Shown in pieces: positions 1 through 34,048 of a stretch of 34,048 bases of DNA. The notes under the pieces are model-generated. The model worked only from the letters and a program-made list of their open reading frames with translations, did not search any database and had not been told where the DNA came from. Source of the stretch: Bacteroidales bacterium (GTDB taxonomy: Bacteria; Bacteroidota; Bacteroidia; Bacteroidales; Bacteroidaceae); NCBI GenBank assembly GCA_012729225.1, contig JAAYDO010000081.1, positions 1-34,048 of the forward strand. Direction: 5' to 3'. Each line of letters opens with the position of its first letter. The stretch's first letter is position 1. A program made the position numbers and the translations under genes.

Positions 1-3
1 AAT

Positions 4-76
4 GCGGAAATAGCTCAGTTGGTAGAGCACAACCTTGCCAAGGTTGGGGTCGCGAGTTCGAGTCTCGTTTTCCGCT
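4..76 (+). tRNA. tRNA-Gly (GCC)
   Basis: The sequence folds as a complete 73-nt cloverleaf. The 7-bp acceptor stem is GCGGAAA/TTTCCGC, the D-stem GCTC/GAGC, the anticodon stem CAACC/GGTTG with loop TTGCCAA (anticodon GCC), and the T-stem GCGAG/CTCGT around TTCGAGT (last pair G-T). The discriminator base is T76. The 3' CCA is not encoded (CATC follows), so it must be added after transcription. Its promoter lies outside the window. Confidence 0.96.
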
Positions 77-150
77 CATCATTTAGACATTCGTTTTTTC
101 ATAGCATTCGTGTATCAGAGGTCGTGATGATTTCTGATACATTTTATAAC

Positions 151-182
151 AAAGGCTTGGGCTAACGCTCAGGCCTTTTTCT
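151..182 (+). terminator. Intrinsic terminator after tRNA-Gly
   Basis: A 12-bp stem (151-162 with 167-178, two G-T wobbles) around the loop TAAC is followed by five T residues and a T-rich tail. A second hairpin lies just upstream: TGTATCAGA at 111-119 pairs with TCTGATACA at 133-141 and is followed by TTTTAT. The tRNA transcript therefore meets two hairpins in a row. Confidence 0.85.
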
Positions 183-325
183 CTTATATAGTTATCTTCT
201 GAAAGCCAAGGAATGAGGCTTCACAACCTTTCACTATCTCTGCAGAACAGCATATATACGATGAGGGCTGGTCGCATATTATGACGGCAATCGGCGCACA
301 TGACGAATGAGTCCTCATCACATTA
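183..325. other. Intergenic stretch with no recognised feature
   Basis: Between the tRNA-Gly terminator and the his-gene terminator no plausible gene, RNA or repeat is visible. Open frames here are short and lack initiation context. Confidence 0.5.
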
Positions 326-364
326 AAGAAAAAATAAAACAGGATGAAGACCTCACCCTGTTTT
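326..364 (-). terminator. Intrinsic terminator of the his genes
   Basis: The stem AAAACAGG/CCTGTTTT (336-343 with 357-364) is followed on the minus strand by TTTATTTTTTCTTT. It starts 33 nt past the hisB stop and faces the tRNA-Gly terminator, so the two converging transcripts are insulated from each other. Confidence 0.8.
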
Positions 365-396
365 GTTTTCTCACCTGTAAACCTCTCTAAGACCGT

Positions 397-1464
397 TTAG
401 AGCACACCCTTGGAACTTGGCAACTGAAACTTGTATATATCACGCTTGACGGCCATCTTGATGCTACGAGCAAGTGCCTTGAATATACCTTCTATCTTAT
501 GGTGCTCATTGTCGCCCTCGGCTTTGATGTTGAGGTTCATACGTGCAGCATCGCTGAAAGACTTGAAGAAATGCAGGAACATTTCTGTTGGCATATCCCC
601 TACTCTCTCACGATGGAATTCTGCATCCCACACCAGCCATGCACGACCTCCAAAGTCGAGTGCCACCTGACAGAGACAATCATCCATGGGCAAGGTATAG
701 CCATAACGTTCTATACCTCGCTTGTCACCTAAAGCTTTGGCAAAACATTCACCAAGGGCAATACCAGTGTCCTCTATGGTGTGGTGTTCATCCACATTGA
801 GATCGCCCTTCACATGAATGCGGAGATCGATAGAGCCATGCTTGCCAATCTGCTCCAACATGTGGTCGAAGAAGCCCAGACCTGTGTCGATGTCACACAG
901 ACCAGTACCATCAAGATTGAGCGATATGTCTATGTCTGTCTCCTTTGTGGTACGACGCACAGATGCTGTACGTTCGCCAGCAAAGAGGATTTCAGCAATC
1001 TCATCCCACGACTGAACATGGTCGCCAAGAATCAGGGATTTGCAACCCAAATTGAGAGCCAGCTGCTTGTCGGTATCACGATCGCCTATCACATAACTGT
1101 TGGCAAGATCATATTCTCCTGTCATATACTTTCCCAACATGCCAGTGCCTGGCTTGCGAGTGGGCAGATGGTCTTCAGGAAAAGAACGATCAATGAGAAT
1201 GTCATCAAAAGTGATTCCCTCTCCCTTCAGTGTGTTGAGCATCAGGTGATGAGTAGGCCAGAAATCCGTTTCTGGATAAGACTCTGTGCCAAGTCCGTCT
1301 TGATTGCTCACCATGACAAACTCGAAATCAAGTTTGGTGCGGATGAAGTTGAGGTTACGAATCACACCTGCTACAAACTGAAACTTCTCAAAGGAATCAA
1401 TCTGCTCGTCGTCTGGTTCTACAAGAATAGTTCCATCACGATCAATGAATAGTGCCCTTTTCAT
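397..1464 (-). CDS. hisB: Bifunctional histidinol-phosphatase / imidazoleglycerol-phosphate dehydratase HisB
   Basis: HisB catalyses two steps of cytoplasmic histidine synthesis: IGP dehydration and histidinol-phosphate dephosphorylation. The 355 residues match the length of the E. coli fusion enzyme. An N-terminal HAD phosphatase has DRDGT (D8, D10), SNQDG near 53-57, K104 and GDRDTD at 127-132. The dehydratase starts near residue 165 and shows GLGFFDHM (195-202), DEHHTIED (225-232) and EHHKIE (320-325), the metal-binding histidine clusters. The C-terminus SSKGVL is typical. The loop before RKP (about 91-103) lacks the Cys/His zinc ligands of the E. coli phosphatase domain. It is the last gene of hisG-hisD-hisC-hisB, 30 nt after hisC, and is followed by a terminator. 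Confidence 0.97.
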
Positions 1465-1494
1465 TCTATATAAATATAAGATGATGAATCAAAA

Positions 1495-2535
1495 TTACTT
1501 CGTGTACTGTCGGAGGGCTGAGAGCAGCTTGGTGTTCTCATCCTTCGTACCTACTGTGATGCGGAGACAGTTGCCACAGAGGTGCACTCGGTTGCGGTTG
1601 CGTACAATAATACCTTTATGAACAAGATATTGATAGATGGCATCTGCATCTGTGACCTGCACCAAGACAAAGTTTGCATCGGTTGGATAAACCTTGTTGC
1701 AGATAGGCAGGAGAGACAGTGACTTCATGAGTGCCTCACGTTCTTCGAGAATCTGAATGATGTTGCGCTGAAGAAGTGTGGCATTGCCAAGGATCTCAAG
1801 AGCCTTTTGCTGGGTGAGCACATTGACATTGTAAGGATACTTGACCCGATTGAAGAGTCCGATAAGTTCCGTGCTGGCAAAGGCCATACCTAAACGGATA
1901 CCTGCCGCTGCCCATGCCTTGGAAAAGGTGGCAAGCACAATAAGATTCGGATACTTGAGGATGTCGAATCGGAAAGGACGTTGATCGGAGAAGTCACTAT
2001 AGGCTTCATCTACAATCACAATGCCCTGAAAGGATGAGATGATCTTTTCTATTTTCTCACGCTGGAATGCGTTTCCCGTAGGATTGTTGGGAGAACAGAT
2101 AAAGATGATCTTGGTGTTGCTGTTGCAAGCAGCGAGAATTTCATCTGGATTGAGATCATAGGTCTCACTGAGTGATACTTTGCGGTACTCAACGTCGTTG
2201 ATGTCGGCACAAACCTCATACATGCCATATGTAGGGTCTATCGCCACTACATTATCTTTGCCTGGACGGCAGAAGATACGGAATGGAAGGTCAATAGCCT
2301 CATCACTACCGTTGCCTAAAAAGATATTCTCAACAGGTACCTGTTTCATGGGTGAGATTGCCTGTTTGAGTTTTTCTTGAAGAGGATCTGGATAGCGATT
2401 CACTGTGTTATTGTAAGGGTTTTCGTTGGCATCAATAAAGACATCAGCCTTCATTCCCTTAAATTCATCGCGAGCGCAACTATAGGGTGTGAGAGCCCAG
2501 ATATTGGGACGTACTAATTCTTGAAGTGGTTTCAT
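1495..2535 (-). CDS. hisC: Histidinol-phosphate aminotransferase HisC
   Basis: HisC is a PLP enzyme of fold type I that transfers an amino group from glutamate to imidazole acetol phosphate, giving histidinol phosphate. The 346 residues are normal for the family. Visible motifs are ANENP (36-40), GNGSDE (74-79), SPNNPTGN (148-155), DEAY (176-179) and [12 protein letters not shown] (205-216), where K206 should form the Schiff base with PLP. The ATG overlaps the hisD stop by four bases (ATGA), which implies translational coupling. Sequence and position between hisD and hisB make HisC far likelier than another class I/II aminotransferase. Confidence 0.96.
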
Positions 2536-3812
2536 AAGGATTTGATTCTTACAGTCATTGCATTTTTGTGAGCATCCAAGTTTTCAGCAGCAGCCATCAG
2601 TTCTACTGCATGACCTATGGAACGGACACCTTCTGCAGAGAGTTCCTGAAAGGTGATCTTTCGGCAGAAGGAATCGAGATTCACACCGCTATAAGCCTTG
2701 GCATAGCCTGAGGTGGGAAGGGTGTGGTTAGTGCCTGAGGCATAATCGCCCGCTGATTCGCATGAGTAGTTGCCAAGAAACACACTTCCTGCATTGATCA
2801 CTCTCTCTGCAAATGACATGTAATCATGGACTGCCAAAATGAGATGTTCGGGAGCATATTCATTGGTCATTTCCACTGCCTCGTCCACATTCTTGACAAT
2901 GATGAGTTTGGAATACTGAAGAGATTTCTCTGCAATATCCCGACGAGGAAGAAGAGCCAACTGACGATCCACCTCATCACTGACCTTCTGAGCCATCTGC
3001 TCTGAAGTGGTGATGAGAATGACCTGAGAGTCCATGCCATGCTCTGCTTGAGAGAGGAGGTCAGCAGCCACAAACACTGGATTTGCTGTTTCGTCAGCCA
3101 CCACAGCCACCTCTGATGGGCCTGCGGGCATATCAATGGCCACCTCGCTAAGACTCACTTGCTGTTTCGCAGCCATCACAAATTGATTGCCTGGACCGAA
3201 GATTTTGCTGACCCGAGGCACAGATTCCGTTCCATAAGCCATAGCACCAATAGCCTGAACACCTCCTGCCTTGAAGATGCGATTGACACCTGCAATCTTG
3301 GCAGCCACAAGAATGGCTGGATGAACTTTTCCCTCACGATTGGGAGGGGTACAGAGCACAATATCTTTACATCCTGCAATCTTGGCAGGAGTAGCCAACA
3401 TCAGTACGGTAGAAAAAAGAGGTGCTGTACCACCAGGGATATAAAGTCCCACTTTCTCGATAGGCACAGATTTCTGCCAGCATACAACACCCGGAGCAGT
3501 CTCCACCTTTTGGCTCTCAAACTTCTGAGAAGCATGGAATCTTTCCACATTAGCATGCGCAAGGGCTATGGCATCTTTGAGTTCAGCAGACACAAGCTGT
3601 TCTGCTTCAGCCATTTCAGATTCGGAAACGGCTAAAGAATCGAGTTGAACCTTATCGAACTTCAGTTCAAATGCCCTAACAGCCGCATCCCCTTCTTGCC
3701 GAACCTGATCAAGCACCGTTTTGACAGTATCACGCAGTTCGGAAGCATCACGATGTGGACGCTCAAGAAGTGAGAACCATTCCTCTCGACTTGGATATTT
3801 GATGATATTCAT
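2532..3812 (-). CDS. hisD: Histidinol dehydrogenase HisD
   Basis: HisD is the zinc enzyme that oxidises histidinol to histidine with two NAD+, the last two steps of the pathway. I start it at the ATG at 3812 (426 residues), because homology-like sequence begins [12 protein letters not shown] and an AAGAAAG lies just upstream. The frame stays open to an ATG at 3878, but those 22 residues do not look like the family. Expected zinc ligands are Q255, H258, D356 and H415 (AHKNAM), with catalytic E322-H323 in PEHL; GPGNQ is at 206-210. It lies 90 nt after hisG, and that spacer contains a GAGGAG/CTCCTC inverted repeat. Its stop overlaps the hisC start. Confidence 0.96.
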
Positions 3813-3902
3813 TGTACTTTCTTCGTTTTGTTTTTGATGGGTAAAAGAGAGTCCAGAGGAGAGAAAGAACCTCCTCATACATTCGTTTGATGGTTTCTCC
3901 TA

Positions 3903-4754
3903 TTAGAAAATCATCTTCTCAATAGGAGTGACCAAAATACCTTCTGCACCAAGAGCCTTGAGCTGACCCACAATCTCCCAGAAGTGCTTCTCGTCAAGCA
4001 CAGCGTGAACAGAGCACCACTCATCGTCGGCAAGAGGAATGACTGTAGGGCTCTTCAAACCAGGAAGAACCTTGATGATCTCAGCCAAGCGAGCCTTAGG
4101 AGCATTCATGCGCACATACTTCTTATCCTCAGCAATGAGAACTGAATTGATGCGGAAGAGAAGATCATCGAGAATGGCTTTCTTCTCTGCATCGAGATTC
4201 TTGCAACCAATGAGGAGAGCCTCACTCTTCATCACGACCTCCACCTCCTTGAGATTGTTGCTCACAAGGGTAGAACCCGAACTCACAATGTCAAAGATAC
4301 CATCAGCCAAACCAATGCCTGGAGCAATCTCGACCGAACCCTGAATGACATGAATGTTGGTCTTCACACCATGTTCATTCATAAACTTCTTGAGGATGAC
4401 AGGATAGGAGGTGGCTATCTTCTTTCCATTGAACCACTCCACTCCAGGATAATCCACAGACTTAGGAATAGCCAATGATATACGGCACTTGCTGAAGCCA
4501 AGACGCTTGACGATGACAGCATTCTCATTGCGCTCCACAAACTCGTTTTCACCTACAATACCCACATCTGCCACACCGTCTGCCACAGTCTGTGGAATAT
4601 CGTCATCACGGAGAAAAAGAACTTCAAGCGGGAAATTAGATGCCTCTACGAGCAAGGTGCGCTTGCTTGAACTAACTTTGATGCCGGTCTCCTTGAGAAG
4701 ATCCATGGTGTCTTCGAAAAGACGACCTTTTGATTGAACTGCTATTCGTAACAT
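3903..4754 (-). CDS. hisG: ATP phosphoribosyltransferase HisG, long form
   Basis: HisG condenses ATP with PRPP in the first committed step of histidine synthesis and is normally feedback-inhibited by histidine. The protein has 283 residues and begins MLRIAVQSKGRL, the canonical N-terminus. The PRPP-binding loop is probably in the region GIFDIVSSGSTLVSNNL. The length shows the long form with a C-terminal ACT-like regulatory domain (about residues 210-283), so no HisZ partner is needed. The gene lies 82 nt after the glycosyltransferase gene. I see no convincing TAnnTTTG box and no histidine-rich leader peptide there, so transcription may enter from recR or from a promoter I cannot recognise. 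Confidence 0.96.
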   Translation of the reverse strand: MLRIAVQSKGRLFEDTMDLLKETGIKVSSSKRTLLVEASNFPLEVLFLRDDDIPQTVADGVADVGIVGENEFVERNENAVIVKRLGFSKCRISLAIPKSVDYPGVEWFNGKKIATSYPVILKKFMNEHGVKTNIHVIQGSVEIAPGIGLADGIFDIVSSGSTLVSNNLKEVEVVMKSEALLIGCKNLDAEKKAILDDLLFRINSVLIAEDKKYVRMNAPKARLAEIIKVLPGLKSPTVIPLADDEWCSVHAVLDEKHFWEIVGQLKALGAEGILVTPIEKMIF

Positions 4755-4836
4755 ATCTAATTTGTAGTTTATTTCTTTGTAAAGTTTTTAATATCTTATT
4801 GTTTTGAATGGGGGCTACAGCAGTGCTCCCAGAATA

Positions 4837-6006
4837 TTAATTAAGAGGTCCGTGGAACGTTAGTATTGACTTGCTCGACGGAATGTATGTGGCAATTAAA
4901 GGACGACGGCGATAAGGCTCGTCGTGTCGGAAAAACTCAAGGATGGAGCTGAACGGATAACGACTTGTGTCAAAGACGATATAATCGTAGTCACGATACA
5001 GCACATCGGTGCTCGGCATGTCCCCCAAACGTGAGTGGAACACATCGTAAGTGAATTGATGTTTCTCTGCAATATTTTTCATCTCATCTAAATTCATGCC
5101 ATCGCTCACAATGAGGAATTTCTGTTTTTCCATCTTTGGCTTCCTGGCCGACATGGCGCACACCTTCTGAGAGAGATAAGTCATCACACCTTTCAGCATC
5201 ACAGTGAGCGTGATGAAAGTGGTGTAGAGGATGCTATATTGTGTGAAGTGCTTCTTAAAGAAGATCACCATCGCCTTGTGGAAGGCATTGACATACTTGA
5301 GAGAGTTCTTCTTGGTGCTTTCGCCCTTGTAGTGCAGAATCTGGGTAGGAATGAAATAGTTCTGATAGCCAGCTTTCAGCACACGATAACTCAAATCAAT
5401 ATCCTCTCCATACATGAAGAAGGTCTCATCAAGCAACCCCACATGATCAAGTGCTGACTTACGGATGAACATGAATGCTCCACTCACAATCTCTATAGGA
5501 TTAATGGATTGTCTGTTGAGGTACTGCATATAGTAGCGACCAAAGAGACGGCTCTTGGGAAAGAGGGAACAAAGACCCATCATCTTGCTGAATGCCACAA
5601 AAGGAGTGGGAACGCCTCGACGAGATTCGGGAGCAAAAGACCCATCTGCCTTCAACATACTCACACCACACATTCCTGCCTGTGGATTCTTGTCCATAAA
5701 GTCAATACATTCTCTCAAAGCACGTTCACCCACGAAAGTGTCGGGATTGAGCAACAGCACATATTCTCCACGAGAGTTGCGGATGGCCTGATTGTTGGCA
5801 CAAGAGAACCCCACATTGCGGTCATTCTCAATGTAACGCACCCAAGGAAACTTCTCCTTGAGATAAACGAGAGAATCGTCCGAACTATTATTATCGACCA
5901 CAAACACCTCGCCACAAACACCTGCGAGCGCCCTCTCCACTGAGAGCAAGCATTGCTCCAGATAATAGCGCACATTGTAATTGACTATGACTATGGACAG
6001 TTTCAT
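4837..6006 (-). CDS. GT2-family glycosyltransferase with extra C-terminal domain
   Basis: This is a GT-A fold glycosyltransferase of family 2 (WbbL-like) with 389 residues. It begins KLSIVIVNYN and has VVDNNSSDDS (36-45), NVGFSCANNQ (64-73), the NPDT nucleotide-sugar/metal motif (87-90), a probable acceptor-side ED pair at 201-202 (MYGEDIDLSYR) and HYKGES near 225-230. A hydrophobic stretch at about 257-276 may touch the membrane. The last 100 residues are soluble, begin KQKFLIVSDG and match no domain I recognise. Donor and acceptor sugars cannot be read from sequence; rhamnosyl-type transfer to a surface glycan is only a guess from the subfamily. It lies 18 nt after the membrane-protein gene. 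Confidence 0.85.
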   Translation of the reverse strand: MKLSIVIVNYNVRYYLEQCLLSVERALAGVCGEVFVVDNNSSDDSLVYLKEKFPWVRYIENDRNVGFSCANNQAIRNSRGEYVLLLNPDTFVGERALRECIDFMDKNPQAGMCGVSMLKADGSFAPESRRGVPTPFVAFSKMMGLCSLFPKSRLFGRYYMQYLNRQSINPIEIVSGAFMFIRKSALDHVGLLDETFFMYGEDIDLSYRVLKAGYQNYFIPTQILHYKGESTKKNSLKYVNAFHKAMVIFFKKHFTQYSILYTTFITLTVMLKGVMTYLSQKVCAMSARKPKMEKQKFLIVSDGMNLDEMKNIAEKHQFTYDVFHSRLGDMPSTDVLYRDYDYIVFDTSRYPFSSILEFFRHDEPYRRRPLIATYIPSSKSILTFHGPLN

Positions 6007-6024
6007 CTACTCGTTATCATCTAC

Positions 6025-6477
6025 TCATTGTTGAACCGACTCAAGATATGCAGCAATTTTTTCTTTTGAAGGCCAGCAATAAAGCGTGACCACCATTGCC
6101 ACCAATGCCAAAACCGCCCCACTCACATTCATCGTGAGATAATAGACAGTCGTGCAGAACAGGGCTACGAGACAAAGAATGCCCATTCTCACCAAGCTCC
6201 AGATGTGATAAGAATTAAGTGCCTCATCGTTGTCCATACGTCTCAGACCTTTAGTCGTATTGAGTGTGAACAAACGAATCGCCAATGGAATGCCCACCAC
6301 CGTAAGCACGATTGCTGTCGTTGTAAGCACAAACTCTTCGTTTGACTTTGGCGCAATGATTCCATTTGGAATCACATCCACCTCGCCCAAAACGATTACT
6401 ATCACCCAGAGCAGCCACACCATCAACAACTCAATTCTTAAAGCATTGAAAAGCTTTTGTATATATTTTGTCATCAT
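6025..6477 (-). CDS. Small membrane protein of unknown function
   Basis: The 150-residue protein has about four predicted hydrophobic segments: around residues 16-33 (LLMVWLLWVIVIVL), 50-70 (TTTAIVLTVVGIPLAI), 95-115 and 117-135. There is a short charged loop after the second segment and a charged C-terminus. I do not recognise a named family. It starts with a double ATG five nt after the recR stop and lies 18 nt before the glycosyltransferase gene, so it is very likely co-transcribed with both. An envelope role next to the glycosyltransferase is possible but unproven. Confidence 0.75.
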   Translation of the reverse strand: MMTKYIQKLFNALRIELLMVWLLWVIVIVLGEVDVIPNGIIAPKSNEEFVLTTTAIVLTVVGIPLAIRLFTLNTTKGLRRMDNDEALNSYHIWSLVRMGILCLVALFCTTVYYLTMNVSGAVLALVAMVVTLYCWPSKEKIAAYLESVQQ

Positions 6478-6482
6478 TCAAA

Positions 6483-7100
6483 TTATTTACCAGTAAAAGG
6501 AACGCGATTAATCAAGGAGCGACCCAGCGTGACCTCATCTGTATATTGCAATTCATCGTTGATGCTCATGCCTCTTGCCAAAACTGTCAGCTTCACATCA
6601 GGATATTTAGACAACTTTCGAAAGATATAGAAATTGGTAGCGTCACCTTCCATTGTGGAACTAAGGGCGAGTATCACCTCTCCTACTCCACCTCGTTCCA
6701 AACGATCGAGCAAGCTATCTATCTCCAACTGGCTTGGACCTACACCGTCCATAGGAGAGATGACTCCGCCCAACACATGGTAAAGTCCACGGTACTGCTG
6801 GGTCTGCTCAATGGCCATTACATCCTGCACGTTTTCCACCACACAGATTGTGGAGGCATCGCGAGAGGAACTGGAACAGATCTGACAGACATCATCATCG
6901 CTGATGTTGTGACACACTTGGCAGTAGTGCACTTGATGGCACAAGGTCGATACCGCATCGGTAAAGGCATCAATCTTGCCAACATCGAGGCGCAACATGT
7001 GCAGCACCAATCGCATCGCCGTCTTACGTCCCACACCTGGCAGTTTTGAAAACTCATCTACGGCACGCTCAAGCAATGCTGACGAATACTGCTGATTCAT
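6483..7100 (-). CDS. recR: Recombination mediator protein RecR
   Basis: RecR works with RecO (and RecF) to load RecA on SSB-coated single-stranded DNA at gaps. The protein has 205 residues, the usual length. It shows the N-terminal helix-hairpin-helix [11 protein letters not shown] (20-30), a C4 zinc finger with C60, C63, C72 and C75, and a Toprim domain starting ICVVEN (85-90) with [10 protein letters not shown] around 147-155. The C-terminus [11 protein letters not shown] is the conserved Walker B-like tail. A consensus promoter lies 32 nt upstream, making recR the first gene of a minus-strand run that reaches towards hisB. Confidence 0.97.
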
Positions 7101-7131
7101 TTCTCTTTCTAAAGTGTTTGTAATTCGAGAG

Positions 7132-7162
7132 CAAAGGTAACGTTTTTTGATGGGTTTACAAA
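7132..7162 (-). promoter_or_regulatory. Bacteroidetes-type promoter of recR
   Basis: On the minus strand TTTG (7159-7162), 19 nt and TACCTTTG (7132-7139) match the Bacteroidetes -33/-7 consensus exactly. Transcription should begin near 7126, giving a leader of about 25 nt. The -33 TTTG lies in the T-rich tail of the preceding gene cluster's terminator. Confidence 0.85.
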
Positions 7163-7198
7163 GAAAATGCGTCCATAAAGTGAATTACGGACGCATTT
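7161..7198 (-). terminator. Intrinsic terminator of the YtxH/holin-like cluster
   Basis: A perfect 10-bp stem AAATGCGTCC/GGACGCATTT (7165-7174 with 7189-7198) is followed on the minus strand by TTTTCTTTG. It lies about 20 nt past the stop of the 80-residue protein gene. Confidence 0.85.
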
Positions 7199-7217
7199 GT
7201 AAGCATTTTGTCTAATC

Positions 7218-7460
7218 TCAGCGTTTTTTGAAGAAAGAACCCATCAATCCTTGGGCTTTCTTTAATGCCTTATAGGCAGACATGGCATAACCAACATAAT
7301 TCATGAATCTGTTGGAAGAGCGCATGAAGAAGGTCTCGGGAGCAATGATGCCGTCGGCAACATCTTCCTTCAAAGTAGCCACTTCTTGACTGATTTGTCG
7401 TCTTGACTTATCCTTCTCGATACGAACATCATCAAGACTTGCAAAATTACGTTTGGTCAT
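7218..7460 (-). CDS. Conserved-looking 80-residue hypothetical protein
   Basis: This short, charged protein has a predicted helical N-terminal half (residues 10-40) and a basic C-terminus ending MGSFFKKR; YVGYAMSAYKALKKAQG may form an amphipathic helix. No named family is recognised. Its ATG overlaps the stop of the holin-like gene by four bases (ATGA), and a terminator follows, so it is clearly the last gene of a three-gene transcript. It probably works with the two upstream envelope proteins; any role is inference from context only. Confidence 0.75.
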   Translation of the reverse strand: MTKRNFASLDDVRIEKDKSRRQISQEVATLKEDVADGIIAPETFFMRSSNRFMNYVGYAMSAYKALKKAQGLMGSFFKKR

Positions 7461-7906
7461 TCCTCACCTCCTTCCTCATCATAGTCATCCAACTCCTGCA
7501 CCAATGATTCTGCCAACTTGCGAATCTGTTCCTCCTTGGAACCTCGTGGCATGACCTGCTCGGTGAGAGAAGGTGTGTTGAGCAATTGCTCGCTATACAT
7601 TCTCACCAGAGGATTCTCCACGAGAGGCTTTTTCAATAGGAAAGCCACAACAATGAGCAGCAGCAAGAAAGCACCCACAATATAGTAGCTCAGGGTTTCA
7701 TTTCCTGTCACCACTGCAATTGTCTTCACCAAGCCTGTGCTCAAAAAGAAGATGGCACTTGTGGCCAAAGCCAACGTGATAGCCGCCAAGATGACATAGG
7801 AAGTCACCAGCGTCAATCTTTCCGTCGCCTCAAGACGCAAGTAGCGCTCCACACGATAAGCCAACCGACGAATATCTTCGCCCACTCTATTCACGTTTCC
7901 TCCCAT
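7457..7906 (-). CDS. Holin-like (DUF1469/Phage_holin_3_6-type) membrane protein
   Basis: The 149-residue protein has an N-terminal amphipathic region (VGEDIRRLAYRVERYLRLE) and two transmembrane segments, about 35-60 (SYVILAAITLALATSAIFFL) and 75-97 (YYIVGAFLLLLIVVAFLL). An acidic C-terminal tail ends DDYDEEGGEE. This arrangement resembles the 'phage holin family / DUF1469' proteins that accompany YtxH-type genes in many bacteria. Despite the family name there is no phage context here. It follows the YtxH gene by 35 nt and overlaps the next gene. A role in the cell envelope or stress response is inferred from the family. Confidence 0.75.
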   Translation of the reverse strand: MGGNVNRVGEDIRRLAYRVERYLRLEATERLTLVTSYVILAAITLALATSAIFFLSTGLVKTIAVVTGNETLSYYIVGAFLLLLIVVAFLLKKPLVENPLVRMYSEQLLNTPSLTEQVMPRGSKEEQIRKLAESLVQELDDYDEEGGEE

Positions 7907-7941
7907 TGCATTATACTTTTACAAGGTGTGTACAATCTCAA

Positions 7942-8184
7942 CTATTCAGCATCGAAGTCCTCAACCGGAGCCACTTCCTTCTTCTTGCCAATGTTCTTGA
8001 TTTCGTCAATTAATTTGTCAAAAGAATCCTTGTCGAGTTTGATTCCTCGCTTTTCAAGAGCTTCCTTAATCTTAGCACGCTGGTCCTCACCTTTTTCTGG
8101 AGCAAAAAGAAGACCTATTGCCGCTCCTGCAATTGCACCACCCAAAAAGGCTGCTACCAATGCAAATCCATCACCTTTAGACAT
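7942..8184 (-). CDS. YtxH-domain small envelope protein
   Basis: The 80-residue protein has one N-terminal glycine/alanine-rich transmembrane segment (LVAAFLGGAIAGAAIGLLFA) followed directly by the PEKG motif and a basic-acidic helical region, the hallmark of the YtxH/'gas vesicle protein-like' family. I use the ATG at 8184; the frame also opens with TTG at 8190. Homologues in Firmicutes belong to the general stress regulon, but the molecular function is unknown. It is the first gene of a three-gene transcript with a consensus promoter about 57 nt upstream. Confidence 0.85.
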   Translation of the reverse strand: MSKGDGFALVAAFLGGAIAGAAIGLLFAPEKGEDQRAKIKEALEKRGIKLDKDSFDKLIDEIKNIGKKKEVAPVEDFDAE

Positions 8185-8240
8185 AATCAAACCTTTCTTT
8201 AAATGTTAATATTCCGTTTTCTTTCTCTATGTTTTTGTGG

Positions 8241-8270
8241 CAAAGATATGACATTTCACCTAAAAACCAA
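8241..8270 (-). promoter_or_regulatory. Promoter of the YtxH cluster
   Basis: On the minus strand TTG (8268-8270), 19 nt and TATCTTTG (8241-8248) fit the Bacteroidetes consensus. It is divergent from the SPOR lipoprotein promoter, with about 40 nt between the two -33 elements. Confidence 0.8.
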
Positions 8271-8310
8271 CACTTTTTCGGATGTTTAACGTTTTTTCGC
8301 ACTCAACTCT

Positions 8311-8341
8311 TTTGCAATCTGCCAAATAAGACCTAACTTTG
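8311..8341 (+). promoter_or_regulatory. Promoter of the SPOR lipoprotein gene
   Basis: TTTG (8311-8314), 19 nt and TAACTTTG (8334-8341) match the Bacteroidetes consensus. The leader to the ATG at 8404 would be about 58 nt, AT-rich and without a Shine-Dalgarno sequence. Confidence 0.85.
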
Positions 8342-8403
8342 TCAAAATTCATTCAATCTTTAGACACAAAACATTCAAATTCTAATTATAAAAAGAAAAA
8401 ATT

Positions 8404-8889
8404 ATGAAGAAGAACATCTTGATGGGTTTGGCGATTCTCGCTACCCTTTCCTTCGTTTCATGCAAATCATCTGAAAGCAGCTACAAGAAAGCTTACGAGA
8501 AAGCAAAGGCCCAAGAAATGGCAAGAACAAACACAGCCGATCAGGTAGAGACTGCGCCTGTAACTGTCACTCCTGTTGTGACAACTCCTGTAACCACTGT
8601 TGCTGCCAACACAGAGAACGACCGTCAGGAGCGACTCACCGTGATGAATGGTGGCACTCTGAAAGCCTTCAACGTGGTGTGTGGTTCATTCAGCAAGGTG
8701 GACAATGCCAACAACCTGCGCAACACACTTGTGAGCAAAGGTTATTCTGCTCAAGTGGCACAGAACCCAGAGACAGGCATGTATCGTGTGATTGCATCCT
8801 CATTCGACGACCGTGCTTCTGCCGTTGCATCTCGCGACCAACTTCGTGGCACTTATCCAGACGCTTGGCTTCTGTACAGAGCTTATTGA
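8404..8889 (+). CDS. SPOR-domain lipoprotein
   Basis: The 161-residue protein has a lipoprotein signal peptide (MKKNILMGLAILATLSFVSC; lipobox cysteine C20), so it should be lipid-anchored in the envelope. A Thr/Val/Pro-rich linker spans about 45-70. The C-terminal region from about residue 85 (FNVVCGSFSKVDNANNL to the end) has the pattern of a SPOR domain, which binds glycan strands stripped of stem peptides at division septa. The gene has its own promoter and a strong terminator right after it. A role in peptidoglycan binding is family knowledge; a link to cell division is inferred. Confidence 0.88.
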   Translation: MKKNILMGLAILATLSFVSCKSSESSYKKAYEKAKAQEMARTNTADQVETAPVTVTPVVTTPVTTVAANTENDRQERLTVMNGGTLKAFNVVCGSFSKVDNANNLRNTLVSKGYSAQVAQNPETGMYRVIASSFDDRASAVASRDQLRGTYPDAWLLYRAY

Positions 8890-8922
8890 TACGTAAAATA
8901 CGCATTTACCACTTTTCTATAC

Positions 8923-8962
8923 ACAGCAGCCATCATCTTTATTGGTGGCTGCTGTCTTTTTA
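8923..8962 (+). terminator. Intrinsic terminator just ahead of the symporter start
   Basis: A perfect 10-bp stem ACAGCAGCCA/TGGCTGCTGT (8923-8932 with 8946-8955) is followed by CTTTTTATTATATT. It ends about 13 nt before the symporter ATG at 8975, and no promoter box is seen between hairpin and gene, so it may act as an attenuator or partial terminator. Confidence 0.88.
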
Positions 8963-8974
8963 TTATATTATTGT

Positions 8975-10372
8975 ATGGACGAACTACTTCATATCACGGA
9001 AGAAATCAGCGGCATCCTATGGGGCTGGCCCATGATTATCCTGTTGTTGGGCACTCACATCTATCTAACCATTCGATTAAAATTTCCACAGAGAAAGATT
9101 TTCACTGCCATCAAACTCTCGGTGCAGAAAGACAAGAACGCCAAAGGAGATGTAAGTCAGTTCGGGGCTTTGGCAACCTCTCTGGCTGCCACAATCGGAA
9201 CAGGCAACATCATCGGCGTGGCCACAGCAGTCAGCCTTGGAGGTCCGGGTGCCGTGCTATGGTGCTGGCTTACAGGTGTGTTTGGTATTGCCACCAAATA
9301 TGGAGAAGGTCTGTTGGCCATCAAATACCGTGAGAAGACCCAAGATGGACGCATGCTGGGCGGTCCCATGTTTGCACTCAAGAACGGCTTAAACATGAAG
9401 TGGCTGGGCATTCTCTTTTGTGCATTTGCCGCTGTTGCCGCATTTGGAATAGGAAACACCGTACAAGCCAATGCCATCAGCGAGAATCTCTCCATACAAT
9501 GCAATAGTTTCTTAGATCCGCTCCACACAAAGATCATCGTGGGATTTATCCTCTCCACGCTGGTGGGTTTCGTGGTGATAGGAGGAGTCAAGAACATTGC
9601 CAAATGGTGCACAACTCTTGTACCATTCATGGCTTTGTTCTATGTGCTGGGATGTATATATATTCTGTGTGCCAACCATGCCTACCTGAAGGAGGCTCTC
9701 TCCCTCATCTTCAACGAGGCCTTCTCTATGAAAGCCGTTGGAGGTGGCACGACAGGAACCGTAGTGATGATGGCTGCCAGATATGGCATTGCACGTGGCC
9801 TCTTCTCCAACGAGTCTGGCTTGGGCTCAGCTCCCATTGTGGCTGCAGCCGCACAGACAAAGAACCCCGTCCGTCAAGCATTGGTTTCTTCCACAGGCAC
9901 CTTTTGGGACACAGTGATCATTTGCGCCATCACAGGCATGGTGATTGTGTCAAGCATCATCGCATATCCTGAAATCAGCAGAGAAGATGGAGGCATGCTC
10001 ACAGAGAAAGCCTTTGGCATGATTCCGTTTGTGGGCAAACCCATCCTCACTTTCGGCATCCTCACCTTCGCCTTCTCCACCATTTTGGGATGGAGCTACT
10101 ATGGAGAGAAAGCCATGGAGTTTCTCTTTGGCATACGAAGCATCATCTTCTACCGCATCGTGTTTATTCTCTTTGTGTTTGCAGGCTCAACCATGAGTCT
10201 GGCAGTGGTTTGGAATTTGGCAGACATCATGAACGCACTCATGGCCATTCCCAACATACTCTCCCTCCTCTTCCTCTCTGGTGTGATGGCAAAAGAGACG
10301 AACTACTATCTTTGGGAAGGAAATCTGGACGAAGACTTGCACGAAAAAGAGAACCAACAAGTCATGCCCTGA
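8975..10372 (+). CDS. AGCS-family sodium:alanine/glycine symporter
   Basis: The 465-residue inner-membrane protein imports small neutral amino acids (alanine or glycine) coupled to Na+. It has about 10-11 hydrophobic segments and the AGCS signature region at about 61-96 (SQFGALATSLAATIGTGNII and the following residues). Further conserved parts are GIARGLFSNESGLGSAPI and FSTILGWSYYGEKA. I use the ATG at 8975; the frame opens at TTG 8942, but the added residues would be encoded by the terminator hairpin. No promoter lies between the lipoprotein terminator and the start, so expression may depend on read-through. Exact substrate and coupling ion cannot be read from the sequence. Confidence 0.93.
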   Translation: MDELLHITEEISGILWGWPMIILLLGTHIYLTIRLKFPQRKIFTAIKLSVQKDKNAKGDVSQFGALATSLAATIGTGNIIGVATAVSLGGPGAVLWCWLTGVFGIATKYGEGLLAIKYREKTQDGRMLGGPMFALKNGLNMKWLGILFCAFAAVAAFGIGNTVQANAISENLSIQCNSFLDPLHTKIIVGFILSTLVGFVVIGGVKNIAKWCTTLVPFMALFYVLGCIYILCANHAYLKEALSLIFNEAFSMKAVGGGTTGTVVMMAARYGIARGLFSNESGLGSAPIVAAAAQTKNPVRQALVSSTGTFWDTVIICAITGMVIVSSIIAYPEISREDGGMLTEKAFGMIPFVGKPILTFGILTFAFSTILGWSYYGEKAMEFLFGIRSIIFYRIVFILFVFAGSTMSLAVVWNLADIMNALMAIPNILSLLFLSGVMAKETNYYLWEGNLDEDLHEKENQQVMP

Positions 10373-10741
10373 AAAGGCAAGGGATTTGCATTGATGAACC
10401 ATCTAAATCTACTTTCTAACGGAAACGAAGAAGGTCTCATTGATTGTCATGCTGATGCAGAACAGTCCAACCATAGAGATTGCAGGAGAATTTTTTGAGC
10501 AATGAATGCTTCGGGAACTCTATATTGGGGAATGAAAGACCACCCACTGCCACCAGATGAGATGAAGAAGGTGTGTGCCGAGATGAAGAGATGTGGGAAA
10601 ACAATGCGAGAAATGGCGCACACAGAAACAACGGATGTTCAAATCATTCGCAATGGGTGATCATTCATGAACGGGAAAGGCTGTCAGCATGCCACAATAG
10701 TTCCCAATAAGAGGCTTCACCTCAAAAAAAGGGAGATAAAG
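10373..10741. other. Intergenic region before tmRNA, mostly unexplained
   Basis: No clear terminator is visible after the symporter. The stretch holds one possible 52-codon ORF (10502-10660) and an imperfect 16-bp palindrome ATGGGTGATCATTCAT at 10653-10668. No RNA or mobile element is recognised. A 64-codon minus-strand ORF (10437-10631) looks like chance. Confidence 0.5.
10502..10660 (+). CDS. Possible 52-residue peptide, unrecognised
   Basis: An ATG-initiated frame with an in-frame stop just upstream (TGA at 10496) encodes a polar peptide. Its middle (PLPPDEMKKVCAEMKRCGKT) could form an amphipathic helix with two cysteines. A GGAG at 10484-10487 is rather far from the ATG, and no promoter box is seen. 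It matches no family I know. It could be a real small protein, a remnant of an older gene, or chance. Confidence 0.25.
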   Translation: MNASGTLYWGMKDHPLPPDEMKKVCAEMKRCGKTMREMAHTETTDVQIIRNG

Positions 10742-10773
10742 TTTGGAATAGAGAAGAAAAGATTGTACCTTTG
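10742..10773 (+). promoter_or_regulatory. Promoter of tmRNA
   Basis: TTTG (10742-10745), 20 nt and TACCTTTG (10766-10773) match the Bacteroidetes consensus. The predicted start lies about 30-35 nt before the mature tmRNA 5' end, leaving a short leader for RNase P to remove. Confidence 0.85.
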
Positions 10774-10810
10774 CAACCCCATTGGTGAATGGAGACATAC
10801 AAACCATCTA

Positions 10811-11206
10811 AGGGGCTGACTGGATTTGACAGCAAGATGAGGTGGTACGTAAGCATGCAGAGAGTTGTTGCCCCTCTCTTTAATCTCAGACATCAACAAT
10901 TTAATTGGCGAAAATTCTTACGCTCTCGCTGCCTAACCGAAGTATAGTAGGTTGGCCTTATTCCCTTGCAAGGCGAGGGAACGAGACATCGCCCAGAAAG
11001 CTATCGTCCTGAAGCGGTCTGATCAGCGGTGCTATAAAATCGGGAATAGTCAATAGGTGTCTCGGTCTATTGATGAAATTTTAGAGAATAAGGATGCAGT
11101 TGGTGGTCTTGGTCTTGCTGCATCACGAAAATCGAAGGCAAGAATAAGCATGTAGAAAGCGTATGGCTTCCTTGTTTGGACGAGGGTTCAATCCCCTCCA
11201 GCTCCA
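10811..11206 (+). ncRNA. ssrA: tmRNA (ssrA)
   Basis: tmRNA rescues stalled ribosomes and tags the incomplete protein for proteolysis. The 5' end GGGGCTGACTGGATTTGACA and 3' end GAGGGTTCAATCCCCTCCAGC form the tRNA-like domain, whose acceptor stem GGGGCTG/CAGCTCC has one G-T pair. The tag frame runs 10907-10936 with resume codon GGC and encodes GENSYALAA followed by TAA. The final ALAA is the protease recognition end. The encoded 3' end is A followed by CTA, not CCA, so the CCA must be made after transcription. Length (about 396 nt), promoter and terminator all fit a one-piece tmRNA. Confidence 0.96.
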
Positions 11207-11215
11207 CTACATTAC

Positions 11216-11249
11216 GCCTGAGGTTCAATCACCTCAGGCTTTTTTATTT
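11216..11249 (+). terminator. Intrinsic terminator of tmRNA
   Basis: A perfect 9-bp stem GCCTGAGGT/ACCTCAGGC (11216-11224 with 11231-11239) with a 6-nt loop is followed by TTTTTTATTT. Confidence 0.92.
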
Positions 11250-11278
11250 CCTATCACCCATCGCCCCACTCTTCCTCA

Positions 11279-11388
11279 TGCTCCAACGAACAATGGTGCA
11301 ACGGCTAACGAACAATGGTGCAAGTACCCATGAACAATGGTACGATGAGCGATGAACAATTGTTCGATGGCCAACGCACCATGCGTGC
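11279..11388 (+). repeat. Copy A of a dispersed 22-bp-period palindromic repeat
   Basis: Twelve-bp sites begin at 11288, 11310, 11332, 11354 and (degenerate) 11376, exactly 22 bp apart. They read GAACAATGGTGC, GAACAATGGTGC, GAACAATGGTAC, GAACAATTGTTC (a perfect palindrome) and GCACCATGCGTGC. Each seems built from two half-site types, GAACAA and GCACCA, facing each other. The 10-bp spacers differ within the array but resemble those of the second copy. The stretch 11279-11366 aligns without gaps with the reverse complement of 22855-22942 at 70 of 88 positions. It lies between the tmRNA terminator and the end of tilS. A period of 22 rules out a coding repeat. Confidence 0.85.
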
Positions 11389-11440
11389 GTTTTTTCCCTC
11401 ATCAGCATGAAGTCATGAGGAATCCACAAATCATTGTGTC

Positions 11441-12769
11441 TTAATAAGATAAAGTATCTTGACCAGTTAGGCAAGCATCGTTCTCCGCAGACAGGAAACA
11501 TACCAAGATACGCTTCGTTTCCTTGTCCACACGGTATATATCAGAACTTCTCATGCCAACCACCCATGCTATCTCTTCTCCATCCATGAGAAGCCACTGA
11601 TGTTGCTTGGCAAAAAGGCTCACCTTCTGATCAGTCAAGTAATCACTTAATAGTTTCCGTTTGCCTCCCATACCGAAAGGCGCAAAACTGTCGCCCTCCT
11701 TGCAGAGACGCATTTTGAGTGGACCATGCAGTTTGTCTGCATCGAAATAAGCATATCTGGCATCTTTCTCGATACGCACATCTTTCCTGTCCATCAGCAA
11801 CTGATGAACAAGAGGTATTCCGTATGACTCCGCCTCTACAATGAGACGTTCCCGGTCAATCAGCACCCTTCTATCCTTTGCCACAAAAATCCTTCCTGAC
11901 TGATTCTTTGCTTTCAACATTTCCTTCATCTGTGGCCTGTTGAATCCCATAGGGGCAAGCAATGCGTGCAGGACAGAAATGGGAGAGACCTGTTTGTGAA
12001 GCACATTGAGCTGAATGACCAACTCCCCCAATTCATTTATGAGACTGCATTGTGCTATGGCTTCGCTGATGGCGTGCTCATAAACCCTCCTCACCTCATT
12101 GAGATTCTCCATGGTCGAGGAGATATTTTGCGATACTCCTTCATTGATGCGCTTCAAGAGAGGCATCACATCCAGCCTGACTATATTTCGGGCATAAATA
12201 TCCTCAAGATTTGTATGGTCTGTCACATAGGATTGGGTGCGCTCTTGAAGATAAGAGAGAATGTGTTGACTGGTTACATTCAGCAAAGGACGAATCACCC
12301 TTCCACGTTTGGCCTGCATGCCGCAAAGCCCTCTGATGCCAGTTCCACGTGCCATGTTCAACAGCATGGTCTCAGTGTTGTCATCCAAATGATGCCCCAC
12401 CGCAACTGCTTCGGCTTCTGCCTCCTTTCTTATCTGCTCAAACCAGCCGTAACGAAGTGAGCGTGCCGCCATCTCAATGCTCACTTTCTCTCGCTGCGCC
12501 ACCTCTTGCGTGTCAAAGTCTGTTTGGTACAGTTTCCATCCGTTTTCTTCACAAAGACCTATCACGAATTGTTCATCACGCAGGCTCTCCTCTCCTCGCA
12601 GATGAAAGTTGCAATGCGCACCAATCACCTCATAGCCTAATTCATGTAGCACAAGGGCAAGGCACACCGAATCGGGGCCTCCGCTCAGACCCACCACCAC
12701 CCTTGCTCCTTCTTTCAGCAAATCCTGAGCCTTGATGGTATTTTTTACTTGTTCTGTCAGGAAATCCAT
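11441..12769 (-). CDS. tilS: tRNA(Ile)-lysidine synthase TilS
   Basis: TilS uses ATP and lysine to convert C34 of the CAU-anticodon tRNA-Ile to lysidine, letting it read AUA. The 442-residue form starts MDFLTEQVKN. The PP-loop ATPase motif SGGPDS is at 29-34, and HCNFHLRG and GHHLDDNTETMLLNM follow as in the family. The C-terminal half carries the TilS-specific tRNA-binding region. The frame is open to an ATG at 12817, but the predicted promoter (12779-12809) lies between, so the start at 12769 is preferred. The gene converges on tmRNA with copy A of the palindromic repeat between them, and no terminator is obvious. Confidence 0.95.
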   Translation of the reverse strand: MDFLTEQVKNTIKAQDLLKEGARVVVGLSGGPDSVCLALVLHELGYEVIGAHCNFHLRGEESLRDEQFVIGLCEENGWKLYQTDFDTQEVAQREKVSIEMAARSLRYGWFEQIRKEAEAEAVAVGHHLDDNTETMLLNMARGTGIRGLCGMQAKRGRVIRPLLNVTSQHILSYLQERTQSYVTDHTNLEDIYARNIVRLDVMPLLKRINEGVSQNISSTMENLNEVRRVYEHAISEAIAQCSLINELGELVIQLNVLHKQVSPISVLHALLAPMGFNRPQMKEMLKAKNQSGRIFVAKDRRVLIDRERLIVEAESYGIPLVHQLLMDRKDVRIEKDARYAYFDADKLHGPLKMRLCKEGDSFAPFGMGGKRKLLSDYLTDQKVSLFAKQHQWLLMDGEEIAWVVGMRSSDIYRVDKETKRILVCFLSAENDACLTGQDTLSY

Positions 12770-12778
12770 ATTGTTTTG

Positions 12779-12809
12779 CAAAAGTAGAGAAAAACTGTGG
12801 ATTAACAAA
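12779..12809 (-). promoter_or_regulatory. Promoter of tilS, almost leaderless
   Basis: On the minus strand TTTG (12806-12809), 19 nt and TACTTTTG (12779-12786) match the consensus. The -7 box ends only 9 nt before the tilS ATG, so the predicted mRNA leader is about 3-7 nt. It is divergent from the tRNA-Cys promoter. Confidence 0.75.
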
Positions 12810-12908
12810 AAACACACCTCAAAAGTTGGTCGGAAAGGTGAAACAAGGCTTAAAAAAGGCTTTTAATCCATGCTTTTCCAAAATATTTTGAAAAAAAGTT
12901 CCGTTTGT

Positions 12909-12939
12909 TTTGTGATGTCAAAAAAATGAACTACCTTTG
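12909..12939 (+). promoter_or_regulatory. Promoter of tRNA-Cys
   Basis: TTTG (12909-12912), 19 nt and TACCTTTG (12932-12939) match the Bacteroidetes consensus. The predicted start is about 20 nt before the mature tRNA. A 12-bp palindrome CAAAATATTTTG lies upstream at 12879-12890. Confidence 0.85.
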
Positions 12940-12963
12940 CACTCGCAATCGCAAACAACATCT

Positions 12964-13035
12964 GGTGCGTTGGATGAGAGGCTTAGTCAACGGTCTGCAA
13001 AACCGTGTACACCCGTTCGAATCGGGTACGCACCT
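12964..13035 (+). tRNA. tRNA-Cys (GCA)
   Basis: The 72-nt sequence has acceptor stem GGTGCGT/ACGCACC, anticodon stem ACGGT/ACCGT with loop CTGCAAA (anticodon GCA), and T-stem ACCCG/CGGGT around TTCGAAT. The discriminator is T13035, as expected for tRNA-Cys. The D-arm is short (GAT/GTC). No CCA is encoded. Confidence 0.95.
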
Positions 13036-13044
13036 CCCAATTAG

Positions 13045-13091
13045 AAATAGGATAACTTGTTCTTCTCAACAAGTTATCCTATTTATCTTTT
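13045..13091 (+). terminator. Long intrinsic terminator of tRNA-Cys
   Basis: A perfect 17-bp stem (13045-13061 with 13068-13084) around the loop CTTCTC is followed by ATCTTTT. On the opposite strand the tail is not T-rich, so it should mainly stop plus-strand transcription. Confidence 0.88.
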
Positions 13092-13163
13092 ACAGGAAGT
13101 TAAGGCTAAAAGCATCATCTTTTCATCGACCTCAATCAGCCATTAGGATGTGTATAGTTCATC

Positions 13164-13856
13164 CTACCCTATTCCTAAACACATTGCGAAAATGATGACA
13201 CAGATATAATTGAAGAAAATCAGTGTCATAAACGTGTCCATATCACTTTTCAAGTATCCTGAAGAGGTGAACTGCTCGGATATATAATCTTTTTGACCAA
13301 TGTGTGGATGCACAAAGCGTTCCATAATAAAATAGAACAAGAGACCGAGCATTATTCCTACCACAAATCCAACTGTCACGTCGCCCAAATAATGCACACC
13401 AAGATAGAGGCGGGTGAAGGTTGTGGTCAGCGACCAGAAGATGAGCGTGACTGTAACCTTAGGACTGCGGAAAAGGCAAGAAAGAAAGACTGCCATGCAC
13501 ATGGTGTTGCAGGCATGACCAGAGAAGAAGCCAAATCTACCTCCACGATACTCTCGCACCACATCCATCATATACATGAGGTGAGGGTCTTGAGTGGGTC
13601 GCCAACGCTCCACCATTGGCTTCACCATCCCCGAGCAGATTCGGTCAGCCACGACAATGAGCAGGGCCAAAGTGATATAGATCATGACCGACTCCTTCCA
13701 TGTATTGTTCTTGAAGATGATAATGAGCAAGGCTATGATGACCAACGACCATGAAAAGGTATCTGTGACGGTAAACATCACATTGTCCCAGAAAAGGCTA
13801 CTACTACCATTAATGGCGAGTGTCAATTGATGATCCAATTCGTTGATCTCATTCAT
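13164..13856 (-). CDS. PAP2-superfamily membrane phosphatase
   Basis: The 230-residue integral membrane protein has about six hydrophobic segments. It carries the three PAP2 motifs: K79-x6-R86-P87 (KPMVERWRP), SGH at 112-114 (FSGHACNT), and R149-x5-H155-x3-D159 (TRLYLGVHYLGD). Such enzymes remove phosphate from lipid phosphates, for example undecaprenyl diphosphate, phosphatidate or lipid A; which one cannot be told here. It begins 54 nt after batE with no terminator between, so it is probably the last gene of the Bat transcript. No T-rich terminator is visible after it. Confidence 0.9.
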   Translation of the reverse strand: MNEINELDHQLTLAINGSSSLFWDNVMFTVTDTFSWSLVIIALLIIIFKNNTWKESVMIYITLALLIVVADRICSGMVKPMVERWRPTQDPHLMYMMDVVREYRGGRFGFFSGHACNTMCMAVFLSCLFRSPKVTVTLIFWSLTTTFTRLYLGVHYLGDVTVGFVVGIMLGLLFYFIMERFVHPHIGQKDYISEQFTSSGYLKSDMDTFMTLIFFNYICVIIFAMCLGIG

Positions 13857-13910
13857 ACAATCTTGTTCTCCTATATATTATGTTTTAAAATAAGAATTCT
13901 TTTTCAGAGA

Positions 13911-14660
13911 TTAAATCACCTCAGCCGCATTCACATGAATCCATCCAACTTTACCTTCTTCAAACTTCACCTCCATCCAATCTTTCATAGACTGGTCAAG
14001 AATCTTCACCTTTGAACCCTCATGAATGAGGAAGAGGTCTGTGCTGGTATCGCTTGGCGAACTCTTCACAGTAACAGATGGAGCAAGAATGATGGCAGTG
14101 TCACGATGCGTGCGATCAGCATACTGAGAAAGAGCAGCCATATTAGCAATCAAGACAATGACCAGCATCACCATAGCCCCATAGACACCTATCTTACGAA
14201 GAATGAGTTGAGACACGAACATATACACCAGCACTCCTAAAAGCAAAAGCACGAAAGCCGTGACACCAAGAATAGCCCATGCGTCGATACTCATACTGTT
14301 GGTCAGACCTCTCCACCAAGTGACGAAAAACATCTCTGATGGTGGCACCACCTTGTCGATTGTCTTTCCACGTGCCAGAGCAAGGTTGGCGCGAATGTCT
14401 GCATCGCCTGGATCAAGCAGAATGGCACGTTCGTAGTTCAGCACAGCCAAAGGTATCTCATCTTGCTTGTAATAGCAATTGCCCAAGTTGTAATACACTT
14501 CAGCAGCCACACCACTTGTCTTCAAGATAGACTCATAGGACTGGGCGGCCTCTGCATATTGTTCCTTCTCGTATAAAGCATCTGCCTCTGCCTTTGTCAC
14601 AGCAAAGGAGAGCACTGAGATACAAACCAATATCGCCAATACATATACTCTTTTTGTCAT
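13911..14660 (-). CDS. batE: BatE: TPR and SH3-like aerotolerance protein
   Basis: The 249-residue protein has a signal peptide (cut near residues 18-22) and two to three TPR-like repeats over about 25-95 (including VYYNLGNCYYKQDEIPLAVL). Two transmembrane segments follow (about 127-150 and 158-178), then a bacterial SH3-like domain (about 185-249, VTVKSSPSDTSTDLFLIHEG). This is the layout of BatE in the Bacteroidetes Bat operon, first linked to aerotolerance in Bacteroides fragilis. Its ATG overlaps the batD stop by four bases. The molecular role is unsettled; an envelope complex with BatA-D is the usual proposal. Confidence 0.88.
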   Translation of the reverse strand: MTKRVYVLAILVCISVLSFAVTKAEADALYEKEQYAEAAQSYESILKTSGVAAEVYYNLGNCYYKQDEIPLAVLNYERAILLDPGDADIRANLALARGKTIDKVVPPSEMFFVTWWRGLTNSMSIDAWAILGVTAFVLLLLGVLVYMFVSQLILRKIGVYGAMVMLVIVLIANMAALSQYADRTHRDTAIILAPSVTVKSSPSDTSTDLFLIHEGSKVKILDQSMKDWMEVKFEEGKVGWIHVNAAEVI

Positions 14661-16519
14661 AGGTTATCCTCCATTTTTGTGATGGCATCAATAGCACTAT
14701 TATACACATTCTCCATGTTCTCATTCACATCTCCCGGTGCGTATCGGGCAAATTCACAATCGTTCAGCACCTTCATGAATTGAATGATCTGTTCTTCTTT
14801 CACCTGACGAGATTTCAGAGACTGCTCAATGTTCTCCTTGTTGAGAGACTCTTGTGACATGTTAAACTTATCACCCACATAGCCCCAAAGAGCACGGAGC
14901 ACCTCGTCGTAGAAGCCATTTGCATCATGAGCAACAAGCAGATTCTTTGCTGTCTTCATGCGCCTGAGAGCCACTTTGTTGGCTTTCTTTCCACGAGAAA
15001 GAGCCACATTGGCATTGGCCTTCATCTGCTTACGGCCCACAATTAGAGCAATCACGAAGAGAAGGAGCGGAACAAGATGAGCCATCCAATACTTCCACGT
15101 TCCAAAGAAGGTGTCGTCAGGCTGATGCATGGTCACCTCACCTTTCTTGATAAAACGAATATCCTGATTCAGTTGCTGCACATCTTGTTGCTGGCCTGAA
15201 TAGTTTGACACGCTCTGACGAGTTCCTCCCTTGCCTTTATTCACCTTTAGTGTATAAGGCTCTGTGGCTAAAGTCTTATAAGATCCAGACTCTGTATCAA
15301 AGTAGATGAACTGAACTGCAGGAATATCATAATTGCCTGCATGACGAGGCACAAAGAGGTATTCAAAATCCTTCGTGCCTGCCAATCCCGAACGAGTAGG
15401 CTCGAACTTGTCATTGACCTTAGCATCATAAGTCTCAAAGTCCTTAGGGAATTTCACCTCTGGAATAGATATCAACTTCATGTTGCCATTTCCCTTCACA
15501 CTGATTCGCAAGGTTACTGCATCATTCGCATCCACCTCTCTGGTGCTGATACTGGAAGACATAGAGAAACGACCTACTGCTCCTGAGAACCCTACAGGTG
15601 CATCAGGAAGGGGCGTCACTTGAATGGTCAAAGAAGGAGTGGTAATCTTACGCTTCAATTCGGTATAGCCACTCTGCCCATTGAAGAACGCTTCGATTGG
15701 GTCCATATTGCGGTTACGAGTGACAACCACACCTTCGTATGTAATAGAAGGTATAGTTAGTTTGCCTGATTTCTGCGGGAAAAGAAGGTATTGACTCCAC
15801 ACCACACTACGGTAGTTGCGTCCATTGTATGACTCAATCGTAAATTCCTTTGTGCGTGGAAGAGGTATTTCTTGAATCTGAAATCCATCAAGAGTTGGCA
15901 ATTTACCATCTAACTGTATCAAATCCACCAACGTATAGATTTTATATGTAAGCAAAATGGCTTCTTGTTCATGTACTCTTGTGCGAGAGGCATTGGCTGT
16001 CATGAAGAGATCTTTAGAAGAGATACCCTGAGTTGGTGAAGACGCTTCTGCAGAACGAGCCACGCCACCCTGACCACCACTTCCATAAGAAGAACCAGTA
16101 TTACCTGCATTGGGACTACCACCACCATTCGTACCCGAAGGAAGCACTCTCACATGCACAGGCTGTGATTTCACAGCCTTTCCATCCACCATGACCTTTG
16201 CACTTCCAATCGTATAAGAACCTGGCTTATCACTCAACAATACATAAGTGTATATGATACTATTGCTTTGAGAAGTACGCCCGTTTATCATCTGGAAACT
16301 GCTCTGAGAAGAGGTTGCAGGTCCATAGATTACCTCAAATCCACGAAAATCTGGAGCAACAAAGTTAGATACGTTCTGAGTATTGACCGTAAACTGCACT
16401 CTGAATTTCCCTCCTGCTTCTACTGTAGAAGGAGCAGAGGCTTGAAGTGTCACGCCTCCATCAGCAAAGGAACTGATAGAGAGCAACATAAATATCAATA
16501 TATTTAGTGTTCGTTTCAT
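14657..16519 (-). CDS. batD: BatD: large envelope-exposed aerotolerance protein
   Basis: The protein has 620 residues from MKRTLNILIF; the frame opens at 16561, but only this start gives a proper signal peptide (about 20 residues, ending SSFADG). The long exported part consists of beta-rich, oxygen-tolerance-type (BatD/DUF) domains with a Gly/Ser-rich linker near residues 130-160. A C-terminal transmembrane segment (WMAHLVPLLLFVIALIVG) comes near residue 475 and a helical cytoplasmic tail follows. It starts 35 nt after batC and overlaps batE. The topology fits a periplasmic partner for the VWA proteins BatA and BatB. Confidence 0.9.
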   Translation of the reverse strand: MKRTLNILIFMLLSISSFADGGVTLQASAPSTVEAGGKFRVQFTVNTQNVSNFVAPDFRGFEVIYGPATSSQSSFQMINGRTSQSNSIIYTYVLLSDKPGSYTIGSAKVMVDGKAVKSQPVHVRVLPSGTNGGGSPNAGNTGSSYGSGGQGGVARSAEASSPTQGISSKDLFMTANASRTRVHEQEAILLTYKIYTLVDLIQLDGKLPTLDGFQIQEIPLPRTKEFTIESYNGRNYRSVVWSQYLLFPQKSGKLTIPSITYEGVVVTRNRNMDPIEAFFNGQSGYTELKRKITTPSLTIQVTPLPDAPVGFSGAVGRFSMSSSISTREVDANDAVTLRISVKGNGNMKLISIPEVKFPKDFETYDAKVNDKFEPTRSGLAGTKDFEYLFVPRHAGNYDIPAVQFIYFDTESGSYKTLATEPYTLKVNKGKGGTRQSVSNYSGQQQDVQQLNQDIRFIKKGEVTMHQPDDTFFGTWKYWMAHLVPLLLFVIALIVGRKQMKANANVALSRGKKANKVALRRMKTAKNLLVAHDANGFYDEVLRALWGYVGDKFNMSQESLNKENIEQSLKSRQVKEEQIIQFMKVLNDCEFARYAPGDVNENMENVYNSAIDAITKMEDNL

Positions 16520-16554
16520 CTGTCTTGACAAATTAAGATTATTCGCACCAGCCA

Positions 16555-17313
16555 CTACCAATCTTTCTCTAAACTACGGCGACGATTGTTCTGTTGCTTG
16601 TTGAGTTTTCTCTGCACAGACTTCTCATCTTGTTGGGCAGAATTGAGGAGTTGTTCTGCTGCTTGATCACTCATGTCGTCCTTCTTAGGCTGAGACTCCT
16701 GCTGTTGAGACTTATCCTGCTCTTGTTGCTGATCTTTATTCTGCTTCTGCTGATTCTGATCCTGCTTGTCTTGTTGGTTCTTTTTTTGTTGATCCTTATT
16801 CTGGTCATCATCATTTCCACCACCATCATTCTTCTGCTTATCCTGATTCTTCTTTAACTGGTATTGAGCCATGGCCAGGTTATAGCGTGTCTCATCATCA
16901 TTCGGATTGCAACGCAACGAACTCTTATAGAACTCTACTGCTCTCTGAAAAGCACCTACAGGATTACCACCTTGCTGACGAACAGCCCCCATGCCCTGAG
17001 CGTACCAGATATTGCCCATGTTATGAAAATTTCGAGCCTTGCGCATGGGATCGTTTGTGCCAATAGAATCAGCACGTCTATAGTTGTCAAAAGCCGTAGA
17101 GTCCTTCTCTTGCATCACGTAGGCATTTCCTAAATTATAGTAACCCTCGAACGAAGGACTCTTGGCTATAGATTTCAGATAATAGGTCTCTGCCTTCTCA
17201 TATTGCTGCTGACGATAAGCCCTATTACCCAAACGAATGTAATCGCGGGCACTCTGAGCCATCATGGGCAACACAAGCGTCATCAATAATATACTTACTA
17301 AATATCTCCTCAT
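16555..17313 (-). CDS. batC: BatC: TPR protein with Gln/Lys/Asn-rich tail
   Basis: I use the ATG at 17313 (252 residues), which places a normal signal peptide at the N-terminus (MRRYLVSILLMTLVLPMMAQ); an earlier ATG at 17334 adds seven residues. Three to four TPR repeats span about 25-150 (AYRQQQYEKAETYYLKSI, YYNLGNAYVMQEKDS, ARNFHNMGNIWYAQG, NLAMAQYQLKKNQ). From about residue 150 the chain is extremely rich in Q, K, N and D, then ends with a basic helical segment. Low complexity of this kind is usual in BatC but varies in length between strains. It lies 34 nt after batB. Confidence 0.88.
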   Translation of the reverse strand: MRRYLVSILLMTLVLPMMAQSARDYIRLGNRAYRQQQYEKAETYYLKSIAKSPSFEGYYNLGNAYVMQEKDSTAFDNYRRADSIGTNDPMRKARNFHNMGNIWYAQGMGAVRQQGGNPVGAFQRAVEFYKSSLRCNPNDDETRYNLAMAQYQLKKNQDKQKNDGGGNDDDQNKDQQKKNQQDKQDQNQQKQNKDQQQEQDKSQQQESQPKKDDMSDQAAEQLLNSAQQDEKSVQRKLNKQQNNRRRSLEKDW

Positions 17314-17347
17314 TTTCAATGAACAGCACCTCATTAAAGAGTGCTGA

Positions 17348-18364
17348 TTATCTAAATAGTTTGAATTTACCCAACAAATGGTTTTTCCTCTCCATGATGC
17401 AAAGTTCCGCTATCAGCACCATAAACAACAAGAGCGCAACAGCTACAAACTGCTCGTCATACGCTGAATACATAGATTGTGATATATCTTCTTTCTGCAT
17501 CTTTCCTATCTCTTTTTCCAATATGGACTGCGCCACATCCGTCTGATCCACATGGGCATAAAGACCTCCACCTGCTTGAGCAATGCTCTTCCCTATCTCT
17601 TCATTGAGTTTTGTTGTAACCACATTACCAGAGAGATCACGCTTATAAGTTCCATCGCTCATGGGGATTGGACCGCCCTGCTCTGTGCCTACAGAAAGGA
17701 CAAAAATACGAATGCCTTCTTTTCTGGCTGCTTTAGCAGCCTCTATAGCACCCTCCTCGTTGTCCTCTGCATCCGTAATCAATATAAGAGCTTTACCCAC
17801 ATTCTTTTTCTTGGAAAAGCCTGCTCTTGCACGATTGATAGCCTCTGCCATATTCGTACCTTGAATAGATATTGTAGATGGATTCAGTTGATCAAGAAAC
17901 ATCTTGGCAGATACATAATCACTGGTCAGAGGCAACAAAGTAATGGCACTTCCCGCAAAAGCCACAAGTCCCATCTTATCATCATCAAACTTTTCCACCA
18001 ACTTACTTACAATCATCTTTGATTTGTCTAATCGACTTGGACTCACATCCTTGCACAGCATTGAGTTTGACACATCCACAGCAATAGCCACTTCAATGCC
18101 CGAACGCTTCACTTCCTCATTGCGAGTACCGTATTGAGGGCGAGCCAGCAACACAGCAATCAGTCCTAAAGCCAACATCATCAGACAAAACTTGACGTGA
18201 CGACGCATAGGAGAGACATCTGGCATGAGGTCACGCATCAAGTTGAGGTCGCCAAACGACTTCATCTGCTTCTTCATTCTTAACTGCACCAACACATAGA
18301 CGGTTGTCAGTACTGGAATGAGCAACAAGAGATATAAATATAATGGACTTGCAAATCTAAACAC
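17348..18364 (-). CDS. batB: BatB: VWA-domain membrane protein
   Basis: The 338-residue protein starts with GTG; AAGGAG lies 9 nt upstream, and the first residues (FRFASPLYLYLLLLIP) are the conserved BatA/B N-terminal membrane segment, so the GTG is well supported. A second transmembrane segment lies at about 57-75. The VWA domain has an intact MIDAS: D97-V-S99-N-S101, T170 and D198. A third transmembrane segment is near the C-terminus (EQFVAVALLLFMVLIAELCI). It lies 46 nt after batA. Metal-dependent protein binding is expected from the MIDAS; the ligand is unknown. Confidence 0.92.
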   Translation of the reverse strand: MFRFASPLYLYLLLLIPVLTTVYVLVQLRMKKQMKSFGDLNLMRDLMPDVSPMRRHVKFCLMMLALGLIAVLLARPQYGTRNEEVKRSGIEVAIAVDVSNSMLCKDVSPSRLDKSKMIVSKLVEKFDDDKMGLVAFAGSAITLLPLTSDYVSAKMFLDQLNPSTISIQGTNMAEAINRARAGFSKKKNVGKALILITDAEDNEEGAIEAAKAARKEGIRIFVLSVGTEQGGPIPMSDGTYKRDLSGNVVTTKLNEEIGKSIAQAGGGLYAHVDQTDVAQSILEKEIGKMQKEDISQSMYSAYDEQFVAVALLLFMVLIAELCIMERKNHLLGKFKLFR

Positions 18365-18410
18365 TGTAATTTCTCCTTTTTAATTGGTTCAACACTTTTC
18401 AACACCTTTG

Positions 18411-19400
18411 TCAAGGCAATCTTTTCAAAATGACCGTCCTCAGCAATATCTCAAGAAGAAGAACGAACAAGGCTGCAATGGCAAAAGGTTGATAGAGTTC
18501 TCCTCTTCGGCTAAACTGCTTCACCTTGAATTTTGTGCGTTCCATCTTATCTATTTCCTGATAGATGACATCAAGTTCTGCATTCTTCTTTGCTCGGAAA
18601 TACTGTCCTCCTGTCTCTTCCGAAATCTTTGTCATGGCAGACTCATCAATCTCCACAGGCAACATGGCTGTTCCACCTGTAGGAAGTGGGTAAGGAGCCA
18701 TACCATTCTGACCAATACCTATCGTGTAGATTCTAATTCCATACTTCTTCGCAATCTCTGCTGCTGTCTGTGGAGAAATATTGCCAGAGTTGTTCACACC
18801 ATCTGTCAGCAAGATAATCACCTTTGATTTGGCAGGGCTCTCCTTCAGACGAAGAATTGAATTCATGATGCCATCACCTATCGCTGTACCATCATCAATG
18901 ACACCACGAGCAGCCATATTGCAGTCCACACCATTATAGAGATTCATCAACACAGCATGGTCTGTGGTGAGCGGGCATTGCGTGTAAGCCTCACCCGCAA
19001 ACATTGTCAAGCCTATATTGTCATTAGGTCTCCTCTCTATAAAGTGTTGAGCTATTTCCTTCAAAGCCTCCACACGATTAGGCTTAAAATCCTGAGCCAG
19101 CATAGAGGTCGATACATCCACCGCCAACATGATATCTATACCTTCCACATCTGTATCGCTCCAAGAGTGCTTACTCTGTGGACGAGCAAGGATGCACACC
19201 ACAAGCGAGAGCAATATCAATCGAAGCAAGAAAGGGACATGCATGAGATAGAGACGGAACGTCTTTGGTTCTTTCACATACTTGGAAGTGTCTGGCACTT
19301 TCAAAGATGGCAGGCTTTGCTTAAAACGCATCACATACCATACTATATAGGGCACCAGTACTAATAGCAACAGGAAGAATAAAGGATTCTTATATTCCAT
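18411..19400 (-). CDS. batA: BatA: VWA-domain membrane protein
   Basis: The 329-residue protein has two N-terminal transmembrane segments (about 6-24 and 54-73), a VWA domain with complete MIDAS (D95-V-S97-T-S99, T172, D200 in LLTDG), and one C-terminal transmembrane segment (FAIAALFVLLLEILL). It is paralogous to BatB in the same operon. The ATG follows the stop of the upstream gene after one base (TAAGATG), so translation is probably coupled. The two VWA proteins are thought to form the core of the Bat complex in the inner membrane. Confidence 0.92.
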   Translation of the reverse strand: MEYKNPLFFLLLLVLVPYIVWYVMRFKQSLPSLKVPDTSKYVKEPKTFRLYLMHVPFLLRLILLSLVVCILARPQSKHSWSDTDVEGIDIMLAVDVSTSMLAQDFKPNRVEALKEIAQHFIERRPNDNIGLTMFAGEAYTQCPLTTDHAVLMNLYNGVDCNMAARGVIDDGTAIGDGIMNSILRLKESPAKSKVIILLTDGVNNSGNISPQTAAEIAKKYGIRIYTIGIGQNGMAPYPLPTGGTAMLPVEIDESAMTKISEETGGQYFRAKKNAELDVIYQEIDKMERTKFKVKQFSRRGELYQPFAIAALFVLLLEILLRTVILKRLP

Positions 19401-19401
19401 C

Positions 19402-20484
19402 TTATAACGTCATCATATAAATTCTATAACCAACAAATATCAACACACCAAGCAACACGAGCCCCACCGCAACAAGACTGCCAATCAGCACCATCTTAGC
19501 CACCTTAGAACGCTTCTCCTCCACAATAACCACTTCTGGCTGACTCTTCTGCTCTGCTTCCTCCAACTTTGTCTGATTGATATACTCAATGGCATTCACC
19601 AAGTTGCGGTCATTCTCATTGATTAATGTACTGTATTTTGCAAACTTCACAAGGTCTGCCGTCTGGAAGAGTTCACGAAGTTCATTGATAGCATTCTCGT
19701 CATTGACCTCTTGAAGCCTCTGGATGATTTCAAATGAAGTCATCTCCATGGCATTGAAGCCATAGCGTTCATGAATATAATTACGAAGCGTGTCAGTCAA
19801 TTGAGTATAGTATTCCTTCGAGTCTTCCTTCTGCCAGATCTTTTCCTCCTTCATCTGTTCTATCTTCTCCATCGCCACCTTGTGAGGAGGCAAATGACGT
19901 TTGCGACGAATACGACGGAGGATTGGCTTGTTCTTTTTCAGTCGATATATCACATAAGCCAACAGACCCGCAATTAACATGGCCAAGAGGACAAACCAAA
20001 TGACTTGACGCCACTCTGCCCAATCAAAAGGAGGAGCCAACTCTCCTTTCATGCCAAAGATGCTGTCTGCGTGAAGGGTGTCTATATCAAAAGTAAGCAC
20101 TTTGAGTGCCAGTCTCTTTGACAGATATTCCTGACCGTCCACGCTCACCTTCATCTCGGGGAAGAGATACAACGCCGAATCGAAAGAAGTGAAATAGTAC
20201 CGACGGGAGAGCATCATGCGCTTACCGTCATTCAAGAAACTCGTATCAACCTTCTCTGATCTTACGAACTCCAATCCAGGAGCAACCTGTTGAAGAGAGT
20301 CCCATTCTGGCAAATCCACTTGCTTCTTGACATCAGTCGTCACCTCAAGCGTCAGACCTATTCTCTGTCCGATAAAGATGCCAGCCGAGTCCAATTTTGC
20401 TTCCACTGTCACTTGAGCCTTTGTTTGTACAAAGACTGCAAATGAAAGGAAAAGTAACAGTATATATCGGTCAATAGTTTTCAT
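19402..20484 (-). CDS. Bat-operon membrane-anchored protein (BatD-like/DUF4381-like)
   Basis: The 360-residue protein has a signal peptide (MKTIDRYILLLFLSFAVFVQ, cut near TKAQ) and a beta-rich exported domain (about 25-150). A transmembrane segment (VIWFVLLAMLIAGLLAYVIY, about 160-180) is followed by a cytoplasmic basic/helical region of about 140 residues and a second C-terminal transmembrane segment. Its place between DUF58 and BatA is standard for Bacteroidetes Bat operons, where it is usually left as a hypothetical protein. It lies 30 nt after the DUF58 gene and one base from batA. A partner role for the VWA proteins is inferred. Confidence 0.8.
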   Translation of the reverse strand: MKTIDRYILLLFLSFAVFVQTKAQVTVEAKLDSAGIFIGQRIGLTLEVTTDVKKQVDLPEWDSLQQVAPGLEFVRSEKVDTSFLNDGKRMMLSRRYYFTSFDSALYLFPEMKVSVDGQEYLSKRLALKVLTFDIDTLHADSIFGMKGELAPPFDWAEWRQVIWFVLLAMLIAGLLAYVIYRLKKNKPILRRIRRKRHLPPHKVAMEKIEQMKEEKIWQKEDSKEYYTQLTDTLRNYIHERYGFNAMEMTSFEIIQRLQEVNDENAINELRELFQTADLVKFAKYSTLINENDRNLVNAIEYINQTKLEEAEQKSQPEVVIVEEKRSKVAKMVLIGSLVAVGLVLLGVLIFVGYRIYMMTL

Positions 20485-20514
20485 TTATATTCCTCATGTT
20501 TTTGCATCCATAGA

Positions 20515-21384
20515 CTAAGCCCTTCTCTTGAAGAGGTTCATCAATGCCTTCACATAATCTTCATCTGTCCTCACAGAAATATTGTCAATATTAGACTTCG
20601 TAAAAGCCTGCTTCAGCCATGCCTGATGAGTCACCCACCACTCATGATGTGCACGACGCATAGCACTTGAAGAGGTGTCCACGAAAATATCCTTGCCTGT
20701 CTCCGCATCCTTCATCTTCACAATGCCCACATCTGGCAGTTCCACCATGCGGCGATCATAAATTTGAAGAGCCACAACATCATGACGCTTGTTTGCAATA
20801 GTCAATTGATTGGTATAATCATTGGGGTCGAAGAAGTCACTCAAGAGAAACACTGTGCAACGCTTCTTGATGGCATTGGTCATAAATTGAACAGCAAAAC
20901 CCACATCCGTCTTCTGGCTTTCTGGTTGAAAAGAGAGCAATTCCCTAATGATAAAAAGAATATGCTTTCTACCCTTCTTTGGAGGAATAAATTTCTCCAC
21001 CTTGTCAGAAAAAAAGATGACGCCAATCTTGTCATTATTCTGAATGGCGGAAAAAGCCAAAGTGGCAGCCACTTCTGTAAGCAGTTGCCTTTTCGATTGC
21101 TTCTGAGTGCCAAAGTCCAAAGAGCCCGACACATCCACCAACAGCATCACTGTCAGTTCACGCTCCTCCTCAAAGACCTTCACATAAGGCTTCCCAAAAC
21201 GGGCAGTCACATTCCAGTCGATGTCACGAACATCATCACCATACTGATATTCCCTCACCTCACTGAATGCCATACCTCTACCCTTGAAGGCTGAATGGTA
21301 TTCACCTGCAAAGATATTATTGGAGAGACCCTTGGTCTTGATCTCTATCTTTCTGACTTTCTGTAAGAGTTCTTCTGTCTCCAT
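20515..21384 (-). CDS. DUF58-domain protein of the MoxR/Bat operon
   Basis: The 289-residue soluble protein has the DUF58 core at about 45-75 (EYQYGDDVRDIDWNVTARFG followed by a conserved FEEERE) and a VWA-like fold with D84-V-S-G-S88. It partners MoxR ATPases in many bacteria. Its ATG overlaps the moxR stop by one base (TAATG). The function is unknown; by analogy with other MoxR-VWA pairs it may act as an adaptor in the assembly or metal loading of the Bat proteins. Confidence 0.9.
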   Translation of the reverse strand: METEELLQKVRKIEIKTKGLSNNIFAGEYHSAFKGRGMAFSEVREYQYGDDVRDIDWNVTARFGKPYVKVFEEERELTVMLLVDVSGSLDFGTQKQSKRQLLTEVAATLAFSAIQNNDKIGVIFFSDKVEKFIPPKKGRKHILFIIRELLSFQPESQKTDVGFAVQFMTNAIKKRCTVFLLSDFFDPNDYTNQLTIANKRHDVVALQIYDRRMVELPDVGIVKMKDAETGKDIFVDTSSSAMRRAHHEWWVTHQAWLKQAFTKSNIDNISVRTDEDYVKALMNLFKRRA

Positions 21385-22379
21385 TATGGAACTTCCACCT
21401 TGTTCAAAATCTTACTGATAATCTCTTCCGATGTCACGTTGCTTGCTTCTGCCTCATAGGTCAAGCCTATACGGTGGCGCAACACATCATGAGCCACAGC
21501 ACGCACATCCTCTGGAATAACATAGCCACGATGCTTGATAAAGGCATAAGAGCGAGCTGACAAAGCAAGATTGATGCTGGCACGTGGAGAACCTCCAAAG
21601 CCAATCAAGCCATTCAACTCCTTGAGATTATATTTCTCAGGATAACGAGTGGCAAAGACAATATCTGTGATGTATTGTTCTATTTTCTCGTCCAAATACA
21701 CCTCACGCACCACCTTACGGGCTTCCTCTATCTCCTGAGTGCCCATAACAGGACGAATATCCATTTTCTCCCCACTTATATTCTGACGAATAATCCTCTT
21801 CTCCTCTTCCAACTTAGGATAGTCTATCACTACCTTCAGCATAAAACGGTCCACCTGAGCCTCTGGCAGAGGATAAGTGCCCTCCTGTTCAATAGGGTTT
21901 TGGGTGGCCAACACGAGGAAGGGCTTTGGAAGTTCGTATGTCTGAGTAGAGATAGTCACCTGCCGTTCCTGCATCGCCTCAAGCAATGCACTCTGCACCT
22001 TGGCTGGAGCACGGTTGATTTCATCCGCCAACACGAAATTAGCAAACACAGGGCCTTTCTTCGCCTTAAACTCTCCATCCTTCTGTGAATAGATCATCGT
22101 ACCTATCACATCAGCAGGAAGAAGATCGGGGGTAAACTGAATACGAGAGAACTGAGCATCAATCAGAGACGCCAAGGTCTTGATGGCCTTTGTTTTCGCA
22201 AGACCTGGCACACCTTCAAGCAACACGTGTCCATCAGAAAGAAGACCCAACAAGAGGGACTCCACCAGATGTTTCTGACCTACGATGGCCTGATCCATAC
22301 CTGTCATCAGATTGGTCACAAACGTGCTATGACGTTCAATTTTCTCGTTTAATTCTCTAATGTCAATAGCTTCTGCCAT
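21384..22379 (-). CDS. MoxR-family AAA+ ATPase
   Basis: The 331-residue ATPase of the AAA_3 type is the first gene of the aerotolerance operon. Walker A is EGVPGLAKT (55-63), Walker B is VLADE at 116-120, and the sensor segment LATQNPIEQEG starts near 147. RFGGSPRAS-like sequence (IGFGGSPRASINLAL) lies in the lid domain. MoxR proteins act as chaperones for VWA-domain partners, which fits the eight Bat-type genes that follow with small gaps or overlaps. A TATCTTTG box lies about 31 nt upstream. Confidence 0.94.
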   Translation of the reverse strand: MAEAIDIRELNEKIERHSTFVTNLMTGMDQAIVGQKHLVESLLLGLLSDGHVLLEGVPGLAKTKAIKTLASLIDAQFSRIQFTPDLLPADVIGTMIYSQKDGEFKAKKGPVFANFVLADEINRAPAKVQSALLEAMQERQVTISTQTYELPKPFLVLATQNPIEQEGTYPLPEAQVDRFMLKVVIDYPKLEEEKRIIRQNISGEKMDIRPVMGTQEIEEARKVVREVYLDEKIEQYITDIVFATRYPEKYNLKELNGLIGFGGSPRASINLALSARSYAFIKHRGYVIPEDVRAVAHDVLRHRIGLTYEAEASNVTSEEIISKILNKVEVP

Positions 22380-22409
22380 ATTTTTCTATTTTTACATACT
22401 TATTACATG

Positions 22410-22440
22410 CAAAGATACACCATTTTACCCACTTTCCACT
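22410..22440 (-). promoter_or_regulatory. Probable promoter of the moxR/bat operon
   Basis: TATCTTTG on the minus strand (22410-22417) is an exact -7 match, with a predicted leader of about 27 nt. The -33 region (22437-22440, AGTG on the minus strand) does not match TTTG, so this promoter may be weaker or activator-dependent. Confidence 0.6.
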
Positions 22441-22505
22441 CCTTTCATCTCTTAAAAATTCTTGTATTTCCCTGTTTTTAAGAGTAATTATATTTTTCCG
22501 AGATA

Positions 22506-22556
22506 AAAAAGAAAAGAACTTTGTCTTGGGTTTTCTTGATCACCCATCAACAAAGT
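22506..22556 (-). terminator. Possible minus-strand intrinsic terminator upstream of moxR
   Basis: An imperfect stem pairs ACTTTGT (22518-22524) with ACAAAGT (22550-22556) and continues inward through GGG/CCC. On the minus strand it is followed by TTCTTTTCTTTTTTATC. It would stop transcription from the gene-free stretch before moxR, although no gene is recognised there. Confidence 0.45.
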
Positions 22557-22833
22557 CCTCATCATTCAACATGCGTTCGACGAATTCAGAAGATGAAGCA
22601 GCAGGCTTCAATGGTTGTCAGCACACCTTTTCAATCATACTTCTTCTCTTTCATTTTTAGCTAAAAATCATGGGTGATTCAAGAGGTTTTTCCCTACAGT
22701 GCAAGAAGAACAAAACGATTCTGGCACGTTTTGTTGCTGACTGGCTCTCACAAGAACGCGAACGATGTTATCCCTGCATCCAATAATCCACATATCTTCT
22801 TCAAACATAATAATTTATGGATGCCATAGAGCA
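22557..22833. other. Gene-free stretch between moxR and the repeat
   Basis: The stretch 22380-23082 has no convincing gene. Its ends hold the moxR promoter, a possible terminator, the palindromic repeat and the HU-LysM terminator. In between I see only the motif ATGGGTGAT at 22670, the inverse of ATCACCCAT at 22539, and no plausible ORF. A minus-strand small RNA ending at 22506 is possible but unsupported. Confidence 0.4.
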
Positions 22834-22955
22834 CCATGCTTATGGAGTCAGAAACGCACCATTGTTCATAGGGTATCGAATAATTGTTCATGGGCACTTG
22901 AAGCATTGTTCGTTGGCCTTTGAACAATGGTGCGTTGGAGCACGAAGAACGCTTC
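22834..22955 (-). repeat. Copy B of the dispersed 22-bp-period palindromic repeat
   Basis: Twelve-bp sites begin on the plus strand at 22856, 22878, 22900, 22922 and 22944, again exactly 22 bp apart: GCACCATTGTTC, GAATAATTGTTC, GAAGCATTGTTC, GAACAATGGTGC, GAAGAACGCTTC. A degenerate palindrome CCATGCTTATGG sits one more period away at 22834. In minus orientation the array aligns with copy A; the spacers AAGTGCCCAT (here) and AAGTACCCAT (copy A) differ at one base. The first aligned 12-mer is exactly reverse-complemented relative to copy A while its flanks stay in register. The copy lies just past the HU-LysM terminator. Confidence 0.85.
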
Positions 22956-22966
22956 GGGCATGCGAC

Positions 22967-22995
22967 AAAAAAATGGCAGGATCTCCCTGCCATTT
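22967..22995 (-). terminator. Intrinsic terminator of the ftsY-rimO-HU-LysM genes
   Basis: A perfect 10-bp stem AAATGGCAGG/CCTGCCATTT (22971-22980 with 22986-22995) is followed on the minus strand by a run of T (complement of 22967-22973). It lies about 88 nt past the stop of the HU-LysM gene. Confidence 0.88.
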
Positions 22996-23082
22996 CATTC
23001 TTACACACACCTGCTTTTATTTCTCCCTCCTAACAATAGAGGTAGGCGTGGTAAACTCGTCAAACTCACGCAAATTTACATC

Positions 23083-24399
23083 TTAAGGAAGTTTCACCAC
23101 CGCCCCAACTGGTACATTGTTAGGATCAGCAAAGGTATTTACCCTAATGATAGCCCTTACCGAATCCTTTGTGCCATAATACATCTGAGAGATACGTGTG
23201 AGCGACTCTCCCTTCTGCATCTTGTGGGTAGATGGTCGAGCAGGCTCTTTAGGTTTAGCGACATCTTCAGTCCTCTTGATGCTGTCTTGCCTTGCAGCCT
23301 CAACAGCAGCAGTTTCCACAGCCTTGATGCTATCCGCCTTTTGTATCGCTAACTTCAGCGAATCTTCATTCACCTTTGGAGCAGGCTTCACTGTCTTGGT
23401 CTTCTTTTCTATTTCTGGCACCTTCTCCACCTTCTCTATATTATAGAAAGTACGCACCAAGAAGAATGCCACAGCACCCAGCAGCATTAGCACCAGAACC
23501 ACAATCCATATTCGTTTGCGCACCTCCTTCTTCTCCACTTCTTCCGCATCATCTTCCTTCTTTTCCTTCTCTGGAGAAGCAGGAGCCATCACACGGTTGA
23601 ATGCTTCCTGACGTTTTTCTTTTTCAATAGAAGTATTGGTTGCCTGCATCTGCTCTTCAACCATCGTCTTCTCTGTCTCTACATCTACCGTTGAATCAGA
23701 CTCTTCCTCTTCCGACAAAGAACTCGCAAATGCCTCAGCCTGATTCTTTTCCTCTGGAGTAGCATTTGACTCCAATCTCTCCAACAGTTTCTCAAGACGA
23801 ATCTTCTCAGCATTGGCTCTACGAGCCTCCTCCACAGCAGTTTCCATCTTAGACTTAGCATCTTCATACTGTTGGCGCACCTCTTCCACACTCTCTGGCG
23901 TAGAAATCAAGAGATCTATTCCTGCAAAATCATTTTGAGGCAACTCCACCTTCTCGGGCTCTGGAACTTGAATCAACTCCTCTATCTCATCTGTTGCTTC
24001 TTCTTTCTCCTTCACAGGCTCTTCAATAATGGGCTCATCCATTTCCGCAGGCTGTTCTGCATCTGCAAACTTCTCTACTTCCACCACGCTCTCTGCCATC
24101 TCTCCTTCTTTCTTGTTCAATAGTTCCATTACCGTGTCATCGGCAGTGAAAGACACCTTCTTATAGCCAGGTATGACGATACGCTCACCATTCGACACAT
24201 TCACACTCTCACGCGGTTCTACTGACACCAACTTTAAAGTGCCCAAACCCTTAATCTTCACCACATCCTCACCACCTCGCAAAGCATCAATAATCGTGTC
24301 AAAGAAGGCCTTGGCAAAAGCCTCCGCTACCTTCTTTTGTATATTGGAATGCTGTGTGAGCGCATCAACAATATTCTGGAATGAAAGTTTCTCGTTCAT
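23083..24399 (-). CDS. HU-domain / transmembrane / LysM fusion protein
   Basis: The 438-residue protein joins an N-terminal HU/IHF-like DNA-binding domain (about 1-95, with VVKIKGLGTLKLVSVEPRES matching the HU arm region) to a long acidic, partly coiled-coil linker (100-295). One transmembrane segment follows (about 297-316, IWIVVLVLMLLGAVAFFLV after a KKEVRKR stop), then a Lys/Ala-rich spacer and a C-terminal LysM domain (about 393-438, QKGESLTRISQMYYGTKDSV). Positive residues before the membrane segment put the HU part in the cytoplasm and LysM in the periplasm, where LysM binds peptidoglycan. It may tether DNA to the cell wall; that is inference. It follows a stand-alone HU gene by 33 nt. 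Confidence 0.88.
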   Translation of the reverse strand: MNEKLSFQNIVDALTQHSNIQKKVAEAFAKAFFDTIIDALRGGEDVVKIKGLGTLKLVSVEPRESVNVSNGERIVIPGYKKVSFTADDTVMELLNKKEGEMAESVVEVEKFADAEQPAEMDEPIIEEPVKEKEEATDEIEELIQVPEPEKVELPQNDFAGIDLLISTPESVEEVRQQYEDAKSKMETAVEEARRANAEKIRLEKLLERLESNATPEEKNQAEAFASSLSEEEESDSTVDVETEKTMVEEQMQATNTSIEKEKRQEAFNRVMAPASPEKEKKEDDAEEVEKKEVRKRIWIVVLVLMLLGAVAFFLVRTFYNIEKVEKVPEIEKKTKTVKPAPKVNEDSLKLAIQKADSIKAVETAAVEAARQDSIKRTEDVAKPKEPARPSTHKMQKGESLTRISQMYYGTKDSVRAIIRVNTFADPNNVPVGAVVKLP

Positions 24400-24432
24400 A
24401 GACAGTTTATTCTTTATTTGTTGATAGAAAAG

Positions 24433-24711
24433 TTACTCCATATTTAATTTCTCCTTCAATGCCGCACTCAGTTTATAACTCAACGTTGTCTTTGAAGGAA
24501 TCACCATATAAGTTTTAGTCGTTGGGTTATAAATCTTACGCTCTGCCTTCTCACGAGGCTCAAAAGAGCCGAAGCCCTGAATGGTCACACTGTTACCGTC
24601 TGCGATATTGGTCACCACAGCATCAATCAGCGAAGAAGAAAGTTCCTTCACCTCGTCAATCTCAAAACCACTCTTCTGAGACAACTTTTCTATAAACTCT
24701 TTGTTTGTCAT
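24433..24711 (-). CDS. HU-family DNA-binding protein
   Basis: This 92-residue nucleoid protein has the standard HU/IHF fold: N-terminal helices (NKEFIEKLSQKSGFEIDEVK), the beta-saddle GFGSFEPREKAERKIYNPTT and the arm tip IPSKTTLSYK in place of the common IPA-x-K-x-P. HU proteins bend and compact DNA as dimers. AAGGAG lies 11 nt before the ATG, unusual for a phylum that rarely uses Shine-Dalgarno sequences. It lies between rimO (50 nt) and the HU-LysM gene (33 nt), with no promoter box of its own seen. Confidence 0.93.
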   Translation of the reverse strand: MTNKEFIEKLSQKSGFEIDEVKELSSSLIDAVVTNIADGNSVTIQGFGSFEPREKAERKIYNPTTKTYMVIPSKTTLSYKLSAALKEKLNME

Positions 24712-24761
24712 TGATATTTTTTCTCCTTAATCAATTAGCAAGCATTATCGTTATCGGACTC

Positions 24762-26063
24762 CTATTTTCTCACCTGACCATATAGGTCAAAGTCATCAGA
24801 GTCCACAATCTTCACATCATAAAAAGCACCTCTTCTCAACACACCATCAGCAACAGGAATCAGCACCTCTGGATCAACCTCTGGCGAGTCAAACTCTGTT
24901 CTTCCCACATAATACTCGCCTTCCTTTCGGTCAATAATCACTTTCAAAGTCTTGCCTATCTTCTCTGCCTGTACCTCGCCAGAGATACCTTGCTGAATAT
25001 CCATCAGTTCACTCAAACGCTTCTGTTTTACCTCATCAGGCACATCATCCTCAAAGTTCTTCTGAGCAGGTGTACCCTCTTCCTCAGAATAAGCAAAAGC
25101 ACCCATCCTCTCAAAGCGAGCCCAGCGCACAAACTCCTTGAGTTCCTCAAACTCCCTGTCTCCCTCACCAGGGAAGCCCACCATCAACGTGGTACGGAGA
25201 CAAATGCCTGGCACTTCCTCCCTGATACGTCTGATCAGTTCATAAGTTTCTTCCCTGTTTACATGGCGTTGCATGCCTGCAAGAATCTTCGTGCTCACAT
25301 GCTGAAGTGCTATATCAAGGTATTTACACACATTCTTTCTCTCTCTGACCACACGAAGCAATTCCCAAGGGAAATTCATTGGATAAGCATAATGTAGTCT
25401 AATCCACTTGACACCCTTCACATCGCTAATACGCTCTATGAGTTCGGCAATTCTTTGTTCACCATATAAATCAAGTCCATAATATGTAAGTTCTTGAGCG
25501 ATTACCTGAAACTCCTTCACACCTTTGCCCACCAAATGCTCCACCTCTTCCACTATCTCCTCCATCGGACGACTCTGGTGCCTGCCCGTGATGATAGGAA
25601 TGGCGCAGTAAGCACAATGGCGGTCACATCCTTCTGAAATTTTCAAATATGCATAATGCCCTGGAGTTGTTAATCTTCGTTCATACTGACAATCTGCACG
25701 ATAAGCCTTTCCAAGGTCATTCAGCAATTCTGTCCAGTCAAACTTGCCATAAAACTTATCCACTTGAGGAATCTCATGTCCCAGTTCCTTCATGAAACGC
25801 TGTGACAGACAACCCATCACATACACTTCCTTCACACGACCCTCTTCCTTTGCCTCACACAATTCCAGAATCATGTTCACACTCTCCTCCTGTGCATCCG
25901 AAATGAAGCCACATGTATTCACCACCACAATTTCCCCTTGAGGGTTCTCGCTATCGTGAGTAACACGATAACCATTCAGTTCCAACTGACGAATCAGTCG
26001 CTCCGAATCCACCAGATTCTTGGAGCATCCCAACGTGATAATATCTATTGTATTCTTTCTCAT
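24762..26063 (-). CDS. rimO: Ribosomal protein uS12 methylthiotransferase RimO
   Basis: RimO is a radical-SAM enzyme that adds a methylthio group to the conserved aspartate of ribosomal protein uS12. The 433 residues show the N-terminal UPF0004 domain with cluster cysteines C13, C51 and C85, the radical-SAM motif C146-DRH-C150-AY-C153, and a C-terminal TRAM domain (about 370-433). TLGCSKNLVDSE is typical of RimO rather than MiaB. It lies between ftsY and the HU gene. A short hairpin (26077-26092) sits in its leader, 13 nt before the ATG. Confidence 0.95.
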   Translation of the reverse strand: MRKNTIDIITLGCSKNLVDSERLIRQLELNGYRVTHDSENPQGEIVVVNTCGFISDAQEESVNMILELCEAKEEGRVKEVYVMGCLSQRFMKELGHEIPQVDKFYGKFDWTELLNDLGKAYRADCQYERRLTTPGHYAYLKISEGCDRHCAYCAIPIITGRHQSRPMEEIVEEVEHLVGKGVKEFQVIAQELTYYGLDLYGEQRIAELIERISDVKGVKWIRLHYAYPMNFPWELLRVVRERKNVCKYLDIALQHVSTKILAGMQRHVNREETYELIRRIREEVPGICLRTTLMVGFPGEGDREFEELKEFVRWARFERMGAFAYSEEEGTPAQKNFEDDVPDEVKQKRLSELMDIQQGISGEVQAEKIGKTLKVIIDRKEGEYYVGRTEFDSPEVDPEVLIPVADGVLRRGAFYDVKIVDSDDFDLYGQVRK

Positions 26064-26076
26064 TAATCTTTGATCT

Positions 26077-26092
26077 AACTCGCCTGCGAGTT
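26077..26092 (-). other. Short perfect hairpin ahead of rimO
   Basis: AACTCGC/GCGAGTT forms a 7-bp stem with a 2-nt loop (or 6 bp with 4 nt) in the 81-nt ftsY-rimO spacer. No T-run follows, so it is not a typical terminator; mRNA processing or a translation effect on rimO is possible. Confidence 0.45.
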
Positions 26093-26144
26093 CATTCCCT
26101 TTATTTATATTTCATTAGGGGAACAAATCATTTTCTACAGACAA

Positions 26145-27101
26145 TTACTCTCCAAAGAGACTATCCACAAATTCTTTTCTGTTGAAAGCCTGAAGATCCT
26201 CCATACCCTCACCCAATCCGATGTAACGTACAGGAATCTTAAATTGGTCACTGATGCCAATCACCACACCGCCCTTAGCTGTGCCATCCAACTTTGTGAT
26301 TGCCATTGAGGTCACTTCTGTTGCCTTGACAAATTGCTTAGCCTGCTCAAAAGCATTCTGTCCTGTAGAGCCATCCAATACCAGCATCACATCATCTGCA
26401 TCATACCCTGCAGCCTTCTTCACTGCATTCTTCATCTTAGTCAGTTCATTCATCAGACCCACCTTATTGTGCAGACGACCAGCCGTGTCTATCAGCACAA
26501 CATCTGCCTCATTTGCCTTCGCTGAAGCCACTGCATCAAAAGCCACACTGGCAGGATCACTACCCATTTGTTGCTTTACCACAGGTACACCCACTCTCTC
26601 GCCCCAAATACTTATTTGTTCCACTGCAGCAGCACGGAAAGTATCAGCAGCACCCAAGTAAACCTTTAGACCTGCCTCCTTAAACTGATAAGCCAACTTA
26701 CCAATGGTAGTGGTCTTACCCACACCATTCACGCCCACCACCAAAATGATGTATGGCTTGTGAGCCCCATCTGGAATCTGGAATCCCTCCGTATCCTCAC
26801 TATTGTTTTCCGTCAATAGCGAGGCAATCTCCTCACGAAGAATATTATTCAACTCATCTGTATCAACATACTTGTCACGAGCCACACGCTCCTCTATACG
26901 CTGAATAATCTCCAGTGTAGTCTCCACACCCACATCGCTCGTGATGAGCACCTCTTCCAAACTATCCAACACATCATCGTCCACCTTTGACTTACCTGCC
27001 ACAGCACGAGCAATTTTGCCAAACACGCTTTCCTTTGTTTTGGCAAGACCATTATCCAGTGTTTCCTTCTTCTTTTTGGAAAAAAAATCAAAAAATCCCA
27101 T
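26145..27101 (-). CDS. ftsY: Signal recognition particle receptor FtsY
   Basis: FtsY is the SRP receptor GTPase that docks ribosome-SRP complexes at the inner membrane. I use the ATG at 27101 (318 residues, MGFFDFFSKKKKE); the longer frame to 27233 runs through the promoter and the previous terminator. The NG domain shows GVNGVGKT (123-130), DTFRAA (153-158), DTAGR (205-209), TKLDG (259-263) and the SRP54-type signature GLGEGMEDL (285-293). The N-terminal acidic A domain of E. coli is absent, as in many short FtsY proteins; the amphipathic first residues probably contact the membrane. Confidence 0.96.
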   Translation of the reverse strand: MGFFDFFSKKKKETLDNGLAKTKESVFGKIARAVAGKSKVDDDVLDSLEEVLITSDVGVETTLEIIQRIEERVARDKYVDTDELNNILREEIASLLTENNSEDTEGFQIPDGAHKPYIILVVGVNGVGKTTTIGKLAYQFKEAGLKVYLGAADTFRAAAVEQISIWGERVGVPVVKQQMGSDPASVAFDAVASAKANEADVVLIDTAGRLHNKVGLMNELTKMKNAVKKAAGYDADDVMLVLDGSTGQNAFEQAKQFVKATEVTSMAITKLDGTAKGGVVIGISDQFKIPVRYIGLGEGMEDLQAFNRKEFVDSLFGE

Positions 27102-27130
27102 ATCCTCTCTTTTATGTCTTATAAGATGTA

Positions 27131-27162
27131 CAAAGATACATCCTTTCTGTGAAAGAAACAAA
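27131..27162 (-). promoter_or_regulatory. Promoter of ftsY
   Basis: TTTG (27159-27162), 20 nt and TATCTTTG (27131-27138) on the minus strand match the Bacteroidetes consensus; the leader is about 25 nt. The -33 element lies in the T-tail of the ribosomal-protein terminator. Confidence 0.85.
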
Positions 27163-27188
27163 AAACCCCTCCAAAAAATGGAGAGGTT
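27160..27188 (-). terminator. Intrinsic terminator of rpmB-rpmG-DUF4295
   Basis: On the minus strand the 9-bp stem AACCTCTCC/GGAGGGGTT (one U-G pair) with a T-rich loop is followed by TTTTG. It begins about 78 nt past the DUF4295 stop. Confidence 0.8.
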
Positions 27189-27266
27189 CTGTGTTTTTAG
27201 TTGCAGAGAGTCTCTAAAAGCATTCCACAACAATATGTTTTGAATAGAATCCGTCAGATGTTTGGA

Positions 27267-27419
27267 TTATTTCTTCATGTACTCCTTAACGAGTTCTGAT
27301 GGAATCATCTGCTCATCAAATGCATAAGCACCAGTCTTTGGAGACTTAACCATCTTGATGACTTTAGTGTAAGAGCGACCATCCTTGATGTGGAGGGTTG
27401 CGACGGTTTTCTTTGCCAT
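27267..27419 (-). CDS. DUF4295 small protein encoded with ribosomal proteins
   Basis: A 50-residue basic protein starts MAKKTVATLHIKDGRSYTKV and ends LVKEYMKK. It lies 11 nt after rpmG in the same transcript. Size, charge and place match the DUF4295 family that follows rpmB-rpmG in Bacteroidetes. A new ribosomal protein named bL38 was reported in a Flavobacterium ribosome structure; I suspect, but am not certain, that it belongs to this family. A ribosomal role is the most likely reading. Confidence 0.88.
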   Translation of the reverse strand: MAKKTVATLHIKDGRSYTKVIKMVKSPKTGAYAFDEQMIPSELVKEYMKK

Positions 27420-27430
27420 AGTAGTCTATC

Positions 27431-27619
27431 TTATTTAATCTCCTTGTGAATTGTCATTCTCTTAAGGATTGGGTTATACTTCTTAAGCTCCATACGGTCT
27501 GGAGTGTTCTTGCGGTTCTTTGTAGTGACGTATCTTGATGTGCCTGGAAGACCGCTATCCTTCATTTCTGTGCATTCAAGAATTACCTGCACACGATTAC
27601 CTTTAGCTTTCTTTGCCAT
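27431..27619 (-). CDS. rpmG: Large-subunit ribosomal protein bL33
   Basis: The 62-residue basic protein carries [15 protein letters not shown] and [23 protein letters not shown], the bL33 signature. It has a single cysteine, so it is the zinc-free (C-minus) form. AAGGAG lies about 11 nt before the ATG. It is flanked by rpmB (26 nt upstream) and the DUF4295 gene (11 nt downstream). Confidence 0.96.
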
Positions 27620-27645
27620 TGTTTTGTTCTCCTTACTTTAATTGA

Positions 27646-27906
27646 TTAGCCAATAACCTGGATGTCCTTCCATTCGCAGTGTCCCTTTGCGACAGCCTGC
27701 TTCAAAGCAGCGTCAAGACCAATACGGTTAATAATACGCAAACCTGCAGCGCTCACCTTGAGCACAATCCAGCAATCTTCTTCTACATAGTAGAATTTCT
27801 TTGTGAACAAGTTGACATCAAAAGTCCTCTTAGTTCTACGCAGTGAGTGAGATACGTTGTTACCAACCACTGCCTTTTTACCTGTAATCTGACAAATTTT
27901 TGACAT
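27646..27906 (-). CDS. rpmB: Large-subunit ribosomal protein bL28
   Basis: The 86-residue protein begins [20 protein letters not shown] and contains [19 protein letters not shown], typical of bL28. It is the first gene of rpmB-rpmG-DUF4295. A TAGATTTG box lies about 24 nt upstream, and a GC-rich stretch lies beyond it (27960-28010). Confidence 0.96.
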
Positions 27907-27930
27907 TTTGTTTTATCGTTTTGTAATTTT

Positions 27931-27962
27931 CAAATCTAAATTTTACTTTGGAGAAGTACAGG
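27931..27962 (-). promoter_or_regulatory. Probable promoter of rpmB-rpmG-DUF4295
   Basis: TAGATTTG on the minus strand (27931-27938) matches the -7 consensus. The -33 position reads only CTG, so the match is partial; the predicted leader is about 20 nt. Confidence 0.45.
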
Positions 27963-28194
27963 TTTCTGCCATTCCCACGAGCCCGCAATGCCCGTTTTGC
28001 GAAATTGGAACGCTTAACCCTTTTTGTTTTTGAAAATTGGGGGTGTTTCTTTTTCTTCTTAATCCTATAAAGGCTTCAAGTCGTCTTTGGAGATTGAGAT
28101 CATCCTCTCTATCCTGCCAAAAGAGTCTTACGAATATCTTTCTCTTTCAGTATTTTGAATTTCCATTCTCATTCCTCAAGAGAGTACATCCTCG
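27963..28194 (-). other. Spacer between tRNA-Arg and rpmB with a GC-rich patch
   Basis: The part at about 27968-28015 is clearly more GC-rich than its AT-rich surroundings. On the minus strand CGGGC and GCTCG can pair (one G-U). A frame without a start codon runs through most of the spacer on the minus strand and ends just before the rpmB promoter. I recognise neither a gene nor a known leader RNA, and no clear terminator for tRNA-Arg is visible. Confidence 0.4.
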
Positions 28195-28268
28195 TGATTC
28201 GGTTGGGATTCGAACCCAAGACCCACAGCTTAGAAGGCTGTTGCTCTATCCAGCTGAGCTACCGAACC
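28195..28268 (-). tRNA. tRNA-Arg (TCT)
   Basis: On the minus strand the 74-nt cloverleaf has acceptor stem GGTTCGG/CCGAATC (one G-T pair), D-stem GCTC/GAGC, an anticodon loop with CTTCTAA (anticodon TCT), and a T-arm with GGTTCGAATCC. The discriminator is A; no CCA is encoded. It reads AGA codons. Confidence 0.95.
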
Positions 28269-28341
28269 AACCTCTATGAGATTGCATGTGGTTAGACCAC
28301 ACTATACAACTACGCAAGCAAGCCTGCGGAATTTGCGGATG

Positions 28342-28372
28342 CAAAGGTAGAAATTTTATTTGAACCATACAA
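28342..28372 (-). promoter_or_regulatory. Promoter of tRNA-Arg
   Basis: TTG (28370-28372), 20 nt and TACCTTTG (28342-28349) on the minus strand fit the Bacteroidetes consensus. The leader of about 70 nt before the tRNA contains a small TGTGG/CCACA hairpin. Confidence 0.75.
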
Positions 28373-28452
28373 GTTTAGCCCCAATAAATTTCCAGCATTA
28401 CGTGATTTTTATGCTTTCGAGCACGTAAAACGTACCTCTCAGCCCCAAAATG

Positions 28453-29628
28453 TTATCCTATCAATGCATCAGCCAAGGTTTTAAGAGCCTCAATCGTCTT
28501 TGCTTTCACCGTTGATTCAACAGTCACAACAGGCTCAACAATGGTCACATCTTTCATGCTTTCCATTGCTTCCCTCATCTTTTTTCCTGCCATAGGAGCC
28601 CATGTTCCATTCTCCACAATACCCACCTTGCGATTCCTATAGGTCTTGATGCGCAAATGATTGATGAAATCTTCCATAATTGGCATCATATCACCATCAT
28701 AAGTTGGAGCACAGAGCACCATCCTGTCATAGCGGAACGCATCCTCCACAGCCTCATGCATATCCTCACGAACGATGTCAGCTGTAGCCACCTTCACATT
28801 GCTCTTCTCGCGGATGATGTCTGCCAGCTTCATAGCAGCCTGAGCCGTATTTCCATGAAGTGAGCAATAAGCAATAAAGACACCCTCGCTCTCTGGCTCA
28901 TATTTGCTCCACGTGTCATAAAGTTGTGTGTATTCAGAAAGGTTGCCCTCCAACACAGGACCATGCAACGGACAAATCTTGTCAATGTCAAGTTTTGCTA
29001 TCTTCTTGAGCAACTGCTGCACCATTGCGCCATATTTACCCACAATATTGAAATAATAGCGACGCGCCTCACATGCCCAACCTTCTTCATCTTCCTCTTC
29101 CTTGCAGAGCGCACCAAACTTGCCAAAACTGTCTGCAGAGAAGAGAATCTTAGTCTGCGCATCATAAGTCACCATCACCTCTGGCCAATGCACCATAGGA
29201 GCCATGAAGAACTGCAATGTGTGCTGACCGAGAGAGAGCGTGTCACCCTCCTTCACAGCCTGCAGGCGATCAGAGAAATCCACATCGAAATAACGCTTAA
29301 ACATCGTCACAGCCTTCTGCGAGCAAACAGCCACCATATTGGGATACTTCTCCATGACCATCTGAATGCAACCACTGTGGTCTGGCTCCATGTGCTGCAC
29401 CACGAGATAATCAGGAGTCTTGCCAGCCAGAGCCACCTCAAGATTCTTCTGCCACTCATCTTTCTTGCACACATCCACCGAGTCCATAATGGCTATCTTC
29501 TCGTCATCAATCAAAAAAGAGTTGTACGAAACGCCCAATGGCACCTCAATCTGACCTTCAAAGAGGTCAATGTCAAGATCATCCACACCGATGTACTTCA
29601 CACCAGGTGCTATCATATCATATTTCAT
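28453..29628 (-). CDS. Flavodiiron protein (FprA-type), O2/NO reductase
   Basis: The 391-residue protein has an N-terminal metallo-beta-lactamase-like diiron domain (about 1-250) and a C-terminal flavodoxin domain (about 252-391). The start is the ATG at 29628 (MKYDMIAPGVKYIG), since the frame to 29676 covers a hairpin. Diiron ligands are visible as H79-M-E81-P-D83-H84 with later MVHWPEVM, ADSFG and CPLHG segments. FMN is bound by YCSLHGNTAQAAM, and no rubredoxin domain follows. Such proteins reduce oxygen to water or nitric oxide to N2O in anaerobes; which applies here is unknown. It is the last gene of the lysS-gpsA-pgi run, 64 nt after pgi. Confidence 0.93.
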   Translation of the reverse strand: MKYDMIAPGVKYIGVDDLDIDLFEGQIEVPLGVSYNSFLIDDEKIAIMDSVDVCKKDEWQKNLEVALAGKTPDYLVVQHMEPDHSGCIQMVMEKYPNMVAVCSQKAVTMFKRYFDVDFSDRLQAVKEGDTLSLGQHTLQFFMAPMVHWPEVMVTYDAQTKILFSADSFGKFGALCKEEEDEEGWACEARRYYFNIVGKYGAMVQQLLKKIAKLDIDKICPLHGPVLEGNLSEYTQLYDTWSKYEPESEGVFIAYCSLHGNTAQAAMKLADIIREKSNVKVATADIVREDMHEAVEDAFRYDRMVLCAPTYDGDMMPIMEDFINHLRIKTYRNRKVGIVENGTWAPMAGKKMREAMESMKDVTIVEPVVTVESTVKAKTIEALKTLADALIG

Positions 29629-29634
29629 CTGTCT

Positions 29635-29676
29635 ATTATATATAATGTGTGGAGTGGAAAACACTTCACCCCACAC
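29635..29676 (-). other. Hairpin and palindrome between pgi and the flavodiiron gene
   Basis: A 10-bp stem (29647-29656 with 29667-29676, one G-U pair on the minus strand) with a 10-nt loop is followed directly by the perfect palindrome ATTATATATAAT (29635-29646), 6 nt before the flavodiiron ATG. There is no T-run, so it is not a classical terminator; it may be a processing site or protein-binding site. Confidence 0.6.
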
Positions 29677-29692
29677 TTCTATTACATCTCTA

Positions 29693-31027
29693 TTACTTCA
29701 ATCTTTTCTGAATGGCAGCACTCTCAGCCTCATAACCAGGCTTATTGAGGAGTGCAAACATGTTCTTTTTGTAAGCCTCCACACCAGGCTGGTTGAATGG
29801 ATTCACACCCAACACCAAACCAGAGATACCACAGCCCTTCTCAAAGAAATAGATAAGCTGGCCTATGTTATACTCATCCAGTTTCTCGATAGACACCTTG
29901 AGATTTGGCACGCCACCATCCACATGAGCCAACTGAGTACCAAGTTCCGCCATCTTGTTCACCTCGTCAATACGTTTGCCAGCCAAGAAGTTCAGACCGT
30001 CAAGGTTCTCCTCGTCAGCAGGCACCTCCAACGTTGTGTTAGGATTCTCCACTGAAATCACAGTCTCAAAGATCGTGCGCTCACCATCCTGAATCCACTG
30101 TCCCATGGAGTGAAGGTCGGTCGTAAGATCTACAGACGCAGGGAAGATGCCCTTGCCATCCTTTCCCTCGCTCTCGCCATACAACTGTTTCCACCACTCA
30201 CCAAGGTTATGAAGTTTAGGCTGATAGTTAGCCATAATCTCAATCTTCTTGCCACTCTGATAGAGAGCATTACGAATAGCCGCATACACAGCCGCAGGAT
30301 TCTTCTCACATGCCACACTACTGTCACATTCCTTCTCCATGTCCTGCGCACCCTTCACAAGTGCCTCAATATCAAATCCCGCCACAGCAATGGGGAGCAG
30401 ACCCACAGGAGTGAGCACAGAGAAACGTCCACCCACATTGTCAGGGATGATGAATGACTTATATCCTTCCTTATCTGCTGTAGTACGTGCAGCACCCTTC
30501 TTTGCGTCAGTAATTGCCACGATCACCTTCTTTGCCTCATCCTTACCACGCTGGTCCTCACACATCTTCTTCAACAGACGGAAAGTGATGGCAGTCTCTG
30601 TAGTAGTACCAGATTTAGAGATATTAATCACACCAAACTTCACACCCTTCAGGTAACCCATCAACTCAGTCAAGTAATCCTCGCCAATGTTGTTGCCCGC
30701 AAAGAGGATGCGTGGAGCATTTGAAGGCTGAAGCCAGCCAAAACTATTTGAAAGGGCATCGATCACCATGCGAGCACCGAGGTAAGAACCACCGATACCT
30801 GCCACGACCACAGCCTCACAGTTATCTCTCAGCACTTGAGCCGTCGCATTCAATTCAGCCAAAAGTTCGGGAGTGATAGAACTGGGCAGATGAAGCCAAC
30901 CGAGGAAATCATTTCCCTCACAAGTTCCAGCCTCAAGAGCCTCCTGCGCAGCCTTCACCTGAGGCTCAAAAGTCTTCATAAAGTCTGCTTCTACAAATGC
31001 GTTCGCTTTGCTAATATCTATTTTCAT
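29693..31027 (-). CDS. pgi: Glucose-6-phosphate isomerase
   Basis: Pgi interconverts glucose 6-phosphate and fructose 6-phosphate in glycolysis. The 444 residues match the shorter bacterial form. Motifs: GIGGSYLGA (77-85), [10 protein letters not shown] near 135-144, [26 protein letters not shown], and near the C-terminus [16 protein letters not shown] with the conserved catalytic lysine. It lies 33 nt after gpsA, probably in one transcript from lysS through the flavodiiron gene. Confidence 0.97.
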
Positions 31028-31060
31028 ATTCTATATTGTTAATAAAACAGGTTAATATAA

Positions 31061-32062
31061 TTATCTTAATGAGTCACTCAAAATCTTGATTTCCACAGCA
31101 GGTGCAATCTTCTCATAGAGAATATTATACATGGCGTCCAAGATAGGCATATTCACATGATAGTGCTTATTGAGAATCTTCATGCAGTTAGTGCCATAAT
31201 AGCCCTCTGCTATCATTTCCATCTCCAACTGAGCCGTCTTCACACTATAGCCCTGACCAATCATCGTGCCAAACACACGATTTCTGGAGAAGTTAGAGTA
31301 CATCGTCACAAGCAAGTCACCCATATAAGCCGAGTCGCTCACATGTCGGTCGCCAGGCTGAACAGCCTTCAGGAAACGTTTCATCTCCTGCAAAGCGTTA
31401 CACACCAGCACTGCCTGAAAGTTGTCGCCCAACTTCAAGCCATGACAGATACCTGCCGCAATGGCATACACATTCTTTAGCACTGAAGAATACTCAATAC
31501 CCTCAATATCTGTAGAAACATTGGTCTTCACATACTTATTAGACAAGAGATCCGCCACCATTTGGGCATTTTCCTCATTGGTGCATCCCACAGTCAAATA
31601 GCAGAGGCGATCCAGTGCCACCTCTTCTGCATGGCTCGGACCACCAATACACGCAACCTGCTCCTCCGGCACATTATACTGCCTCTGGAAATACCTGCTC
31701 ACCGTCAGACTATCATCAGGCACAATACCCTTAATAGCCGTCACCACCATCTTCTCCCGCATGTTTGTCTTCAACTTCTTCAGATGGCTCTTCATATAAG
31801 GCGAAGGTATCACAAATATCAGCGTATCGTTATTCTTCACCACCTCATTCAGGTCACTCGAAAAATTAATTCTGTCCACATCAAAGTGGAGTCCTGTCAG
31901 ATAAGCAGGGTTATGGTGCAAGCGCTTGAAGTCCTCAATACGGTCTTCCCTGCGCATGTACCAAGTTATCTTTTCTTCATGGCTCATGACAATCTTTGCG
32001 ATTGCTGTTGCCCAGCTGCCGCCTCCCAAGATTGCCACCCTACCACAAGATTGAAACTGCAT
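31061..32062 (-). CDS. gpsA: Glycerol-3-phosphate dehydrogenase (NAD(P)+)
   Basis: GpsA reduces dihydroxyacetone phosphate to sn-glycerol 3-phosphate, the backbone precursor of phospholipids. The 333 residues show the dinucleotide-binding loop GGGSWATA (13-20), TAIKGI, GGPSHAEEV, the catalytic lysine region SSVLKNVYAIAAGICHGLKL and GDLLVTMYSNFSRNR. It is 92 nt after lysS, a spacer filled with heptanucleotide repeats, and 33 nt before pgi. Confidence 0.96.
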   Translation of the reverse strand: MQFQSCGRVAILGGGSWATAIAKIVMSHEEKITWYMRREDRIEDFKRLHHNPAYLTGLHFDVDRINFSSDLNEVVKNNDTLIFVIPSPYMKSHLKKLKTNMREKMVVTAIKGIVPDDSLTVSRYFQRQYNVPEEQVACIGGPSHAEEVALDRLCYLTVGCTNEENAQMVADLLSNKYVKTNVSTDIEGIEYSSVLKNVYAIAAGICHGLKLGDNFQAVLVCNALQEMKRFLKAVQPGDRHVSDSAYMGDLLVTMYSNFSRNRVFGTMIGQGYSVKTAQLEMEMIAEGYYGTNCMKILNKHYHVNMPILDAMYNILYEKIAPAVEIKILSDSLR

Positions 32063-32072
32063 AGCTTTTAAT

Positions 32073-32155
32073 GTTTAGCGTTTCGTGTTTCGTGAAAAAC
32101 AAGCCCTTTTGCAAGGAATCCCAGTTCTTCACTCCTCACTTTTCACTCTTCACTT
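32073..32155. repeat. Two heptanucleotide repeat tracts between lysS and gpsA
   Basis: Tract 1 (32128-32155) has four tandem heptamers TTCACTC, CTCACTT, TTCACTC, TTCACTT; on the coding strand it starts at the lysS stop codon. Tract 2 (32073-32093) has GTTTAGC, GTTTCGT, GTTTCGT. Both have a 7-bp period. From memory, similar AGTGAAG-type stretches follow stop codons in other Bacteroidales genomes; I could not check this. Confidence 0.7.
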
Positions 32156-33912
32156 TAGTTCTCGATTTTTGAGAGAATAACATCCAACTCATCTACAGAA
32201 GGTTTCTGAATGTCGAGTTTATACTTCTTCAGCACCTCGCCAATCTGCTGTTGCACCTTCTGAGCCTTCTCTTCTGCCAAATCACTCACAAGATTATAGC
32301 CAATTTTATAAAGCACAGGCACGATATCCTCGCTAAAGCCCAACTCCACAAACTTCTCTACACCATCACGTGGAGCCTTCTTCTCAGGCTTCATGGTTGG
32401 GAAGAGCAAAACCTCCTGAATCGTGGGCTGACCCGTCATCAATATTGCCAGACGGTCAATGCCAATGCCTATACCAGAGGTAGGAGGCATGCCATACTGC
32501 AAGGCACGCAAGAAGTCATGGTCAATCACCATTGCCTCATCGTCACCCTTGTCTGCCAACTTCATCTGTTCCACAAAACGAGCCTCCTGGTCTATTGGAT
32601 CATTCAGCTCAGAATAAGCATTAGCCAACTCCTTGCCATTCACCATCAGTTCAAAGCGCTCAGTCAAGCCCGGCTTAGAACGGTGCATCTTGGTCAGCGG
32701 AGACATCTCCACAGGATAGTCCGTGATGAAAGTAGGCTGAATGAAAGAACCCTCACATGTCTCACCAAAAATCTCGTCAATCAACTTGCCACGTCCCATC
32801 GTGTCATCCACCTCTACGCCCACCTTCTTAGCGGCCTCACGCATCTCCTCCTCACTCATCGCCTCAAGGTCATAGCCCGTCTTCTCCTTGATTGCCTCAA
32901 GAATAGGCAAACGTCGGAAAGGAGCCTTGAAACTCACGATGTTCTCACCAATCTTCACTTCTGTCGTGCCATTCACAGCCACACAGATCCTCTCCAGCAA
33001 CTGCTCCGTGAATGTCATCATCCAGTTGTAGTCCTTATAGCTCACATAAAGCTCCATGCAAGTGAACTCTGGATTGTGGCTACGGTCCATACCCTCGTTG
33101 CGGAAGTTACGACCAATCTCATACACACCCTCAAATCCGCCCACGATCAGACGCTTCAGATAAAGCTCCGTAGCAATACGCAAGTAAAGATCCACATTGA
33201 GCGCATTGTGGTGAGTAATGAAAGGACGGGCTGACGCACCACCTGCAATCTGCTGCAGAATTGGAGTCTCCACCTCGGTGAAACCAGCCTCGTCAAACAC
33301 CTGACGCATTGTTCTCAAAATTGTTGCACGCTTCAGGAAAGTGTCCTTCACCCCATTGTTCACCACCAGATCCACATATCTCTGACGATAGCGGAGTTCT
33401 GGATCCTCAAAAGCATCAAACACCTGTCCATCCTTCTCCTTCACGATTGGCAGAGGCTTCAGGCTCTTAGCCAACACCGTCAGCGACTGAGCGTGCACAC
33501 TAATCTCGCCAGTCTGCGTGCGGAACACAAAACCCTTCACGCCTATGAAGTCACCCAAGTCGAGCAACTTCTTAAATACCTGGTTGTAAAGATCCTTGTT
33601 CTCCTCTGGACAGATGTCGTCACGAGTCACATACACCTGAATTCTGCCCTTCGAGTCTTGAAGTTCCACAAAGCTGGCCTTACCCATCACACGGCGGCTC
33701 ATCATGCGACCAGCCACACACACCTCCCTGAGAGGTTCGGTAGGATTACCCTCCTCGTCCACCGGTGGATCCTTAAACTCTGCTATAATATCTGTCGAAA
33801 AAGCATCTGTGGGAAATTCTGCTGCTGGATAAGGGTCTATGCCCATGTCCTTCAATGCCTGGAGATTATTCCTTCTGTTAATCTCCTGCTCGGAAAGTTC
33901 GAGTACGTTCAT
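32155..33912 (-). CDS. lysS: Lysyl-tRNA synthetase, class II, with C-terminal extension
   Basis: LysS charges tRNA-Lys with lysine. The 585 residues comprise an OB-fold anticodon-binding domain (about 60-170, VCVAGRMMSRRVMGKASFVE) and a class II catalytic core with motif 2 (RNFRNEGMDRSHNPEFT) and motif 3 (GIGIGIDRLAIL). From about residue 505 an extra 75-80 residues follow the point where E. coli LysS ends; they contain ELGFSEDIVPVLYKIGYNLV, which resembles a helix-hairpin-helix/alpha-CTD-like fold. It lies 31 nt after a gene cut by the window edge. Confidence 0.96.
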   Translation of the reverse strand: MNVLELSEQEINRRNNLQALKDMGIDPYPAAEFPTDAFSTDIIAEFKDPPVDEEGNPTEPLREVCVAGRMMSRRVMGKASFVELQDSKGRIQVYVTRDDICPEENKDLYNQVFKKLLDLGDFIGVKGFVFRTQTGEISVHAQSLTVLAKSLKPLPIVKEKDGQVFDAFEDPELRYRQRYVDLVVNNGVKDTFLKRATILRTMRQVFDEAGFTEVETPILQQIAGGASARPFITHHNALNVDLYLRIATELYLKRLIVGGFEGVYEIGRNFRNEGMDRSHNPEFTCMELYVSYKDYNWMMTFTEQLLERICVAVNGTTEVKIGENIVSFKAPFRRLPILEAIKEKTGYDLEAMSEEEMREAAKKVGVEVDDTMGRGKLIDEIFGETCEGSFIQPTFITDYPVEMSPLTKMHRSKPGLTERFELMVNGKELANAYSELNDPIDQEARFVEQMKLADKGDDEAMVIDHDFLRALQYGMPPTSGIGIGIDRLAILMTGQPTIQEVLLFPTMKPEKKAPRDGVEKFVELGFSEDIVPVLYKIGYNLVSDLAEEKAQKVQQQIGEVLKKYKLDIQKPSVDELDVILSKIEN

Positions 33913-33943
33913 TATTCTTCTTTATTCAAGTTTCGCAAGTTCC

Positions 33944-34048
33944 TTAACTTGCCATTTTTAGTTCATAAATCTGTATAAAATGCTGAAGTTTATCAGAACG
34001 GTTGATAAGAGTCTCGAAGATTTTCTCATCCTCGATCTCAAAACACTG
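33944..34048 (-). CDS. C-terminal end of an unidentified gene (cut by window edge)
   Basis: On the minus strand an open frame enters from the window edge and ends with TAA at 33944. The last 34 residues (including FEIEDEKIFETLINRSDKLQ) are helical and charged. The frame has codon choice like the neighbours and lies 31 nt before lysS, which suggests a real, co-transcribed gene. The family cannot be told from this fragment. Confidence 0.55.
   Translation of the reverse strand, partial: QCFEIEDEKIFETLINRSDKLQHFIQIYELKMAS

Follow-up and report, generated by a model that had tools for sequence, protein, structure and literature searches.

The window, that is, the whole stretch of 34,048 nucleotides analysed here, is contig C163 of a draft genome (2,889,628 bases in 213 contigs) whose membership of the Bacteroidales we infer from related arrays in RUG records and from its genes. 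It carries two arrays of short palindromic sites. Array A, the first copy (11288..11387, plus strand), consists of four sites and a terminal module and is probably a truncated or decayed copy; it was absent among the leader and tail profile matches listed for the genome (at least 84 and at least 75 places, see below). It starts ∼80 bp past the end of a tmRNA gene (window 10812-11207 and 11288) and before a convergent gene, whose frame resembles TilS. Array B lies within a longer element (element B) on the minus strand. A preliminary description had proposed that array B is a second, inverted copy of array A, and this was borne out: in the best register tried, the reverse complement of 22855-22942 was identical to 11279-11366 at 70 of 88 positions without gaps, and the runner-up ungapped match to this stretch in the window was 41/88. 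We also saw the pattern described for the first aligned unit, where GAACAATGGTGC in one array faces its exact reverse complement GCACCATTGTTC in the other while the flanks stay in register. The claim that mismatches concentrate in the sites had little behind it (11 of 48 site positions versus 7 of 40 others). That the arrays represent a dispersed element and not a local oddity was evident from a pattern spanning two units, which at ≤3 mismatches had 271 + 282 matches in the window's genome (palindromic places being counted on both strands) compared to 0 + 0 for the reversed control; the exact 12-mer had 59 + 66 matches, again versus 0 + 0 in the control.

Element B (22569..23071, minus strand) is ∼500 bp long and is bounded by inward-facing terminal repeats, with matches resembling terminal inverted repeats (TIRs) at both ends (2/17 mismatches each, 501 bp apart). 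The repeat on the tail side (22569..22591, plus strand) reads ACATGCGTTCGACGAATTCAGAA, with 2 mismatches to ACGTGAGTTCGACGAATTCAGAA, and the one on the leader side lies at 23054..23071 (minus strand, 2/17 mismatches). Between them, the core array at 22856..22933 (minus strand) holds four 12-bp sites with a 22-bp period and 10-bp spacers, and the outer unit of the array, GAAGCGTTCTTC (22944..22955, minus strand), is the first unit of the leader module. Two more segments, the leader (∼110 bp) and the tail (∼260 bp), are repeated from copy to copy outside the array. In element B the leader (22934..23042, minus strand) matched profile R1, which was built from 20 copies including this one, with an E-value of 1.1e-22; the tail (22644..22772, minus strand) matched profile R2 with an E-value of 2.5e-19. 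The leader also contains an inverted repeat (22971..22995, minus strand; arms of 10 nt, 100% complementary) with a run of T behind it on the minus strand, and is terminator-like there (RNA fold z −3.92). No terminator was listed by the consensus scan, and the stem was absent from the consensus fold of 20 leaders. Many copies of the tail (e.g. window 22644-22772) share a stretch that one frame translates as WKKGEVILAGFVAGQLFQ-like, mostly with stops nearby. A coding tail was considered and rejected: stops interrupt the stretch in most of the 18 translated copies, and we did not take it for a gene.

With a nucleotide profile we found 61 elements in 1,047,873 bases on 21 contigs of the window's genome, which were picked as long or hit-rich and not at random (1.05 of 2.89 Mb). 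Profile searches of the whole genome with stricter filters gave at least 84 leader and at least 75 tail places; these are lower bounds, as the searches scored the best 84 leader and 75 tail candidates per genome. The array was present at 50/50 leader matches and 52/54 tail matches (both exceptions lie near contig ends), a sample biased by the choice of training copies, all of which carry the array, and by profiles that reach into the array's outer edge. The element is present in at least 84 copies, and the array is the best-kept core of an IS982-related, MITE-like element of ∼500 bp. In the 44 other genomes of the genus there was no confident match, with 3 leader and 7 tail matches among the candidates scored at E-values of 0.002-0.01, which is near chance given the number of genomes. 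The two-unit pattern (≤1 mismatch) was present in 1 of 45 genomes and had no exact match in viral contigs. Related arrays were found in an uncultured Bacteroidales (RUG11694) and an uncultured Prevotellaceae (RUG367), in three stretches altogether.

Read inward, both ends of element B begin with a copy of ACGTGAGTTCGACGAATTCAGAA (at 22569 and 23071). This 23-base repeat had 28 matches in the window's genome (≤3 mismatches) and none in the control. Several of them lie near contig ends, where they are followed by the end of a transposase frame and represent partial IS982 copies; full IS982 copies with ends of the ACGTGAGTTCGACGAATTCAGAA type were found in relatives. One full copy in genome G035 (L189) scored 255.3 bits with the NCBIfam model transpos_IS982 (cut-off 130) and also matched Pfam PF13612. 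Because its ends are like those of an IS982 element, we regard element B as a non-autonomous, IS982-related, MITE-like element. It has the IS-like terminal inverted repeats of a MITE, is short (∼500 bp), contains no called ORF between its ends and belongs to a family with many copies (at least 84 leaders). The family as a whole shows such ends only in part: a 17-base end search found both ends in 5 of 61 copies and neither in 41 of 61, allowing up to 4/17 mismatches, a stringency at which there were 76 pattern matches versus 34 in the control. At ≤6/20 mismatches, the leader end was found in 10 of 51 copies (seven of these at −122 to −125 from the leader anchor) and the tail end in 6 of 42, and both ends lay within 7 mismatches in 3 of 35; shuffled repeats had on average 9.6 and 9.2 mismatches. 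The flanks of 8 printed TIR pairs showed no clear common target-site duplication, and the copies are old, with a mean column identity of 68% in 15 tails and 72% in 20 leaders that had been picked as good copies. By the likeness of its ends to those of an IS982 element, element B is a decayed MITE-like element. Weak remnants of the C-terminal end of an IS982 transposase lie directly beyond a leader and a tail (C113:15460-15525 and C169:3447-3539); they suggest how the element arose from the IS.

The core mostly comprises 3-5 recognised 12-bp units (range 1-6), which are degenerate palindromic sites with a central AT in 236 of 247 units, and the 10-bp spacers follow a palindromic consensus around GC. 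The preliminary description had spoken of half-site types, and such types are indeed built into the units: GAACA accounts for 215, GAAGC for 93 and GCACC for 60 of the 494 half-sites. GAACA was paired with GCACC in 55 units (26.1 expected) and with GAAGC in 53 (40.5 expected), there were 25 GAACA+GAACA units versus 46.8 expected, and GCACC never faced GCACC or GAAGC among the 247 units. An exact GAACA half was present in 190 of 247 units (168 expected under random pairing). The remaining 57 lack it, so the half-sites follow a preference that admits exceptions and not a strict rule. The unit thus looks like a site for a dimer that favours one good half. A CRISPR array was also considered and rejected, since the units vary and the spacers, whose consensus is palindromic, are shared among copies.

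The copies keep their distance from each other. Among 40 gaps between neighbours on the same contig the smallest was 6,425 bp, and none was under 6 kb; uniform placement predicts 13.6 gaps below 6 kb, and not one of 5,000 simulations had as few. When elements were instead drawn anew from the actual intergenic regions, each type of region being weighted according to these same elements, 11.0 such gaps were expected and the lowest of 3,000 draws was 3. The leader positions among the matches listed (at least 84) gave 29 gaps with a minimum of 6,206 bp. An accumulation of gaps at 10.5-12.5 kb (14 of 40 versus 4.3 expected, P 0.0003) was seen in an interval chosen after seeing the data, and the peak was weaker with the leader positions (6 of 29). 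In contrast, 17 of 64 gaps between the convergent gene pairs themselves were <6 kb. The elements prefer gene ends: 55 elements have a called gene on either side (the other 6 of the 61, at contig edges, were left out), and of these 35 lay between convergent, 17 between tandem and 3 between divergent genes, and the convergent baseline was 85 of 732 gene pairs or 71 of 262 intergenic regions of at least 150 bp. Only 2 of the 55 overlapped a called ORF. These gene calls come from a custom ORF and hexamer-score script and not from a trained annotator. In most of the cases examined, then, the element lies between convergent genes, and no two copies examined are closer than ∼6.2 kb.

Two further repeat families occur in the same 1.05 Mb. 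The second family consists of 22-bp-phased CCATATGG palindromes (13 copies, e.g. C34:55156-55549, C44:19346-19632 and C42:76963-77268); several copies contain a TGCAAGTTTGACGAATT-like stretch similar to an IS982-type end, and 2 of 13 lie within 200 bp of a first-family copy. The third is an 11-bp tandem repeat, TCTCGAAGGCR (28 copies of 43 after cleaning, e.g. C24:7479-7511, C108:63955-63987 and C34:61228-61271), of which a few copies lie near IS982-type ends. We compared their distances to family 1 with a null from which occupied regions were excluded, after removing 15 of 43 family-3 matches as short or genic and the elements that share a region with family 1 (2 of 13 and 1 of 28). Within 5 kb of family 1 there were 1 of 11 family-2 copies (45% expected, P 0.012) and 7 of 27 family-3 copies (47% expected, P 0.02); within 6.2 kb there were 2 of 11 (P 0.007) and 12 of 27 (P 0.07). 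At C19:6848, GAAGTACACTTC palindromes at 22 bp lie 270 bp from a family-1 array, with another motif and the same phasing.

Phased arrays were also detected in other genomes. In G015, a member of the same genus, near-identical palindromic elements of ∼120 bp carry ATTTTATAAAAT units at 21 bp, and on contig C32 five successive gaps between them measure 10.6-16.3 kb; the 23-bp families GGTGTGACTCACACC and CGACCACGTCGTGGTCG lie elsewhere on the same contigs. The ATTTTATAAAAT pattern occurred in two of 45 genomes, G015 and G023. In samples of 60-120 kb from each of G030, G031, G032 and G036 we detected 2-6 arrays, among them additional palindromes. The detector, which also reported a few runs that are not clean palindromes, found none in 40 kb of G009 and none in shuffles. 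In 1,085,015 bases from eight other genomes, of which seven belong to the genus and the eighth is G045 (RUG11694), the best period was 21-24 bp in 42 of 51 arrays: 21 in 15, 22 in 6, 23 in 18 and 24 in 3, with the harmonics 42/44 in 5 and others in 4. In the window's genome the same detector gave a period of 22 in 25 of 36 arrays, 44 in 9 and others in 2. With the families pooled, 2 of 37 gaps in the other genomes were <5 kb versus 9.9 expected under uniform placement, a null without gene layout, and none of 3,000 simulations had as few. According to these period and gap counts, phasing at two helical turns and a scarcity of short distances recur across genomes while the sequence changes. The convergent bias was weaker there (14 convergent, 23 tandem, 7 divergent and 2 genic among 46 arrays, against a background of 45 convergent regions among the 241 intergenic ones that measure 150 bp or more). 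Positions did not carry over between species in a comparison that rests on few neighbouring genes: eight elements of the window's genome had a neighbour gene in stretches of G015, G045 or G023, an array (of another family) was found at 1 of the 8 gene ends, and no array was detected at three sites where both neighbours lie side by side in G015. The arrays at G015:C32:126395 and G030:C90:9008 have a similar outer frame (CCTC..AATCGAC...GTCGATTTTG.GGT) around inner palindromes that differ, as though the units of one element had all changed together between species.

The spacing of the repeats hints at a role in chromosome organisation. Most likely, we infer, the arrays are binding sites of a dimeric protein or a gyrase-like enzyme that anchors or insulates the chromosome. 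The 12-bp sites would be two helical turns apart and so on one face of the DNA, where a dimeric DNA-binding protein may bind them side by side or gyrase may wrap them. At gene ends, where positive supercoils from converging transcription would meet, this would create an anchored or topologically insulated point about every 11 kb. Transposition would supply the copies and selection would keep those with intact sites, while copies too near another would be removed by selection or never fixed; in related species other palindromes would serve with the same geometry. The reading builds on direct observations, namely the IS982-type ends on element B, the copy number, the phasing, the half-site preference, the preference for gene ends and the minimum distance. 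Taken as a whole (the identity of the element, its spacing at gene ends, and a protein- or gyrase-bound anchor or insulator), we give this explanation a probability of roughly 0.43, slightly lowered because the half-site rule has exceptions and the leader inverted repeat is not conserved. A wider version, rather doubtful at present, would credit the genus with a species-tunable system of chromosome spacing, in which repeat elements deliver palindrome arrays phased at two helical turns, each array acts as a bound boundary or anchor, selection maintains about one per 10-15 kb, and palindrome and reader protein are replaced together while the geometry is kept.

Could the elements simply be selfish? 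A MITE whose transposase, or a partner of it, sits on the internal sites might block insertion nearby (target immunity), with gene ends being safe places to insert. The IS982-type ends and the relics of the IS982 transposase end fit such an origin, as do the same IS982-type ends on some family-2 and family-3 copies and an avoidance that is strict within family 1 (0 of 40 gaps <6 kb) and only partial where families 2 and 3 are concerned. A row of site-like repeats with a period of ∼22 bp also recalls the ends of Tn7 and Mu. Neither target immunity nor an ATPase of the Tn7/Mu type that mediates it is known for IS982 elements. Target immunity would explain the distance rule within the family directly, but not the arrays in copies whose ends have decayed, and the copies are old, yet arrays are found where the ends are lost. 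Nor does it explain why, in other genomes, short distances are rare across families as well. We consider the selfish element the main rival, and somewhat unlikely.

The arrays could instead act as RNA or as cruciform hairpins, i.e. as a terminator, a stabiliser of mRNA 3′ ends or a small RNA. Array B folds at −50.0 kcal/mol (z −7.89), the leader of element B has its perfect inverted repeat with a T run, the elements lie at gene 3′ ends, and the G015 family is a near-perfect long palindrome. But array A reached a z of only −2.32, array B was the most stable of 56 arrays, and there was no Rfam match at array A or B at the gathering threshold. Moreover, the arrays folded less well than versions with randomly flipped units (56 of 61 arrays, Wilcoxon P 1.9e-4), which argues that the double strand rather than a hairpin is what matters; there is no selection for hairpins in family 1. 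No consensus pairs emerged from the tails, whether from 16 of 42 examined on both strands or from a set of 15. The 20 leaders gave only 4 such pairs, none of them from the leader stem. On the fold statistics and the missing consensus pairs we rejected a hairpin or RNA as the main function, and this explanation seems improbable.

The preliminary description had further suggested that individual 12-bp sites may undergo physical inversion, or conversion from one half-site type to another, a part of its half-site claim that was not supported. One unit of array B does read as the exact reverse complement of the unit aligned to it in array A, and across the units as a whole the asymmetric words are frequent in either orientation (33/22 and 29/23), in part because the elements lie on both strands. 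At the aligned unit 1, for which 58 of the 61 elements were counted, we found GAACAATGGTGC in 12 copies, the symmetric word GAACAATTGTTC in 10 and the flipped GCACCATTGTTC in 3, together with the one-step intermediates GAACAATGGTTC and GAACCATTGTTC (3 copies each). This is a complete ladder of single substitutions through the symmetric word, so no physical inversion is needed. At unit 2, 21 copies have GAACAATGCTTC, a GAAGC-type word, whose reverse complement did not occur among the rows listed; a reversed GCACC-type word stood there in two or three copies. The missing GCACC/GCACC and GCACC/GAAGC words likewise speak against inversion. From the words alone, flipping appears unneeded, and we consider it very improbable. 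An old duplication of a single array, which had been offered for the case that only two copies exist, draws on the similarity of arrays A and B and nothing further, and is refuted by the 61 elements in 36% of the genome and the at least 84 leaders genome-wide.

Mobile repeats that keep their distance from each other, favour converging gene ends and retain phased arrays resembling protein sites would be a handle on bacterial topological domains, for whose division there are few sequence-defined boundary elements. They would also be a test case for whether transposons supply architecture: in the genomes sampled the motif varies by species, but the phasing stays at 21-24 bp and short distances stay scarce.

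Finally, we compared the arrays with known systems, as far as the accessible parts of the published descriptions go. MITEs with an internal tandem repeat (BrickBuilt, PMC4596501) and IS982-derived MITEs (Cardinium, PMC9769881) are already known. BrickBuilt of Porphyromonas gingivalis resembles family 1 in belonging to the Bacteroidales, in its IS-like terminal repeats, its internal tandem repeat (23 nt) and its often decayed ends (4 of 19 copies have both ends intact; PMC4596501). It differs in having 19 copies and ends like ISPg1/ISPg9, and by description both the unit period and the type of end set it apart; the terms 'palindrom' and 'spacing' are absent from the main text of PMC4596501. MITECca01 of Cardinium likewise has an IS982 parent, 169 mostly intergenic copies and is unique to one strain, but it is ∼240 bp long and the word 'tandem' is absent from the accessible text (PMC9769881). 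In literature on repeat spacing rules and on Prevotella repeats, mostly outside subscription papers, there was no recognisable description of these arrays; for DNA uptake sequences, an even spacing has been claimed and disputed (PMC1939737). The BIME/REP clusters of E. coli are also intergenic arrays of palindromic units and, since they attract gyrase, provide a precedent (PMC6379681). The gyrase motif in that study has a phased 10-bp variation in G/C (PMC6379681), and the likeness of our sites to it lies in the phasing only and is suggestive. REPs measure 20-40 bp (PMC3733652), compared to 12-bp sites with a 22-bp period here; a palindrome of 20-40 nt with a GTAG- or CGTC-type tag, as in REP, BIME or REPIN elements, was not found in our units, which are 12-bp words of GAACA, GCACC and GAAGC around AT with 10-bp spacers. 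REPINs and their RAYTs (PMC3116915, PMC2817692) are, like our elements, species-specific, extragenic and numerous, with a turnover of sequence between species. They differ in that our elements have IS982-type ends and lack distances <6 kb. As next-neighbour distances >200 bp of the SBW25 REPINs do not deviate from random (PMC3116915), the minimum distance of several kilobases is a real difference between our elements and REPINs.
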